A stretch of DNA of 64,000 nt, from the NCBI GenBank assembly GCA_019637335.1, contig JAHBVV010000001.1, forward strand, positions 310,001 through 374,000, written 5' to 3'. Each line of letters opens with the position of its first letter. The first letter of the stretch is position 1. Positions 1-64,000 of this stretch are shown piece by piece. Both the position numbers and the translations under genes were made by a program. Source of the stretch: Candidatus Hydrogenedentota bacterium. Lineage in GTDB: Bacteria > Hydrogenedentota > Hydrogenedentia > Hydrogenedentales > JAEUWI01. A model generated the notes under the pieces. It was not told the DNA's origin. It saw nothing but the letters and a program-made list of their open reading frames with translations, and ran no database searches.

Positions 1-2355
1 CTCCATTACGCCCTGCGCCAGGTCACCGAAACCGCCGCCCATACCCTTGGCGTCGCGCGCGCGAGTATCTGGCGTCTTGTGGCGGATCGCTCCGGTATTG
101 AATGCCTGGACCTCTACGACCAGGTGCTCGCCACGCACGAGAGCGGCGCGACCCTCGCCGCCAGCGACTATCCCGCCTACTTCCGCGCCCTCGGCGGTTT
201 CGGGCTTATCGCCGCGAGCGACGCCGCGCGGGACCCGCGCACCCGCGAGTTCGCCCGCGACTATTTTCCCGCCACCGGCATCACCTCCATGCTCGACGCG
301 CCCGTGCACTTCGGCGGCCTGCTGCACGGCGTCCTCTGCTGCGAACATGTCGGCCCGATCCGGCAATGGACCTCCAACGAGAAAACATTTGTAATCGCCC
401 TCGGAAACCTCGTCTCCCTCGCCCTGGAGGAGTGGGAGCGCCGCCAGGCCGAGGAGCGCCTCCGTCTCCAGAGCGCCGCCATGATCGCCGCAAGCAACGG
501 CGTATTGATCACCGAACGTGACGGCCTCATCACCTGGGTCAATCCCGCCTTCACCGCCATGTCCGGCTATTCCCTCGAAGAGGCGATCGGTAAACACCCC
601 CAGGATCTTCTCGATTCCGGATGCCACGAAACCGCGTTTTTCCAAGAACTGTGGAGCACCATCCTGGCCGGCCAGGTCTGGTCCGGCACCATACTCAACC
701 GCCGGAAAGATGGGAGCCTCTACAGCGAAAGCCAGACCATTTCCCCCATACGGGACGAACACGGCGCCATCACCCACTTCGTCGCCATCAAAGAGGACGT
801 CACCGAGAAGCTCGCCGCCGAACAGCGCCTCCACGAGGCCCAGGACCGCCTCCAGCGCGCCGTCAGGGCCGGCAAGATCGTCCTCTGGGAATGCGATATG
901 CGCGAGGGCGCCGTCTCCTACTCGGCCGAGTGGCTCGTGCCGGCCAACGCCGAACCCGACCCCGACACGCTCACCGTCCAATACTGGCTCGATCAAGTCC
1001 ACCCCGAGGACGCCGGCCCCCTGCGCGAGGATCTCGAAACCTGCGCCAACAACCCCGGCGCGCGGTTCCAGCGCGAGCTCCGCCTGCGCAAGGGCAACGG
1101 CGAGTACCGGTGGATTCTCATGGCGGCCTCGTCCGACCCCGCCGCCACCGAAACGCCCGCCCGTATCATCGGCACCAATATCGACGTTTCCGATAGAAAG
1201 CGCCTCGAGTCGGAATACCAGCAGGCCCAGAAGATGGAAAGCGTTGGCCGCCTCGCCGGCGGCGTCGCACACGACTTCAACAACCTCCTCGGCGTCATCG
1301 GCGGCTACTCCGAATTCGCCCTCCAGACCCTTGAAGAAGACGACCCCCTCCGCGACGAAGTCATCCAGATCAAAAACGCCGCCGATCGCGCCGCCGACCT
1401 CACCCGCCAGCTCCTCGCGTTCAGCCGCCGCCAGATCATGCGCTCCGAAGTCACCGACATCAACGGAATCGTCTCCGACCTCGAAAAAATGCTCCAGCGC
1501 GTCATCGGCGAGGACATCGAACTCGACGTAAACCTCGCCCCCGAACTCGGCTCGGTCATGGCCGACCGCGGACAGATCGAGCAAGTCCTCATGAACCTGT
1601 CCATCAACGCCCGGGACGCCATGCCGCGGGGCGGGCGCCTCGCCATCGCCACCACCAACCAAACCCTCGGCGAAAGCGACGCACAGCAGCGCCCCGGAGC
1701 CGACCCCGGCGACTATGTCTGCCTCACCGTGCGCGACAACGGCGTGGGCATGGACCAGCGCACGCTCGACCGGATCTTCGAGCCCTTCTTCACCACCAAG
1801 GAACAGGGCAAGGGCACCGGACTCGGCCTCGCCACCGTCTACGGCATCGTCAAGCAGAGCGGCGGCGGCATCTGGGTCACCAGCGCCCCCGGCCAGGGAG
1901 CCGAATTCCAGATCTACCTGCCCCGCATCGACGCCCCCGCAACCGAAGAGCGCGCCCCCGCAACCGCCCCCCACATCACGCGGGGCAGCGAAACCATCCT
2001 CCTCGCCGAAGACGAAGAAGCCCTCCGCGCCGTGACCCACATGATCCTCACCCACGCCGGCTACACCGTCCTCGCCGCCGAAAGCGGCAGCCGCGCCATC
2101 GAGCTCATGCGCGAAAACACCGGCCAGGTCGACCTCCTCCTCACCGACGTCGTCATGCCCGGGCTCAGCGGGCCGCAGCTCGTCACCGAGCTGAAGGCTA
2201 TCGCGCCCGATCTCAAAGTGCTCTTCATGTCCGGCTACGCCGACGACACCGTCATCCGCCACGGCATCCTCGCCGAAGGCGTCGAATTCATCCACAAACC
2301 CTACAGCTTCGCCCAGCTCACAAAAAAAATCCGCGAAGTCCTCGACAAGCCATAA
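1..2355 (+). CDS. Hybrid sensor histidine kinase/response regulator (5' end outside window)
   Basis: The reading frame is open from base 1, so the gene starts upstream; a GTG at 79 is internal to a GAF-like domain and not the real start. Domains in order: GAF-like (to about base 450), two PAS/PAC modules, a HisKA dimerisation domain with phospho-acceptor His in AHDFNN (about base 1270), an HATPase domain with N box ([10 protein letters not shown]), G1 (DNGVGMD), F box (FEPFFTTK) and G2 (GKGTGLGLA), and a C-terminal receiver with acceptor Asp in [10 protein letters not shown]. It should autophosphorylate on His and pass phosphate to its own receiver. No transmembrane segment is visible in the part present, so it looks cytoplasmic, sensing through GAF/PAS. 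The receiver is terminal with no output domain, so a separate partner is expected. The ligand is unknown. Confidence 0.93.
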
Positions 2356-2386
2356 TCCGGCCCGTACCACGTGATTCCGCCGTCAA

Positions 2387-2489
2387 GGGACGTACCCGCG
2401 CACCTGCGCCCGATCCTGGAACGCACTCCCCGCGTCAACCAGGCGCCCGTTTTCCAAACGGCAATCGCTCCACAGCGGGGGTACGTCCC
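2387..2489. repeat. 11-bp inverted repeat in intergenic gap
   Basis: GGGACGTACCC at 2387-2397 is perfectly complementary to GGGTACGTCCC at 2479-2489, with an 81-base spacer. It lies in the 313-base gap between the sensor kinase and the DUF4091 gene. Nothing else in the gap is recognisable. It could be a dispersed repeat or an operator-like site. Confidence 0.35.
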
Positions 2490-2668
2490 GGCCGGGGTAT
2501 CCCCACAACATCGATCCGCCACGGACTACCCGGCAACAACCGCAACCAACAGCACATCACCGCCACCCGCTCCCCAATCCACCCGCGCCACCATTGATAC
2601 CCCAGCCAGCCCGCCGTATACTGCCAACACAACCCGCGCCATCACACAGCGCCACCGGAGACCCGCCC

Positions 2669-4384
2669 ATGCGCCACCGAACAACGCCGATCCTCGCCGC
2701 CCTGCTGGCCCTGGCCAGCCTCGCCGCGCACGCCGAGGCCCGCCTCGAACTCACGCCGCTGCCACCCACCGTCCGCGCGCGCCCGACCGGCCCCCTCCCC
2801 GCCGCCGCGCACGCCGCCCTCAAGAGCGCCCGCAACGAATACGAGTCCCTCCAGATCGCCATCACCGCGCGCGGTGAAAACGCCAGCCGTGTCGACGCCG
2901 CCATTACCCCCTTCACCAGCGCAACCGGCGACACACTTCCCACCACAGCCACCACGCTCTACCGCGCCGCCTTCGTGAACGTGCGCCATTCCGCCCCGCG
3001 CGCCACCGTCGCCCCCGGCCTCCTCCCCGATCCCCTCGCGCCCCTGGTCGACCCGTACACCGGCGAGAAGATTCCCGCCGGCCGCTGGACCGGCGATCGC
3101 GTGGAAGGCGCCACCCACGGCGGCGCCCCCTTCGATCTCTGGGCCGATCACCACGAGATCCTCTGGCTCGACGTGCACACCCCCGAAGGAGCCGCCCCCG
3201 GCCAATACACCGCCACGCTCCGCGTCACCGCCGCCAACGCCGCCGCCGCCGAACTCCCGATCACCCTCTCCGTCTGGGACTTTACCCTGCCCGCCGGCCC
3301 CTCGCACGAAAATCACTTCGGCGGTTTCGGCCGCCTGGCCGCCTACCATGGCCTCGACCCGCACAGCGACGCGTTCATCCAGCTTGAAGAGCGCTACAGC
3401 GCCGCCCTCGCCGCCCACCGGATCAACCCGGAGCTCCCGCGCCACCTCCACCCCGCGCCGGAGGAGGACGGAACCGTCCGCTTTGACGAAGCCGCGGACG
3501 CCGCCATCACCGCCTTTGTCGATCGCCACCACCTCACCAACATCCAGATCCCCGGCGCCCCGTTTGGCGATCCCCTCGGCGCCAACCGCGAGAAAGCCGC
3601 ACGCTTCTACCGCGCCTGGCACGAATATCTCCAGGGCAAGGGCTGGGCCGATCGCGCCTACCTCTACATGCTCGATGAACCCAACGATCCCGAAGCCTAC
3701 CAGCGCGTCGTCGATCTCGGCGCCATGGTGCGCGAGGCCCACCCCGGCATCCGCCGCCTCGTCGTCGAGCAGACCTACACCCACGATCCGGCGTGGCCCG
3801 CCCTGGAGGACGCCATCGATATCTGGTGCCCCCTCTTCGGGTTCGTGGACGAGCCCAGCACCAAACGCCTCCAACAGGCCGGCGACCACGTCTGGAGCTA
3901 CACCGCGCTAACCCAGGTCGCCCCGCCCTACCACCCCGTCTACGAAAACGTGAAAGACGACCACCCGCCCTTCTGGCAGATCGACTTCCCCGTAACCGCC
4001 TACCGCGCCGCCCCCTGGCTCAACCGCCGCTACGGCATCACCGGCCTCCTCTACTGGTCCATCGTGTACTACGGCTCGCCCGAGCGAGACCCGTGGGACG
4101 ACCCCGGATTCCGCGTCCGGTGGAACGGCGAAGGCGCCCTCTTCTACCCCGGCGACCGCGCCGGCATCGAAGGCCCCGTCGCCTCCATCCGCCTCAAGAA
4201 CCTCCGCGACGGGATGGAAGACTACGAGTACTTCGTTCTCCTCGAACAGCACGGCGGCCGCGACGCCGTAGACGCCATCGTCCGCGAGGCCGTCCCCACC
4301 TGGGGCAGTTGGAAAAGCAACCCCGAAGCCCTCCCCGCCCTCCGCGAGCGCCTCGCGGAGGAGATCCTGCGGCGAAATGGCTGA
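2669..4384 (+). CDS. Secreted DUF4091 / glycoside hydrolase-like protein
   Basis: The 571-residue product begins with a signal peptide (MRHRTTPILAALLALASLAA, then AHAEA). The ATG at 2669 is preferred over an in-frame ATG at 2594 because it directly precedes the signal peptide and follows CCGGAG. An N-terminal beta-sandwich-like region (WADHHEILWLDVHTP then PGQYTATLRVT) precedes a TIM-barrel-like region with YMLDEPND. The C-terminal part carries GLLYWSIVYYG and RLKNLRDGMEDYEYF, signatures of the DUF4091 family, which is related to GH123-type hydrolases. The likely role is cleavage of an extracellular polysaccharide; the substrate cannot be named. It stands alone between the sensor kinase and a nested insertion locus. 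Confidence 0.85.
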   Translation: MRHRTTPILAALLALASLAAHAEARLELTPLPPTVRARPTGPLPAAAHAALKSARNEYESLQIAITARGENASRVDAAITPFTSATGDTLPTTATTLYRAAFVNVRHSAPRATVAPGLLPDPLAPLVDPYTGEKIPAGRWTGDRVEGATHGGAPFDLWADHHEILWLDVHTPEGAAPGQYTATLRVTAANAAAAELPITLSVWDFTLPAGPSHENHFGGFGRLAAYHGLDPHSDAFIQLEERYSAALAAHRINPELPRHLHPAPEEDGTVRFDEAADAAITAFVDRHHLTNIQIPGAPFGDPLGANREKAARFYRAWHEYLQGKGWADRAYLYMLDEPNDPEAYQRVVDLGAMVREAHPGIRRLVVEQTYTHDPAWPALEDAIDIWCPLFGFVDEPSTKRLQQAGDHVWSYTALTQVAPPYHPVYENVKDDHPPFWQIDFPVTAYRAAPWLNRRYGITGLLYWSIVYYGSPERDPWDDPGFRVRWNGEGALFYPGDRAGIEGPVASIRLKNLRDGMEDYEYFVLLEQHGGRDAVDAIVREAVPTWGSWKSNPEALPALRERLAEEILRRNG

Positions 4385-4408
4385 TTTATCGTACGTCGAA
4401 ACTGCGAA

Positions 4409-4499
4409 AAACGTAATGTTTTAGCCGTCTGAAATAGTCACCCTCGTCCACGCGACGGTGGCGGCTTTCGGTGATCGTAAACCGTCATCCCCACGAAAG
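4409..4499 (-). repeat. Left part of an interrupted ~236-bp MITE-like element (MITE-1, copy 1)
   Basis: The sequence matches, in reverse orientation, the right end of the intact copy at 49914-50147, including the terminal repeat (GTAATGTTTTAGCCGTCTGA) and the stretch around AGTCACCCTCGTC. It stops inside a hairpin: CGTCATCCCCA (4483-4493) then CGAAAG (4494-4499). The other half of this hairpin, TGGGTATCCAG, lies at 6572. Joining 4409-4499 to 6572-6716 gives 236 bp, against 234 bp for the intact copy. Confidence 0.75.
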
Positions 4500-4579
4500 G
4501 GGACGTCGATTTAACTGGTGCGGACGCCTCAAAACCCACAAGTTTGTGCTGCTGCCCTACAGCGTCATTCCCGCGAAAG

Positions 4580-6438
4580 GGGCTGTCGATTTAGGCCGCC
4601 GTTGTAGTGAGTATGGTTTTCCATTGGCTCGTTCGGTGGCGCCAGGTTGTCGTGCGCCGCGCCTTGCGAACGTATATGGCCCAGAATGGGAGTCTTTTGT
4701 GCCCAGTTCCATGCATTTTGCCGCTCGTACGGGGAATATTTCCGTTTCCTGGGCCGCCGGAAGCGGATCTCGCCTCCATGGCCAGCAGCTTCTTGAGGTT
4801 GTAGGCGCTACATATCCAATTCCATTCGGTTCGGACCTTTTGGAGGCCCCGCAGGGTGAAGCGCCGGATGCCCATGTTGCCTTTGACGACCCCGAAGACG
4901 CCTTCGATGCCGGGGGATCGTTGCTTGTAGATTTCTTTGCCTTCGGGGGTGGCCATGCGCTGGTCTGCGGCCTCGCGCAGGTTTTCGTGTTCGTCGCGGG
5001 TAATACTGCGCGCGCCCCCTTTGCCTTTGATGCATTCACTGGCCAGCGGGCAGTTGGCGCAGGCCGTGGTCGTGTAGTAGGTGCTTTGCGCACCGTTTTT
5101 GGATGTCCCGTGTTTGTACGGGTCGAGCTTTTCGCCCATGGGACAGTAGTAGGCGTCGGCTTGGGCGTCATAGACGAAGGCGCTGCGGGAAAATTGTCCC
5201 CCGGTCCGGGGCAGCCGGCTGCGGTCCTCTTCGGCAACGGGGACGGACGGGTCGGGGCGGGGGGCCGGATTGCCCGACTTCGAGGCCGAGCGGGTGGGCA
5301 TGTAGGCTTCGGTCCCGTTTTCGGCGAGGGCTTCAAGGACGGGGCCCGCGGCGAAATTCGAGTCGGCCAGAACCGCCCCCACCTTTTCGCCCGTCAGCGC
5401 TTCGGCTGCGGCGACAGCGGGCATTACGGCCCCGGCCTCGTCCGAGTTCACAAGCACGTCGGCGTGGACAATGGCGCCCGTTTGGGATTCCACCGTGGCC
5501 GTAGGCGTATAGTTGGGTCCGAAGCCGCCTTCCTTGTTCGGCAGCATTTGCGATTCGGGGTCAGTCACAGGAACGCGCGCGGGCTTGGCGTTCTTTCCGT
5601 TGTGTTTGCGCGCCTGTTCGTCCCGCTCCTGGGCGATATCAAGGGCTTTTTGGTACTTGGCTCGCTTGGCCTCCAGCCGGGCGATTTCCTTGTTAAGCGC
5701 CGCGAGCGTCGCCTTTTCGTCCTCCGGAGGCGCCAGCCCATCGACTTCGGCCGTTTGCGCGGGCTGCTCCGTCTCCGCGTCGCCCTGCTTCAACGCCTCC
5801 ATCCGCCGGTCCAGTTCCTCGATGAGGTATTCAATGGTCTGGGCCGTCCGGGCGCCCTGTCGGCCGCTGTCCGCCCGAAGCCGGGTGCCGTCGATAATCA
5901 GATGCAGCAGCGCCTCCTCCCGCCGATTCACCAGCGCCCTGGCAAAATGAACCTGCAACGCCTTGATAGCCTCCGCGTGTCGCGTTCGGAATTCGGCGAA
6001 GGTCGAATGGTCCGGCGTGAACCCCTCCAGAAGCCAGATAAAGTCCAGGTCCTTGTGGGACGCCCGCTCCAGTACCCGCGACGAGCGCATCCTGTTCAGC
6101 AGCCCCCACAGAATCGCCCCCGCCAGATAGCGCGGGTGGATGGGCGGCTGGCCCTTGCCCGTGTAGGCCTTCTCCCACGCGGACCAATCCACTTCCTCAA
6201 GAAGCGCAACGAGTACACGCACCGGCGCATCCCCCGCAATCACCTCATCGAGGCGTTGCGGGAAAAGCACGTGCTGCCCCCGCGGCATCTTGGGCGTGGC
6301 AAAACGCATGTCCCGTTTACTCATGGCTGGCTCCCAACGCAGAAAGGGTTTTGCATCATGAGCAATTATACCATATAGATACATATATGTCAAGGTGTTA
6401 TCTGTCATATTTTTAGGCTGAACTTAAACCGACAGCCC
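4580..6438 (-). mobile_element. IS1182-family insertion sequence, apparently intact (1859 bp)
   Basis: Terminal inverted repeats are GGGCTGTCGATTTA (4580-4593) and its near-complement TAAACCGACAGCCC (6425-6438), 13 of 14 matching. The flanking direct repeat is CGAAAG (4574-4579 and 6439-6444). Removing the element restores a perfect hairpin, CGTCATTCCCG-CGAAAG-CGGGAATCCAG, identical to an undisturbed copy at 49987. The single transposase stop codon (4591-4593) lies inside the left terminal repeat. Intact gene, intact ends and a perfect duplication suggest recent insertion. Confidence 0.85.
4591..6324 (-). CDS. IS1182-family transposase (DDE)
   Basis: The 577-residue product has the family layout: an N-terminal DUF772-type region (WSAWEKAYTGKGQPPIHPRY, then LAGAILWGLLNRMRSSR), a coiled-coil stretch (about residues 180-235), a DDE catalytic core and a cysteine-rich stretch (CANCPLASECIKG). 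Likely catalytic acids are the Asp in LIIDGTRLRADS, the Asp in GAVLADSNFAAG and the Glu in IEGVFGVVKGNMG. ATG 6324 (MSKRDMRF) is chosen over 6408 because the upstream 28 codons run back towards the terminal repeat and are AT-rich. The frame is uninterrupted, so the transposase could be active and might also act on the related 201-bp element around it. Confidence 0.9.
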   Translation of the reverse strand: MSKRDMRFATPKMPRGQHVLFPQRLDEVIAGDAPVRVLVALLEEVDWSAWEKAYTGKGQPPIHPRYLAGAILWGLLNRMRSSRVLERASHKDLDFIWLLEGFTPDHSTFAEFRTRHAEAIKALQVHFARALVNRREEALLHLIIDGTRLRADSGRQGARTAQTIEYLIEELDRRMEALKQGDAETEQPAQTAEVDGLAPPEDEKATLAALNKEIARLEAKRAKYQKALDIAQERDEQARKHNGKNAKPARVPVTDPESQMLPNKEGGFGPNYTPTATVESQTGAIVHADVLVNSDEAGAVMPAVAAAEALTGEKVGAVLADSNFAAGPVLEALAENGTEAYMPTRSASKSGNPAPRPDPSVPVAEEDRSRLPRTGGQFSRSAFVYDAQADAYYCPMGEKLDPYKHGTSKNGAQSTYYTTTACANCPLASECIKGKGGARSITRDEHENLREAADQRMATPEGKEIYKQRSPGIEGVFGVVKGNMGIRRFTLRGLQKVRTEWNWICSAYNLKKLLAMEARSASGGPGNGNIPRTSGKMHGTGHKRLPFWAIYVRKARRTTTWRHRTSQWKTILTTTAA

Positions 6439-6565
6439 CGAAAGCGGGAATCCAGTGGAATTCGGAGGTTTGTGCGATCGCGTTGCTGGATCCCCGCGTT
6501 CGCGGGGATGACGGCTCTGCTCATTCCTTCCATAGTGTAGGGCGCCTTAAGTATATCGACAGCCC

Positions 6566-6716
6566 CGTAAGTGGGTATCCAGAGACCATGCAACGTTAAC
6601 CTCGCAAACGCTCTGGATCCCCGCCTTCGCGGGAATGACGAATGCATCCAGTGTAAGCAAGGCATCTCGAATCGGCGAACGCCTTACTCCAGAAGACGAA
6701 AAACGGCATTGACGAA
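6566..6716 (-). repeat. Right part of interrupted MITE-1 copy 1
   Basis: Read on the minus strand it matches 49914-50003, including the segment around AAGGCGTTCGCCGAT. It begins with the target duplication CGTAAG (6566-6571) and the half-hairpin TGGGTATCCAG. The T that replaces the usual C in this arm pairs with the A in the left arm at 4493, so the two half-hairpins match each other and not the consensus. The outer terminal repeat (about 6685-6716) is degraded. Confidence 0.7.
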
Positions 6717-6789
6717 CTTCCCGCCCCTGGGCTACCATGGGGTAATACACGCTTTCCAACGCTTACCCCCACGTCAAGAGGATTTTCAC

Positions 6790-8118
6790 ATGAGTAACCT
6801 GTCACGCAGAGATTTCGTCAAGGGCGCGGCCGCCGCGGGCATCCTGCTCGGCACGTCCAAGACCTCCTGGGCCGGCGCCAACGAGCGCGTCCGCGTCGCT
6901 GTCATGGGCATTAATGGCCGCGGCAGGTCCCACCTCGACGGCTTCGCCGGGGTGGACGGGGCCGAGGTCACCACGCTGTGCGAGGTGGATTCCCGCCTCT
7001 TCGCGCCCCGCGTCAAGGAGTTCTTCACCGACAAGGGCCAGAAAGAGCCCAAGACGGAGCAGGACATCCGCCGGGTGCTCGACGACAAGGACATCGACGC
7101 CGTCTCCATGGCCACGCCCAACCACTGGCACTCCCTCGCCACCGTCTGGGCCTGCCAGGCCGGGAAGGATGTCTACGTCGAAAAGCCGATGACGCACAAC
7201 ATCTTCGAGGGCCGCAAGGTCGTCGAAGCAGCAAAAAAGTACAACCGTATCGTCCAGCACGGCACCCAGCTCCGGAGCAACCCCGGTTTCCAGGAGGGCA
7301 TCGAGGAACTGCGGAACGGTATCATCGGCGACGTCTACATGGCCCGCGCCGTGTGCTACAAGTGGCGCCCGGGCATCGGCCAGGCCAAGCCCGGCTCGCC
7401 GCCCGCCGAACTCGACTGGAACCTCTGGCAGGGCCCCGCGCAGGAACGCCAGTTCATGGTCAATGAAAAGGGCGAGGGCATCTACGTCCCCTACTACTGG
7501 CACTGGGTCTGGGACTACGGCAACGGCGATATCGGCAATCAGGGCGTGCACCAGCTCGACGCCGCCCGCTGGGGCCTCGGCGTCGATGTGCCCTACCGCT
7601 GCGCGTCCATGGGCGGCAAGCTCCTCTGGGACGACGCCCAGGAGGTCTTCGACGTCTCCTCGACCTCCTACATGTTCAAGGGGAAGGACGGCCGGGATCT
7701 GATGATGACCCTCGAAGTGCGCCCCTGGTGCACGAACGACGAGGGCGGCGGCATGTCGTTTGGCGTCCTGTTCTACGGCTCCGAGGGCTGGATGACCTTC
7801 CCGAGTTACACGGGCTACAAGGCCTACCGCGGCCCCAAGAGCGGCGAACTGGTCAAGGAACGCTTCGACGGATCGGATCAGAATCACTACCAGAACTTCG
7901 TCGATTGCATCCGCAGCCGCCGCCACGAGGACCTCACCGCGCCCCCCATCGAGGGCCACTACTCCTCCGCGCTGTCGCACTACGCCCTTACCGCGGCCCG
8001 CGTCAATCGCGTCCTGGAAATCGACACCGAGACCGAGATGGTCAAGAACGACGACGAGGCCAATACGCACCTCACCCGCGTTTACCGCGAACCCTTCGTC
8101 GTACCCGAAACGGTCTAA
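6790..8118 (+). CDS. Gfo/Idh/MocA family oxidoreductase, Tat-exported
   Basis: The 442-residue product begins with a twin-arginine leader (MSNLSRRDFVKG then a hydrophobic stretch ending SWA). ATG 6790 follows AAGAGG at 6776-6781. The N-terminal Rossmann fold shows VAVMGINGRGRSH, an altered glycine-rich loop, and the acidic strand end LCEVDSR. TPNHWHSLA and VEKPMTHN supply the conserved lysine of this dehydrogenase family. Members act on sugars or inositols with NAD(P); Tat export implies a pre-bound cofactor and work outside the cytoplasm, as in many Planctomycetes-type relatives. It is monocistronic, followed by a strong terminator. A second, more distant member lies at 12238. Confidence 0.88.
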   Translation: MSNLSRRDFVKGAAAAGILLGTSKTSWAGANERVRVAVMGINGRGRSHLDGFAGVDGAEVTTLCEVDSRLFAPRVKEFFTDKGQKEPKTEQDIRRVLDDKDIDAVSMATPNHWHSLATVWACQAGKDVYVEKPMTHNIFEGRKVVEAAKKYNRIVQHGTQLRSNPGFQEGIEELRNGIIGDVYMARAVCYKWRPGIGQAKPGSPPAELDWNLWQGPAQERQFMVNEKGEGIYVPYYWHWVWDYGNGDIGNQGVHQLDAARWGLGVDVPYRCASMGGKLLWDDAQEVFDVSSTSYMFKGKDGRDLMMTLEVRPWCTNDEGGGMSFGVLFYGSEGWMTFPSYTGYKAYRGPKSGELVKERFDGSDQNHYQNFVDCIRSRRHEDLTAPPIEGHYSSALSHYALTAARVNRVLEIDTETEMVKNDDEANTHLTRVYREPFVVPETV

Positions 8119-8138
8119 TTCGTAAGCAGATCACCCAC

Positions 8139-8180
8139 CGCGCTGCCCGCCGCCACCCCGCGGCGGGCAGCGCGCTTTTT
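8139..8180 (+). terminator. Rho-independent terminator after the Gfo/Idh/MocA gene
   Basis: A perfect 14-bp GC stem, CGCGCTGCCCGCCG (8139-8152) with CGGCGGGCAGCGCG (8161-8174), has an 8-base loop and is followed by CTTTTTC. It lies about 20 bases after the stop codon. Confidence 0.85.
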
Positions 8181-8621
8181 CATGAGCCGGGGTATTTCCC
8201 GGCCGCGCGGCATGACAAAGCCACCACGGGCTACTCCAACCGGGACGGGAGGAGCGCAAGACTTCACGCGATCGCTGCGCTTGTGAAAAGACCCCGGCCC
8301 CCATTGCATTCCGGTTTTGGGGACGCCGGGATTCTACTCCAGGCCAGCCATGCCCGTTGAAAGCGGATGCAGGCGTTGCCGCGGGCGCGCCGAAGGTGCG
8401 CCGCGGCGGCAATGTACGCAACCCTTTGGCCGTCCTTCCTCGCAGACTGCCGGGGCGCCTGGAATTATTCCCGCGCGCCGCATCTTACGGGTAAAAAATC
8501 GCCATTAATTCTAACTTCCGCCTAATCCCGCGCGCACAGTGCCGCGGTATCCTTCCTCCGACAAACATCAAGGCCGAAAGACGAAATCAGGCGGAAGGAC
8601 TCCGCCGGGGAAAGGAACGGT
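8181..8621. other. Intergenic region with a dispersed repeat
   Basis: This stretch between the terminator and the HAD gene has no supported ORF. It carries one copy (8390-8414) of a repeat with CCGAAGGTGCGCC followed by GCGGCGG; related copies are at 40242-40262 (minus) and 44470-44494. A promoter for the HAD gene is expected here but none is convincing. Confidence 0.45.
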
Positions 8622-9410
8622 ATGAAGCAGGGATTCCTGATTGACATGGACGGGGTGATCTACCGGGGCAATGAAATGATCCAGGGCGCGGTGGAGTTCG
8701 TGGCGGCGATGCGCGCGAAAAAGATCCCCTTCCTCTTCCTGACGAACAACAGCCAGCGCACCCGGCGCGACATGGCCATCAAGCTGCGCCGCCGGGACTT
8801 CGACGTGGACGAACGCCACATTTTCACCTGCGCGATGGCGACGGCGCGTTTCCTGGCGCAGCAGAAGCCCAACGGAACCGCCTACGTCATCGGCGAGGGC
8901 GGCCTGCTCAACGCCCTGCACGACCACGGCTACGCGATTGTCGATCACGACCCGGACTACGTGGTGGTGGGCGAGGGGCGGACAATGAACCTGGAGATGC
9001 TGGAACACGCGGTGAACTTCGTGCACGCCGGGGCGAAACTGATCGCCACCAACCTCGACCCGAGCTGCCCCACCCCGACCGGCATCCGCCCCGGCTGCGG
9101 CGCCACGGTGGCCATGCTGGAAGCCGCGACGGGGGTCAGGGCCTTCAGCGTGGGCAAGCCCAGCCCGATCATGATGCGGGCCGCGCGCAAGGAGCTCGGC
9201 CTCAGCGCGGACGAGACCACGATGATCGGGGACACCATGGAGACCGACATCCTCGGCGGCGTGAACATGGGCTACCGGACGATCCTCGTGCTGTCGGGCG
9301 GCACGCGGGAGGAAGACCTCAAGCGCTACGGCTACCAGCCCGATCTCGTGGTCAATTCGATCGCCGACCTGTACACGCAGGACTTCCTGCGGGAGAGCCC
9401 GGCGGCGTAG
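8622..9410 (+). CDS. HAD-superfamily IIA phosphatase (NagD/phosphoglycolate phosphatase-like)
   Basis: The 262-residue cytoplasmic protein has all HAD motifs: motif I FLIDMDGVIYRG (nucleophile Asp8, acid Asp10), motif II LTNNSQ, the motif III lysine in SVGKPSP, and motif IV IGDTMETDILGG. The C2-type cap between motifs II and III and the length match class IIA enzymes such as NagD, which dephosphorylate nucleotides or small sugar/glycolate phosphates. ATG 8622 has AAAGGAA upstream. The exact substrate cannot be set from sequence. There is no operon partner; the next genes are on the opposite strand. Confidence 0.9.
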   Translation: MKQGFLIDMDGVIYRGNEMIQGAVEFVAAMRAKKIPFLFLTNNSQRTRRDMAIKLRRRDFDVDERHIFTCAMATARFLAQQKPNGTAYVIGEGGLLNALHDHGYAIVDHDPDYVVVGEGRTMNLEMLEHAVNFVHAGAKLIATNLDPSCPTPTGIRPGCGATVAMLEAATGVRAFSVGKPSPIMMRAARKELGLSADETTMIGDTMETDILGGVNMGYRTILVLSGGTREEDLKRYGYQPDLVVNSIADLYTQDFLRESPAA

Positions 9411-9554
9411 GGGTGGAACGGATGGGCCGAGTCAGGGCCAGAGAGGAAACCCGGGAGCTCTTGTGGTTCTGGCGGGCGGGCCGCCGGCCCCACGTTGTCG
9501 CCGTTCGGAATGGCGCGCTTCCCTGGAATGCTCGAGGTGGCCGCGCCCGGATCC

Positions 9555-9782
9555 CTAATCGTCTCCGCCATCTCCAGCGCTGGGCCCCGATACATCACCC
9601 GGGCACTCGGATTCGCGGTTCCGATATCGATCGCGCCGTTCCGATCCGTCCGCGTGGAGGGGAGCAAAACTGCGCCTTGATCTCGACTTTCGTTTCGGCG
9701 ATTCGCGGAACAACCACGCAAAGAGCCCGGCGGAGAGCACCAGAAAAACCAGCACCGCGGTTGCGCCTTCGAAGCTGCTCAT
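9555..9782 (-). CDS. Small single-pass membrane protein, unknown function
   Basis: The 75-residue product has one predicted transmembrane helix (about residues 8-25, TAVLVFLVLSAGLFAWLF), then a basic stretch (KRKSRSRRS) and a polar acidic tail. Its ATG overlaps the stop of the upstream DUF433 gene in an ATGA, which argues for translational coupling and a real gene despite the short length. No family is recognised. DUF433 antitoxins usually pair with a PIN-like DUF5615 toxin, which this protein does not resemble. Confidence 0.5.
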   Translation of the reverse strand: MSSFEGATAVLVFLVLSAGLFAWLFRESPKRKSRSRRSFAPLHADGSERRDRYRNRESECPGDVSGPSAGDGGDD

Positions 9783-10000
9783 CGGTCATGTGCTCTCCGG
9801 AGCGACCCAACGAACATACACGCCCGCACATCCTCCGGAGCAATCCCGCTGTATTCCTCCAGGATCTCATCGGTGGTCGCGCCATGCGCCAGAAGATTGA
9901 GCATAAATTCCACGCTCAGGCGCGTCCCGGCGATCACAGGCTTTCCGCAGAGGATATCGGGATCGCACGTGATCCGTTCCAAAAGCCGTTCTTCGTTCAT
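9779..10000 (-). CDS. DUF433 family protein (putative antitoxin-like)
   Basis: The 73-residue protein is a typical stand-alone DUF433 domain, with the diagnostic ITCDPDILCGKPVIAGTRLS, the region around FMLNLLAHGATTDEIL, and YSGIAPEDVRACM. The fold is a winged-helix-like DNA-binding module often found as the antitoxin half of toxin-antitoxin pairs. ATG 10000 is chosen because AGGAGC precedes it at good spacing and the domain begins there; the frame extends to 10237 only as low-quality arginine-rich sequence. The downstream coupled gene is a small membrane protein and not the expected nuclease, so the toxin assignment is open. Confidence 0.8.
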   Translation of the reverse strand: MNEERLLERITCDPDILCGKPVIAGTRLSVEFMLNLLAHGATTDEILEEYSGIAPEDVRACMFVGSLRRAHDR

Positions 10001-10089
10001 GATGGTGCTCCTGAAAGAATGATACCCCATGCGAACGTTCGCGGCAAGACCATCCGGCGCGCCCGGCCCATCCAGCGGGAACGCGTCCG

Positions 10090-11781
10090 CTATTCGGCGC
10101 CTTCGGCCCAGCTTCGGGCCTCGGCAATCCGCGTCTCGACGCCGGCGCCCTCGTGGAACCAGATGCGCCCTCGCGCCGTCTGGGTCTCGCCCGGGGCGGC
10201 GTCGGGGAAGGACGGATCGGCGTGGGCGCAGGGGCATTTCGCGTTGCCCCAGCAGCGATCCACGGGCGTGAAGGCGATGATCACCCAGCGCGTTCCGTCG
10301 TCGTTGCGGACGGCGGTCACGGGCGCTTCGAAGGTCTTGTTTTCGTTCGCCTGCGCCGCGAAGCCCCGGAGCTCCTTGAGCATGAGGCAGACCTGCGCGC
10401 GGAGACCTTCCAGGATGGCGTCGGTCCCGTTGCGCACCCAGAGGTCGATGTCCACGGTGGTTTCCCCGGGCGTGAGCCGTGCGCCGAAGCTGACGTTGTT
10501 CGGCAGGGTGCGCTCCAGCGTAAGGCCGGTGTCGGTGCGGGTCCAGTCGATGTTGTAGATCCGCTCGTTGCGCGCGTCCCAGTAGGTCGGGATATGGGTA
10601 TGGGCCAGGTAGATCAGGTCGCCGCCGCGCCAGATGGCTTCCGGGACGTCGAGCACCGCGTAGCCGCCGTTGGGCCAGGGCGGGAAGATGCTCGCCTTGG
10701 TACCGCGCTGCGGGGCGACGGCGCCCTCGAGGAAGCCAATACGCGGGTGGCGCCCGCCGGGGTACGGCAGTACGCGCAGGCCCGGTCCGTCGGCGCGCTC
10801 CAGCGCTTCGGGGTCAAACGTCACGGCGCGGGCGATCTGCTCAAACTCCGCGACCTCCCAGCCGGCGACTTCCGCGGCTTCTTCCATGGCGTAGCCATGA
10901 TGCACGAGCATATTCTCGACCCAGAAGCGCAGGTCGTTGCGGGTCGCCTCGACTTCCGGGGCCTGCTTCAACACACCGTCCTTCGGGAGCGGATAGCGCA
11001 TGGCGGGCATGCCCTTTGCCTCCGGGTGGGCGTCGGCGGCGGGGATCAGGTCGCGCAGGGCGATGGTGTTGAAGCCTTCGGCCTTCAGGTAGTCCATGAA
11101 CTCGATGAAGCGATCCGGATCCGTGTGCACCCAGGGGTGCGCCACATCGGGCACGCCGTGAAACTGGAGGATCACCGGCTGGCCGGGCTTTCCGGTATGC
11201 ACGAGCTTCTTGAAGTGATCGAGGGTCCAATCCGGGTAGGCGTCGCCGGTGGTGGGGATGAGCAGGCGGTGGTGCCGGTCCGGCTCGTAGCGCGGGCCGA
11301 TCTCGATGCGGCCGTAGGGCATTTCCGGCTGCATGCCGCGCCGGGCCAGCTGGTAGCCGAGCTTTTCCAGCACCCGCACGCCCTCGATGCAGAAGGCGTT
11401 GCCCGGCCAGGCGAACGTGACGGGCTTCGGCACGCCCACTTTGGCCAGGGCGTATTCCACCAGGGCCAGCTCGCCCTCCAGCCGCGCCGCCTCCGCCGGG
11501 CTCGCGAAGCCCTGGTGAGTCCAGGTGTGGTTGCCGATTTCGAAGCCCATTGCGTGGATGGCGGCGACGTCCTCCCAGGTCAGGAAGTTTTCGCCGTCCT
11601 CCATCCAGCGGTGGGTGACGTAGAAGGTGGCGCCGAAGCCGCGCTCCTTCAGGGCCGGCGCGACGAAGGTCACATGGGACTTCACGGCGTCGTCGAAGGT
11701 GAGCACGACCGTCTTCTCGGGGAGTTCGGCGGCCCCGGCCATCGTGGCGGCGGCGATAAGCGCGGCAAGCAGGCGTTTCAT
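10090..11781 (-). CDS. Secreted polysaccharide deacetylase-like protein with long C-terminal domain
   Basis: The 563-residue product starts with a signal peptide (MKRLLAALIAAATMAGAA). ATG 11781 is preceded by GGAGGA at 11790-11795. A NodB-type domain follows: TFDD (Asp30, Asp31) and GNHTWTH (His85, His89) give the metal-binding D-H-H set, and the region around QPVILQFHGVPD gives a later histidine motif. Such enzymes remove N- or O-acetyl groups from chitin-like or xylan-like polymers. The roughly 280-residue C-terminal extension resembles a beta-sandwich module with no family I can name. It is transcribed divergently from the Gfo/Idh/MocA gene at 12238, with a MITE-2 copy between. Confidence 0.82.
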   Translation of the reverse strand: MKRLLAALIAAATMAGAAELPEKTVVLTFDDAVKSHVTFVAPALKERGFGATFYVTHRWMEDGENFLTWEDVAAIHAMGFEIGNHTWTHQGFASPAEAARLEGELALVEYALAKVGVPKPVTFAWPGNAFCIEGVRVLEKLGYQLARRGMQPEMPYGRIEIGPRYEPDRHHRLLIPTTGDAYPDWTLDHFKKLVHTGKPGQPVILQFHGVPDVAHPWVHTDPDRFIEFMDYLKAEGFNTIALRDLIPAADAHPEAKGMPAMRYPLPKDGVLKQAPEVEATRNDLRFWVENMLVHHGYAMEEAAEVAGWEVAEFEQIARAVTFDPEALERADGPGLRVLPYPGGRHPRIGFLEGAVAPQRGTKASIFPPWPNGGYAVLDVPEAIWRGGDLIYLAHTHIPTYWDARNERIYNIDWTRTDTGLTLERTLPNNVSFGARLTPGETTVDIDLWVRNGTDAILEGLRAQVCLMLKELRGFAAQANENKTFEAPVTAVRNDDGTRWVIIAFTPVDRCWGNAKCPCAHADPSFPDAAPGETQTARGRIWFHEGAGVETRIAEARSWAEGAE

Positions 11782-11901
11782 GGCGCATTCCTCCGGATCC
11801 GCGCGCCGGGGTGGGTGAATTGAAGGCGGGCCGGCGCGGGCGGGTTCCCTGGGGAGGATAATACAAGAGCCCACCGCGCGCGCGCCAGCAGGATTTGCCG
11901 C

Positions 11902-12129
11902 CAGGGCAATCGCATTTAAACTTCCTGTCCGAGCCGAGCGCCATACGAACCACCTGAAATGTAAGAAAGGGCGCGTGTTGGAGCGCTGGCATTTCGCCTG
12001 CGGCGAATCCCTGACCTTGCCGGCAGAGATGCCGGCGCTCCAACACGCTCACTTTCATTGATTCAAGGCTCCGAATCAACTCAAGTTTACGCCCAAATAC
12101 CTTGATCGGGCTTAAATGCGGTTGCCCTG
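11902..12129 (-). repeat. MITE-2 copy A (228 bp)
   Basis: Terminal inverted repeats: CAGGGCAATCGCATTTAAAC at 11902-11921, and CTTAAATGCGGTTGCCCTG ending at 12129. Internally it holds a palindrome with TTGGAGCGC and GCGCTCCAA arms and an extra hairpin containing TTCGCCTGCGGCGAA. It is in reverse orientation to copies B-D and has the same 228-bp length as copy C. It sits in the divergent gap between the deacetylase and the second Gfo/Idh/MocA gene. Confidence 0.85.
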
Positions 12130-12237
12130 GATTTGCCGCGTTGTCCGGCCGGGGAAAAGGCCCTATAATCATCGGGCGCGCACCGACGCGGTGCGGGAGA
12201 GAACCGGAGACGCGGGGGACAATAAGGAACCACAGGC

Positions 12238-13557
12238 ATGACGCTTTCGCGAAGAAAATTCCTGGCCGCAAGCGGCGCGGTGCTCGCCGCGCCCTATATC
12301 ATTCCATCCACGGCGATGGGCGCGGATGGGGCCACGGCCCCGAGCAACCGCATTAACATCGGCGTGGTGGGCACGGGCAGCCAGGCGGGCGGCCTGATGA
12401 AGAACGCAATCCAGCACGAGAACACGCGGGTCGTGGCGCTGTGCGACGTGGACCATACCCGCCTGGCGGAGGCGAAGCAGCGGGTCGACGAGTATTACGG
12501 GGACACGGCCTGCGCCGTGCACCACGACTACCGCGAGCTGCTCGCGCGCGAGGACATCGACGCGGTGATCGTGGCGACGCCGGACCACTGGCACGCGCTG
12601 GTGTGCGTGGAGGCGGCGCGCCGCGGCAAGGATATCTACTGCGAGAAACCGCTCACGTGGTCGCTGGGCGAGGGCCGCGCGGTGGTGAAGGCGGTGCGGG
12701 AGAACAAGCGCGTTTTCCAGGTGGGGAGCATGCAGCGATCCGGCGATCAGTTCAAGAAGGCGTGCGAGCTGGTGCGCAACGGCTACGTCGGGCGCATCAA
12801 CCAGATCTATGTGGCGCTGCCGGACCAGGGCAAGGCGCTGTGGGCCGATTCCTACCCCGCGCCGCCGCCCGAGCTCGACTACGAGATGTACGTCGGGCCG
12901 GCCGAGTGGGCGCCCTACCATGAGAACCGCTGCCACTGGGACTGGCGCTGGTGGATGGGCTTTGGCGGCGGGCAGATGATGGACTGGATCGGGCACCACG
13001 GCGACATCGCGCACATGGCGATGGACTGGGACAACACCGGTCCCCGCGAAGTGGAGGGTATCCGCTGGGATCCGATCCGGGAGCGGAACAACCTGTACGA
13101 CGCTCCCGCGCGCTATATGTTCAACTGCCACTATCGCGGCGGCGTGACGCTGACCGTCGCGAACGCCAGCGATATGCCGGATGCCTGGGCGAAACCGGGC
13201 AGCCTGGGCACGATGTTCATCGGGAGCCGCGGCCGCTGGCTTTGGGTTGATCGCAGCGGAATTGAGGCGAGCGACGAGAAGATTCTGGCGACGGAATTCT
13301 CGCCGCGCGATTTCCGGTTTCGGGAGGGCAGAAACCACATGACGGACTGGCTGAACTGCATTGTGACGCGCGAAGAGACGATTGCGCCGGTGAACGCCGG
13401 GCACCGTTCGGCGTCCATTGGCCACCTCGGCAAGATTGCGTGCATGCTCGGCGGCTCGTTCAAGTGGGATCCGAAAAAGGAAGAAATCACAGACAACGCG
13501 GCGCTCAACGGGCTGATCACGCGGCGCTATCGCGGGGACTGGTCGCTGGAGGCCTGA
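12238..13557 (+). CDS. Gfo/Idh/MocA family oxidoreductase, Tat-exported (second)
   Basis: The 439-residue product has a twin-arginine leader (MTLSRRKFLAASGAVLAA) and a start preceded by TAAGGA. A Rossmann core follows with GVVGTGSQAGG, the acidic end LCDVDHTRL, TPDHWHALV, and the conserved lysine motif CEKPLTW. The C-terminal half carries the region around GGGQMMDWIGHHGDIAHMA, typical of the secreted subgroup in Planctomycetes-like genomes. It is probably an NAD(P)-dependent sugar dehydrogenase or epimerase-type enzyme acting outside the cytoplasm. It is only distantly similar to the member at 6790. It is monocistronic and convergent with the kinase gene. Confidence 0.9.
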   Translation: MTLSRRKFLAASGAVLAAPYIIPSTAMGADGATAPSNRINIGVVGTGSQAGGLMKNAIQHENTRVVALCDVDHTRLAEAKQRVDEYYGDTACAVHHDYRELLAREDIDAVIVATPDHWHALVCVEAARRGKDIYCEKPLTWSLGEGRAVVKAVRENKRVFQVGSMQRSGDQFKKACELVRNGYVGRINQIYVALPDQGKALWADSYPAPPPELDYEMYVGPAEWAPYHENRCHWDWRWWMGFGGGQMMDWIGHHGDIAHMAMDWDNTGPREVEGIRWDPIRERNNLYDAPARYMFNCHYRGGVTLTVANASDMPDAWAKPGSLGTMFIGSRGRWLWVDRSGIEASDEKILATEFSPRDFRFREGRNHMTDWLNCIVTREETIAPVNAGHRSASIGHLGKIACMLGGSFKWDPKKEEITDNAALNGLITRRYRGDWSLEA

Positions 13558-13590
13558 CGGTTTGCAACGCGCGCCCGTGGCGGGCCGGGA

Positions 13591-16500
13591 TCAGGGTTCT
13601 CCCGCCCGCCACGGGGCCGCGTCCCAGATCCTCACGCGCAGATCGGCCCCGGCGGTGGCGAGCGTGTGGCCGCCGGGGCTGAACGCCAGGTCGTAAATGC
13701 CGTGGTTCAGGCTGAGCACGGGGGCGCCGGTTTCCACGTTCCAGATGCGGGCCGTTTGCAGGTCTCCGCTGGCGATCCGGCGACCGTCCGGGCTGAAGGC
13801 GACCTTGTGCGCGCGGTCGAGCAATCCTTCAAACCGGCGAATCATCGCGCCCGTTTCCAGGTCCCAGAGCAGCACCGCGAACTGGTTGTACGAGGTCGCC
13901 AGCGTTTTGCCGTCCGGCGAAAACGCGGCGCCATGGGCCCATCCCAGCGCCGGGTCGAATCGGTGTAAGACGTGGCCGCGCTCCGTATCCCAGACCCAGG
14001 CGCTTCCATCACGGTTTCCGGTCGCCAGGAGCCGCCCGTCCGGGCTGTAGGCAATCGCGTCCACCACGTCTTGCTGCCCGGCGTACGCTCCGACGCGTTC
14101 CCAGCTTTCGCAGTTCCACTCGAACACCGGCAGCGGCACGCCCTGGCCCATGTCCCAGCCCGCAGTTGCAACGCGCTCCCCATCCGGGCGCATGGCGACA
14201 TACCGGAGGCCGTTGGTAAACTCTGGCACCGGCTGATCCCGAAGCAGCGCGCCGGTGCGCCAATCCCAGACGAGGATATGTCCGCGCGCATCACCCGCGA
14301 TGAGGCGTTGTCCATCGGGGTGAAAGGCCAGCGAGTTAATCCAGTCACGGCCGCCTTCCAGTACGCGCAGGGGATCCGCGGGGGTCTCGTCGCGGCCGGG
14401 CCCCCGGTCCCAGATCAATACCCGCCCGTCGCCGCCGCGCATCCAGTGCCCGCCGGCGGTGGCGAGGTAGCGCCCGTCCGGGCTGAAGCGGACCGTGTTC
14501 ACATCCTCCCGGTGGCCTTCCAGACAGGGCCCGTCGAAGGGTGGCGTCAGGGGCCAGGCGTGCACCGCGGGCAGGATGCCCGCGGTGATCAGGCCGTCGC
14601 CGTCCGGGAGGAAGCGCGCGAAGAGAATGCCATCGGGCTGCCGGATCCAACTCGGGAGCTCCTGCCCCATTTCCGGATTCCAGAAGCGAATATCGCCCTC
14701 GCCGGCGGTTGCCAGGAGCGCGCCATCGGGTGAGAATTCCGCCGACCAAACCTTTTTCCGGTACCCGTGCAGCGTGTGGAGCAGCGCACCGTCCGCGACG
14801 CGCCAGATGCGCGCTGTGGTGTCCACGCCGGAAGTGGCCAGGCGCCCCCCATCCGGACTGAAGCGCACCGACAGGACACCCTGCACGCCGAGCTGCCGGT
14901 TGTCTGTGTGCGCCGCCAGTTCCGCGCGGCGCTCCCCGGTCGCCCAATCCCAGAGAAAGACCCGCCCGCCGTTGTCTCCCGCCGCCAGCAGGCGTCCGTC
15001 CGGCGACGCGGCGACGCAATTCAAGGGGGCGTCGGCGGCCCGGGCTTCGCGCGCCACGCGCCCCGTTTCCAGATCCCAGATATAGGTGACCCCGTCGATT
15101 CCGCCTCCCGCGATCTCCCGGCCCGCGCCGCCGAAGACCAGGGCGCGGACTGGCCTCGGTTCGAGCGGCGGCGCGTCCAGCGGCGCGCCCGTGCGCGCAT
15201 CCCAGCGAAGGAGCACGGGGCCGTCGGCGGAGGTTACGATTTGGTCGCCGGCGGGATGGAGGGCCGCACCCCGGAGGATTGCATGGCCGGTTTCGATGGT
15301 TCGCAGGATGTCGCCACCCGGCAGCGCGCGCAGGATTACCCGCCCCGACTCGTCCGCGGTCAGAAGGGTTTTTCCGCCGACGCCGACCTGGACATCGGCC
15401 ATGCGCTTGGCGTGCCCTCCGAATTCGCGATTCAGGCTGTCCAGCACATGCTGGAGCCGGCCCCACTCCCAACCACGGTAGGCTGCCGGTGCGTCCTCCA
15501 GTATCTGCCGCGCGCGGCCATACTGAAAATCTTCGACGCTGTCCTGCGCCAGGGCCATGGCCAGGTCGTAGCGCTCGCGCTCCGACGCCACCCGGAGTTC
15601 CCGCTCGACGGCGTGCCGCGCGCGCAGGCTCAGGTACGAATAGGCGCCGACGCCCGCGAGCACGATGAGCGCCAGCGCCGCCGTCGCCACGACCGGCCGG
15701 TGGCGCCGCAGGAAAGCCGCGAGCAATTCGCCCAGGCGGTACGCGTGCGCCTCGACGCGCGTACCCGCCATGAAGCGGCCCACGTCGTCGGCCAGCGCGC
15801 GCGCCGTCGGGTAGCGCGCATCGGGCTTGCGCTGCATTGCGCGGCGGCAAATGGCAACGAGTGCGGCGGGGGCCTCGGGGCAGATGGTTTCCGGAGGCGG
15901 GGGCGGCTCCGTGACGCACATCCGGAGGACCTCGATGCCCGAGGAGGCCTGGTAGGGGCGGCTGCCCGTCAGGATCTGGTAGAGCACCGCCCCCAGCGCA
16001 TAGACGTCGGATCGGGCGTCCAGCGCGCCGTGCTTGCCGCGCGCCTGCTCGGGCGACATGTAGTGCGGCGTCCCGAGGAGCTGGCCGTCCATCGTCAGGC
16101 CGTCGGCTTCCTCCGCCTCGGGGAATTCACTTGGGCTTTCGTCGCTTTCCATCTCTTTTGGGCCCCGGAGCTCCTTCGCCAGTCCCCAGTCGATGACCAC
16201 GGTTTCACCGAACTCGCCGATCATGACATTGCTCGGTTTAATGTCGCGGTGAATGACCCCATGCGCGTGGGCATAGGCCACGGCCTGGCAGAGATCGAGG
16301 AAATGCGGGAGGAGGCTGAGCCGATCCTCCAGCGTCTTCGCGGCGCGAATTGCGTCCTGCAGGGTCTGGCCGCGCACGAACTTCATCGTGTAGTACAGCG
16401 TGCCGTCTACCCGCTCGCCGATCTCGTGCACGGGAATGATGGAGGGGTGTTCCAGGCGTCCGGTAATCCGGGCTTCCTGAAGGAAGCGCGCGACCACCCG

Positions 16501-16950
16501 TTCCCGCTCGCCGCCGACATCGCCCGGACGCGCGGAAAGCAGTTCCTTCAGGGCGACCTCGCGTTGCATCTGTCGATCCCAGACCGCCAGCACGCGCCCC
16601 ATCCCGCCGCGGGCGTGCTCGTAGCGGAGCTCGTAGCGGTCGCCGGGCGCGGGGAAGGGTGTATCTCCGCCGCTGCCACCCAGGGGCCCCGGTGTTTCAC
16701 GGCGCGTGGGGCGTTCTCTTCCGGCGATCGCCGACCGGGTGGGGTCGTCAAAGAACTGGAGCTCCCGCGAGATGATCTCGAGGAGGCGGCGCTCCTCCTC
16801 GTCGAGGCTTCCCTGGCGGCACAGCGCGTCGAGGATCGAGGGCGCGCCGCCGTCTTCAGCAAGGGCAATGGCCTCTTGAATAGCGGATTCCGGCACGTGA
16901 AAAAGACACGCGCTGAGCCCTGCTATCAATTCGTTCATCGTACAATGCAT
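13591..16950 (-). CDS. Membrane Ser/Thr protein kinase with WD40 repeats
   Basis: The roughly 1119-residue product has an N-terminal helical region (1-100) and a Hanks-type kinase (about 104-390): glycine loop ARGGMGRV, ATP lysine in VALKELL, catalytic loop HRDIKPSN, DWG in place of DFG, and GTPHYMSPEQARG. One transmembrane helix (PVVATAALALIVLAGVGAYS) and a short linker follow, then a C-terminal array of about a dozen WD40 repeats (motifs such as VRFSPDGRYLATAG and IWDRG). It should phosphorylate proteins in response to something bound by the external propeller. The start is uncertain: ATG 16950 or 16938, neither with a clear ribosome site. This architecture is typical of Planctomycetes-like bacteria. 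Confidence 0.9.
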   Translation of the reverse strand: MHCTMNELIAGLSACLFHVPESAIQEAIALAEDGGAPSILDALCRQGSLDEEERRLLEIISRELQFFDDPTRSAIAGRERPTRRETPGPLGGSGGDTPFPAPGDRYELRYEHARGGMGRVLAVWDRQMQREVALKELLSARPGDVGGERERVVARFLQEARITGRLEHPSIIPVHEIGERVDGTLYYTMKFVRGQTLQDAIRAAKTLEDRLSLLPHFLDLCQAVAYAHAHGVIHRDIKPSNVMIGEFGETVVIDWGLAKELRGPKEMESDESPSEFPEAEEADGLTMDGQLLGTPHYMSPEQARGKHGALDARSDVYALGAVLYQILTGSRPYQASSGIEVLRMCVTEPPPPPETICPEAPAALVAICRRAMQRKPDARYPTARALADDVGRFMAGTRVEAHAYRLGELLAAFLRRHRPVVATAALALIVLAGVGAYSYLSLRARHAVERELRVASERERYDLAMALAQDSVEDFQYGRARQILEDAPAAYRGWEWGRLQHVLDSLNREFGGHAKRMADVQVGVGGKTLLTADESGRVILRALPGGDILRTIETGHAILRGAALHPAGDQIVTSADGPVLLRWDARTGAPLDAPPLEPRPVRALVFGGAGREIAGGGIDGVTYIWDLETGRVAREARAADAPLNCVAASPDGRLLAAGDNGGRVFLWDWATGERRAELAAHTDNRQLGVQGVLSVRFSPDGGRLATSGVDTTARIWRVADGALLHTLHGYRKKVWSAEFSPDGALLATAGEGDIRFWNPEMGQELPSWIRQPDGILFARFLPDGDGLITAGILPAVHAWPLTPPFDGPCLEGHREDVNTVRFSPDGRYLATAGGHWMRGGDGRVLIWDRGPGRDETPADPLRVLEGGRDWINSLAFHPDGQRLIAGDARGHILVWDWRTGALLRDQPVPEFTNGLRYVAMRPDGERVATAGWDMGQGVPLPVFEWNCESWERVGAYAGQQDVVDAIAYSPDGRLLATGNRDGSAWVWDTERGHVLHRFDPALGWAHGAAFSPDGKTLATSYNQFAVLLWDLETGAMIRRFEGLLDRAHKVAFSPDGRRIASGDLQTARIWNVETGAPVLSLNHGIYDLAFSPGGHTLATAGADLRVRIWDAAPWRAGEP

Positions 16951-17131
16951 GGAAGCACCACATGCAGCCAGAGGGTACCGCGCGGAACGCGCGGGACAGA
17001 ATCGAAATGCGCTGTGATTCTATCTTACACACGGGCGGGCGGACGATGCACGCGCGCGGCGCTTGCACGGCGGCGCGCGACGTGCCATGATGCTGGAGGG
17101 GTTGCAGAACACCCCGAAAAGGAGCGCCGCC

Positions 17132-18175
17132 ATGACATCGCCGTCCCCCATGAACCGCCGGACTTTTCTTCAGACGACCGCCGCCACCGGGCTGATCGCG
17201 GCGGGGGCGTTGAATGCCCCGGCCGCTCCGGCGCCGCCGGTCTACTCGCGCGCCGGCAATCTGCCCTGGCGCACCTTCGGAAAGACCGGCGTCGAGCTCC
17301 CAATCCTCGCGTATGGCAGCGCGCCGCTGATGACGTGGGAAGACGATTATTACGGCATATCCTCCGGGGCCTACGAGGCCCGCGTGAAGATGGTCCGGCT
17401 CGGCTATGAAAAGGGCCTGCGCTATTTCGATACCGCCCGGATCTATGGCGAGAGCGAGCAGATCTTCGCGGAGGCCCTGCGCGATGTCTACCCCGACATC
17501 TTCCTCGCCTCCAAGGTGCTGGTGAAGTCCGTCGAGGAACTTCAGAAGAGCGTGGACGACTCCATGTCGACGCTGAAGACCGACCGGATCGACTGCATGC
17601 AGTTGCACGGCCCCACGATCGAGCGCCTGGGCTACGACGGCTGCATGCCGCTTGTCGAGGCGCTGGTGAAGATGCGGGACGAAGGCCGCTTCACCTTTAT
17701 CGGCCTGACCGGGCACTCCCGCTTCGAGGAGATGTACAAACTGATCGACACCGGCATTTTCGACACGCTCCTCATCGAGTTTGGCTACTTTCACAAGGGC
17801 TACAACACGCGCCACTCCAACCGGTCGCTGGCCAACCGCGACCTGTGCGTGGCGCGCGCCAGCGAGCTGAACATGGGCATCCTGGGCATGAAGGTCATGG
17901 GCGCGAGCATTTTCGGGCACAACGCCGCCAAGCTGGTCCCGGAATTCGGCGCGGACGCCGCGAAGAAGCTGCCGCCGGCGGCGATTCGGTGGGTGCTCAA
18001 CGATTCCCGGATTCACCTGCTGAATATCGGCATATCGGTCCCGGAAGACCTCGACGCGAACATCGCCACACTCACCGGCGACACGGCCCTTACGAACGAG
18101 GACCGCATGCTCCTGGCGTCCTTCGCCGAAAAGGCCTACGAACAGCCCGCCGTACAGGAACTGCGGGAGGTGTAG
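17132..18175 (+). CDS. Aldo/keto reductase, Tat-exported
   Basis: The 347-residue product begins with a Tat leader (MNRRTFLQTTAATG, from residue 7) and a start preceded by AAAAGGAGCG. The (beta/alpha)8 barrel carries the full catalytic tetrad: Asp100 and Tyr105 in FDTARIYGES, Lys128 in LASKVL, His159 in CMQLHG. It probably reduces a sugar or other carbonyl with NADPH; the leader implies export of the folded, cofactor-loaded enzyme. This suits a role beside the secreted Gfo/Idh/MocA proteins. The region divergent to the kinase gene (16951-17131) holds no other gene. Confidence 0.88.
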   Translation: MTSPSPMNRRTFLQTTAATGLIAAGALNAPAAPAPPVYSRAGNLPWRTFGKTGVELPILAYGSAPLMTWEDDYYGISSGAYEARVKMVRLGYEKGLRYFDTARIYGESEQIFAEALRDVYPDIFLASKVLVKSVEELQKSVDDSMSTLKTDRIDCMQLHGPTIERLGYDGCMPLVEALVKMRDEGRFTFIGLTGHSRFEEMYKLIDTGIFDTLLIEFGYFHKGYNTRHSNRSLANRDLCVARASELNMGILGMKVMGASIFGHNAAKLVPEFGADAAKKLPPAAIRWVLNDSRIHLLNIGISVPEDLDANIATLTGDTALTNEDRMLLASFAEKAYEQPAVQELREV

Positions 18176-18814
18176 GTTCGCGCGGGCGGGATGCTGAAGG
18201 AAGGGCGAAGGCGTTCAGTAGCCGCAATCCGGCGGCCTGATTCGTTCGAGACGGAGGGAGTTGAGGCGCTCTCCGGAATTCATGCTACCTACTTCGTGTG
18301 GCGCCTTCCTTCCCACAATGTATCCGGATACGTCACAGTCCAGCCCTCTTGAGTTGAGCACATTCCTGCAACGTGATCCGGATCATTCAAGGCCATCGTG
18401 CAAGGCTGGGAGCGCAGGCGTCCCCGCCTGCACCATGCACCGCAGGTGCATGAACGTTTGCGCAATGCGAATCTATCGATCACGGACACTATCGCGTAAC
18501 GATCCTATTCGCGCCTTCGGCGCGATGCAGGCGAGCCGCCTGCGCTCCCATTGGTCCGCACTTTCGTTGCGGCGCCGGGATATGAAACATAGGAACGGCT
18601 GAACTTCAAACCGCTAAAGACGCACGATTTCGATCGGGTCAGGTTTCGCGCCAATCATGTTCAATTACAGCGCGCCTCCGGCGCGATGCAGGCGGGGACG
18701 CCTGCGCTCCCAGCCTTGCTCGCTCTTCTCGAAATATCGGGGCATGACAAAAAAATGTCCGCGTTACTCCATGCGACCAAAATGTGACCCTGATCGACGA
18801 AATCCGTCAACCGC
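18176..18814. other. 639-base gap with repeats, no gene
   Basis: No ORF here looks coded. Three copies of a GC palindromic repeat are present: 18405-18436 (minus sense), 18524-18550 (variant) and 18687-18720. Each contains GCAGGCGGGGACGCCTGC or a variant followed by GCTCCCA. A further copy is at 50322-50357. The stretch separates two convergent genes. Confidence 0.6.
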
Positions 18815-20185
18815 CTACTCCACTGGCGCGACGATCTCCCGGATGGCGGCCATGGCCGCTTCGGTCAGCATGCGCCCGGCGGTGGGCGCGACGCGGGAAA
18901 CCGCTCTTTCGTAGCCGCCGGTGCCGCCGGCGCGGGGCGTGATGATGTAGCCGATGTAGTCGTTCGCGTAGCCCACGAGGATCATCGGGCGGCCCGTGTC
19001 CTGCGCGACGCGCCGCTTCATTTCGAGCCCGTATTCGACGAAGAGTTCGCCCGGCATCCCCACGGCGACCATGGGGCCGATCTGCAGGACGTGCCAGGAG
19101 GTGTTCGCCGCGCTGCTCAGGAGTTCCGGTCGTTCGGCGGCGGCCCGCGCGACCATGGCGGTGGTGTTGGCGGCGCTGATCTCCCGGCGCAGGTCGCGGA
19201 CAATCATTTCGGGCTTGCCGGCGTCCACGGCGGCCTGATGCGCCGCTTCCGCCGCCGCGATGCCCGCCTCCGCCGCGTCCGGCGCCGGAAGCACGCGCTC
19301 CTCCAGCACAATGGGCGACCAGCGGCTGCGCAAGGTGCTCTCGGCGCCCATCGCAATCTGTTCGGCGGTCGCGATGATCTCGCCGCCGACGACGCGGCCG
19401 AGCCGGGTGACTTCGTCGAACTTCGGGCCGCTGCGCTTCATGGTGATGTCGCCGCACGCGCCCTGGGTGAAGATGGCCACGCCGCCGATCGCGCCCTCCA
19501 CCGTGTCGCAGGCGACGCCGGGATATTCGCAGGAGAGCAGGAGGTTCGTGCTGTCCAGAATCACCGGATGGCCCGTGAAATTGGCCAGCGTCGCGATGGT
19601 GTTTCGCGTTCCCTTCTCCTGAATCTTCAGCACGCCAACGTCCGGATCGATCGCGGTGTCGTTGTTCTGTTGCCGGTTGGTGGTGATGCCGTCCAGGCGC
19701 CCGTAGGCGAAGCCCAGCTCCGCCGGTTTCAGGTCCGCCCACGCGGCCTCGAGGCACGCCGTGAACGCGCCAATCAGGAATTCGTCCAGCTGCGTGTTGT
19801 CGGATTCCCGCGCCGTGACCCCGCCGGTGAAGCCGGCCGGTCCCGCGTGGGTGTGGGTCGCGGCGATCAGGATGTTCTCCGGCGCCAGGCCCGTCGCCGC
19901 CGATGCCCGCTGGCGGGTACCCTCGACGAGGGTCTTGGAGACGCCAATCAGATCCGCCACAAGCACCGCCACGGCGGTCTCCCCGTTGCGGCACACCAGG
20001 GCGCGCGCATAGACCGGGCGGTCCACCCCCTCGAAGGTCGCGGTCCGGTCGAAGTAACCGCCCATGACCGTGGGGAAGGGCGGCACGATACTCTGCTTTG
20101 CCGCGCCCGCCTCCAGGTCCGCGCGGGCGCCGTTGGCGAACATTAAAATCGAGACGGCGAGAAGTGTGTGAACAATGCGTGCCAT
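18815..20185 (-). CDS. Secreted neutral/alkaline ceramidase-like protein
   Basis: The 456-residue product starts with a signal peptide (MARIVHTLLAVSILMFANGA). ATG 20185 is preferred because AAAGGGA lies just upstream; an ATG at 20200 has none. ATHTHAGPAG matches the zinc-binding region of the neutral/alkaline non-lysosomal ceramidase N-terminal domain, and NFTGHPV and FTQGACGDI are further family hallmarks. True ceramidases exceed 650 residues; this shorter form, common in Planctomycetes-like genomes, lacks the C-terminal domain, so a ceramide substrate is not assured and it may hydrolyse another amide. It stands alone. Confidence 0.8.
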   Translation of the reverse strand: MARIVHTLLAVSILMFANGARADLEAGAAKQSIVPPFPTVMGGYFDRTATFEGVDRPVYARALVCRNGETAVAVLVADLIGVSKTLVEGTRQRASAATGLAPENILIAATHTHAGPAGFTGGVTARESDNTQLDEFLIGAFTACLEAAWADLKPAELGFAYGRLDGITTNRQQNNDTAIDPDVGVLKIQEKGTRNTIATLANFTGHPVILDSTNLLLSCEYPGVACDTVEGAIGGVAIFTQGACGDITMKRSGPKFDEVTRLGRVVGGEIIATAEQIAMGAESTLRSRWSPIVLEERVLPAPDAAEAGIAAAEAAHQAAVDAGKPEMIVRDLRREISAANTTAMVARAAAERPELLSSAANTSWHVLQIGPMVAVGMPGELFVEYGLEMKRRVAQDTGRPMILVGYANDYIGYIITPRAGGTGGYERAVSRVAPTAGRMLTEAAMAAIREIVAPVE

Positions 20186-20293
20186 GGATATCCCTTTCAT
20201 CGTTGGGCGGCGCGCCATGGGCCGGCGCGCGCGACGTCCAGTATACCCGGATCGCCGCTCCTGCTCTGAAATTTCAACTGGAGCCACGGGTGC

Positions 20294-20335
20294 CACGTTC
20301 AAGCTCCGCGGCTCCGCCGCGAAGGCTTGAGCGTG
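20294..20335. repeat. Hairpin-forming inverted repeat
   Basis: CACGTTCAAGC and GCTTGAGCGTG pair with one mismatch around a GC-rich inner hairpin (CGCGGCTCCGCCGCG). It lies in the 431-base gap upstream of both the ceramidase-like gene (minus) and hsp20 (plus). It is probably a REP-like repeat. Confidence 0.45.
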
Positions 20336-20468
20336 CGAGACTCCAAAAGAGCGCCAACAGTCAGACGCAGAATTACATCCTTAGCCGGCGCCGCGACGCG
20401 TCATGAAAGGCTGTATAGAAATGAAACGCAACCGTTCTAAATTGGAGCGAGCACGGCCCGAGGCGCGT

Positions 20469-20489
20469 CGGGAAACGCGGCGTTTCCCG
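20469..20489 (+). promoter_or_regulatory. Perfect 9-bp hairpin upstream of hsp20
   Basis: CGGGAAACG and CGTTTCCCG pair perfectly around CGG. The short T run after it (CCTTTTG) gives it a terminator-like look, but no gene ends here. It may be a regulatory operator for the heat-shock gene about 130 bases downstream. It does not match the CIRCE consensus. Confidence 0.35.
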
Positions 20490-20498
20490 CCTTTTGCG

Positions 20499-20515
20499 TT
20501 GGCACGAAGTTTGAT
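20499..20515 (+). promoter_or_regulatory. Possible sigma-54-like promoter upstream of hsp20
   Basis: TTGGCACGAAGTTTGAT fits the sigma-54 -24 box (TGGCAC) and spacing well, but the -12 box reads TTGAT and not TTGCW, so it lacks the key C. It lies about 100 bases before the hsp20 start. Low confidence. Confidence 0.25.
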
Positions 20516-20616
20516 ACTTCACAGGTAAAGCGGCCGCGCGGTGCGGCACGAGAACATAGCAGCAACCGGGCCGCCTTCCATGGCGGGCCCGGCAGTGAAG
20601 TAAAGGAGGTAGCACC

Positions 20617-21168
20617 ATGGAACTCAAGCAGATTGCCCCCTGGAACTGGTTCAAGAAGGAAAACGAGGCCGAAGGACGGATGCTGCCGGTAACGCGGCAG
20701 AGCGCAACGTACCCTTTGCCGCTGGCCCGATTCCACGAGGAGTTCGATCAGCTCTTCGAAAATATGTTGCAGGGCTTTCCCTTTGTCCCGTCCTCGTCCC
20801 TGTTCCCCGCGTTGACCCAGGGCGCCGCCGCCGGATGGATTAAACCTTCCGTGGATATTGCGGCGACCGAAAAGGAATACACGATTACCGCGGAGCTTCC
20901 GGGCGTTGACGAGAAGGAGATCAACGTGGAGCTGAAGGGCGATACGCTGATTATCCGCGGGCGGAAGGAGCACAAGAAGGAGGAGAAACGGCGTGACTAC
21001 TACTGTGTCGAGCGGTCCTATGGGACGTTCCAGCGGCAGCTCTCGCTGCCGGAGGACGCGGACGCGGACGGTATTCAGGCCGCCTGCAAAAACGGCATCC
21101 TGACGCTGACGCTGCCGCGCCGGGCGTCCGCGAGCGACGCAAAACGGATCACGGTGAACGCCGCCTGA
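20617..21168 (+). CDS. Small heat shock protein, Hsp20 family
   Basis: The 183-residue product has an N-terminal variable arm followed by an alpha-crystallin domain (about residues 70-170): KPSVDIAATEKEYTITAELP, then GVDEKEINVELKGDTLIIRG, and the signature region NGILTLTLPRR. It acts as an ATP-independent holdase for unfolding cytoplasmic proteins and probably forms large oligomers. A near-perfect ribosome site, AAGGAGGT (20602-20609), precedes the ATG and predicts strong translation. The length is slightly above the usual 140-160 residues because of the N-terminal arm. It is monocistronic. Confidence 0.94.
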   Translation: MELKQIAPWNWFKKENEAEGRMLPVTRQSATYPLPLARFHEEFDQLFENMLQGFPFVPSSSLFPALTQGAAAGWIKPSVDIAATEKEYTITAELPGVDEKEINVELKGDTLIIRGRKEHKKEEKRRDYYCVERSYGTFQRQLSLPEDADADGIQAACKNGILTLTLPRRASASDAKRITVNAA

Positions 21169-21204
21169 CGCCGCCACCCCGACAGCGCATGAAGACAAAC
21201 AGCA

Positions 21205-21239
21205 ACGCGGCCCGCGGGGGTGTGCCCCGCGGGCCGCGT
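21205..21239. terminator. Shared terminator hairpin between hsp20 and the BI-1-like gene
   Basis: A very strong stem pairs ACGCGGCCCGCGGGG with CCCCGCGGGCCGCGT around a short loop. It lies between two convergent genes, 36 bases after the hsp20 stop and 24 bases after the other stop. The trailing T-rich run is weak, so a bidirectional role is inferred. Confidence 0.65.
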
Positions 21240-21263
21240 GGTTTGTGAATGGGAAGCGCGGAC

Positions 21264-21986
21264 CTATTCGCGCGAGAAAGACATGAGGATGCGCAGGATG
21301 TACCAGAAGAGGAGCGCCACGGAGGCGAAGAGCGCGAGGGAGGCCGCCACGTACTGATCCGTGCGGTATTCGTGGAGGATGTTGGACGTGGTGTAGAGGA
21401 TATAGCCGCCGGCAAGCACGATCATGGCGGCGCTGAACACGATGCCCAGATTAAACCCGAAAATGATGCTGCACACAATGATCCCGAGCCCCGCGAAGCC
21501 CAGAATTCCCAGGAAGGGCCCGAGGAACGAGAAATTCTTGCGCGTGAAGAACACAATCGAGGTCAGCCCGGTGAATACACAGCCGGTCAGGATGGCGGCC
21601 GACGGAATCACCCCGGCGGGGCCGAAATTGGCCGCGATATAGAGTAGCGGCGCGAAAATGATCGCTTCCGCGACGACGTAGAGGCTCAGGCCGGCGTATT
21701 GAAGGCCCAGCGAAGCCCCGGACTGCGCCCAGGAATTCGCGATCCAGCTTACGGCCATGAAGCCGCCCAGCACCGCGAGCCAGCCGAACTGCGTGCCGGC
21801 GATCCAGCCGACGAATGACGCGGTGATCGGCAGGCTCAGCACGACCGCCTCAAGGACGACGAACGCGAGAATCGCCGCAAAGAGGTGGACATAGGTCTTG
21901 GTGATAAACGCGGCCCGTTCATCGCGCGAGGCCTGGTCGGCCAGCGTGTATTCTTCGGGCCGGAACACGTTTTGATCGTAGCTCAT
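21264..21986 (-). CDS. Bax inhibitor-1/YccA family membrane protein
   Basis: The 240-residue product has a polar N-terminus followed by seven hydrophobic segments typical of the BI-1/YccA family, including TKTYVHLFAAILAFVVLEAV and GGYILYTTSNILHEY, with the Asp-bearing last helices (YRTDQYVAASLALFASVALL). Family members are inner-membrane proteins linked to calcium leak or to regulation of membrane proteases. ATG 21986 is chosen because AGGGAG lies upstream and the conserved start MSYDQNVFRPEE follows; upstream codons run into a MITE. It is divergent from the M28 peptidase gene. Confidence 0.9.
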   Translation of the reverse strand: MSYDQNVFRPEEYTLADQASRDERAAFITKTYVHLFAAILAFVVLEAVVLSLPITASFVGWIAGTQFGWLAVLGGFMAVSWIANSWAQSGASLGLQYAGLSLYVVAEAIIFAPLLYIAANFGPAGVIPSAAILTGCVFTGLTSIVFFTRKNFSFLGPFLGILGFAGLGIIVCSIIFGFNLGIVFSAAMIVLAGGYILYTTSNILHEYRTDQYVAASLALFASVALLFWYILRILMSFSRE

Positions 21987-22083
21987 GGCATGCGTCTCCC
22001 TGCGGGGTTGGATTGGGCTGCGTTTCGCACTGCGCTCACATACCAAGTGATTATAGGGCATCGGATGCGCGCTGTAAACCCGC

Positions 22084-22289
22084 CAGGGCAATCGCATTTA
22101 AACTCGATCTCGGTATATGGGCGCAAACGTGAATCGATTTGGAACCTTGAATCAACGATAGTGAGCGTATTGGAGCGCCGGCATCTGTGCCGGCAAGGTT
22201 GCCAGCGCTCCAACACGCGCCCTTTTTAACATTGAAGGTGATTCATGTGACGCTCAGCTCGAGTTGGAAGTTTAAATGCGATTGCCCTG
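22084..22289 (+). repeat. MITE-2 copy B (206 bp)
   Basis: Perfect terminal inverted repeats of at least 20 bp start with CAGGGCAATCGCATTTAAAC and end with the complement (…GCGATTGCCCTG at 22289). The inner palindrome is built on TTGGAGCGCCGGCATC. It lies in the divergent promoter region between the BI-1-like and M28 peptidase genes, 96 bases before the latter. It is one of four copies in the window. Confidence 0.9.
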
Positions 22290-22384
22290 TAGACCCGCAT
22301 GGCGGGAAGATGCATCGGGGATCCCGACCGGGTTAGGATAGGGCGCAGATAGGCCGCAAAGCAACTGTTCAGGAACATTATCAG

Positions 22385-25336
22385 ATGTATTACCCAGCGA
22401 CGATTTCCGCACGGGCCGCCGGCGCCCTGCTCCTCTCCGCGATTGCTTTCCTGCCGCTCCCGGGGCGCGCCGAGGAACCCAAACCCGAAACGCAGGAAGC
22501 CCGCCTTCTCAGCCAAATCCGCCAGTACACCTTTGGCGGCGCCCGCTCGGGTGAAGGGTATTTCTCGAGCGACGGCGCGCGCATGGTGTTCCAGAGCGAG
22601 CGGGAGGAGGGCAACCCCTTCTACCAGATCTACCTCCTGGACCGGGAGACCGGCGCGGTGGAACGCGTCTCCACGGGCGATGGGAAGACCACCTGCGCGT
22701 GGATCCATCCCGCGGGCAACCGGGTCCTTTTCGCCTCCACGCACGAGGACCCGGAGGCACAGGCCAAGCAGGAAGCGGAGCTTTCGGACCGCGCGTCGGG
22801 CGTGGAAAAGCGGTATTCCTGGGACTACGACGAGCATTACGAACTGTATGTGCGCGATCTCGGGAGCGGGGCGCTGGCGCGGCTGACGGATGCGCTTGGC
22901 TACGACGCGGAGGCCGCCTGGGACCCGCGCGGGGAGATGATCGTTTTCTCTTCCAACCGCCACGCGTATGCGGCGCCGCTCAGCGAGGAAGAGGAGAAGA
23001 TCTTCGAGGTCGACAAGTCCTACTTCCTCGATCTTTACGCGATGGACAGCGACGGCGGCAACGTGCGGCGGCTGACGGAGGTTCCGGGGTACGACGGCGG
23101 ACCCTTCTTCAGCGCGGATGGCGAATTCATCTGCTTCCGGCGCTTCTCGAAGGATGGCGCGACCGCCGAGATTCACACCATGCGCCGGGATGGCTCGGGC
23201 GAACGCCAGCTGACCCGGCTCGGGGCCATGTCCTGGGCGCCTTTCTTCCATCCCTCCGGCGAGTACCTGATCTTCGCGACCAATATCCACGGCTTTGGCA
23301 ACTTTGAGCTCTACCTGGTGGACGCCGCGGGCGCGAAGGAACCGGTGCGCGTCACGTGGACGGACGGCTTCGACGGGCTGCCCGTGTTCACGCCGGACGG
23401 CGCGCAGATCGCCTGGACCAGCACCCGCACGCCGGGCAAGCAGTCGCAGATCTTCCTGGCGGACTGGAACCACGACGACGCCCTGCGCCTGCTGAACGGC
23501 GAGGAAGTCTTGCCCGCAAGCGTCGAGGTGCGCGCGTTTATGGCGCTGCCGGAGGACCACGCACTCGAGCCCGCCATCACGGCCGCCGACATCCAGCACC
23601 ACGTCGTGCGCCTGGCGTCGGAGGAATTCGAGGGGCGCGGCACGGGAACGGAGGGCGAAATCCTGGCGACGCAGTACGTGGCCGATTTCTTCGCCTGGCT
23701 CGGCCTCAAGCCCGCCGGGGACGATGGGACGTATTTCGACGAATTCGAGTTCACCGCCGGAATCAACCTGGGGCCCGAGAACGCGCTGCGCGTGTCGGGC
23801 GCCGCGGGGCCGTATACCGTGGACGAGGACTGGCGTCCGCTGGCTTTCTCCAGCACCGGCGAAATCGCGGAGGCAGGGGCCGTATTCGCGGGCTACGGCA
23901 TCGTGGCCCCGGCGTCGGGTGATCAGCCGGAATACGATTCGTTTGTGCACCTGGACGTGACGGACAAGTGGGTAGTCGTGTTCCGCTTTCTGCCGGAGGA
24001 CGTGACGCCCGAGCGACGCCAGCACCTCGCCCAGTTCGCCAGCCTGCGCTTCAAGGCGACCAATGTCCGCGATCGCGGCGGGAAGGGCCTGATCGTGGTC
24101 AGCGGGCCGACGTCCCAGGCGCGCGAACAGCTTCCGCCGCTCACCTTCGATGTTTCGCTGGGCGGCACGAGCGTGGCCGTGATTGCGGTGACCGACGCCG
24201 TCGCGCGGGATCTGCTGGCGTCCTCCGGCAAGGATCTCGAAGCGCTTCAGAAGGAACTGGACGGGGGCGAACCGCAAATGGGCTTCGCCCTTGAGGGCGT
24301 GGAACTCGGCGCCACCATCGCGCTGGAGAAGGAGCGGCGTACCGGGCGCAACGTGCTTGCCGTGCTGGAGGCGGACGACCCGCAGGGGGGCGCGGTGGCC
24401 ATTGGCGCGCATGTGGACCACCTGGGCCGGGGCGGATCCGGCAGTTCGCTGGCCGAGGGGGCCGAGCCCGACGCCATCCACTACGGCGCGGACGACAACG
24501 CCTCGGGCGTGGCCGGCATGCTCGAAATCGCCGCGCGCCTGGCGGCGGATCGCGCCGCCGGCGCGTTCCAGCCGAAGCGCGACGTGCTCTTCGCGGCGTG
24601 GTCCGGCGAGGAAATGGGCCTGCTCGGTTCCGACCACTTCGCCAAGGAACTCGCGAACGGCGGGGACAGCATCGCGGAGGCGGTATCGAGTTACCTGAAC
24701 CTGGACATGGTCGGGCGGCTGAGTGGGAAGCTCGTGGTGAGCGGCGCCGGATCCAGCCCGACCTGGTACGAAACGGTGGAGCGCGCCAACGCGACCGTGG
24801 GCCTGCCGATCGTCATGCAGGCGGACAGCTACCTGCCGACGGACGCGACGTCGTTCTACCTCAAGCAAGTGCCGATCTTCAGCGCCTTCAGCGGCGTCCA
24901 CGGCGAATACCACACGCCGAAGGACACCCCGGACCTGCTCAACTATCCGGGGGCCGCGCGCATCAGCGAACTCGTCTACCGCGTGGCGTCGGACCTGGCC
25001 CAGCGCGAGGATACGCCGCCCTACGTCGCCATGGAGCGGCCCGACGAAGAGGCCGGCCGCGGCGGCATGCGCGCCTACCTCGGCACCGTGCCCGACTATG
25101 CCGAGTCGGACGTGAAGGGCATGGTGCTCAATGGCGTGACCAGGGGGGCGCCCGCCGATAAGGCCGGGCTCAAGGCCGGCGACATCATCGTCGAGATGGC
25201 CGGGAAGCCGATCGAGAATATCTACGACTACACCTACGCCATCCAGGCGCTAAAGATTGGGGAAGAGATCGGCATCGTGGTCGAGCGTGGCGGCGAGCGC
25301 GTGGAGTTGAAGATCACGCCGGAATCGCGGCAGTAG
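22385..25336 (+). CDS. Secreted M28 metallopeptidase with TolB-type propeller and PDZ domain
   Basis: The 983-residue product has a signal peptide (AAGALLLSAIAFLPLPGRAE) and a TolB/PD40 beta-propeller (about 45-370; repeats such as GYFSSDGARMVFQS). A protease-associated-type region follows, then an M28 zinc aminopeptidase domain (about 655-870) with ligands His676 and Asp678 (GAHVDHLG), Asp703-Asp704 (DDNASG), Glu742-Glu743 (SGEEMG), Asp774 (NLDMVG) and His843 (EYHTPKD). A C-terminal PDZ domain holds KAGLKAGDIIVEMAG. All zinc ligands are present. It probably trims peptides in the periplasm or outside, with the propeller and PDZ domain selecting substrates. Similar composites occur in Planctomycetes and related phyla. 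Confidence 0.92.
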   Translation: MYYPATISARAAGALLLSAIAFLPLPGRAEEPKPETQEARLLSQIRQYTFGGARSGEGYFSSDGARMVFQSEREEGNPFYQIYLLDRETGAVERVSTGDGKTTCAWIHPAGNRVLFASTHEDPEAQAKQEAELSDRASGVEKRYSWDYDEHYELYVRDLGSGALARLTDALGYDAEAAWDPRGEMIVFSSNRHAYAAPLSEEEEKIFEVDKSYFLDLYAMDSDGGNVRRLTEVPGYDGGPFFSADGEFICFRRFSKDGATAEIHTMRRDGSGERQLTRLGAMSWAPFFHPSGEYLIFATNIHGFGNFELYLVDAAGAKEPVRVTWTDGFDGLPVFTPDGAQIAWTSTRTPGKQSQIFLADWNHDDALRLLNGEEVLPASVEVRAFMALPEDHALEPAITAADIQHHVVRLASEEFEGRGTGTEGEILATQYVADFFAWLGLKPAGDDGTYFDEFEFTAGINLGPENALRVSGAAGPYTVDEDWRPLAFSSTGEIAEAGAVFAGYGIVAPASGDQPEYDSFVHLDVTDKWVVVFRFLPEDVTPERRQHLAQFASLRFKATNVRDRGGKGLIVVSGPTSQAREQLPPLTFDVSLGGTSVAVIAVTDAVARDLLASSGKDLEALQKELDGGEPQMGFALEGVELGATIALEKERRTGRNVLAVLEADDPQGGAVAIGAHVDHLGRGGSGSSLAEGAEPDAIHYGADDNASGVAGMLEIAARLAADRAAGAFQPKRDVLFAAWSGEEMGLLGSDHFAKELANGGDSIAEAVSSYLNLDMVGRLSGKLVVSGAGSSPTWYETVERANATVGLPIVMQADSYLPTDATSFYLKQVPIFSAFSGVHGEYHTPKDTPDLLNYPGAARISELVYRVASDLAQREDTPPYVAMERPDEEAGRGGMRAYLGTVPDYAESDVKGMVLNGVTRGAPADKAGLKAGDIIVEMAGKPIENIYDYTYAIQALKIGEEIGIVVERGGERVELKITPESRQ

Positions 25337-25363
25337 GGGCGGACAGGATGGCTTGAAACGCGT

Positions 25364-25405
25364 CACGGCCCGGCTGATGCGGCTGGGTCGTGGCGCTTCT
25401 TCTTT
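25364..25405 (+). terminator. Probable terminator after the M28 peptidase gene
   Basis: A 12-bp stem with two G-U pairs (CACGGCCCGGCT with GGCTGGGTCGTG, 25364-25392) is followed by GCGCTTCTTCTTT. It lies 28 bases after the stop. Confidence 0.45.
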
Positions 25406-25512
25406 GGGCCGGGGTGGATTGTGGGATGCGCGGCCCGGGTTGGAGGATCGGGGTACTCGCGGGACGTCTCTCAGGAATGCCTGAGTCCCTGGATCGGGCT
25501 GGGCGCGGGTGA

Positions 25513-26205
25513 TTAGAGGCTGCCGCCCTCGACGTAGAGGTTCCGCAGCGACTTCAGGTTGGCGTTGACGACGTGGGTCGCGCGCACGTTGTGCGGGTTC
25601 CGCTCAAGGGCCGACACGGCGGCGGCGATGTCGGCGTCGCGGGCCTGGACGACGCGGAGCTGCTCCAGCTCCTGGGGGGAGAGGCTTTCGCCCTGGCGGG
25701 AACGGAGCGCGGCGGACAACGCCTGGCCCTCCTCGGCGACTTCGGCCGCGGCCCGGCGCAGGGATTCGGGGTTCGACGCCTCGGCGGAAAACTCCGGCAC
25801 GGCCCGCTCGAAGGCGGGGGCCGCCTGCTCGGGCTGGCCGGTGTCGAGGAACGCGGTGAAGGTGAGGCCGCAGACGACGAGCATGGCCGCCGCGCAGGCC
25901 GACGCCTGGGCGAAGCGGACGGCGTATTGCCAGGGGGTCTTCTGTCGGGAGAGTTCGGCGCGCGTCTGGCGTCCGGCGAGGAGGATCCGGGCGGTGAGGT
26001 CGCCGTCGGGCTCGAGTTCCGGGGCGGACGCGGCAAAGGCCAGCGAGGACTGCAGGGCCCGCACTTCGGCCTGGCAGACCGGGCACTGGCTGATGTGCGC
26101 GGCCATCGCGCGGTCGATCGCCGCGCGGTTGTCCACCAGGTTCTCCGCATACGCCAGGAGCGCCTGGCGGCTGGGGTGGCGGCGTATTTTCAGTTCCAGT
26201 TCCAT
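25513..26205 (-). CDS. Anti-sigma factor (zinc-finger ZAS type), membrane-bound
   Basis: The 230-residue product has an N-terminal cytoplasmic zinc-binding motif HISQCPVCQ (HxxxCxxC), the mark of ZAS anti-sigma factors, one transmembrane helix (ACAAAMLVVCGLTFTAFL) and an external helical domain of about 110 residues. It lies directly downstream of the ECF sigma factor, in the same orientation with a 108-base gap, and probably binds and holds it inactive until a signal on the external domain releases it. The external region resembles no sensor family I know. Confidence 0.82.
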   Translation of the reverse strand: MELELKIRRHPSRQALLAYAENLVDNRAAIDRAMAAHISQCPVCQAEVRALQSSLAFAASAPELEPDGDLTARILLAGRQTRAELSRQKTPWQYAVRFAQASACAAAMLVVCGLTFTAFLDTGQPEQAAPAFERAVPEFSAEASNPESLRRAAAEVAEEGQALSAALRSRQGESLSPQELEQLRVVQARDADIAAAVSALERNPHNVRATHVVNANLKSLRNLYVEGGSL

Positions 26206-26313
26206 TCGCGTCTTCTATCCTGGCGCGCCATCGTCCCAACGGGACCCAAGACTTCCCGCGCCGGAACCGCCGTGCGCCAACGCGGCGGGCCCAGCAACGC
26301 CATCACGATCCGA

Positions 26314-26985
26314 TCAGAGGTACTCGCGGTACTTTTCGAGATAGGGCCGCAGCGCCCGCTCCGCGCGCACCACGCGCGACTTGATCGTGCCGACGGGCAA
26401 TTCGAGCACCTCGGCAATTTCCTCGTACGACAGGTCCTGGAAGCGGCGCAGCACGAAAGTCTCGCGCTGGTGTTCCGGCAGGTGCCGGAGCGCCTCGTTG
26501 ACCGCTTCCGAGATTTCCCCGCGCTGGAACGCCGCCAGCACGTTCGCGCGCTCGTCGCCGACGTGATCCATCGGGTTGAACGCCTCGTCGTCTTCATGGT
26601 TCCACCAGCTCGAAATGCTGAAGAGTTTCGGGCGGCGCTTCCGGCGCGCCCACTCCTTCGACACGATGTTCGAGGCGATGGTGTAGAGATACGTTGTAAA
26701 TTTCGCCGTCGGCTGGTAGCGGCCCGCGTTCCGGACAAGCGCCAGGAACACCTCCTGCGTCAGCTCCTCGGCAATGTGCCGGTTCTGAACCATGCGGAAC
26801 GTGTAATTCAAGACGCCCTTCTGGTGGCGCTTTACAAGCTCCGCGTAGGCCGGCTCAGAGCCCTGGCCGTGCTCCAGCATCAACGCTTCGTCTGACCACT
26901 CCTTGAGCGGTCCTTCGCCGCGCTCGACCACCCGCAAACCGGGTTCCGCGCGCAACGGGACTACGTTTTTTATGCCTTCCGCCAT
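26314..26985 (-). CDS. ECF RNA polymerase sigma factor
   Basis: The 223-residue product has region 2 (YAELVKRHQKGVLNYTFRMV, then AEELTQEVFLALVRN) for core binding and -10 recognition, and region 4 (ALRHLPEHQRETFVLRRFQD, then LSYEEIAEVLELPVGTIKSR) as the helix-turn-helix for the -35 element. A 25-residue insertion (SISSWWNHEDDEAFNPMDHV) separates the regions. ATG 26985 (MAEGIKNVV) is preferred; the frame extends upstream to 27087, into the apparent promoter. It is paired with the downstream anti-sigma gene. Confidence 0.92.
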   Translation of the reverse strand: MAEGIKNVVPLRAEPGLRVVERGEGPLKEWSDEALMLEHGQGSEPAYAELVKRHQKGVLNYTFRMVQNRHIAEELTQEVFLALVRNAGRYQPTAKFTTYLYTIASNIVSKEWARRKRRPKLFSISSWWNHEDDEAFNPMDHVGDERANVLAAFQRGEISEAVNEALRHLPEHQRETFVLRRFQDLSYEEIAEVLELPVGTIKSRVVRAERALRPYLEKYREYL

Positions 26986-27085
26986 GATGTCATGTAATCC
27001 CCACGGGCTGTCCCAAAAAACAGTACCAAGGGAATATATCCTCTGGGTTGACCAAAAGGTTCCAATTACGTTTTCTGCCGGTATC

Positions 27086-27116
27086 ATGATAGATCAGTCG
27101 ATGCCGGTGTTGTCAA
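27086..27116 (-). promoter_or_regulatory. Candidate sigma-70-type promoter for the sigma/anti-sigma operon
   Basis: On the minus strand TTGACA (27116-27111) is followed after 17 bases by TCTATC, or after 19 by TATCAT (27091-27086). It stands in an AT-rich island unlike the surrounding GC-rich DNA, about 100 bases upstream of the sigma factor start. Confidence 0.45.
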
Positions 27117-27280
27117 TAGCGCGCAACTACGAAAATCAATAAAGCCGTTCGTTTCGATTCGGTCGTTTCCGTTGTAATCCTACCCGGGAGGCCCTATACT
27201 TCAGGGGCAGCAGTTCGCGCCAATGAGAAGTTGGGTTCGGGAAGCGCGCCGGCCCATTACATTCCCGGGAGGCTTAAGGC

Positions 27281-27997
27281 ATCAGCGGCTGGTATTACAG
27301 ACAAGATGGCGTCATCTCGGGTCCGGTGACAGCCGCGCATCTCGATGAACTGGCGGCAGCGGGGACTGTGGGCCCGCTCACCCTCATTCGCGAGGGCGAG
27401 GACGGGGCGTGGCGGCTCTACGGCGCGCCGGCGTCCGCCGGGCCCGGCGCCGCAGGGCGGCAATCGGCCTGCGTCATGTGCGGCGTCTCCTTTACGCCCG
27501 AGTCGCTGGTCGCCTTGGGCGGGAAGCGGTATTGCGCGGCCTGCAAGGAAACGTACCTGCGCCACCGCTGGCAGGGAACGCTGCCCGATCCCGGAAAGTC
27601 CCCGCGCATTTTCGCAAAGCGCGCCGTCGCCAAGATTATCGATGTGAATGTGCTGATGCTGCTCCTTACAAAATCGACCTATTTTGCCGAATCGAGCACG
27701 GCGCCGGGACCGATTGCGGCGGCGACCGGCCTTGTGGGGGCTCCCCTCGTTTATATCGCGATCATGACCTTTTGCACGGGCTGGCTGGGCGGAACGCCGG
27801 GAAAGCTGGTTTTCGGGATCGGCGTGGTGAACGAGCGCGATGAGGCGCTGGACTACCAGCAGGCTCTCGTAAGGGGCCTCGCCGAGTTCCTCAGCGCCGC
27901 GATGCTGGGCATCGGATACCTCCTGGCGTTGACGGACCCGCGCGGACAAACGCTGCACGACCGGATATGCCAGACCGCCGTCGTGGCGCGGGAGTAG
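27281..27997 (+). CDS. GYF_2 + zinc-ribbon + RDD membrane protein; start codon unusual
   Basis: The 238-residue reading begins with a GYF_2/DUF4339-like domain (SGWYYRQDGVISGPVTAAHL), then a zinc ribbon (CVMCGVSF and YCAACKETY) and an RDD domain with three hydrophobic segments and the family motifs RAVAKIIDVNVL and GGTPGKLVFGIGVV. The first conventional start is GTG 27326, which would cut off the GYF_2 strand. An in-frame stop lies at 27275, and the codon eight bases after GGGAGG (27267-27272) is ATC at 27281. So translation may begin at ATC, or an ATG has been mutated or misread. It is the first gene of a three-gene operon; function unknown. Confidence 0.75.
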   Translation: MSGWYYRQDGVISGPVTAAHLDELAAAGTVGPLTLIREGEDGAWRLYGAPASAGPGAAGRQSACVMCGVSFTPESLVALGGKRYCAACKETYLRHRWQGTLPDPGKSPRIFAKRAVAKIIDVNVLMLLLTKSTYFAESSTAPGPIAAATGLVGAPLVYIAIMTFCTGWLGGTPGKLVFGIGVVNERDEALDYQQALVRGLAEFLSAAMLGIGYLLALTDPRGQTLHDRICQTAVVARE

Positions 27998-28001
27998 CGG
28001 C

Positions 28002-28613
28002 GTGGGCAGCATTTACACTTCGTGCCTCAAATGCAGCGCGCCGCTGGCGTTGACGCCGGATCAGTCACCCGACACCGATGCGCAATGCGCCTCCTGCGGC
28101 GTCCGCCAGATGCAGTGGATCTCTCCGGCGGCGCCGCAATCGGCCGGGGCGCCGCCCGTTCCGATGGCCACCGGCGCAAGCTGCTACTTTCACGATACCG
28201 TGGCGGCGGCGGAGTTGTGTAGCGCGTGCGGCCGCTACCTTTGCGCCCTTTGCACGTTCCGGGAAACCGGCGAGAACGCCGAACCTGGCGGCGCCAACCT
28301 GTGTCCCCCCTGCTTCTGGAACCGGCAGGCGGCCCAGGCGCCGGGCCGCGGCGGCGATCCGTTCCATTATCCGCGATATGACCTGCTCGCGCTCCTGCTG
28401 GCGGTGGCGCCTTTGGTCTTCTTCCCGCTCCTGCTTTTCAGCGCCTTCACGGCGCCCGCCGCCCTGTTTGTCGCGCTGAGTGGCGGCATCCGCGTCCAGA
28501 CGCCGCTGGGGCGGCCGATCGTTGCCCTCGTGCTCGCGGTATTGTTGGCGGGCGCGCAGATCGCCGGATGGGTGGTTGTGACAATGGCGATCACCGCAGT
28601 GATATTGACATGA
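28002..28613 (+). CDS. Zinc-finger membrane protein, unknown function
   Basis: The 203-residue product starts at a GTG four bases after the preceding stop. An N-terminal zinc ribbon (CLKCSAPL and CASCGVRQ) and a B-box-like cluster (CYFHDTVAAAELCSACGRYL, then CALC and CPPCF) precede two hydrophobic hairpins (LLALLLAVAPLVFFPLLLFS and IVALVLAVLLAGAQIAGWVV). Cytoplasmic zinc fingers tethered to the membrane suggest a protein-binding or regulatory role, but no family is recognised. Its stop overlaps the next start in ATGA, so the three genes 27281-29644 are coupled. Confidence 0.7.
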   Translation: MGSIYTSCLKCSAPLALTPDQSPDTDAQCASCGVRQMQWISPAAPQSAGAPPVPMATGASCYFHDTVAAAELCSACGRYLCALCTFRETGENAEPGGANLCPPCFWNRQAAQAPGRGGDPFHYPRYDLLALLLAVAPLVFFPLLLFSAFTAPAALFVALSGGIRVQTPLGRPIVALVLAVLLAGAQIAGWVVVTMAITAVILT

Positions 28614-29644
28614 GCACGCGCGAGTCCGACACCGCGCACTACACGCCGGCCGACGGAACAACCGAATTGACGCCCGCGTTGCGCCCGCGCATGTACTTCG
28701 GCCCGGATCATCTGTTGTGCATGCGCCTGCACGGCGCGGGTGAACTGGCGCGCCGATTTCGCTACGTGGATATTACCGGGGTGCGTTGCGTTGAAACACG
28801 CCTGCACTGGGCGTACGGCGGCGCATTCCTGGTGGCGCTCCTGCTCGCCATGCTGCTGTTGGCGTGGGCCCGGCCGGCGGGGCCCATAATTCTTGTATTT
28901 GCTTTGGTCATCCTGGCCTGCGCCGCCGGCCTGTACGCGAACGTCGTAAAGGGCCCGACCTGCCGGGCGTGGCTCCACACCGCCGACCACACGGAGCCCC
29001 TTCCGGCCCTTCGACGGTACCGATCCGCCCGGCGCGCGCTCGCGGAGATTCACGCGCGCGTCGAGGAGGCCCGCGCGGATGCGGGCCGAGTTGGCGAGGC
29101 CGTCGAAGGCCTCCATTTCACGCCGCCCCCGGCGCGCCTGGTTCCGCGACCGATCCCGCCGCTTCCCGGCGGCGCGGGAATGATGAGAGCCGCGTTCGTG
29201 CTGGCGGCGCTCCTCGGTATCAGCCTGGTATTCGATTTCGCCTACAACATCGGGTGGAAAAACGCCCTGGATTCGTTGATCCTCCTCGTGCTCGCGATTC
29301 TGGCCCCGATCTCTTTCGTTCAAGCGCGCCGCGTGAACGCACCCGGGCGGGTACGGTTCGCCGCCTTATCGCTGCTGGTATTCGCCGCTTCCTTTATGCC
29401 TCAAGTCATCATTATGATGACGCTCGCGATGTTGGCGACGCCGTCCATCCTGGCCGAAAACCCAGACATGCTGGGGCATCCCGCCAACTTCAGTCCATCC
29501 GACGGCCCGGTATTCTTCATCCTCCACGGATTTAACGCCTTCTTTGTTCTGATTCTGGTCGCGTGTGGCGTTGCGGGTCTGGCAGGCGGGATCACGGCGC
29601 AACGGCCTGGCCATCTGGCGGAACCCGATGCAAACAACGCATAG
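28610..29644 (+). CDS. Polytopic membrane protein, unknown function
   Basis: The 344-residue product starts at ATG 28610, overlapping the upstream stop (ATGA). About 70 polar residues precede a two-helix hairpin (GAFLVALLLAMLLLAWA and IILVFALVILACAAGLYANV). A soluble arginine-rich linker of about 90 residues follows, then at least four more transmembrane segments near the C-terminus. No motif points to transport or catalysis. Operon position ties it to the RDD and zinc-finger membrane proteins. Confidence 0.7.
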   Translation: MSTRESDTAHYTPADGTTELTPALRPRMYFGPDHLLCMRLHGAGELARRFRYVDITGVRCVETRLHWAYGGAFLVALLLAMLLLAWARPAGPIILVFALVILACAAGLYANVVKGPTCRAWLHTADHTEPLPALRRYRSARRALAEIHARVEEARADAGRVGEAVEGLHFTPPPARLVPRPIPPLPGGAGMMRAAFVLAALLGISLVFDFAYNIGWKNALDSLILLVLAILAPISFVQARRVNAPGRVRFAALSLLVFAASFMPQVIIMMTLAMLATPSILAENPDMLGHPANFSPSDGPVFFILHGFNAFFVLILVACGVAGLAGGITAQRPGHLAEPDANNA

Positions 29645-29659
29645 CGCAATCGGCCCCTA

Positions 29660-31930
29660 TCACGGCAGCTTGATCAGCCACGCCTCCGACAGCCGGGGCT
29701 GCTGGCGCCAGTTGACGCCCTCAAGGCGGACGTCGTCGAAGGTGACGCGGAGGGCGCCGTCGGCCACGAGTTCCGGGGGCACGGGGAATTCCTTGAGCGT
29801 GTGGGCCTCGGTGTCGTAGAGCGTAGCCTCCAGGGGCTGATCGTCGGCGCGGGGCTTGAGGTCGCCGAAGCCGCTGAAGCGGAGCAGGTAGTGGGCCTGG
29901 GGATCGAGGCCGGTGTATTCGAGGGAACCCGGCGATCCGGTGACCTGCCACGACAGGCGTGTACGGCTCATGCCGTTGTCCCACCACCAGTAGGAGCCGG
30001 AATCGCCCAGTCGGTCGGGGTGGCGGGTGGCGCGGGGGCTTTCGGCCAGGTTGCCGATGTCGTCGTAGAAGCTGCCGGGGCCGGGGTTCTCCCAGGTGCG
30101 GATGACCTCGAGGCGCGCCTGCCGCTCCTGGAGATTGGGCAGGGTGAGGACCTGGTGGAATTCGTCCTCCAGCCAGAAGCGGTTGTTGAGCGGGTAGTCG
30201 AGGAATTCGAGCATGCAGCCGCGTTGCGGATGGACGGCGTGGTATTGCTCGACATCGGTCTGGAGGCGAATGTTCTGGTAGAGCGCATCGAAGAGCTCCA
30301 GCAGGCGGTTTCGCAGGTCGGGCCGGACGGGATCCGTGACGGCGCGGTTCAGGACGGCGAGGGCCGCGGCCATGGCGACGGTGGGACGCTTGCCCGCTTC
30401 GGGGGCGAGGAGCGCCAGGGCCTCCTGTTCGAGGGCGGTCTCGCGGGCGAGGCGCTCTCGCTGGTAGGCGTCGTAGTGGGCGCGGAGCACGAGCATCTGC
30501 CAGCGCCAGTCATCGCCCAGTTCCTTGTGTTCCTTCTCCAGGGATTGCCAGCGCTTGAGGGTCTCGGGCACGCCGTCATTGTCGCGGAGGGCGCCTTGCC
30601 AGTTTTGCTCCAGCGCGAGAATGCCATCGGCGATGCGCTCCGCGCTCTCCGGCGCGAAAAAGCACCGCGCGTACTCCACGAGGATCGCGCGCGGATCGCG
30701 GGTTGAATCCCAGCCGAGGCTGCTCCAGAGGGCCTTGTTCACGTCGTCGTTGGAGCCGTCGGAGTAGCTGATGAAGCCGGCGGTATGCGGGGCGGTGGCC
30801 GAGAAGACCTGCTTGTAGAAGAGGGGGCGCGGGTTGATCGGCTCGCGGCCCGCGGTCAGCGCGAAGACCTGGTCCAGGTTCAGCTCGGGATACTGGCACC
30901 GCACCACGTGCGTGATGTCCGGGTAGTCCCGGATGGGGTAACGCGGGTTGAGGCGCGCGCGGAGATCGGGCAGCGGCGGGCTGCCCGGGCCGGCGACCAT
31001 GCCGCCGAACCACTCGGGCTGGTGCTCGTCGAGCCAGTTGAAGAAGTAGGCCGCCATTTCCTCGTCAAAGCCCTGGAGCGACATCCAGATCTTCGCGTTC
31101 GGATGGTATTTCGGCAGAATCGTCGAGAGATCCTGGAGGAACGGCATCACTTCGCGCGGGTGGTTGTGCCCCGGATCGCCGCCCGGGAAGAAGATGCCGT
31201 CCAGCCGTGGGCACTCCTGGTAGAAGGCCTCGTGAAACTTCAGCGCGGCCGCGCGCTTCTCCGCGTCGAGCAAATCGAAATCGGCGGGCGTCCACACCCA
31301 GTAATCCACGTCGTATTTGTCGCAGATGGCGGACACGGTCCGGTTCGCCTGCTCCCGGGTCATCCGCATGACCGGCGACTGGCGATCATCCTGGAAGGGG
31401 ATGTTTTCGACCGCATTCGTGCCGAAGAAGGTCAGGTCGCGGATGTACTGGTCGTAGATCGCCTCGTCCCAGCCGTCGTAGCTGTTGGAGTGCGCGCGGA
31501 AGCCGAGCTGGTGCCCGCGGATGGGGTACTCCGGCGCCTGTTCCGTATTGATCGGTCCGGGCAGGGCGACCTGGTTCTTCGACCAGTCCAGGGTGCGGAG
31601 GAGATAGCCCACGGCGAACATCGCGCCGCGCCGCCCGGCGGAGGTGACGGTAATCCTCGGTTCAGCGCTGTTGTCGGTTGCGATCCGGAAGGCCTCGCGG
31701 TCCAGGCCGGGGTCCAGTTGAAAGATGACCGCGCCCCGCGCGCCGGGCTCGGTTCCGACCGCCCACGTAATCCCGGTCCGCCGCGCGATCTCCTCGGAGA
31801 GCACCTCGGCGGGGATCTGGAGCACGTTGCTGTCCGGCGGGACGGCGATGTTAATGGCCTTGAGGCTCGTCTGCGCCGGGACGTACAGCGCGGCGAGGAA
31901 CGTCACTAGGATTACACTGAGTCGCAACAT
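29660..31930 (-). CDS. Large secreted GH20/GH67-like glycoside hydrolase-type protein (paralogue 1)
   Basis: The 756-residue product starts with a signal peptide (MLRLSVILVTFLAALYVPA) and a start preceded by CGAAAGG. The N-terminal 130 residues resemble the zincin-like fold that precedes GH20 and GH67 catalytic domains. A TIM-barrel-like region follows with YWVWTPADFDL, FFPGGDPGHNHP, PDITHVVRCQYPEL and GFISYSDG. A helical region and a C-terminal beta-sandwich complete it. It is strongly similar along its whole length to the product of 33954-36239 and more distantly to 36309-38765. The likely job is attack on an extracellular glycan; the substrate is unknown. An IS4-like element separates it from the other paralogues. 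Confidence 0.8.
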   Translation of the reverse strand: MLRLSVILVTFLAALYVPAQTSLKAINIAVPPDSNVLQIPAEVLSEEIARRTGITWAVGTEPGARGAVIFQLDPGLDREAFRIATDNSAEPRITVTSAGRRGAMFAVGYLLRTLDWSKNQVALPGPINTEQAPEYPIRGHQLGFRAHSNSYDGWDEAIYDQYIRDLTFFGTNAVENIPFQDDRQSPVMRMTREQANRTVSAICDKYDVDYWVWTPADFDLLDAEKRAAALKFHEAFYQECPRLDGIFFPGGDPGHNHPREVMPFLQDLSTILPKYHPNAKIWMSLQGFDEEMAAYFFNWLDEHQPEWFGGMVAGPGSPPLPDLRARLNPRYPIRDYPDITHVVRCQYPELNLDQVFALTAGREPINPRPLFYKQVFSATAPHTAGFISYSDGSNDDVNKALWSSLGWDSTRDPRAILVEYARCFFAPESAERIADGILALEQNWQGALRDNDGVPETLKRWQSLEKEHKELGDDWRWQMLVLRAHYDAYQRERLARETALEQEALALLAPEAGKRPTVAMAAALAVLNRAVTDPVRPDLRNRLLELFDALYQNIRLQTDVEQYHAVHPQRGCMLEFLDYPLNNRFWLEDEFHQVLTLPNLQERQARLEVIRTWENPGPGSFYDDIGNLAESPRATRHPDRLGDSGSYWWWDNGMSRTRLSWQVTGSPGSLEYTGLDPQAHYLLRFSGFGDLKPRADDQPLEATLYDTEAHTLKEFPVPPELVADGALRVTFDDVRLEGVNWRQQPRLSEAWLIKLP

Positions 31931-32377
31931 GAATCACTGCCTTTCGTGTTGAGGTCTTGGGTATTGCAGCCGATTATGGGGCTTTGTGTCACCCGTCTGG
32001 GAGGAGATACTGCCTCCGACGGTTGGCGCCCAACGGAGATCCCGAGCCCGTGGCTTCTCTTGAGAGTTCGGGGTAGATTTACTTTTTTATGGCTCATCCG
32101 GTTTGAGCGTACGGGATTATTCATAGGCGTTTCTCCGTGCCCGAACTATCCGGGACCGCGAATGTATGCCGGTTGGGGCCTCCGTTGGAGTAATCGTATC
32201 GACTGCTCTTTCGGCCCGAAGGGCCAGTGCAGCTCCCAGCCCCGGGCAACGCCCGGGGAATACGGGGGCACCACCTTCCCCGCCCTGAAAGGGCAGCGCA
32301 GTGAGCCAGTCCAGCGTTTCCGAAGTTCAACTGCGCTGCCCTTTCAGGGCGTATGAGAAACCCACCGCTCAATCCCT
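31931..32377. other. 447-base gap with palindromic repeats, no gene
   Basis: It contains the promoter side of the upstream hydrolase block remnant and several dispersed GC repeats (CCCGGGCAACGCCCGGG at about 32242, CCCTGAAAGGGCAGCGCAG and its inverted partner CTGCGCTGCCCTTTCAGGGC at 32282-32350). The ORFs here read through repeats and are not believed. Confidence 0.5.
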
Positions 32378-33743
32378 GGGCGTTGCCCCATAAGCGCTAA
32401 CTTGTTTGCAATCCGCCGCAGGCCGCGTGCTATACTTCCCATCAGGAAGCGAGGACGGCCAATGATGGACGAAGATTGGAAGGTATTGACAACATTGTTT
32501 CCGGCGAATTGGCAAGAGCTTGCGGCGACCAGCGGTGCGCTCAAGGGTTTGCGCAAGGACAAGTCGGCGGAGAATCTTCTCCGCACCCTGCTGATTCACC
32601 TTGGATGCGGCTATTCGCTTCGCGAGACGGTGGTGTGCGCGAGGCAGTCCGGGCTTGGGGACATGTCGGATGTGGCGCTGTTCAAGCGCCTGAAGAAGTG
32701 CAAGGGCTGTTTTTTTTCTTTAGCAATGGGCTGCGATCACGACGCCCGAACGAAACGCACCCGGTCTCCCGTCCGGCTTTTCGACGCAACCCACGTGGCG
32801 GAGCCTGGGAAAACGGGCAGCATATGGCGCGTTCACTATAGCATCCAGGCCCCTTCGATGTGCTGCGACTACTGCCAGATAACCCCCATAAAGGGCGAGG
32901 GGACGGGCGAAACCTTTCAGCGCTTTCCCGTCATCATGGCTGACTTGGCTGGCCGACCGCGGCTACTCGCTGGCGAGCGGAATCGAGTACGTGAATTCGA
33001 GCGGCGCTTTTGTTACGGTGCGGTTCAACCCCAACAATGTACCGGCAACAGACCGCGCGGGCAACAAATTCGACTTGCTGGCTCACCTGAAACGCTTCAA
33101 GAAAGCGGGCGAAGTGCGGAGTTGGCCTGTGCTTATCCCGTGTGAAGGCAAGGACGCCGTCTCCGGACGGATATGCGTGGTGAGGAAGAGCGAAGAAGCC
33201 ATCCGCCAGGCCCACCGCAAGCTCAGACGGCGCGAGAGCAAAAACGGGCAGAAACTCAGGGCCCAGACGCTCGTGTACGCCGAGTACATCATCGTCTTCA
33301 CCACATTTCCCGAAGAAAAGTTCCCGCCCAGCGTCGTGATGGAGTGGTATCGAATCCGCTGGCAAATCGAGCTTGTTTTCAAGCGATTCAAGCAGATCGC
33401 CAAACTGGGGCATCTGCCCAAGCACGACGATGAAAGCGCCGAGGCATGGCTCTACGGCAAGCTGTTCATCGCATTGATCACTGAAAAACTTGTAAGCCAT
33501 GCGGCGTCTATTTCCCCCTGGGGCTACGAAATCGTCACGCAACCGCCCCAGGAGTCGGTGGCGTGAATTCTCATACGCGTTTCATCGGGTCAGGTGCGCG
33601 CTCGAGCCTACTCTGTCGCTTCGCGATACAATCGAGCGTTGGGGCGAGATCGCACACGCCCTGACCGAGCGGCCGCGCAAGCGGCGTGCCCAGACCGAAC
33701 AATATTTTCCATAAAACAAGTTAGCGCTTATGGGGCGTTGCCC
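32378..33743 (+). mobile_element. IS4-like insertion sequence with 11-bp target duplication
   Basis: Terminal inverted repeats CATAAGCGCTAACTTGTTT (32389-32407) and its perfect complement (33714-33732) bound a 1344-bp element. It is flanked by direct repeats GGGCGTTGCCC at 32378-32388 and 33733-33743. Eleven bp is a usual IS4-family duplication. Removing the element restores CCCTGGGCGTTGCCCAGGG, a hairpin of a dispersed repeat type. The ends and duplications are intact although the transposase is broken. Confidence 0.85.
32462..33714 (+). pseudogene. IS4-family transposase, broken by two frameshifts
   Basis: Three frames together encode one DDE transposase. Frame 1 (from ATG 32462 to about 32943) holds LRTLLIHLGCGYSLRETVV and the first Asp in VRLFDATHV. 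Frame 2 (about 32945-33553) holds WLADRGYSLASGIEYV with the second Asp and WYRIRWQIELVFKRFKQI with the Glu. Frame 3 (about 33553-33714) supplies the C-terminal helix (LTERPRKRRAQTEQYFP). The shifts fall at about 32944 and 33553. No slippery heptamer is visible at the first, so decay is more likely than programmed frameshifting. Confidence 0.8.
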
Positions 33744-33953
33744 AGGGCTGAAAACTGCGTTGGCCCTTCGGGCCGAAAACTGCGTTGTCCCTTCGGGCCG
33801 AAGGCGTGCGTTGGCATCCGGTTCTGCTGCCGAATACACGGTCTGCACTACAGAGAAGGCCCAAGGAATCCCGTATCCGGCCTTGGCGTCGCCCCCCGAA
33901 AATGTGAACCGAGCAATCGACTCCTATTTGACTTCATCGTTGCCGATGTACCT
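33744..33953. repeat. Tandem palindromic repeat next to the IS4-like element
   Basis: AAAACTGCGTTGGCCCTTCGGGCCG and a near copy (AAAACTGCGTTGTCCCTTCGGGCCG) stand in tandem at about 33751-33801, with a third partial unit at 33802-33812. They continue the repeat family that flanks the IS on its other side (CTCTTTCGGCCCGAAGGGCC at 32203). Confidence 0.55.
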
Positions 33954-36239
33954 TCAAACCGGATGAGTCTTTTTTATCAGCCAGGCTTCCGCGAGCCGGG
34001 GTTGAAAGCGCCAGTTCACACCGGGGAGGCGTTCCGACGACGGCATCACGTGCAACTGGCCATCCGCGGTGAGCTCGCGGGGCACCGGGTACTCCTTGAT
34101 TTCGCCCATCTCCGTGCCGTAGCGCGCCGGCTTGAGTTCCTGCTCGTCGGCGGTGACGGTCAATTCGCCAAAGCCCGAGAAGCGCAGGACGTAGTCCGCC
34201 TCGGGGTCGAGGCCCTGGTAGCGCAGGCCTCCGCGCGGCCATCCATAGACCTGCCAGGACAGCCGCGCGCGGGAATAGCCGCTGTCCCACCAGGCGAAGC
34301 CGCCGCTCATGGGCAACTGGTCGTATTCGCGGTAAACATTCCGCTCACCGGCGAGATCGCCGAGGTCGTCGTAGAAGCTGCCGGGGCCGGGGTGATCCCA
34401 CGTGCGCAGTTCTTCCAGCCGCGCCCATTTCGCCGCCTCATCCGGCAGCGCCGCCACTTTCTCGAACTCGTCTTCCAGCCACCAGCGGTTGTTCAGCGGG
34501 TAGTCCAGGAACTCGAGGCTGCACCCGCGCTCGGGACCGCTTCCGCCGTATTTCGTCATGTCGGATTGAAGCCCGATGCTGTGGAAGAGGTCGTCGAAGA
34601 GTTCGATGATACGATCGCGGAGATCCGGGCGGGCGCGATCCGTATCGGCGGTCGCGAGGAGGGCGCGCGCGGCGTCCATGACGCCTTCCGGCGTGCGGCC
34701 GGGCGCCCGGGCCAGCAACGCGTTCGCCTCGCGCTCCAGCGCCTGCTCGTGGAACTGCCGCGCGCGGGTGTAGGCGTCGTAATACGCGCGCAGCACGAAC
34801 ATCTGCCAGCGCCAGTTGTCCTTCAACTCCGGATGCGCGGTTTCCAGCGCCCGCCAGTGCGCGAGCGTCCCCTCCACGCCACCGTTGTCGCGCAGCGGCC
34901 CGTCCCAGTTGTTCTCCAGGGCGTAGAGGCCGTCCGCCGCCTTCTCGGCCGCTTCGGGTCCGAAGAAGGTGCGGCAGTACTCGATCATGATGTCGCGGGC
35001 CTCGCGGTCCGGGTCCCAGCCGAGCTGGCTCCAGAGCGCCTTGTGCGCGTCGTCGTGCACGCCGTCGGAATAGCTGATGAAGCCGTCGGTGAAGGTGGCG
35101 GTGCGGCGGTGGATCATGGCCTGGAAGACCGGGCGCGCCATGACCGGCTCGCGGCCGAGGGTCAGGGCGTAGGCCTGGTCGAGGTTGAGCACCGGATACT
35201 GGCAGCGGATGATGTGGGTGATGTCGGGGTAGTCGCGGAGCTGGTAGCGGGCGTCGAGGCGCGCGCGGAGCGAGTCCAGCGGCGGGCTGCCCGGTCCGCC
35301 GACCACGCCGCCCAGCCATTCGGGCTTGTTGGCGTCGATCCAGGCGAACATGGTGTCGAGCTTTTCGCCGTGAAAGCCCTGGGGCGAAATCCAGACGCGC
35401 GCGTCGGGGTGGTGCTTCGCGAGGCGCTCCGCAATCTCCGCCAGAAACGGCATCACGTCGCTCGGGTGGTTGTCGCCCGGGTCGCCGCCGGGAAAGAAGA
35501 CGCCGTCCAGGCGCGGGCAATCCGCATAGAGCTGCTCGTGGGCGGCCAGGTTGGCGCGGCGTTTCTCGGCGTCGTTCAGGTCGAAGTCGGCGGGCGTCCA
35601 CACCCAGTATTGCAGGCCGTACTTCGCGCAGATCTCGCTCATGGCCCGGTTCATCTCGCGGCGGCTCACCTTGAAGTGCGGGCTGTCGTCGTCGTCCTGA
35701 AACGGGATGTTCTCGATGGCGTTGGTCCCGAAGAGGGCGAGTTCCCGGATGTGCTGGTCGAATTGCGCGGGCGTCCAGGCGTCCCAGCTGTTCGCGCGCG
35801 CGCGGTAGCCGAGCTGGTGGCCGCGAATCGGGTAGGTGGGTTGCTGGACTGTGTTGATGGGCCCTGAGAGCGAGGCCGAACCGGCCGACCAGTGGAGTTG
35901 CCGCAACAGGTAGCCCGCGCCGAACAGGATCCCGCGGGCGTCCGCGCCGGTGATCGCAATCCGGCCCGCGCCATCCGTGGCGATCGTAAAGCCCTCGGGG
36001 CCCGGCGCGCCGCCGGCGTCGATGGCGAGCGTAATCGCGGCATCTCCGCCCTTGCGCGCCCAGTCGAGGCCGGTGCGCCGCTGCACTTCCTCCCGCAGGA
36101 CGGTCGCCGCGAGGTCGAGCGCGGGCGCATCGCCGCGCACGGCGATGGCGGCGTCCGACAGGTCGATGGGTGCGCCGGCGGCGGGCAGGGTCGCAACCAG
36201 CAGCAGGCATAACGAAAGCGCACGGGGATACAACAGCAT
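33954..36239 (-). CDS. Large secreted GH20/GH67-like glycoside hydrolase-type protein (paralogue 2)
   Basis: The 761-residue product has a signal peptide (RALSLCLLLVATLPAAGAPI) and ATG 36239 preceded by GAGGAG. The layout equals paralogue 1: zincin-like N-terminal domain, barrel with YWVWTPADFDL, FFPGGDPGDNHP, LRDYPDITHIIRCQYP and GFISYSDG, then helical region and C-terminal sandwich. By eye roughly half or more of the residues match paralogue 1, so they arose by tandem duplication. It lies 69 bases downstream of paralogue 3 in the same direction, a probable operon. Confidence 0.82.
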   Translation of the reverse strand: MLLYPRALSLCLLLVATLPAAGAPIDLSDAAIAVRGDAPALDLAATVLREEVQRRTGLDWARKGGDAAITLAIDAGGAPGPEGFTIATDGAGRIAITGADARGILFGAGYLLRQLHWSAGSASLSGPINTVQQPTYPIRGHQLGYRARANSWDAWTPAQFDQHIRELALFGTNAIENIPFQDDDDSPHFKVSRREMNRAMSEICAKYGLQYWVWTPADFDLNDAEKRRANLAAHEQLYADCPRLDGVFFPGGDPGDNHPSDVMPFLAEIAERLAKHHPDARVWISPQGFHGEKLDTMFAWIDANKPEWLGGVVGGPGSPPLDSLRARLDARYQLRDYPDITHIIRCQYPVLNLDQAYALTLGREPVMARPVFQAMIHRRTATFTDGFISYSDGVHDDAHKALWSQLGWDPDREARDIMIEYCRTFFGPEAAEKAADGLYALENNWDGPLRDNGGVEGTLAHWRALETAHPELKDNWRWQMFVLRAYYDAYTRARQFHEQALEREANALLARAPGRTPEGVMDAARALLATADTDRARPDLRDRIIELFDDLFHSIGLQSDMTKYGGSGPERGCSLEFLDYPLNNRWWLEDEFEKVAALPDEAAKWARLEELRTWDHPGPGSFYDDLGDLAGERNVYREYDQLPMSGGFAWWDSGYSRARLSWQVYGWPRGGLRYQGLDPEADYVLRFSGFGELTVTADEQELKPARYGTEMGEIKEYPVPRELTADGQLHVMPSSERLPGVNWRFQPRLAEAWLIKKTHPV

Positions 36240-36308
36240 GTCGGCAAACTCCTCAACCGTAGGGTACAGGGCGGCCGCCACGCGCATACCGTGGCGTGGC
36301 GGCGCACA

Positions 36309-38765
36309 TCAGTTTTTGATCAGCCAGACTTCGGAAACGACGAGGCCCGTGGCGCCTTCGGCCCGCTCGAAGGTCAGTTCAAGCGCGCCGTCCGCCGTGG
36401 CCGGCGCCGGGATATCGAACTCGAATTGCTCTGCGGTGTACTCCGGAACCTCGATGTCCCGCGCCACGTACGTCTCGTCCGCCAGCAGGTGCTGCCGGCG
36501 CAGCGGGGTCTCCGCGGCGCCCTGCGCATTCCGCATGCGCGGGGCGACCAGCGAGACGCGGACGCGGTAGCTTGCGGCGGGATCCAGATCGGTATAGCGG
36601 AACGCGACGCCGCGCGGGTCGTCGAGGCTGTATGCGATGGTGTTCTGGCTCGGGCGGTTGTTCGGGTCGAGGAAGCGCGTGGCGTCGAAGCCGCCGCCCT
36701 TCACCAGGCGCGGCTGGCGGCCGGGGTCGCCCGCGTCGTCGTAGAAGCCGCCCGGGCCGGGATCTTCGTAGGTGGCGATCCGTTGGAGGATGTTCGCGCG
36801 ACCCTCGCCCGACGCGGCGGCGGCCTTCCGCAACTGGCCCTCGGTCCAGCCGAGCGCGGTCAGCGGCGTCCCGATGCTGAAGAGGCCGACATTGCGGAGG
36901 CCGATCAGGCGATCGGTCTCTTCGCCGAGCCGTCTCGCTTCGTCGCGGAGCGCGGCCATGTCCGGCGTTTCCAGGGGATCGGCCATCAGCGCTTCGGCGC
37001 GGGCGAGGGCGTCGTCCGACGAGGACCCCGCCAGCCGCTGGAGGGCCTCATCCCGCGCAAGTTCGCGTTGGAGTTGTAATTGAAAGTACTTGTCGAGCGC
37101 CGCTTTTTGCATGTGGAGCATCCAGCGGTGGTTGCCGCGCATGCGGTGCGGCGGCATTTTCCATCCCGCCTCCTTCACCAGCAGGTAGTAGCGATCGATG
37201 CCCTCGTTTTCGGCCAGTGGCGCTTCGAGGTTGATTTCGAGTTGCAGCAGCGCCTCCGCCATGGCGGGCGCGGCCTCGGGGCCGAAGTGGTAGACGCAGT
37301 ACTCCGCGAGCACGTCGTCCAGGGTCCGGTTCGGGTCCCAGAGCAGCCGGTTCCACATGTACTGGTGGAATTCGTCGTGGTAGCCCTCGGAGTAGATGAT
37401 ATCGCCCTGGGAGAACGGCATGATGTGCTGGAAGATGGCGTAGAAGGCGCGCGGGCGCGTGTGGAAGGTGCGCCGGTTGTAGGCCTTCATCAGGTGGGGA
37501 TCGGGATTCTCCAGGTTGTACTGCGCCCGGATCCAGTGGGTGATGTCCGAGTAGTGCGTGATCGTCTGTTCTTTCGGGATATTGTTCAGGATCTCCGCCA
37601 GATAGCGGTTGACTGGGCCCGATCCGGGGTATTCGAAGAGGTCCTCGCGCAGTTCATCGCGGAAATAGCTCGACAGCGCGTTGCTGCCCGGGCCGTAGGC
37701 GATGCCCTGCAGCCACGCGCGCGGCTTTTCGTTGAGGTACGCGAAAATGGCGCGGTCGCCTTCGTTGCTCAGGTCCTGGTTCGCGATTTCGATGACCGTG
37801 TCGGGGTGGTGTTTGAGCCAGATCGCCGCCACCTCCTCGCACAGTTCGATGAAATTCTTGCCCCAAGGCTCGCAACGGTCGCAGCGGCATCCGCCGGGGT
37901 CGCCCGCGTAGAAACGCAGGATTTCGTGGGGCTGGGTCCGCGCGAACTCCTCGTCCCACTGCTTCATGAGGGCTTCCCGGGCCTCCGGAATCGACGGGCA
38001 CACCCAGTTCGTGCCTTCCCAGCCTTCCAGCCCGCCCGCGGCCCACGCCTCGGGGAATTCTCCGCGAAACTGGTTGGGCCGGCAGCCGCCGACGGTCATG
38101 AGATCGAGGCTATGGAGGAAATCGAACTGCGCGCCGCCCGCATAGCCGATGTTCGCGCCGGAAAAGGCGAAATCGAGGAAGTAATCCCGCCATTCCTCGC
38201 TCGTCCACCCCCGGGCGCCGGTGATCTCGCGCATGGTTCCGCCTTGGTTCGCGGAGGAGCCCCGGTAGCGGTAGGCGGGCGCGGCGCTCATATCCACCGG
38301 GCCCAGCGTCACGTGATCAGGGCCGTAGCCAAGCATGCGGAGCACTTCGCCGGCCGCGTAGAGTACGCCGCGCGCGTCGGCGCCCTCCGCGATGAGCAGC
38401 GGCTTGCCGTCCGCGGCGACGCGCTTGACGGCATAGCCCTCCGGGGCGGTGCGCGCGACGCCGGGCAGCGTGAGATGGTGGCGTGCGGCCAGATCGCGGA
38501 AGAGGCCGTTGCTCGCGTCGCGGCGGCCCAGGGCGATGTGGAGGTCCGCATCCGCCGACAGGCCGGACGTGATCTCGACCGTGACGTCGCTGCGATCCTG
38601 GATGCGGTCGCGCAGGATCGGCGCTATGCGTTCGGCGGCGGTGTCGACGCCGGACTCCACCACCAGGGCGATGCGTCCGGCGCGTGTGACATCCTCGGGC
38701 GCGGCCGGGACGGCGAGAAGAAGCCATGCGGGAACCAACAAGGGCGCTGCAATGCGGCGAAACAT
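36309..38765 (-). CDS. Large secreted GH-like protein with CxC..C motif (diverged paralogue 3)
   Basis: The 818-residue product has a signal peptide (APLLVPAWLLLAVPAAPEDV) and a zincin-like N-terminal region (ADARGVLYAAGEVLRMLGYG). A barrel follows with FYAGDPGGCRCDRCEPWGKN, reminiscent of the cysteine motif in DUF4838-type glycan hydrolases. Parallels with paralogues 1 and 2 remain (YSDITHWIRAQYN, DIIYSEGYHDEFHQYMWNRL and the terminal EVWLIKN) but identity is low. The cysteines may bind a metal; paralogues 1 and 2 lack them. It lies 77 bases after the sialidase-like gene in the same direction. Confidence 0.8.
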   Translation of the reverse strand: MFRRIAAPLLVPAWLLLAVPAAPEDVTRAGRIALVVESGVDTAAERIAPILRDRIQDRSDVTVEITSGLSADADLHIALGRRDASNGLFRDLAARHHLTLPGVARTAPEGYAVKRVAADGKPLLIAEGADARGVLYAAGEVLRMLGYGPDHVTLGPVDMSAAPAYRYRGSSANQGGTMREITGARGWTSEEWRDYFLDFAFSGANIGYAGGAQFDFLHSLDLMTVGGCRPNQFRGEFPEAWAAGGLEGWEGTNWVCPSIPEAREALMKQWDEEFARTQPHEILRFYAGDPGGCRCDRCEPWGKNFIELCEEVAAIWLKHHPDTVIEIANQDLSNEGDRAIFAYLNEKPRAWLQGIAYGPGSNALSSYFRDELREDLFEYPGSGPVNRYLAEILNNIPKEQTITHYSDITHWIRAQYNLENPDPHLMKAYNRRTFHTRPRAFYAIFQHIMPFSQGDIIYSEGYHDEFHQYMWNRLLWDPNRTLDDVLAEYCVYHFGPEAAPAMAEALLQLEINLEAPLAENEGIDRYYLLVKEAGWKMPPHRMRGNHRWMLHMQKAALDKYFQLQLQRELARDEALQRLAGSSSDDALARAEALMADPLETPDMAALRDEARRLGEETDRLIGLRNVGLFSIGTPLTALGWTEGQLRKAAAASGEGRANILQRIATYEDPGPGGFYDDAGDPGRQPRLVKGGGFDATRFLDPNNRPSQNTIAYSLDDPRGVAFRYTDLDPAASYRVRVSLVAPRMRNAQGAAETPLRRQHLLADETYVARDIEVPEYTAEQFEFDIPAPATADGALELTFERAEGATGLVVSEVWLIKN

Positions 38766-38842
38766 CAGGGGACCTTTCGACGGCCGTGACCCGCGATGGA
38801 TCCGGCCCAGCGGTTTATCTCAGGCGCGCCCCCCGCGTGCGG

Positions 38843-40048
38843 TCAGTTGCTGTCTATGCCCGCGAGCACCCACTCCTCGTTGAACCACGCGTGCTTGATG
38901 GTCTTTCCTTTGAACTCAAGCCCGTTTTCGTAGGTATAGGTGATGTGAATCATGCCATCCGCAGTCTGGATGAGCGTCGGATAGGAGCCTGTCGCCTTGC
39001 CGCCTTCGGGCAGTTGCGACACGTCGATCTTCTCGAGATAGCGCTTGCGCTCCCACGTCTTGCCCTCGTCCGCCGACAGGTAGAGCGAGAGCTGGCTCCG
39101 CCCGCGCGGGATGTCGTTGACCGCGAGAATCCAGTTGCCGCTGGGCAGGCCCAGCACCGCCACGCTCGAACCGGAGTTCGGAATATCCAGCTCGACCTCG
39201 GTCCAGGTCATGCCGCGGTCGCTGGACTCCGCGCAGCGAACCACGGGCGAATCGCGCATGTAGGCGACGAGATCCCCGCTCTTGCGCTCCACGACGGAAG
39301 GCTGAATACCCCGCTGCGCCAGCGGGCGGCTGAATTCCCAGGTCTGCCCCGCGTCCTCCGTGAACGCGAACATGGAACAGCTGAAGGTGTCGGAGTAGAG
39401 CGGCAGCATCATGCGTTTTTCGGTGAGCATGATCGGAGGCTGGCGCGGCATCCACCCCAGGCGCTGGAAAAGCTTGTCGCTGTATTGTTCCTGGCGCTCG
39501 CCCATGCGTTCCAGGAACTGCTGGCGGCGCTCGTCATCAATTTCGGGCGAATTCCGGACCCACTCCTTGCGCTTTTCGATCATTTCGTCGAACACCGTGT
39601 CCGCATCCTTCGGCAGACAGAAGATCGCGTCCTGCCAGGTCCAGATCGGCGGGCCGTCCCCTTCGTAGTCCGTCGAATAGCGGTATTTCAGGAAATAGCT
39701 GCGGACCAGGTTGTCTATCGCCGAAATCCAGAACAGCCAGAGCCGGCCGTCGGGATCGATGAACATGGTGCAGTTCTGGTCGGGCAGGTTGTGGTTGTCG
39801 GCCATGAGGAAGGGGGCGGACCACACCGTGTCGCCTTTGTTCTTGCGCGCCCCGCTGATGACGAGGGTGTCGTCCGTACGCTCGCCCTTGCCGTGGAACC
39901 AGCACACGATCAGATCGCCCTCGGGCGTCTCCACGATGCTTGAGGAGTGGTTGTGGAAGTCCTCCGGCGGGAAGATCAACTGCGATTCGTATACCGGCGC
40001 GCCCATTGCGGCCGACAGGACAAGACACCAGGCGGGAATCCAGGTCAT
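38843..40048 (-). CDS. Secreted BNR/sialidase-like protein
   Basis: The 401-residue product has a short signal peptide (MTWIPAWCLVLSAAMGAPV). ATG 40048 is chosen because GGAGGT lies 8 bases upstream; the open frame to 40276 contains no signal. A six-bladed propeller is indicated by Asp-box-like motifs (SSDRGMTWTEVE, SADEGKTWERKR, TEDAGQTWEFSR), PPEDFHNHSSSIVETPEGDL at the N-terminus, and a family-like SYPTLIQTADGMIHITYTY. It belongs to the exo-alpha-sialidase-like superfamily, but substrate could be another acidic sugar. It heads the hydrolase operon and may release terminal sugars before the GH-like proteins act. Confidence 0.85.
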   Translation of the reverse strand: MTWIPAWCLVLSAAMGAPVYESQLIFPPEDFHNHSSSIVETPEGDLIVCWFHGKGERTDDTLVISGARKNKGDTVWSAPFLMADNHNLPDQNCTMFIDPDGRLWLFWISAIDNLVRSYFLKYRYSTDYEGDGPPIWTWQDAIFCLPKDADTVFDEMIEKRKEWVRNSPEIDDERRQQFLERMGERQEQYSDKLFQRLGWMPRQPPIMLTEKRMMLPLYSDTFSCSMFAFTEDAGQTWEFSRPLAQRGIQPSVVERKSGDLVAYMRDSPVVRCAESSDRGMTWTEVELDIPNSGSSVAVLGLPSGNWILAVNDIPRGRSQLSLYLSADEGKTWERKRYLEKIDVSQLPEGGKATGSYPTLIQTADGMIHITYTYENGLEFKGKTIKHAWFNEEWVLAGIDSN

Positions 40049-40241
40049 GAGGTAGCACCTCCATGCGTCGCTACGCGTTCTCTCCAACACGGGCGCACCG
40101 CCGCAAGAACGGCGGCAACAGGAGTCAGCATAACGCTTTTTCAGGCGGGACACAAGAGGGAATTGTGCGCAAAACTCGAAATCGGACGACTGGGGTGCGG
40201 GGTTTGGGTTGGCGCGTTCGGCGATGGAGTGGACTTTGCTG

Positions 40242-40262
40242 TCCGCCACGGCGCACCTTCGG
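40242..40262 (-). repeat. Dispersed repeat copy
   Basis: On the minus strand this reads CCGAAGGTGCGCCGTGGCGG, preceded by GTTGCCGCGGACAGG. Copies occur at 8390-8414 and 44470-44494. It lies in the 245-base gap between the MshEN-cNMP gene and the sialidase-like gene. Confidence 0.5.
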
Positions 40263-40293
40263 CCTGTCCGCGGCAACGTGAGCCACCAATAAA

Positions 40294-41643
40294 TCAGCCC
40301 GCGTTGGCTTCCTGCAACCGCCGGCTCAGCGTCATAATGATGTTCACCAGCAGTTGCACCGACACGTCGCGCGGCATGATGTTGTTGATGATGTCCATCT
40401 TCAGCGCCAGCAGGCTCACGTCGTTCACCGCGATCGCGTCCGCGCTGCGCTTGCCCTGGCTGATCAGCGCCATCTCGCCGAACATATCGCCCTGCTTGAG
40501 CAGCGCAATCTCCCGGCCATCGTCCGCGATTGCCACCCGCCCGTTCAGGATCAGGTAAAGCGATTCGCCCTCCTGCCCCTTCTTGAAGATGACCTCGCCG
40601 GTCTGGTACTCCACCGTCATCCCGCGCGCGAAGATCTTCGCGATATTCTCCGCGTCCAGACCGCTAAACAGATCCATCCGCCGCGCCAGAATCTCGTACG
40701 TGTCCCGCATGCTCTCGATCATCACCGAAGTGACATCCTGCATGATCTGATCGGGCTCGTCCCCTCCCGCCAGCGGAGCCACCGGCCCGCCGTGGAAAAC
40801 GCCGTCAAACACCGATTCCGTATCCGGGCTTTCCTCTTCCACCGGCGACTCCCCCGCAAAGCGCACGCGGTGCGTCGTGCTGCCGCGCATCTTCCGCTCC
40901 GCGAAGTCCGTTTCGGATTCGACCGGCGCCGCATCGGGCAGGTGTTGCATGTCGGGGGCCGCCGCCGGGCTTTCCGCCGGGGGCGGGGCCTTGCGCTCGG
41001 CAATCGCCGCCTTCTCCGCCGGAGACAGCCGGATGCCAAACGCCGACGCCGACAAATCCACCGCGCCGCCGGTCCGCGTCTCCGTCCCGAACACCTTCTC
41101 CACCACGGACTCAAAGTGCTTGTGCGCGCACAGGATCGGCTTGATCCGCAATTCCGGGCAATGCTCCTGAACCACCTCGAGCGCCTTCGTGTTCAAGGGA
41201 TTCACCATCGCAATCGTCAGGTTGCGGCCCAGCTTGTCGATCGGGATCAGCCGGTATTGCAGGCAGACCTCCTTCGGCACCAGCGCCGCCACCTCCGCGT
41301 CAATAAGGTAATCCAGAAGGCTCAGATGCGGGATCTTGCAGAACTTCGCCAAGAACGAAAGCAGCGATTTCTCGTCCAGAATCCCCTCTTCCACCAGGAT
41401 CTCGCCAAGAAACGCCCCCGTCTCTTTCTGGATCGCGAGCGCGCGCTCCAGCTGCTCGCGCGACGCCTTCCCCTGCTGCAGCAGCAGCGCCGGGAGCGAT
41501 TGCGCCTGAACCTGGGGAGAAGTCGCCGCGGGCCGGGAGGGGGGAGGCGTCACGCGGCCCGGGGGCGGCTCGGTGGGGCCGGGCGCGGGAACCGCCGCGC
41601 TTGCGGGCGGCTCGGGTTTCCTGGGTCTATTCCAGCCAAGCAT
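40294..41643 (-). CDS. MshEN (GspE N-terminal) + cyclic nucleotide-binding domain protein
   Basis: The 449-residue product opens with a proline-rich tail (1-45). An MshEN/T2SSE N-terminal domain (about 48-170) follows with SLPALLLQQGKASREQLERA, VEEGILDEKSLLSFLAKFCK and VCLQYRLIPIDKLGRNLTIA; related domains bind c-di-GMP. A disordered linker (about 190-285) leads to a C-terminal cNMP-binding domain (about 315-435) with TGEVIFKKGQEGESLYLILN and GDMFGEMALISQGKRSADA, the phosphate-binding cassette. No ATPase or DNA-binding domain is present, so it is a ligand-sensing adaptor, perhaps joining two second messengers. It shares a strand and short gaps with the zinc-ribbon and kinase genes. Confidence 0.82.
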   Translation of the reverse strand: MLGWNRPRKPEPPASAAVPAPGPTEPPPGRVTPPPSRPAATSPQVQAQSLPALLLQQGKASREQLERALAIQKETGAFLGEILVEEGILDEKSLLSFLAKFCKIPHLSLLDYLIDAEVAALVPKEVCLQYRLIPIDKLGRNLTIAMVNPLNTKALEVVQEHCPELRIKPILCAHKHFESVVEKVFGTETRTGGAVDLSASAFGIRLSPAEKAAIAERKAPPPAESPAAAPDMQHLPDAAPVESETDFAERKMRGSTTHRVRFAGESPVEEESPDTESVFDGVFHGGPVAPLAGGDEPDQIMQDVTSVMIESMRDTYEILARRMDLFSGLDAENIAKIFARGMTVEYQTGEVIFKKGQEGESLYLILNGRVAIADDGREIALLKQGDMFGEMALISQGKRSADAIAVNDVSLLALKMDIINNIMPRDVSVQLLVNIIMTLSRRLQEANAG

Positions 41644-41753
41644 AGCAGAAACCTTCCAGTTCGCATGGGCCGGGAACCCCCCGAGAAACCCCTTGCGAGC
41701 GCGCTATCCTACCATCCGCCCCGAAAACCCATCAAGCAGGCTTGCGCGCGGCT

Positions 41754-42191
41754 TCAGCGGCCAAAATGCCGCCGGAAATACGCGGAATCGTCCAGGCACT
41801 TCAGGTCGACCCGCGCAAACTTTTCCAGTTCCTTGTCCGAAATCGGGTCCATCGATTGCAGCCCCTCGGGAACGCCCTCCACGGATTCCGAACCAACCGA
41901 ATCCTCCCCGTCATCGGTATCGTCGTCGCCCGAGGAATACCCCAGCGTCCCCTCCTGGAACGGCAGGATACCCGCCTCCAGAAATTCCGTGATCACCTGC
42001 GCCAGGTGCTGCGTCCGCTCCTCGCGCGTGCCCTCCTCAAGAATATGCCGGTTAATCGGGATTATCTTGTCCCGAAAGAGCACCGCAAGCTCGTGACAAT
42101 TCGGACACGGCATCACCGCCACCACATCTTTCGGCACCCGTGAGGTAATGATACGATGGGACTTGCAGTGGGGGCAGACGACCATGTCCAT
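41754..42191 (-). CDS. Zinc-ribbon protein of unknown function
   Basis: The 145-residue product starts MDMVVCPHCKSHRIITSR, with a CPHC...CPNC zinc ribbon in the first 35 residues. A conserved-looking helix region (HILEEGTREERTQHLAQVIT) and an acidic serine-rich stretch (SSGDDDTDDGEDS) follow. Starts at 42191 or 42185 are both possible. It lies between a kinase and an MshEN-cNMP gene on the same strand (gaps 122 and 110 bases), so it may be an adaptor or substrate of that kinase. No named family recognised. Confidence 0.7.
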   Translation of the reverse strand: MDMVVCPHCKSHRIITSRVPKDVVAVMPCPNCHELAVLFRDKIIPINRHILEEGTREERTQHLAQVITEFLEAGILPFQEGTLGYSSGDDDTDDGEDSVGSESVEGVPEGLQSMDPISDKELEKFARVDLKCLDDSAYFRRHFGR

Positions 42192-42313
42192 AACGCACAC
42201 TTTCTGTTGGGCTCGGTGTTTTCGCTGGTTTTATTCTAAGGAATCGTCCGAGCCCCTGTCAAACGAGCGCCCAATACGGGCGAATTCTGAGAAAATCCAC
42301 CAAAACCCCGGCT

Positions 42314-44335
42314 TCAGGCCCCCGGCTGAAGCAACGAAAGCGCCGCCCCGGGATCGTCCGGCACCGGAACCACGCAACGAAAGCCCAGATTGGGGTCTGA
42401 TCGCATCAGCGGAAACGGAAAGCGCGTCGTCCACGGGCGCGGCGCTTCGTTCGCATTCCCCCCGCGCGTCACCAGATAGCTCTGGTAGTCCGGTTGCTCC
42501 CCGGAGGCCAGGGGGGGCTCGCAGGTGCGCGTCCACTCCGACGCGTTCCCCGCCATGTCGAAGCACCCGAAATACGAGCGGTCGGCCTCGCGCGATCGCA
42601 CGGACCCCGGCGTGTACACGCCCGCCCCGCCGTCAAAGCGCGCCACCACGAGCTCCGGATCCGGCTCGCCCTCCCAGGGGTAGTCCGGCGGCTCCCGATC
42701 GCCGTAGGCCGCCCGCGCCCACTGGGCCTCCGTCGGGAGCTCGGCGCCGCGCCAGGCCGCATACGCCATGGCGTCGAAGCCGCTCACCAGCGTAATCGGG
42801 TGGTTCGCCCGCCCCGCCAGCTCCGCGGGCACGCTCCAGTTCGCCTCGGCCTCGGCGAACCGCGCATAGTTGGCCACCGTCACCTCCGTCTCGTCGATGA
42901 GGAAGCCCGGCAGCTCCGCCGTCGCCCCGCCAACGGAAACGGGGCCCGGCGGGACGAACACCATCCCGTCGCGGATCACCAGCGGAGCCAGGTAACACTG
43001 GAGCGCCCGGCGGGCCGATGCGATGGCGCGCGGCTCGTCCGTCGCCGCCTCGGCCGCCGCCCAGTGGCGATCCCCCTCCGCCACCGCGCCGTTGAGGCCG
43101 GGGCGGTCGGCGCGCTCGCGCGCCAGGGGCTGTAGCGTCTTCATGATGGCCCGGTAGTGCGCAAACGACGGCTCGGCGGTTGCCGCCGCCTCCGCGCCCC
43201 CCGCCGCCTCTCCGCCCTGGGCCGCGGCCTCCGCAAGCACCGCGCGCCGGTGCTGCTCCGCCTGGCCCAGGCCCCAGAGCCCGCCCATCAGGATCGCGGC
43301 GACCGCAATACCCGCAAGAATCTTCCGCGGAGAATACTCGCCCGCGCCGATGCGCCGCGTCAGCCGGGTCTTGGAAGTGTTAATGCCCGAGCGGATCTGC
43401 TGCGTGATCGGCTGGAGCGCCTGCCGCAGTTCGGCCGCGTTCTGGTACCGGTCCTTCGGGTCCGGCTCCACGCACCGCGCCACGATCTTGTCCAGCGCCG
43501 GCGGCACGTCCTTCGTAATCTGCGAGGCCGGCTTCGGCACGCCCGTCGGCACGCTGCCGGTAAGGATCTCGTACAGCATCACGCCCACGCTGTAAATATC
43601 CGCGCGCGCGTCCACATCGCGGCTGTTCCGGATCTGCTCCGGCGACATGTAAAACGGCGTGCCCATCACAATGGAGGCGTTCGTCAGCCGGGTATTCGCC
43701 ATCAGTTTGGAAATGCCAAAGTCCATCAGCCGCACCCCGCCATCCTGCCCCAGCATCACGTTCTCCGGCTTGATGTCCCGGTGGACCGTAAACTGGTGCG
43801 CGTACTCCAGGGCGGCGCAAAGCTGATCGAATATGCGCATCGTCTGCGCGATCGGCAGCCGCTCGCCCGGCGGCAGGTTGTCCAGGATCTCGCGCAGCGA
43901 CATGCCCTGGAGGTACTCCATCGAAATATAGAGGATCTTCCCGTCTTCCCCGATATCGTGCACCCGCACTATATTCGGGTGCGCAAGACGCCGCGCGATC
44001 TTCGCCTCGTTGTAGAAGCGCTCCAGCACCACCTTGTCCTGAAGAAACTGCGGCAGCAGCGTCTTCAGCGCCACATCTTCCCCCAGCGTGTTGTCGTGAA
44101 CCTTGTAAATGCTCCCCATTCCGCCCTGACCGATCAGGTTCAGCACCGTGTAGCGCCCCGCGACCACCTGCCCCCGGTGAAACTGGAGCTGGCTCCGCCC
44201 CGGAACCTGCGCCGGGGCCCGCGCCGGCTCCGGAGCCTCAATGCTGATCCGCGGCAGGCGCGCGCCGCATTTCTCGCAGCTCTCCTGCCGGTCCGGGTTC
44301 ACGTGGAAGCAATGGGGACACTTGACTCTGGCCAT
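42314..44335 (-). CDS. Ser/Thr protein kinase fused to a formylglycine-enzyme-like (FGE/SUMF1) domain
   Basis: The 673-residue product has an N-terminal zinc ribbon (CPHCFHVNPDRQESCEKCG). A Hanks kinase (about 60-320) shows glycine loop GQGGMGSIYKV, ATP lysine in VALKTLLP, HRDIKPENV, DFGISKL and GTPFYMSPEQIRN. One transmembrane helix (ILAGIAVAAILMGGLWGLG) leads to an extracytoplasmic FGE-sulfatase domain (about 455-660) with ETEVTVANYARF, LPTEAQWARAAYGD, FDMAGNASEWTR and NLGFRC. True FGEs need paired cysteines, which I do not see, so this domain is probably a binding module. The sensor outside, kinase inside layout suits envelope signalling. It begins the minus-strand signalling trio. Confidence 0.9.
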   Translation of the reverse strand: MARVKCPHCFHVNPDRQESCEKCGARLPRISIEAPEPARAPAQVPGRSQLQFHRGQVVAGRYTVLNLIGQGGMGSIYKVHDNTLGEDVALKTLLPQFLQDKVVLERFYNEAKIARRLAHPNIVRVHDIGEDGKILYISMEYLQGMSLREILDNLPPGERLPIAQTMRIFDQLCAALEYAHQFTVHRDIKPENVMLGQDGGVRLMDFGISKLMANTRLTNASIVMGTPFYMSPEQIRNSRDVDARADIYSVGVMLYEILTGSVPTGVPKPASQITKDVPPALDKIVARCVEPDPKDRYQNAAELRQALQPITQQIRSGINTSKTRLTRRIGAGEYSPRKILAGIAVAAILMGGLWGLGQAEQHRRAVLAEAAAQGGEAAGGAEAAATAEPSFAHYRAIMKTLQPLARERADRPGLNGAVAEGDRHWAAAEAATDEPRAIASARRALQCYLAPLVIRDGMVFVPPGPVSVGGATAELPGFLIDETEVTVANYARFAEAEANWSVPAELAGRANHPITLVSGFDAMAYAAWRGAELPTEAQWARAAYGDREPPDYPWEGEPDPELVVARFDGGAGVYTPGSVRSREADRSYFGCFDMAGNASEWTRTCEPPLASGEQPDYQSYLVTRGGNANEAPRPWTTRFPFPLMRSDPNLGFRCVVPVPDDPGAALSLLQPGA

Positions 44336-44469
44336 GGGACGGAACAATCTCCTGGGCGTGCGCTGGTGCGGCGGCCCGTGCCGCCGCGCTTATCCTACCG
44401 CCTGCCAGGCCCGACTGCAAGCAACCCGCCTATCCACCCCCCTTGTCGCGTTGTAGAATCGCGGACGGG

Positions 44470-44494
44470 CCGAAGGTGCGCCGTGGCGGAAATG
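44470..44494 (+). repeat. Dispersed repeat copy
   Basis: CCGAAGGTGCGCCGTGGCGG followed by AAATG. One of three copies in the window, each placed in a gap. It lies in the 245-base stretch between the kinase-FGE gene start and the stop of the WecA-like gene. Confidence 0.5.
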
Positions 44495-44580
44495 CCCGTG
44501 TTCCTTCGCGCCGCTGTAGCGGTGGCGTTGCGTGCGGCCGCGCCGACTTGGACTGCCGGGACGGCAATCCTGCGATTTCC

Positions 44581-46152
44581 TCAGACGGGTATGTCGGAGT
44601 CCTTCATGACGGGCGGGACGGGGTCCGGGGTGGCGGCGGGGAGTGCGGGCGAGTTGGGCAGGCGATCGAGGCGGATCTGGTCGAAGATCGCGGCGAGGCA
44701 GGCGTTGGCGTCGTTTCGGCGGTGTTCGTCGGGGATTTCGATGAAGTCGAAGTGGATGAACAGATCCTGCCCGTCGGCGGATTTGACGCGGAGCCGCTCG
44801 GTGGGGGTTGCGGCGGGGGTGCCGTTGTCGTGGGTGGGGGATGCCAGCAACACGGCCCCGGAGGCCAGGCGCAGGTCGAGGTGGTGCAGGCCGAGTTCCT
44901 GCCGGCACAGGGCGAGCAGCAGGCCGGTGCGGGCGGTGCTCCCGTTTCCGTTGAGGCAGAGAGTGGCGTAGGCGCTGAATGCGTGCAGGAGGCGGTTGCG
45001 CCGCCGGCGATCGGCAATGCGGCGGAAAGTGGTGGGGCGGAGGTAGCCGGCGAGCCAGGCGATGTAGGCGAGGGAGCCGCAGAAGAGGGCGTAGGACAGG
45101 AACTGGGCCGGGGAGCCTTCCCGCGCGAGGGCGGCGAGCACCGCGGAGGCCGCCAGGCATACGGCGACGCCGCACAACGTAAGGACGACGCGGGGCTGCG
45201 AATAGCCCTTGCTGAGGAGGCGGTGGTGGGTGTGGTGGTTGTCGCCCATGAAGATGGGGACGCCGCGGAGGTAGCGGCGGATGATGGAGACGAGGGTCTC
45301 GAAGATGGGGAAGCTGAGGGCCAGCACGGGGGCCACGAGGATGATGGCGGCGGGCGACTTCTGCGCGCCGACGAGGGACATCGTGGCGAGGGCGTAGCCG
45401 AGGAACATGCTTCCGGTGTCGCCGAGAAACATGCGGGCGGGCGGGAAATTGAAAAGGAGGAAGGCCAACACGCCCCCGGCGAGCGCGGCGCCCGCGAGGG
45501 TGATGAAGGCGTTGCCCTGGATCAGGCTGAGCGCGACGAGGGACAGCGCGCCGACGAATGCGATGCCGGAGGCGAGGCCGTCGATGCCGTCGATGAGGTT
45601 GAAGGCGTTTATGAGGCCGACGATCCAGAAGGCGGTCAGGAGAATGCCGAGGGGCAGGCCGAGGTTGATCGTGCCGAGTAGCGGCAGGGAGACGGAGGAG
45701 ACGGCGAAACCGAAGCACGTTACAAACAGGGCGACGGCGAGCTGGCCGGCGAGCTTGTAGCGCGCGCGCATCCCCCGGGTATCGTCCACGAGCCCGAGCG
45801 CGAGGATGCCCAGGGCGCCCGCGGCGAGCACAAAGCACTCGCGGCGGCTGTAGGTGGCCAGGCCATAGATCGCGTCGAAGTGCGCCGGGTAGTGCCGGAG
45901 CAGGTAGCCCCAGTTGAGGAAGACCAGGTAGCCGCCGATCGCGCAAAAGATACCGAGCGTAACCAGCGGGAGCGCGATCGCGAGGCCGCCCAGGAGGGGC
46001 ATCGCGCCCTCGAAGACCTTGCGGTAGCCGCCCTGGTCAACGGCGCCGACCCGGCGGGCGAAGCGGCGGACGAGGGGGACGAGCAGCACCGTGGCGGCGA
46101 AGCACCCCCCGAAGAGCGATCCCGCGGCGATTAACAATGATTGTGTAGCCAA
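44581..46152 (-). CDS. WecA/TagO-like undecaprenyl-phosphate sugar-1-phosphate transferase with C-terminal extension
   Basis: The 523-residue product has about 10-11 transmembrane helices in the first 390 residues. Signatures of the MraY/WecA/TagO family are GLVDDTRGMRARYKLAGQ (catalytic DD), NAFNLIDGIDGLASG, FLGDTGSMFLGYAL and the histidine motif NHHTHHRLL. It should transfer a HexNAc-1-phosphate to the lipid carrier and start polysaccharide assembly. Start is TTG 46152 with GAAGGG eight bases upstream; a nearby ATG (46159) is out of frame. The C-terminal 130-residue cytoplasmic extension, usually absent from WecA, is unassigned. It is divergent from the chain-length gene, with the shared 536-base gap as probable promoter region. 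Confidence 0.9.
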   Translation of the reverse strand: MATQSLLIAAGSLFGGCFAATVLLVPLVRRFARRVGAVDQGGYRKVFEGAMPLLGGLAIALPLVTLGIFCAIGGYLVFLNWGYLLRHYPAHFDAIYGLATYSRRECFVLAAGALGILALGLVDDTRGMRARYKLAGQLAVALFVTCFGFAVSSVSLPLLGTINLGLPLGILLTAFWIVGLINAFNLIDGIDGLASGIAFVGALSLVALSLIQGNAFITLAGAALAGGVLAFLLFNFPPARMFLGDTGSMFLGYALATMSLVGAQKSPAAIILVAPVLALSFPIFETLVSIIRRYLRGVPIFMGDNHHTHHRLLSKGYSQPRVVLTLCGVAVCLAASAVLAALAREGSPAQFLSYALFCGSLAYIAWLAGYLRPTTFRRIADRRRRNRLLHAFSAYATLCLNGNGSTARTGLLLALCRQELGLHHLDLRLASGAVLLASPTHDNGTPAATPTERLRVKSADGQDLFIHFDFIEIPDEHRRNDANACLAAIFDQIRLDRLPNSPALPAATPDPVPPVMKDSDIPV

Positions 46153-46688
46153 GCGACATGCCCTTCCCGCGTACGCGTCTCGGCCGGGCGAATGGCCTTC
46201 AGCTTTACAACGCTTTCGCAGGCCGTAGTATAGCCGCGAAATGCGCGGCCAATCAATCCGTTTCGTCGCGGGCCCATGTTTTTGGGCATGGCGCCGCCGC
46301 TTTCGCCGCGTGCGCCGGGCGCGCGGGGAGCCGGCGGGGAGGGGCCGCGCACCGGCGCGATCCCGGGCGCTATCGGGGCGTCTTGAACGGGTTCACCCGG
46401 GCGCGCCCAACGGGCGCGATCCCGCCGGATCGCGCCGAAAAACCGCGACATAGTGGCATTCATGGGTTGCAATATACTACGGCGAACGTGCTACCATCGC
46501 CCGGACGGTGGCCACGGGATTGCGCGGTACGCCGTACTCGCGCCTGTGCGCGGCCCGGCGCGCCCCCGAGAAACGCGCCACAAAAGCGGGAATCCGCCCG
46601 GTCCGCGCGGCGTGACGCCCATCCCCTGGCCCGGCGGATCAGCGTGCGGCCAGGCAGAACCCCGAGCCCACCCGAACAGGAGACACGC
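46153..46688. other. Divergent intergenic region of the polysaccharide locus
   Basis: This 536-base stretch lies between the WecA-like gene (minus) and the chain-length gene (plus). The frame that reads through it has no convincing start and arginine-rich composition. It holds GC-rich inverted repeats (CGGGCGCGCCCAACGGGCGCG at about 46398) but no clear promoter boxes. Confidence 0.45.
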
Positions 46689-48548
46689 ATGACGGAAGGA
46701 CCCGAATCCGGCGATTACTCGGAATTGGACCTTGGGAAAATTCTCCGCCTGATCTACAACAAGAAATGGTTGATCTTCGGGGTGGCCGTTCTAACCGGTA
46801 TCGCGGCGGCGGCCTACACCCTGACCAAGAGCAACGTGTACGAGTCCAGCGCGGCGCTGATAGTCCGCGAGCCCCAATCCGCGCTGGAGCAGAAGCCGGA
46901 CGCAACCGGCGCCACCGAGCAGCCCCGATACCTCTCGGTGGAAACCCTCCAGTTGCTGGCGGAGTCGACGGCGACGGTCCGCGAGCTATTTGACAGGCTC
47001 TGGGAGGAAAAGGCGGTGGAGGCGTGGGGCGCTCCGGGCGCCGATCGCGAGGCGGCGTTCCGATCGCTGCAAAACGCGCTGTCCACCTCGCTCATGAAGC
47101 AACAGAACCGCCGCTCCTCCAGCGCGATGGAACTTCTCCCTGTGTTGACGCTTACCGCGCGGGCAGGCAGCCCCGAGGCGGCCCGCATCATCGCGGATCG
47201 GTGGGCTTCGATCGTCGAGAAGAAGAGCACCGCCGTGTACACGCAGGGGCTTACGGCCAGCAGCACGTTTATCGGCGGGATGTTCGAGAATGCGAGCAAG
47301 GAGCTGAAATTGCTGGAGAATTCGCTCAAGGCGTCCAAACTGGAAGCGCAACTTGCCCTGAAGAAATCCCGGGAGGAAACGGTCACCACCAAGATTATCA
47401 TGCTGGAGGACCAAATCCTGGAGCTCGACGTGGAACTGGCCGTCAACCGCCGCGCGATCGAGGAGGGGACCCGCCGCGCCGCGGAGCAGCAGTACGAGCG
47501 GCAGTGGATTGGAACGGCGGCCGAAGACGCCTTGCTTCGCGGCGAACCGTATCCCTTCACGGAGGAAGAATTGACGGAGCAGGCGGCCAAGGTGGTCGAT
47601 CTGATCGAGCAAAAGGTGGCGCAGCGGGAGGAGCTTCGGAGCTTCCGGCGCGAGCAGAACATGCTCTCGAAGAAGACGCAGTTTACGCACTATGAGGCCG
47701 ATATTGCCCGCATTCTCGGGGAAAAGGCAAAGGTGGACGACGATATTCCCGGGCTCGAGCGTGGGATCGCGGCGTTGCAGCGCCAGCTTGAGGAAATGCC
47801 GGAGATGCTTGTGTTGAACAAGGCCATCACGGACGATGCGCTGTGGAAGACCTATCTGGAGGAAGGGAAGGCGGTCCCGGAGACGCAGACGCCGCTCCAG
47901 AGCGAAGCGCTGAACCCGGTGTACCATTCCACGGTCGAGTCGATTGTGGAAATGACCACCGAACTCGAAACGCTCCGCGCGCGCTCCGCGCAGTTGGAGG
48001 CCAGCGCGCAGGCGGCGGAGGCCCGGCTGATCGAGCTGGAACTGGATATTGACCAGATCCAGCAGGGCATCGATCGCCGCGAGCAGGCCCTGGAAGCGAC
48101 GGACGGGCTCATCAAGCTGTTGCGCGACGATTACCTCACGGAGAGGAACCGCGTGGACGAGCTGATCGTTGCGAATATGCGCAAAGAGGAGGAGCGCCAA
48201 ATTCGCCTCGAAAAACAGGCGGAGTTTGAAACGGTGATGGGTTCCCTGGAGTTGGAGGTCGCCGATTCCGAACTGGAGATCGAGCAGATCACCCGGGAAG
48301 TGGAGACCCGCAAAAGCATCCGCACGGCGCTTGCGGGCCGCGCCGAGACCGCCACGCTCCTGCAGGTCGCCTCGGAGAACGCGGCGCAGACCGGCACCGG
48401 GATCCTGTATCAGGCCGAGGCGAACCCGCAGAAGATAGCGCCCGCGCGCACGAAGATGGTGCTGGCGAGCACGGTTGTAGCCGTGGCCGGCGCCATTCTG
48501 CTACTATGCGCGCTCGAAATTGCGCGGCCCCGGGGTAAGGAAGAGTAA
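46689..48548 (+). CDS. Wzz/PCP chain-length determinant, long coiled-coil form, no kinase domain
   Basis: The 619-residue product starts at ATG 46689 after AGGAGA. Residues 14-41 hold the Wzz N-terminal helix and preceding motif (LGKILRLIYNKKWLIFGVAV), and the last 30 residues hold the second helix (MVLASTVVAVAGAILLLCAL). Between them lie about 530 residues of predicted periplasmic alpha-helical coiled coil, longer than most Wzz proteins. No Walker-type tyrosine-kinase domain follows the second helix, so a kinase or adaptor, if used, is elsewhere. It would set polymer length in concert with Wzx and Wzy in this locus. Its stop is 5 bases before the dehydrogenase start. Confidence 0.88.
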   Translation: MTEGPESGDYSELDLGKILRLIYNKKWLIFGVAVLTGIAAAAYTLTKSNVYESSAALIVREPQSALEQKPDATGATEQPRYLSVETLQLLAESTATVRELFDRLWEEKAVEAWGAPGADREAAFRSLQNALSTSLMKQQNRRSSSAMELLPVLTLTARAGSPEAARIIADRWASIVEKKSTAVYTQGLTASSTFIGGMFENASKELKLLENSLKASKLEAQLALKKSREETVTTKIIMLEDQILELDVELAVNRRAIEEGTRRAAEQQYERQWIGTAAEDALLRGEPYPFTEEELTEQAAKVVDLIEQKVAQREELRSFRREQNMLSKKTQFTHYEADIARILGEKAKVDDDIPGLERGIAALQRQLEEMPEMLVLNKAITDDALWKTYLEEGKAVPETQTPLQSEALNPVYHSTVESIVEMTTELETLRARSAQLEASAQAAEARLIELELDIDQIQQGIDRREQALEATDGLIKLLRDDYLTERNRVDELIVANMRKEEERQIRLEKQAEFETVMGSLELEVADSELEIEQITREVETRKSIRTALAGRAETATLLQVASENAAQTGTGILYQAEANPQKIAPARTKMVLASTVVAVAGAILLLCALEIARPRGKEE

Positions 48549-48553
48549 AGACC

Positions 48554-49876
48554 ATGGCAAACGAGTTGTTAAACAGGATTTCGGACAAGTCGGTGACGGT
48601 CGGGATTATCGGTCTCGGCTACGTGGGCCTGCCCCTGATCCAGGCCTTGGTCACCAAGGGCTACCGCGCCCTCGGATTCGACATCGACCCGAAGAAGGTC
48701 GAGTCACTCCAGGCGGGCAAGAGCTATATCAAGCACATCCCGGACGCGTGGCTCCAGGACTGGATCGCCAGCGGCCTGTTCTCGGCCACGGCCGACATGG
48801 CTCGGCTCGGCGAAGCGGACGCGGTACTCATCTGCGTGCCCACGCCGCTGAAGAAGGACCGCGACCCGGATCTTTCGTACGTCGAATCGACCTGCGAATC
48901 GATCGCCAGGGCGCTTCGCCCCGGTCAGCTGGTGGTCCTGGAAAGCACGACCTACCCGGGCACGACGCGCGACATCATGCTGCCCATTCTGGAGACGAGC
49001 GGCCTGAAGGCGGGGACCGATTTCTACCTGGCCTACAGCCCCGAGCGCGAAGATCCCGGCAATCCGAACTTCCAGGCGAACAGCATCCCGAAGGTCGTCG
49101 GCGGCTACGACGCGCAGTCGCTCGAAGCCGCGGTGGCGCTCTACCGCCAGGTGATCGTGCAGGTGGTGCCGGTTTCCTCCTGCGAAGTGGCCGAGGCCGC
49201 AAAGATCCTCGAAAACACGTACCGCTCGGTCAATATCGCCATGGTCAACGAGCTCAAGGTGATCCTGACGCGGCTCGGGGTTGACGTGTGGGAAGTTATC
49301 GACGCGGCGAAGACGAAGCCCTTCGGCTTTCAGGCTTTTTACCCCGGGCCGGGCCTGGGCGGCCATTGCATCCCGATCGACCCGTTCTACCTGAGCTACG
49401 TGGCGCGGACAGCGGGCGTGAACACGCGCTTCATCGAGCTGGCCGGCGAGATCAACACGAGCATGCCGGAATATGTGGTCAACATCGTGGCCAACGCGCT
49501 CAATGAAAAGAGCAAGCCGATCCGGGGCAGCAAGATCTGCCTGCTCGGCGCCGCCTACAAGAAAGACGTGGACGATCCCCGGGAAAGCCCTTCCTTCGAG
49601 ATCATGGAGCGCCTGATAGAAAAGGGCGCGGACCTTACCTACAGCGATCCGCACATCCCGGCCATCCCGAAGACGCGGAGCTGGCCGTCGCTGCCCGCGC
49701 TGGAGAGCCAGGAGCTGACACCCGCGTTCCTGAAGTCGCTGGACTGCGCCATCATCGTCACGGATCACAGCGCGTTTGACTACGCCGCGATCCTGGAGCA
49801 CGCCCCGCTCATTGTGGACACGCGCAACGCGCTGGGCGGATTGCCCGATCCGGACGGGAAGGTCTGCAAGGCTTGA
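48554..49876 (+). CDS. Nucleotide-sugar dehydrogenase (UDP-HexNAc 6-dehydrogenase type)
   Basis: The 440-residue product has an N-terminal Rossmann fold with GIIGLGYVGLPLIQ, and VPTPLKKDRDPDLSYV and YSPEREDPGN in the central domain. The nucleophile Cys272 stands in GLGGHCIPIDPFY, and the C-terminal UDP-binding domain contains AYKKDVDDPRESP. This pattern fits the UDP-GlcNAc/UDP-ManNAc or UDP-GalNAc dehydrogenase branch (WbpA/TviB-like) better than UDP-glucose dehydrogenase. It makes a uronic acid nucleotide sugar for the surface glycan. A MITE-1 copy lies immediately downstream, before the epimerase gene. Confidence 0.9.
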   Translation: MANELLNRISDKSVTVGIIGLGYVGLPLIQALVTKGYRALGFDIDPKKVESLQAGKSYIKHIPDAWLQDWIASGLFSATADMARLGEADAVLICVPTPLKKDRDPDLSYVESTCESIARALRPGQLVVLESTTYPGTTRDIMLPILETSGLKAGTDFYLAYSPEREDPGNPNFQANSIPKVVGGYDAQSLEAAVALYRQVIVQVVPVSSCEVAEAAKILENTYRSVNIAMVNELKVILTRLGVDVWEVIDAAKTKPFGFQAFYPGPGLGGHCIPIDPFYLSYVARTAGVNTRFIELAGEINTSMPEYVVNIVANALNEKSKPIRGSKICLLGAAYKKDVDDPRESPSFEIMERLIEKGADLTYSDPHIPAIPKTRSWPSLPALESQELTPAFLKSLDCAIIVTDHSAFDYAAILEHAPLIVDTRNALGGLPDPDGKVCKA

Positions 49877-49913
49877 TTGGGGCCGCGCGGACGGGTCACC
49901 GTTAGTGTTTGAA

Positions 49914-50147
49914 GTTTCGTAATACTTTTGGCGTCTGAAGTAAGGCGTTCGCCGATACGAGTCGCCTTATTTATGCTGGATGTATTCGTCATTCCCGCGA
50001 AAGCGGGAATCCAGTTGAATTCAGAGGTTTGTGCGATCACGTTGCTGGATCCCCGCGTTCGCGGGGATGACGGTGTTCGATCACCGAGAGCCGCCACCGT
50101 TGGGTACGACGAGGGTGACTACTTCAGACGGCTGAAGAATTACAAAG
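49914..50147 (+). repeat. MITE-1 copy 2, intact (234 bp)
   Basis: Imperfect terminal inverted repeats of about 28 bp (right end TACTTCAGACGGC, left end GCGTCTGAAGTA) enclose an 86-bp twin-hairpin core at 49987-50072. It is homologous to the interrupted copy at 4409-4499 plus 6572-6716 in the opposite orientation. It contains no gene and lies in the 573-base gap between the dehydrogenase and the epimerase. Confidence 0.8.
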
Positions 50148-50321
50148 TCTCTGATTGCTTCGCAATCAGCACACATTGCCGGGACGGCTGCGCCCCGTTC
50201 CTCGCGCGTACGGAAAACGTACTTGCGGGCCGGGCGCGGGCGTCTCGCAGTTTTTTTTAACGTAGCGGCTTGTGTCGCGTTGCTACATCCATTACGGACT
50301 AACACGGGCGGCGGCTTCGCC

Positions 50322-50357
50322 GCCGGGCAGGCGGGGACGCCTGCGCTCCCAGCCTTT
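50322..50357 (+). repeat. GC palindromic repeat copy
   Basis: GCAGGCGGGGACGCCTGC followed by GCTCCCAGCCTTTG. Related copies lie at 18405-18436, 18524-18550 and 18687-18720. It precedes a TTGACA box (50356-50361), but I found no good -10 box at normal spacing. Confidence 0.55.
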
Positions 50358-50449
50358 GACACTTCCTTGATTGCGTTTTCTGTACATTGGTTTGCATGGG
50401 GCCAATACGGGAATGCTGAGGTGTTTCTCTCGGGAGCAGGAGCTACAGC

Positions 50450-51457
50450 ATGAAAATCATGGTAACAGGCGCGGCCGGTTTCATCGGCTTCCACACCAGC
50501 AAGCGGCTGCTCGAGCGTGGCGACACGGTCGTCGGCGTCGACAATATGAACGATTACTACGATGTTTCGCTGAAGGAGGCGCGGCTCGAACAGTTGCGGG
50601 CCTACCCGGCGTTCTCCTTTGAGCGAGTGGACCTGGCGGACCGGGACGGGATGGCGGCGCTCTTCAGCGGGCAGAAGCCGCAGCGCGTCATCAACCTGGC
50701 GGCCCAGGCCGGCGTCCGCTACTCCATCCAGAACCCGCACGCCTACGTGGATTCCAATCTGGTGGGCTTTATCAACGTGCTCGAAGGCTGCCGCCACAAC
50801 GGCGTGGAGCACCTCGTGTACGCCTCGTCAAGCTCGGTCTACGGCAGCAACAAGAACCTGCCCTTTTCCGTCGCCGACAGCGTGGATCACCCGGTGAGCC
50901 TCTACGCGGCCACGAAGAAGGCCAACGAGCTGATGGCGCACAGCTACAGCCACCTCTACCGCATCCCGACGACGGGGCTGCGCTTCTTCACGGTCTACGG
51001 CCCCTGGGGACGCCCCGACATGGCCGCGTTTCTCTTCGCCAAAGCCATTATGGAGGACCGCCCGATTGACGTGTTCAACCACGGCAAGATGCGGCGGGAT
51101 TTCACCTACATTGATGACATCGTGACCGGGATCGTCCGCACGCTGGACAGCGTCCCGGCGCCGGATCCGGACTACAACGCGCACGAGCCGACGCCCGAGC
51201 GCAGCGCGGCGCCCTACCGCATCTACAACATCGGCAACAACCAGTCGGTCGAGCTGAACTACTTCATCGAGCTCATCGAGAAGCGCCTGGGCAAAGAGGC
51301 GCAGAAGAACTATCTCGATATGCAGCCCGGCGACGTCGAGGAGACTTGCGCCGATGTGGACGCGCTCATGAACGATGTCGGCTTCAGCCCGGACACGCCA
51401 ATCGAAACGGGTCTGAACAACTTCGTGGACTGGTACATGTCCTACTACGGCGGCTGA
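50450..51457 (+). CDS. NAD-dependent UDP-glucuronate 4-epimerase-like protein (extended SDR)
   Basis: The 335-residue product has GxxGxxG in MVTGAAGFIGFHTSKRL, the acidic strand end VGVDNMNDYYDV typical of UDP-glucuronate 4-epimerases, the Ser/Tyr/Lys catalytic triad (YASSSSVYG, then YAATKKANE), and GRPDMAAFLFAKAI. It should interconvert UDP-glucuronate and UDP-galacturonate, or a related HexNAcA. The start follows GGAGCAGGAG. It fits the preceding dehydrogenase, supplying a uronic acid precursor. The MITE-2 copy C lies directly downstream. Confidence 0.9.
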   Translation: MKIMVTGAAGFIGFHTSKRLLERGDTVVGVDNMNDYYDVSLKEARLEQLRAYPAFSFERVDLADRDGMAALFSGQKPQRVINLAAQAGVRYSIQNPHAYVDSNLVGFINVLEGCRHNGVEHLVYASSSSVYGSNKNLPFSVADSVDHPVSLYAATKKANELMAHSYSHLYRIPTTGLRFFTVYGPWGRPDMAAFLFAKAIMEDRPIDVFNHGKMRRDFTYIDDIVTGIVRTLDSVPAPDPDYNAHEPTPERSAAPYRIYNIGNNQSVELNYFIELIEKRLGKEAQKNYLDMQPGDVEETCADVDALMNDVGFSPDTPIETGLNNFVDWYMSYYGG

Positions 51458-51481
51458 TAGCGCCCGGCGGGCCCCCGGAAC

Positions 51482-51709
51482 CAGGGCAATCGCATTTAAA
51501 CTCGATCTCGGCATATGGGCGTAAACTTGAGTCGATTTGGAACCGTGAATCAACGATAGTGAGCGTTTTGGAGCGCCGGCATCTGTGCCGGCACGGTCGG
51601 GGATTCGCCGCAGGCGAAATGCCAGCGCTCCAACACGCGCCCTTCTTATCATTGAAGGTGGTTCATGTGGCGCTCGGCCCGAGTTGGAAGTTTAAGTGCG
51701 ATTGCCCTG
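51482..51709 (+). repeat. MITE-2 copy C (228 bp)
   Basis: The left end is CAGGGCAATCGCATTTAAAC at 51482-51501. The right end is its complement with one change (TTTAAGTGCGATTGCCCTG, ending 51709). Inner palindrome arms TTGGAGCGCCGGCATC and GCGCTCCAA flank the extra hairpin with TTCGCCGCAGGCGAA, as in copy A. It occupies the gap between the epimerase and the lipoprotein. Confidence 0.88.
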
Positions 51710-52030
51710 CCCCCGGAACTGGCGGCGTCGCGGGCGGTTCGGGTATGCTTTCCCATTACCGGTATCGTAGCGCTCCGTGCGCGCAAGCGCGGCGCGCGCA
51801 ATCGCGCCAGGCTGCGCTGTCCGCCTTCGGCGCGGAAGAAATGGTATTCACGGCCGAAGGCTTGTTTTCACTCCAGCCAGGGCCGAAGGCTTGTTTCATT
51901 CCAGCCTGGCCCGACGGCCCAGGACAAGGGATTCGTCCGGGCTTGAGGGCTGAAAGCCCGCTCCATAGCGCCTGCAACGCATCGATACGAACTACACTAT
52001 AAGCATTTGTAACAGGAATTGGGTCTTATC
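51710..52030. repeat. Short tandem repeat region, no gene
   Basis: GGCCGAAGGCTTGTTTTCA (51862) and GGCCGAAGGCTTGTTTCAT (51881) stand in tandem. A TATAAG box (51998-52003) close to the following gene could be part of a promoter, but no -35 box matches well. No ORF is believed. Confidence 0.4.
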
Positions 52031-53299
52031 ATGATTACTGCACGTCATTTTCGGCTGTCCACGACGATATTGCTGGCCATTTCGGCGGGCTTCGCTTCTT
52101 TGACCGGCTGCGGGAAAAAAGCCGACACCGCGCCCGCGCCGGAACCCCGATCGGAGGCGCCGGCCCCGGAAGCGCCGGAGACCGCCCGGGACGCGGCGGC
52201 CGAAGCGGACGAACCGCTTCCGGAAGGCGGGATATTCGCGGATATTGCCGCGGCGAACTTTGTGGCGCTGCATGCGCTGCAGCGGGAGTACGAGGCCGGC
52301 GGCGAAACCACCGCGGCGGTGGACGAGGCCTTCGCGGCGCGCTGGAAGTCGATCGCCGAGAAGGTCAAGCCGAAGACGCTCGTGCCGAATCTGGAGTTTC
52401 TCGATATCGCCACGCGGGTCAGCGGCAAGGAGGAATACACCTATTCGATCCTGTTCCGGCCCACGGCGGATCTGGACACGAACTACCACCTGGCGTTTGA
52501 CGGGTCGGTCCTTCCGTCCAACGCGCGTTTTCTGGAAGGGAAGCACCAGGAACGCGCGATGGTGAAATTCCGCCGCCGCATGGACGACCACCCGACGTCC
52601 ACCTGGAAAAAGGGGCGCTATTATGTAGTTGAAGCCAAGTCGGAGTTTCCGCTTATTCCGTATAACCTGCTGATGATGGCCTTCTCCCCCACGGAGGAGG
52701 AATTCTGGACACAGGTCGGGGAGCGCCTGAGCCTGGGCTGGCAGTGGGCCGCCGCCGATGAGGACGCGTTCCTCGCGAAGGTGGAGGCGTGCGCCAGCCC
52801 CCTGGCGCTCTACGAAATCGCGCCGCCCGGGCCGGTGCTGACGGAGCGGTTGCGGAAGGCGATCGACGCCCGGTGGGCCGCGCTGTCGGCGGGCATGACG
52901 TCGCAAAAGCTGCACGACGGGCTGGAGCTCCTCGCCCTGGAGACGAAGGCGACGGGCGCGAAGGAATACACGTTTTCCTTCCTGATCCGCTCGACCCGGG
53001 ACATCAGCACGGAATACATCCTCACGGTGCTGGGCCGGGTGGACGCGGGCCACGTGCAGCACATCAAGCCGCAGGAACCGGGCGCCACGCACACCTCGTG
53101 GTATATCAATCTCAGGCACGATCCCACGTTCACGTGGAAGGCGGGGGAGTATCACGTCGCGCCGCTGACCATCGAAACGGAGATTATTCCGTACAACATC
53201 AGCGTCTGGGCGTCCCCGCGCGGCGAGGGCACCCGGTGGGATTGGGATCGCAAGGGCCCGATCATCGATCTGGGCTGGCAGGCGGACGTCCGCGAGTAA
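52031..53299 (+). CDS. Lipoprotein with internal duplication, unknown function
   Basis: The 422-residue product has a lipoprotein signal with lipobox LTGC (LLAISAGFASLTGCGKK) followed by a Pro/Ala/Glu-rich linker. Two related modules follow: about residues 60-230 and 245-420. They share W-K/A-[ST], KEYTFSFLIR or EEYTYSILFR, TEYILTV or TNYHLAF, FTWKAGEYHV or STWKKGRYYV, and LIPYN or IIPYN. So it arose by duplication and fusion. No catalytic motif is visible, and it is probably a periplasmic or outer-membrane-anchored factor. Its position in the polysaccharide operon, 49 bases before murA, suggests a role in glycan export or attachment. Confidence 0.75.
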   Translation: MITARHFRLSTTILLAISAGFASLTGCGKKADTAPAPEPRSEAPAPEAPETARDAAAEADEPLPEGGIFADIAAANFVALHALQREYEAGGETTAAVDEAFAARWKSIAEKVKPKTLVPNLEFLDIATRVSGKEEYTYSILFRPTADLDTNYHLAFDGSVLPSNARFLEGKHQERAMVKFRRRMDDHPTSTWKKGRYYVVEAKSEFPLIPYNLLMMAFSPTEEEFWTQVGERLSLGWQWAAADEDAFLAKVEACASPLALYEIAPPGPVLTERLRKAIDARWAALSAGMTSQKLHDGLELLALETKATGAKEYTFSFLIRSTRDISTEYILTVLGRVDAGHVQHIKPQEPGATHTSWYINLRHDPTFTWKAGEYHVAPLTIETEIIPYNISVWASPRGEGTRWDWDRKGPIIDLGWQADVRE

Positions 53300-53348
53300 A
53301 CCGGCCGGGGCCCGCGGGAACGCGGCGCCGCCAGGGTATTGCAATTTC

Positions 53349-54611
53349 ATGTCGAACAACGTCTACATCCTCAGCAAGTCGCAACTCGGCGGCGCGGTCA
53401 CGATCAGCGGCGCCAAGAACAGCGTCCTCAAGCTGCTGACCGCCTCCATCCTCACGGGCAAACCCGTCACCATCCAGAATTACCCGACGGCGATGCTCGA
53501 TGTGGAAATTCATCAGGAGATGCTGGAAGTCCTGGGCAAGCGCTGCACCGTGAACGGCGATACGCTGCACATTGAGGAAATCACCAGCCCGCCCTCGGCC
53601 CTGGACTGGGAAAAGCGCTCCATCCGGAACACGCTCCTGATCCTCGGCGCGCTGACGGCCCGCACCGGCGCCGGGCGCGTGCCCCTTCCCGGGGGATGCC
53701 AGCTGGGCGATCGCAAGTTCGACCTCCACGTCGAGGTGCTGGAGGCGCTGGGCGCGCGCGTCACCGAGAACGAGGGCTGGCTCGAAGCCTCGGCGCCCGA
53801 TGGGCTGACCGGCGCGGATATCCACCTGCGCCTGCGATCCACCGGCGCGACGGAAAACGCCATCCTCTGCGGCACGCTGGCCAAAGGCGTCACCCGCGTC
53901 TGGAATCCGCACATCCGCCCGGAGATCCTGGACCTGATCGCCATGCTTCGCGCCATGGGCGCGACGATCGAGGTCTTCGGGCAGGAGCACATCGCCATTA
54001 CCGGGCGCGAGGTGCTTCAGGGCGCGCTGCACCGGGCCATCCCCGACAACATGGAGGCGATCACCTGGCTCATCGGAGCGGCGATCACCGGCGGCGAGGT
54101 GGAAATCCGGAATTTCCCCTGGGAGCACCTGGAAGTGCCCCTGATCTTCCTGCGGGACAGCGGCGCGCGCGTCTTCCGGAGCGATGATTGCGCGCTCGTG
54201 CGCGGCAGCCGGTGCTACCCGGTCGAAATCAGCACCGGGCCCTACCCCGGCATCAACTCCGACATGCAGCCGCTCTTCGCGGCCTTCGGCGCCTGCGCGC
54301 GGGGGGAAAGCCGCATTACGGACCTCCGTTTCGTCGGCCGCTACGGCTATGCGGAAGAATTTCGCAAGATGGGCGTCCAGACCGACGCATCCGACAACAT
54401 TTTGAAGATCGCGGGCGGCGCGCCGCTGCACGGGGCGGAAGTCACCGCGCTGGATCTGCGCGCCGGCGCGGCCCTGAGCCTGCTCGGCATGGCGGCGTCC
54501 GGCCAGACGCGCATCCTCGACGCCTGGCAGATCGAGCGCGGCTACAACGACTTTGTCCGCAAGCTGAAGGCGTTGGGCGGGCAGATCGCCGTCGAGGAAG
54601 GCGATTCGTGA
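53349..54611 (+). CDS. murA: UDP-N-acetylglucosamine 1-carboxyvinyltransferase (MurA) paralogue
   Basis: The 420-residue product has the EPT fold: SGAKNSVLKLL near the N-terminus (conserved K-N), the active-site loop with Cys117 in VPLPGGCQLG, GDRKFDLHVEVLEALGA, LRSTGATENAILCG, RPEILDLIAMLRAMGA, and GPYPGINSDMQPLFAA. All typical catalytic signatures are present, so the transfer of enolpyruvate from PEP to UDP-GlcNAc is likely. Its place inside an exopolysaccharide operon and 4-base overlap with murB raise the question whether this is the housekeeping pair or a dedicated one. The start at 53349 has only weak ribosome-site sequence (CCAGGG). Confidence 0.9.
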   Translation: MSNNVYILSKSQLGGAVTISGAKNSVLKLLTASILTGKPVTIQNYPTAMLDVEIHQEMLEVLGKRCTVNGDTLHIEEITSPPSALDWEKRSIRNTLLILGALTARTGAGRVPLPGGCQLGDRKFDLHVEVLEALGARVTENEGWLEASAPDGLTGADIHLRLRSTGATENAILCGTLAKGVTRVWNPHIRPEILDLIAMLRAMGATIEVFGQEHIAITGREVLQGALHRAIPDNMEAITWLIGAAITGGEVEIRNFPWEHLEVPLIFLRDSGARVFRSDDCALVRGSRCYPVEISTGPYPGINSDMQPLFAAFGACARGESRITDLRFVGRYGYAEEFRKMGVQTDASDNILKIAGGAPLHGAEVTALDLRAGAALSLLGMAASGQTRILDAWQIERGYNDFVRKLKALGGQIAVEEGDS

Positions 54612-55561
54612 CGCTGGAGGCGGCATTACGCGGCATCGGCTGCCCGTGCGAGCGGGATGTCTCGCTGCGCAAATACGCTTCGTGGCGCGTAGGCGGACCC
54701 GTGGACTGGCTCGTCCATCCGGAAAGCGTGGCCCAGTTGTCCGCCGTCCTCGCCGCGTGCCACGAACGCGGCGTCCCGATTCTGATTATCGGCCACGGCA
54801 CCAACCTGCTCTTCGACGACGCGGGCTTTCGCGGCGTGATCATTCGCATCGCGGAGAATCTCTCGGCCTTCTCCATCGCGGGCAACCGCATCACAGCCGA
54901 GGCCGGGGTCTGGGTTCCGCAGATTGCGCGGGCGGCGGGCCGCGCCGGACTCGCGGGGCTGGAACACACTATCGGCATCCCCGGGACGCTTGGCGGGCTC
55001 GTGGTGATGAACGGCGGGAGCAAGCGCCAGTCCGTCGGCGATTGCGTCGCGTGGGTCCGCGTGCTGGGGCCGGACGGATCCGAGCGCACGTTGACGCAAT
55101 CGGAGTGTCAATTCGCCTACCGCTCCTCCCTGTTGCAGCGGGGGGGCCAGGTCGTCGCCGAAGTGGGGCTGTGCTGCGGGCCGGGCGATCCCGCCGCAAT
55201 GCGGCGCGAAATGCTGGCGATCCTGCGTGATCGCAACGGGAAATTCCCGCGAAAACAACCCAACTGCGGTTCGGTTTTTGTCGGCGGCGGCGAGATGTTT
55301 CAGCGCTTCGGCCCGCCCGGCAAGGTGATCGAAGATACCGGTCTGAAGGGCATGCGTATCGGCGACGCGAAGGTGAGCGAACAGCATGCCAATTTCATCG
55401 TAAACCTCGGCGAGGCCACATCGCGCGACACGCTGGCGCTGATCCACCTCATTCGCGACCGCGTGCACGAGCGCACGGGACTGTGGCTCCAGTGCGAGGT
55501 GCGCTACGTCAGCACGGCCGGGGCCGTGCTTCCCGCAAGCGAGTTGGCTACAATAGGCTGA
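54608..55561 (+). CDS. murB: UDP-N-acetylenolpyruvoylglucosamine reductase (MurB)
   Basis: The 317-residue product starts at a GTG overlapping the murA stop (GTGA). FAD-binding motifs are YASWRVGGPVDW, ILIIGHGTNLLFDD and GIPGTLGGLVVMNGG. The catalytic region has YRSS and PNCGSVFV (with the reductase serine), and the C-terminus has LQCEVRYV (glutamate). It converts enolpyruvyl-UDP-GlcNAc to UDP-MurNAc with NADPH. The 4-base overlap with murA argues for a tightly coupled pair inside the glycan operon. If used for surface glycan synthesis it would supply a lactyl ether sugar; the alternative is that this locus simply carries the peptidoglycan genes. Confidence 0.9.
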   Translation: MTLEAALRGIGCPCERDVSLRKYASWRVGGPVDWLVHPESVAQLSAVLAACHERGVPILIIGHGTNLLFDDAGFRGVIIRIAENLSAFSIAGNRITAEAGVWVPQIARAAGRAGLAGLEHTIGIPGTLGGLVVMNGGSKRQSVGDCVAWVRVLGPDGSERTLTQSECQFAYRSSLLQRGGQVVAEVGLCCGPGDPAAMRREMLAILRDRNGKFPRKQPNCGSVFVGGGEMFQRFGPPGKVIEDTGLKGMRIGDAKVSEQHANFIVNLGEATSRDTLALIHLIRDRVHERTGLWLQCEVRYVSTAGAVLPASELATIG

Positions 55562-55682
55562 GGCGGTGGAGCGTCCGGGGTCGGGTGCGGACATCGTGCG
55601 CGCCTGGCGCATGCCGCCGAGACAACACGGTCGTAGGCGAGCGCGCTCCGCGCTCTCGACCAACTGATGAGCAGGAAACCCT

Positions 55683-56267
55683 GTGAAATTCCTGGACTGT
55701 TTCACCATCGACTTGCGCGCCAGAGCGGGCGGCTCCGCCCCGGGCTGGGGCGCGCTGCTTCTGCGCCTGCTCCTCAACCCCGGATACCGCGCGGTGGTCT
55801 ATTACCGGATCGCGGGCTACCTCCGGGCTGTGCGTTACCCGAGGCGTTTGACGAATCTGATGGCCGCACTCCTGACCGCCCGCCTGTCGCGTGTTCCGGG
55901 CGTCGAGATTCACGCGCGGGCCACCATCGCGCCCGGGCTGAGCCTTCCGCACCCGCATGACATCGTCATCGGGGCCGGCGCCCGTATCGGAGCATGCGCA
56001 ACGCTCTACAATGGCGTGACGCTCGGCGCGCGCGATCTCAAGGCGCGGGACACGGTTCAGGACGAGAGTGAACGCTATCCGGCGCTGGGCGACAACGTCA
56101 CCGTATTCACCGGCGCCAAGCTGCTCGGCCCGGTCCGCATCGGGGCGCACTCCACGATCGGAGCGAATTGCGTCGTCTTGAAATCGTTCCCGGAGAAGAG
56201 CGTGCTGGTCGGAATCCCCGCGCGAAATCTGGCGGATGTTGAAACCGGATCCGGGACCGAATCCTGA
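55683..56267 (+). CDS. Serine O-acetyltransferase-like hexapeptide protein (CysE family)
   Basis: The 194-residue product has an N-terminal helical region (about 1-60) and a left-handed beta-helix built from hexapeptide repeats (IHARATIAPGLSLPHPHDIV, IGAGARIGACATLYNGVTLG, IGAHSTIGANCVVLKSFPEK). The His pattern HPHDIVIG and NGVTLGA match CysE-type serine acetyltransferases. In this locus it may instead O- or N-acetylate a sugar precursor. It starts at GTG 55683 with AGGAAA upstream. Confidence 0.8.
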   Translation: MKFLDCFTIDLRARAGGSAPGWGALLLRLLLNPGYRAVVYYRIAGYLRAVRYPRRLTNLMAALLTARLSRVPGVEIHARATIAPGLSLPHPHDIVIGAGARIGACATLYNGVTLGARDLKARDTVQDESERYPALGDNVTVFTGAKLLGPVRIGAHSTIGANCVVLKSFPEKSVLVGIPARNLADVETGSGTES

Positions 56268-56310
56268 TGCGCCGCCCATTGCCGTTTCGCCCCCGTGGAA
56301 GACGCGTCTG

Positions 56311-57633
56311 ATGACGGGCGGATTCATGAGCGCCGCGCGATCACGTCTTGCGCGCATGCGCGCGAACGGCTTCTACAAGAGCGTCGCGTGGGTCGCGGGC
56401 GGCACGGCCGTGGCGCAGGCCGTCACCATCCTGAGCACCCCCGTCGTGACCCGGCTGTATACGCCGGCCGACTACGGCGTGTTTGCGGTGTTCACGGCCA
56501 TCCTCGGCGTGCTGCAACCGCTGGCGACCCTGACCTACGCGATGGCCATTCCGCTCGCCGAAGACAGGCGGCAGGCCCAGAATGTCCTGAAACTCTGCCT
56601 GGCCATCGTGGCTGGAATCAGTCTGCTCCTGGGCGTGGCGGTGATCTTTTCCGGGGGCTTTCTCGCGGCCTGGTTTGAGATGCCGGCCGCCGAAGCCTAC
56701 CTCTGGCTGCTGCCAATTTGCCTGCTGGGGGCCGGATGCTACGAATCGCTGTCGGGATGGGCGCTGCGGGAGAAACACTTTCGGATCATGTCGTCCACGC
56801 AGATTTCCCAGAGCGTTTCATCCGCAGGCGCGAAGATTGGACTGGGCTTCCTCGGGATTCAACCTCTCGGTCTGCTGCTGGGCCTGCTGGCGTCAAGCGT
56901 TGCGGGATCCTTCAGCCTGCTGCGGAAGCTGGTCCAGACTGAGCCCGAGGCCCTTCAATCCTTCTCCCGTCGTGAACTCTGGGCGGCCGCGGTGCGATTC
57001 AAGGCCTTTCCCCAATACCGGTCCTGGTCGCGGCTGCTGCTGGGACTCAACGTGCGCCTTCCCGTCTTCCTGATGGCCGCCCTGTTCGATCCGGTGTCGG
57101 TGGGCTATTTCGGGCTGGCGAGCACCATGGTCGACCTGCCGATGTCGCTGATCGGCAACTCGGTTTCCAAGGTCTTCTACGCGGAGATAGCGCGCTTCGG
57201 AAAGGAGCGCCCGGACAAAATCCTGCGGCTTTCTATGTCCATTATGAAGAAAATGTCCGCACTTGGTATACTGGCGGCATCCGCACTCGTCATTGCCGGG
57301 CCCTGGATGTTTTCGCTTGTCTTCGGGCCGGAGTGGAACGAGGCGGGGATATTCGCCCGGTGGCTTGCCATCGCCATCATGTTGCGGTTTGTGTCTTCGC
57401 CGGTCATGCATTGCCTTGACGTGCTCGAAATGCAGGGCCTGCAACTCCTGATAAACATCGTGCGCGTCGTTATCGTGTCGTGTGCGTTTGGTCTGGCCTG
57501 GATGTGGGGCCTCGCCCCCGTGGAGACGGCGGGCCTTTACGCATCCGGTCTGGCCCTGTTCTACGCCCTCGTCATCGGCGCCATCGTCTGGCTGCTTCGG
57601 TCGCGGGCCGCGCGAATGGCCGGGGATGGATGA
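56311..57633 (+). CDS. Wzx-like polysaccharide flippase
   Basis: The 440-residue product has about 12 hydrophobic segments and family signatures of the MVF/PST flippases: VAWVAGGTAVAQAVTILSTP near the N-terminus, TRLYTPADYGVFAVFTAILG, VRLPVFLMAALFDPVSVGYF, IGNSVSKVFYAEIARFGKER. ATG 56311 is chosen because GGAAGA lies eight bases upstream; alternative in-frame starts are 56236 (TTG) and 56326. It should move lipid-linked repeat units across the inner membrane. The gap to the preceding gene is 43 bases, to the next 31. Confidence 0.88.
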   Translation: MTGGFMSAARSRLARMRANGFYKSVAWVAGGTAVAQAVTILSTPVVTRLYTPADYGVFAVFTAILGVLQPLATLTYAMAIPLAEDRRQAQNVLKLCLAIVAGISLLLGVAVIFSGGFLAAWFEMPAAEAYLWLLPICLLGAGCYESLSGWALREKHFRIMSSTQISQSVSSAGAKIGLGFLGIQPLGLLLGLLASSVAGSFSLLRKLVQTEPEALQSFSRRELWAAAVRFKAFPQYRSWSRLLLGLNVRLPVFLMAALFDPVSVGYFGLASTMVDLPMSLIGNSVSKVFYAEIARFGKERPDKILRLSMSIMKKMSALGILAASALVIAGPWMFSLVFGPEWNEAGIFARWLAIAIMLRFVSSPVMHCLDVLEMQGLQLLINIVRVVIVSCAFGLAWMWGLAPVETAGLYASGLALFYALVIGAIVWLLRSRAARMAGDG

Positions 57634-57664
57634 GAAGCCGCGCGTCAAGCCTACGGAAAGTACC

Positions 57665-58897
57665 ATGAAGCTTTGCTTCTTCATTGCCCAGGTGTATGCG
57701 CGCGCGGGGGGCGGGCACGCGCGGAGCCTGGAAACCACGGCGGCGGCCCTCTCCGGGAAGCATGACTGTTTCGTGGTGGTCGTGGGGCCGTATCCGTCGC
57801 CGATTTTTGCGGCGTCCGGCCTGCGTACCCACCATGTGCGTTTCACGGGGTGGAACCTGGCCGCCGCGCTGTACCGCGCGTACCGCATCGTGTCGGAGGA
57901 GCGCCCGGATGTGCTGCACCTCTTCGATGCGCGCATCGATATCTTTGCCCGCGCATTGAGCCTCTGGACGCGGATCCCGATGATCTTCACGAAGTGCGGT
58001 GGCCCCGCGCCGGGCCGATATTTCCCGTGGCACGGGGATCTGATCGTGTACAGCCGCGAGGATGTGGCGTGGTTCTCAGGAAACCCGAAGTACGCCGATA
58101 CGCGTATCCACCACCTTCCCAACCGGCTGGCCCCCTTCGACTGCGATCCCGCGCAGGTGGACGCGCTGCGCGCCCAACTGGAGCCCGGCGTTCCGGTACT
58201 TCTCCGCATTGCCCGTTTTTGCGGGCACTACGAAAAGAGCATGTCCCAGGGCATCGCGCTGGTGAAACGCCTGAACGCGGAGGGCGTGGCGTGCCAGTTC
58301 GCCATCGTCGGGACGGTGCAGGATCAGGAGAGCTACACGCGCATCGCGGCGCTGGCGAACGAGCATGTGCACTTTTTCACCGAGCCCCGCTTCACGGCGG
58401 ACGCCAAGGCCCTGCTGGACGCGGCCGACCTGGTGATCGGGACGGGCCGGGGCTTCATGGAGGCGGCGAGCCGGGGCCGGATCCTGCTGACGCCGCTGGC
58501 GGAGGGAGAGATTCCGCTGCTGGTGACGCGCGACGCGTTCGAGTCGGTGTTTGCGACCAACTTTTCGCCGCGCAACCGCGTGGACGGCTACGACGAGGAG
58601 GCGAACTACGCGCGGATCAAGCGGGCGCTCACGGATCCGGATTACCGGCGCGAGCTGGCGGATCTGGCGGCCCTATTGAACGCCGAAAACTTCGATATCT
58701 ACGCCGCGCTCGGCCAGTACGATGCGCTGTACCGGGACCTGCGCTTCCGGCGGCGCCGCCCGCTGCTGGATCTTGCGCATGGCGCCTACAAGGCCGTGCA
58801 GAGCCTCCACAACGCCCGGAAACACGCGCGCATCGCGGAGCGCGCGAAAAAGGCCGGCGTTGCGGAAGTTGCCGGCGCGCGCGGGGAGGACGCCTGA
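57665..58897 (+). CDS. GT-B glycosyltransferase (GT4-like)
   Basis: The 410-residue product starts MKLCFFIAQVYARAGGGHAR, a GT-B donor-domain-like N-terminus with a glycine loop. It has SEERPDVLHLFDARIDIFAR, and C-terminal GT-B elements such as GVPVLLRIARFCGHYEKSMS and RGFMEAASRGRILLTP, placed where GT4 enzymes bind the nucleotide donor; the usual E-x7-E is not clearly present. The C-terminal 50 residues are basic and could contact membrane. The likely job is addition of one sugar of the repeat unit. ATG 57665 is chosen with GGAAAG upstream; 57626 is an alternative. Confidence 0.8.
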   Translation: MKLCFFIAQVYARAGGGHARSLETTAAALSGKHDCFVVVVGPYPSPIFAASGLRTHHVRFTGWNLAAALYRAYRIVSEERPDVLHLFDARIDIFARALSLWTRIPMIFTKCGGPAPGRYFPWHGDLIVYSREDVAWFSGNPKYADTRIHHLPNRLAPFDCDPAQVDALRAQLEPGVPVLLRIARFCGHYEKSMSQGIALVKRLNAEGVACQFAIVGTVQDQESYTRIAALANEHVHFFTEPRFTADAKALLDAADLVIGTGRGFMEAASRGRILLTPLAEGEIPLLVTRDAFESVFATNFSPRNRVDGYDEEANYARIKRALTDPDYRRELADLAALLNAENFDIYAALGQYDALYRDLRFRRRRPLLDLAHGAYKAVQSLHNARKHARIAERAKKAGVAEVAGARGEDA

Positions 58898-58968
58898 CGT
58901 GGCCCGGAGCAAACACAACGCCAAGCCGCCTGCGGGCGCGAACGCCGTATTCGGGAAGCCGGGGCGCC

Positions 58969-60357
58969 ATGCTCGATAAGATCTTTTTCGTCTCGCTGAT
59001 ACTGCTCGGGAGCGGCGTGTTCCGCTTCGTGGCCCCGTATCTGGGCATCTCCATCGGGCTGGTTACGGCGGCGCTGATGGGGTTGAACTGCCTCTACCTG
59101 GCCGCGCGCGTTCAGTACCTGCGCGAAATCGTGCTTCGGGGCGCGATGGGCCGCTGGCTTCTGCTGCTGTTCGTGTGGCCGATCGCGACGATGGTGTATG
59201 CGCCGGTTCTGGACCTGCGCGCGGCGGGGCTCCACTTCTACTTCGCCACCCTCTTCGCCAGCACGGTCGTGTACATCCGGGTCAACGGCCTGAAGCCGAT
59301 GTATTCGGCGCTCACGATCTGCCTTGTCATCACGGCCATCGGGATGCCGCTGAGCGTGAAGGCGCCCCATCTTTTCGAGGCCGCCGCGTCGCTGGCCGAT
59401 GCGCGGACGGAGCAGCTGGGCCGCCCGATCGGCTTCTTCCTGCAACCCAACCGCCTGGCGTTCTGCCTCTGCTGGCTATTTATCGCCTGGTACGCCCTGC
59501 ACCCGCGCAAGACCGCGGTAAAAGAGGTGGCGGCCGTGCTGGGATTCATGGGCCTTGTGCTCGCCACGGGGTCGCGCGGCGGCGTGCTGGTGGCGGCGGG
59601 CGTGGTGGCGATTCTGCTGGCGTACAACTGGCGCGAGCGCCTGCTGCGGGGCCGGCTGGTCATGACGGGCGCGCTGCTGCTGCTGGGCCTGCTGGCGGGG
59701 GTGCAGGGGTTGCGCATGTACCTGGACTCGCTCTCGACCGCGCCCCAGCGGAAGCACGGCGACTTGATCCAGCGCATGGAGAGCATCATCTCGCTGCAAT
59801 TCAGCCCGGAGGGCAGCTTGGAGGAGGACACGAGCCTGGAGCATCGCGTATCCATTCAGGCGGATTACCTGGCGTTTATCTTCGAGACGCCCTTCCTCGG
59901 CCGCGGGCTGGGGGCCAACACCTACTACCTCGAAACCGGGCGCCTCTGGCTCTCGGCGCACAGCGAATCGCTGACCCGCGCCCTGGAATTCGGGATCTTC
60001 TACCCCATCGTGTTCTGGCTGGCCGCGGCGAGCCTCTACATGAAGCGGGGGCGGCGTCGGGTGGAGCGGGCGCTCGGAACCAACGCCGTGACCCAGTTTG
60101 CAGCCGCCTTCGCGGTGATATTCGCGTATGCGTCCGTGCTCGAAGAGGGCCGGGTTTTCTGCATCGTGCTGGCCATTTTCTACGCGCTGGTGCAGTATCC
60201 GGAGCACCTCTTCGCCCGCGACGAGGACACCGGCCAGCTCGGGCGGCTCCTCTCGCGCCGGGAGATCCGAGCCCAACTCACACGGCGCCGGCCCGCGCGG
60301 GCCCCGGAACCGCCGGCCCGCGAGGACGATGCGGCGGCGGACGGATCGCCCGCATGA
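58969..60357 (+). CDS. Wzy/WaaL-like O-antigen polymerase or ligase
   Basis: The 462-residue product has about 12 hydrophobic segments, a periplasmic loop between them and GRGLGANTYYLETGRLWLSA, then HSESLTRALEFGIFYPIVFW. This pattern (arginines and H-x-S near a long loop) fits the O-antigen polymerase/ligase superfamily. In an operon with Wzx and Wzz proteins it is most likely the Wzy polymerase. ATG 58969 starts the first transmembrane segment (MLDKIFFVSLILLGSGVFRF). The gene ends in ATGA overlapping the next start. Confidence 0.85.
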   Translation: MLDKIFFVSLILLGSGVFRFVAPYLGISIGLVTAALMGLNCLYLAARVQYLREIVLRGAMGRWLLLLFVWPIATMVYAPVLDLRAAGLHFYFATLFASTVVYIRVNGLKPMYSALTICLVITAIGMPLSVKAPHLFEAAASLADARTEQLGRPIGFFLQPNRLAFCLCWLFIAWYALHPRKTAVKEVAAVLGFMGLVLATGSRGGVLVAAGVVAILLAYNWRERLLRGRLVMTGALLLLGLLAGVQGLRMYLDSLSTAPQRKHGDLIQRMESIISLQFSPEGSLEEDTSLEHRVSIQADYLAFIFETPFLGRGLGANTYYLETGRLWLSAHSESLTRALEFGIFYPIVFWLAAASLYMKRGRRRVERALGTNAVTQFAAAFAVIFAYASVLEEGRVFCIVLAIFYALVQYPEHLFARDEDTGQLGRLLSRREIRAQLTRRRPARAPEPPAREDDAAADGSPA

Positions 60358-61532
60358 AGGTGCTGCAGGTCATCGACGGGCTCCGGTCGGGCGGGGCGGA
60401 AGGCTTTGTCACCAACCTCGCCATCAGTCTGCGTGATCTGGATGTCGAGGTTCGCTTCTACCTCACGGCGGGCGTGCGGGGCGAGCGGGGGGAGCTGCTG
60501 CACGCGCGGCTGCGCGATGCGGGCGTGGACGTGATCGGGACCGAAGCGCGGCGGGCGGCCTCGCTCGCGAACCTAAGGGATCTCTCCCGGCTCATCCGGT
60601 CGTGGCGTCCGGACGTGGTCCAGGCCAACCTGTACTCCGCCGAGATGCTGTGCGCGGGGGCCTCCCTCCTGACGCCCGCCCGCGGCGCGCATTACACGCA
60701 CCGCCTCGTGGGCACCAACATCGCCAACTACCGCTCCCCCTGGGTGATCCGGCGGCTCGACCGCTTCTTTGCCGCGACCATCGCCTGTTCGCCCGCCGTG
60801 GCGTCCGCCTACGCGTCGTTCATGGGGGGCAGCCTGCGCAGCCGCGTGGTGACGATCCCGAACGGCGGGAACCTGCTCCAGGAGACGCCGGGGGCGGACG
60901 AACGCGCCCGGGCGCGCGCGGCGCTTGGCATACCCGAGGGCGCCTTTGCGGTCGCCCACGTGGGCCGGATGAGCGGCGTGACGGACAAGAAGAATGGCGG
61001 CATGGAGGCCGACGCCAAGGCGCACGACGTGCTGATACGCGGCTTTGCGCGGGCGTTTGGGGACGATGCGGACACGATCCTGTTGTGCGTGGGTGATGGC
61101 CCGCTGCGGCCGGCCCTGGAGGCCCTGGCCGGCGCCGAGGGGGTCGCGGATCGCGTTCGGTTCCTGGGCGTACTGCCGGAGCCCTGGCCCGCCATGACCG
61201 CCGCGGACGCCTTCTGCTTTCCATCCCGCAATGAAGGCATGCCCAATGTGCTCCCCGAGGCGGCGTCGTGCGGCCTGCCCGTGATTGCGTCGGACATACC
61301 GGAAAACCGCTTCCTCGATCCGGGCGCCCCATGGATCTTCGCGCCTGTGGACGATGTGGCGGCCTTCGCTGAGGCCCTGCGGCGGATGCGCGACGAACGC
61401 GACGAGTTCCGGGCGCGCGCGCATGCGGCCGCGGCCGGATTCCGCGAACAGTTTTCGATGCGCGCCTGCGCCGAGCGCTACCTGGCGTGCTACCGCGAGA
61501 TGGTGGCGGGGCGGGAGAAGCGCCATGGCTGA
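60354..61532 (+). CDS. Glycosyltransferase family 4 protein
   Basis: The 392-residue product has the GT-B N-terminus (VIDGLRSGGAEGFVTNLAIS), the donor loop GNLLQETPGADE region, and the C-terminal donor domain with VGRMSGV, FLGVLPEPWPAMTAADAFCF, then PSRNEGMPNVLPEAASCGLP (E-x7-E of GT4). It adds a sugar from a nucleotide donor to a lipid-linked acceptor on the cytoplasmic side. It starts in ATGA with the Wzy gene and its own stop overlaps the next gene by 8 bases, so the three are translationally coupled. Confidence 0.92.
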   Translation: MKVLQVIDGLRSGGAEGFVTNLAISLRDLDVEVRFYLTAGVRGERGELLHARLRDAGVDVIGTEARRAASLANLRDLSRLIRSWRPDVVQANLYSAEMLCAGASLLTPARGAHYTHRLVGTNIANYRSPWVIRRLDRFFAATIACSPAVASAYASFMGGSLRSRVVTIPNGGNLLQETPGADERARARAALGIPEGAFAVAHVGRMSGVTDKKNGGMEADAKAHDVLIRGFARAFGDDADTILLCVGDGPLRPALEALAGAEGVADRVRFLGVLPEPWPAMTAADAFCFPSRNEGMPNVLPEAASCGLPVIASDIPENRFLDPGAPWIFAPVDDVAAFAEALRRMRDERDEFRARAHAAAAGFREQFSMRACAERYLACYREMVAGREKRHG

Positions 61533-62946
61533 CCTGCGGGGGGCAATCGCATCTATACTGGATCGAGGTGGAGCAATGGCGGCTTCTGATGAATCGGGGC
61601 ATCGAATTAAAGAGCGTGAGCGTATTGGAGCGCCGGCATCTTTGCCGGCAGGGATGCCGGCGCTCCAACACGCGCCTCTTCACGGGTTCACGGTGGTTCG
61701 TATGGCGATTGGCTCGTTTGCAAGGTTTGGACGCGATTGCCCCGCTGACGCGCGGACGCGGCTGGCCCGGGTGCTCTTTCCCGCGTTCTGGAACGAGTTT
61801 CTCTTCCGGCTCAATTCCTGCCGCCGCAAGAGCCTCGATCCGGCGGCGGCGGGGTACTTCGTGGTCGCGGCGGGCGCGCGGGCCGGCCGCTCTCCCCTGC
61901 TGATCGCGCGGTACTACGCCGCGTCGCTGATCAACCTGCTGCTGCTGATTTGCCGGACGCAGAAGCGCCCCGAGGGAGACGGCCCGCTGTTTCTCTTCAC
62001 CAACCTGCGGCACGGGCGCTTCTTCCGGGACGGCGTGGCGCCCGTGCGCGCGGGCCTGTATAACCTGCGCTACCTGCGCTACCCCCACCTGCTCGCCTTC
62101 CTGAGCGCCCGCGAGATCGTCGGGGGGTTATGGCTCGCGCTGCGGACCTATCCCGCCGCACGGGACGAGGGCCGCGCGCGGTGCGCGGCGGAGGGCGTGG
62201 ACTGGACCGTCTTCCGGCGCCTGACGCTTTTCGGGCGCCTGCGCTACGCCGACGCCGTGCTCCACGCCCTCGCGCTGGACAAGCACGGCGGGGAGGTGTG
62301 GTGCCCGGGCCACTTCGATCTGTACGTGTCGGTCCTTTCCATTGCGCGCGAGCAGGGGGCCGTGCGCCGCTTTGTCGGCATGCAACACGGCCTCTTCGAG
62401 TATCCCCCGGCTCCACACGCCTTTGAGCGGCTCTTCACGGACGCCTACCACGTGCTCATTCCCGAGTCCCGCCCGTGGATCGAGGCCCATTTTCTTAAGA
62501 ACCCCGATTGCGAGGTCGTAATTGAGGCGCGCGAGGGCCATATCGCATTCCAGACGCTGGAGCGCGATCCCGGCGGGCGGGTGATCGCCTTTGCCGCGCA
62601 GGAGATCGCCCCCGCGGACGAGGCGCTGGTGGAGCGGCTGCTCGCGATCAAGGCGCGCGCGCCCATGCCGGTCGAGGTGCTGCTGTATTCGCACCCGCTT
62701 TACCCCTGCGAAAACACGGGCTGGGCCGAGCGCGGGCTCGTGAGCCACAGCCGGGAACGGCACGCCAACATCGATGTGTTGATCACCCGGTTTTCCACGC
62801 TGGGGCTGGATTACCACCGGATCGGCGTCCCGGTGCTGTTTGTGCCGTTCGGGGACGGGGTCTGCATTTTTGATCACCAGGATTTCACGGTGTGCGGCGA
62901 TCTGGACGCGATGGAGGCGGAACTGGCGCGGGTGCTGGGGTTGTAG
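61525..62946 (+). CDS. GT-B-like surface polysaccharide protein with a MITE read into its N-terminus
   Basis: The 473-residue reading starts at ATG 61525, 8 bases before the upstream gene ends. Its residues 6-73 are translated from MITE-2 copy D (61541-61743), which stays open in this frame. The conserved part begins near ADARTRLARVLFPAFWNEFL. Later motifs GFVGMQHGLFEYPP-like (RRFVGMQHGLFEYPPAPHAF), the region VEVLLYSHPLYPC and FSTLGLDYHRIGVPVLFVPF resemble the donor domain of capsule and polysialyltransferase-type GT-B proteins. No family is assigned. An alternative start is ATG 61702 inside the MITE. Confidence 0.7.
   Translation: MADLRGAIASILDRGGAMAASDESGHRIKERERIGAPASLPAGMPALQHAPLHGFTVVRMAIGSFARFGRDCPADARTRLARVLFPAFWNEFLFRLNSCRRKSLDPAAAGYFVVAAGARAGRSPLLIARYYAASLINLLLLICRTQKRPEGDGPLFLFTNLRHGRFFRDGVAPVRAGLYNLRYLRYPHLLAFLSAREIVGGLWLALRTYPAARDEGRARCAAEGVDWTVFRRLTLFGRLRYADAVLHALALDKHGGEVWCPGHFDLYVSVLSIAREQGAVRRFVGMQHGLFEYPPAPHAFERLFTDAYHVLIPESRPWIEAHFLKNPDCEVVIEAREGHIAFQTLERDPGGRVIAFAAQEIAPADEALVERLLAIKARAPMPVEVLLYSHPLYPCENTGWAERGLVSHSRERHANIDVLITRFSTLGLDYHRIGVPVLFVPFGDGVCIFDHQDFTVCGDLDAMEAELARVLGL
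61541..61743 (+). repeat. MITE-2 copy D (203 bp), inside a gene's 5' end
   Basis: Left end GGGCAATCGCATCTATACT and right end GGACGCGATTGCCC (to 61743) are more diverged than in other copies. The inner palindrome is perfect: TTGGAGCGCCGGCATC (61625) with GATGCCGGCGCTCCAA (to 61672). It lies across the junction of the GT4 gene and the following gene, and its frame is open for the latter. A target duplication is not clear; GCTGAC occurs on both sides but not adjacent on the left. Confidence 0.8.
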
Positions 62947-63243
62947 GGGTGGACAGAGTGGACAGAGTGGACAGGGTGGATTCGCCGCGGCGAATGGACG
63001 GGGTGGACCCGCCTTCGGCGGGCAGGCGTGCGGGCGGTGGGGGGCGGGGTATTTGCTGAAGTTTCATCGCCGCATTGATAATGCGGGCCGTTTTTAGGCA
63101 AGATCACGGTAATTTTTCTGACGCGGCCGGGCCACCCTTGCGTGTTCCGGATCCGGCCGGCCGCGATTCCAGCACTTTCTCATCGCGTACGGGCCTGTTG
63201 TGTGCATTGGGCGCGGATGGAATACCCACGGAGGAATACCGCT
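62947..63243. repeat. Short tandem repeat and gap before neuB
   Basis: A 10-base unit GTGGACAGAG is repeated with small changes in 62951-62978. A palindrome TTCGCCGCGGCGAA (62981-62994) and CCGCCTTCGGCGGG (63010) follow. No ORF is believed. The neuB start is preceded by GGAGGAA (63230-63236). Confidence 0.5.
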
Positions 63244-64000
63244 ATGCTTCATCCCGTTGTTGTCGCCGAGGCAGGCTGCAATCACTGCGGTAAGATGGAG
63301 ATTGCCGAGGAACTGATCAAGATGGCGGCGGTTTTCTGCCAGGCCGACTACATCAAGTTCCAGAAGCGTTGCCCATCGGAACTGCTCGATCCCGCGGCGT
63401 ACAACGCGCCGCACCCGAACCCCATGCACAGCTACGGCGAAACCTACGGCGCGCACCGCGAGTTTCTCGAACTCGATCTCGACCAGCACAAGCAGCTGGT
63501 GGCGTGGTGCGAGCAGTACGGGATCAAGTACTCCTGCTCGGTGTGGGACATTACGTCCGCCCGGGAGATCATCTCGTTGAACCCCGATTTCATCAAGATC
63601 CCCTCGGCGTCGAACACGCACCTGGAGATGATCCGGCTGCTGACCGATGAGTACGGCGGCCAGATCCACGTTTCCACGGGCATGACGACGCGCGCGGAAC
63701 TGGACACGCTCGTCGGGCTGCTCGACCAGGCTGGTCGCCTGAAGGACACGGTGATCTACAAGTGCACCTCGGGCTACCCGGTATCCTTTGACGAGTGCTA
63801 TCTCCTGGAAATCCTGGACTACGTGAAGGAATTCGGCGGGCGCGCCGGCGCGATTGGCTTCAGCGGCCACCACCTGGGCATCGCCATCGACAATGCGGCG
63901 CTGGCGCTGGGCGCCACCTGGTTCGAGCGGCACTTCACGCTGGACCGCACCTGGAAGGGCACCGATCACTCGGCCAGCCTCGAACCCGACGGCCTGCGCC
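63244..64000 (+). CDS. neuB: N-acetylneuraminate/nonulosonate synthase (NeuB family), 3' end outside window
   Basis: The 252 residues present show the NeuB TIM barrel: VVAEAGCNHCGKMEIAEELI at the N-terminus, YIKFQKR (PEP-binding lysines), the region SCSVWDITSAREII, HVSTGMTT, YKCTSGYPVSFDEC, IGFSGHHLGI and HFTLDRTWKGTDHSASLEP near the current end. NeuB condenses PEP with a C6 amino sugar (ManNAc or a bacillosamine-type precursor) to a C9 nonulosonic acid. The C-terminal SAF domain is beyond the window. ATG 63244 has GGAGGAA seven bases upstream. It implies the surface glycan carries sialic, legionaminic or related acid. Confidence 0.92.
   Translation, partial: MLHPVVVAEAGCNHCGKMEIAEELIKMAAVFCQADYIKFQKRCPSELLDPAAYNAPHPNPMHSYGETYGAHREFLELDLDQHKQLVAWCEQYGIKYSCSVWDITSAREIISLNPDFIKIPSASNTHLEMIRLLTDEYGGQIHVSTGMTTRAELDTLVGLLDQAGRLKDTVIYKCTSGYPVSFDECYLLEILDYVKEFGGRAGAIGFSGHHLGIAIDNAALALGATWFERHFTLDRTWKGTDHSASLEPDGLR

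Follow-up and report, generated by a model that had tools for sequence, protein, structure and literature searches.

How does one mobile element come to lie inside a second and the second inside a third, each at the loop of a short hairpin? This question is raised by positions 4405-6704 of the window, by which we mean the whole stretch of 64,000 nucleotides analysed here. Between 4413 and 6696, an insertion sequence (IS) of the IS1182 family lies inside a REP loop of an element that we call MITE-B, and MITE-B in turn lies inside a REP loop of an element that we call MITE-A. The triple nest is real and well preserved, and we account for it by an element whose cargo is its own landing site.

Anatomy of the triple nest

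Read from the left, the nest begins with the 8-bp target duplication of MITE-A, CGAAAAAC (4405-4412), which is matched perfectly at 6697-6704. The first half of MITE-A follows (4413-4499, reverse strand, i.e. reversed relative to the uninterrupted copy at 49919-50143) and ends in the 5' half of its REP hairpin with the loop hexamer CGAAAG (4494-4499), a duplicate made by the insertion of MITE-B and partnered by CGTAAG at 6566-6571. The first 80 bp of MITE-B (4500-4579, forward strand) end in its left REP loop, again with a hexamer CGAAAG (4574-4579), which is the duplicate made by the IS and recurs at 6439-6444. The IS itself is 1859 bp long (4580-6438, reverse strand) and has its ends at 4580-4593 and 6425-6438. 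Beyond it lie positions 75-201 of MITE-B (6439-6565, forward strand), in which the duplicated hexamer forms the first 6 bp and is followed by the remainder of the REPIN, i.e. the pair of inverted REPs, the right arm and the right end. The segment 6566-6696 (reverse strand) comprises the hexamer CGTAAG and the second half of MITE-A (6572-6696), and the second copy of CGAAAAAC closes the nest (6697-6704). Compared with the family length of 225 bp, this outer element lacks ~13 bp at its far end.

The preliminary description of this DNA held that three nested insertions could be taken apart exactly, and scripted peeling reproduced this to the base: taking out the IS and one CGAAAG leaves a 201-bp element with similar ends (4500-6565), what remains once this element and one of the 6-bp duplicates (CGAAAG/CGTAAG) are taken out as well is related to the element placed at 49914-50147, and all three REPIN cores are exactly 86 bp long. 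A genome-wide search for uninterrupted elements, from which 31 copies of MITE-B (29 of them 201 bp long) and 19 of MITE-A (222-227 bp) were compared, likewise bears out the nesting. The boundaries of the outer family had to be redrawn. The perfect 8-bp duplication sets the outer element at 4413-6696, giving 212 bp rather than 236 bp after peeling, and the intact element is not 234 bp but 225 bp long (49919-50143, forward strand), lying between the octamers GAAGTTTC (49911-49918) and AAAGTCTC (50144-50151), which match at 6 of 8 positions. Its 86-bp REPIN core (49987-50072, forward strand) is of the MITE-B type, unlike that of the other MITE-A copies. The pair A4493-T6572, which had been offered as proof that the hairpin arms were once contiguous, is real, but it is a family trait, with A-T in 39 and G-C in 135 of 176 REPs; the duplications together with the intact relatives are the stronger proof of former contiguity. 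What had been missed was the reason for the nesting: the inserting element lands in REP hairpins and also carries them as cargo.

The insertion sequence and the two MITEs

The IS has the terminal inverted repeats GGGCTGTCGATTTA/GGGCTGTCGGTTTA with an intact gene between them; at 4580-6438 its ends are GGGCTGTCGATTTA and TAAACCGACAGCCC, with CGAAAG on either side. The transposase frame (4591-6408, reverse strand; up to 605 amino acids, stop-free) belongs to the IS1182 family, scoring 363.8 bits against the family model NF033551 (cut-off 270) over model positions 2-487 of 488. The genome is a 7.16-Mb draft, in which counts were obtained from searches and fetched stretches. It has one copy of the IS, and the transposase is its only PF13751 match and the only IS1182 transposase found there.

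MITE-B has the same ends as the IS and nothing else in common with it. Identity of the 14-bp ends, the lack of genes, a uniform length (the two compared copies that are not 201 bp long measure 200 and 203 bp) and duplications at most sites mark it as a MITE of an IS1182-family IS. Mean pairwise identity among the 31 copies is 87.5%. Every compared copy has in its middle a REPIN of 86 bp, made up of two inverted CGTC-type REPs, and the REPs are more conserved (97% mean identity) than the two arms (74% and 88%). To judge from the shared ends, MITE-B is probably a non-autonomous partner driven by the transposase of the IS at 4580-6438. The preliminary description had also proposed looking for an empty element, and no MITE-B lacking the REPIN was found in the genome, a search with the two arms joined giving single-arm matches only. 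Contigs end within MITE-A or MITE-B at C1:32, C8:22 and 213831, C12:175901-176020 and C25:104905, and further ends of this kind are at C28:96833-96979 and C41:42832-43011. Because many contigs end in this way, the copy numbers are underestimates and arrays may have been collapsed.

GTAA ends and 8-bp target duplications are traits of the IS66 family, and MITE-A has both. Its 19 paired-end copies are mostly 225 bp long, with flanking octamers identical at a median of 7 of 8 positions, and we infer that it is moved by an IS66-like enzyme. No transposase for MITE-A was recognised by eye in the open frames of two candidate stretches of 1.1-1.2 kb. The MITE-A end sequence occurs 195 times genome-wide (up to 3 mismatches), far above the number of REPIN-bearing copies, so that many gene-less elements of other lengths have these ends; MITE-A-ended stretches are found, for example, at C1:172572-173033 (L093), C1:274914-276020 (L091) and C1:913519-914733 (L092).

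Insertion sites, arrays and relatives

The REPs follow the pattern CGTC-ATYCCCRC-N4-GYGGGRAT-CCAG (176 copies in the fetched stretches) and have the CGTC tag, 8-bp stem, 4-nt loop and CCA tail of CGTC-1 REPs. Two pairs of the stem covary, with two departures each in the 176 copies, and loop sequences vary while the stems are kept. At C20:37120-37647 (L078) four tandem REPINs with a period of 147 bp are present without MITE-A or MITE-B arms, and at C1:106422-107704 (L083) ~10 REPs, several with the stem CCCAC/GTGGG and the loop GAAA, cluster around one MITE-B.

Site usage was analysed for 33 insertions, i.e. the 31 MITE-B copies, the split MITE-B of the window and the window IS. At least one REP arm adjoins 31 of these, and two sites are without a REP; for a site taken at random, the probability of lying in a REP loop is ~0.0003. 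The flanking hexamers agree at 5-6 positions in 25 of the 33 insertions, one more has 7 identical bases, and the duplicated hexamer corresponds to the REP tetraloop plus its closing C-G pair (C-N4-G). The loops used are always those at positions 80-85 and 138-143 when the host is MITE-A, and at 75-80 and 133-138 when the host is MITE-B. A strict 4-bp duplication confined to the loop may also be considered and fits the outer C4 site (TATG) and the isolate AUK107; two sites with 7 identical bases, C1:591253 and the outer site of C5, speak rather for including the closing C and G in the target.

Insertion of one MITE-B into the right loop of another predicts direct repeats of 138 and 69 bp, and insertion into the left loop predicts repeats of 80 and 127 bp. 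The spacings between ends that we observe are 138 bp on contigs C3, C4, C5, C11, C15 and C35, 69 bp on C5 and C11, 127-128 bp on C2 and 80 bp on C6; the nest in the window has spacings of 80 and 127 bp. Unequal recombination between such repeats would yield arrays with unequal numbers of half-units on their two sides. At C1:553913 and C4:180349, the whole REPIN interior of MITE-A is replaced by MITE-B, as expected if both loops were used and the two copies then recombined. Mixed flanks are present at C1:70562, C1:252870 and C1:962257, and the MITE-B-type core of the MITE-A at 49919-50143 could also be explained by recombination.

Similar junctions are found in related bacteria. Among 68 genomes of the phylum, a pattern in which a REP arm adjoins an IS1182-like end, with at most 2 mismatches, gave 42 matches in this genome, 16 in G036, which is of the same genus, 9 in G041, 8 in G045 and 3 in G044; no match to the control, the reversed pattern, was present in any of the 68 genomes. 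The elements in G036 are diverged and 203 bp long, are homologues of MITE-B in reverse with a REPIN in the middle, and lie in REP loops that are duplicated; a DNA search with the MITE-B arms alone missed them. IS1182-like ends in REP loops also occur in other families of the order. In the genome-contig collection the pattern matched 6 stretches, and both a REP arm and a matching far end are present only in AUK107, in which a ~195-bp element with similar ends lies in a REP loop with GAAA on either side. Two other elements with IS1182-like ends in REP loops were observed: one of 581 bp at 975-1556 of G036:C398 (L155), whose left end differs from that of the 203-bp family, and one of 406 bp at ~1104-1524 of G040:C192 (L110), in which no internal REP was detected.

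The transposase is rare, with matches at E <= 1e-30 in three other genomes of the phylum, none of the same genus, and a scan of the genome-contig collection gave no confirmed relatives. The single readable end of an IS relative with 58% identity (L100) is not in a REP. At E <= 1e-30 the transposase is absent from G036, which has the homologous MITE, and a different or lost enzyme must therefore be assumed there.

Alternative explanations, model and known systems

One alternative is that the transposase recognises the shape of DNA and enters any cruciform, REPs being used as the commonest hairpins. This has been proposed for IS1272 of the same family, which takes hairpins without a sequence consensus (PMC5678879, PMC4923244), and it fits stems that are kept while loop sequences vary. 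Five of the sites used here fall short of a full REP (the outer site of each of the C4, C5 and C11 arrays, C8:16375 and C8:80798); each retains one REP arm, with 8, 8, 8, 6 and 6 matches of 8 (at a random site, p = 0.037 for at least 6 and p = 0.0004 for 8), yet of the 8 positions of the stem only 2-5 are paired. Moreover, IS1272 deletes its target, whereas the target is kept here, most sites having both hairpin halves and a duplicated loop instead of a replaced stem-loop. The five sites were chosen post hoc and are not decisive; they point to recognition of a half-site sequence rather than of a cruciform alone, and we consider targeting by shape unlikely.

A still more doubtful alternative is that the REPIN itself is mobile by means of RAYT/TnpA_REP and invaded two kinds of MITE, the nesting being a side effect. 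The 12 Y1_Tnp matches in the genome, the 86-bp core of the same design in two unrelated MITEs and the MITE-B-type core at 49919-50143 are in line with this idea. However, none of the 12 Y1_Tnp genes has a CGTC REP within 1.5 kb, recombination can account for the swapped core, and no REPIN-less MITE-B was found that would mark an insertion. Also, 93 of the 100 perfect-match REPs among the matches listed in a genome-wide degenerate pattern search have an arm of MITE-A or MITE-B beside them; the same holds for 149 of the 176 REPs in the fetched stretches, a figure that is biased upward since some stretches were fetched by MITE similarity. That the nested order is an artefact of assembly is barely conceivable: several contigs (C1, C8, C12, C25, C28 and C41) do end within these repeats, but every junction has duplications, the inner and the outer element both have uninterrupted relatives, and the type of junction recurs in independently assembled genomes.

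We suggest that a REP-targeting IS1182 transposase, a MITE-B carrying its own target, seeding by MITE-A and recombination probably provide the explanation. What speaks against it is that MITE-B and the IS have nothing but their ends in common, that two of the 33 sites are without a REP, that the readable end of L100 lies outside a REP and that G036 has no match to the transposase at E <= 1e-30. In this model, (i) the IS1182-family transposase would put IS1182-ended DNA into CGTC-type REP hairpins, across the tetraloop, and C-N4-G, i.e. the loop and its closing base pair, would be duplicated, (ii) MITE-B, with its IS-like 14-bp ends and a central REPIN with two target hairpins, would use one target and bring in two with each insertion, and for this reason could nest in itself and be open to the full IS, as at 4413-6696, (iii) MITE-A, as a second REPIN carrier, would be placed in non-REP sites by another transposase, to judge from its GTAA ends and 8-bp duplications, and would thereby seed new targets, and (iv) recombination between the direct repeats made by nesting would generate arrays, swapped cores and lost REPIN interiors. 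An element that brings along its own target is able to spread without hitting genes, and the order of the insertions can be read from its nests; this system of nesting in itself shapes dozens of loci in the genome and recurs in related bacteria. More tentatively, and with somewhat less than even confidence, we propose that CGTC REPs are maintained and dispersed in this bacterial order by IS1182-type MITEs, which carry them as cargo and land on the same REPs, in a self-supplying loop that spares genes and sets no limit to nesting.

REPs as IS targets and palindrome targeting by IS1182 relatives are already known. The targets of IS1272/TnSha1 (IS1182 family) in staphylococci are inverted repeats that can fold into a stem-loop, which is removed without duplication and without a sequence consensus (PMC5678879, PMC4923244); loop duplication has been drawn only as the hypothetical pathway c (PMC5678879). 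The system described here shares with IS1272 the transposase family and the stem-loop-forming targets, but it leaves the hairpin in place with a duplicated loop, and its target has the CGTC-REP sequence. Its loci provide numerous natural cases in which an element of the IS1182 family has duplicated the loop, and they suggest a recognisable half-site. REP-targeting ISs have a fixed insertion point in REPs, ISRm22 with 6-bp repeats and ISPsy8 at the hairpin axis; these two are listed as IS4 and IS3, there is no MITE among them, and none is described with an internal REP target (PMC1525189). CGTC-1 REPs have been defined by the CGTC tag, 8-bp stem, 4-bp loop, CCA tail and inverted dimers, with dimers noted within 41-bp palindromes in Halothiobacillus neapolitanus; no dedicated transposase was found for them and their mode of dispersal was left open (PMC3733652). 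In that work no MITE having defined ends and target duplications was found to carry them, whereas here two MITEs can be seen to carry most CGTC REPs, and one of the two also uses them as its target; this bears on the question of dispersal. REPINs consist of two inverted REPs with a short spacer, are dispersed as a single unit and are linked to RAYTs (PMC3116915); here, no RAYT link was found and the unit is carried in MITEs with terminal inverted repeats. Literature searches, which covered open papers, gave no prior account of a bacterial MITE that carries a REP and nests in itself. While the parts are of known kinds, their combination, the arithmetic of the arrays and the carriage of the target as cargo, by which CGTC REPs, with no known transposase, would gain a route as passengers, appear to be new.
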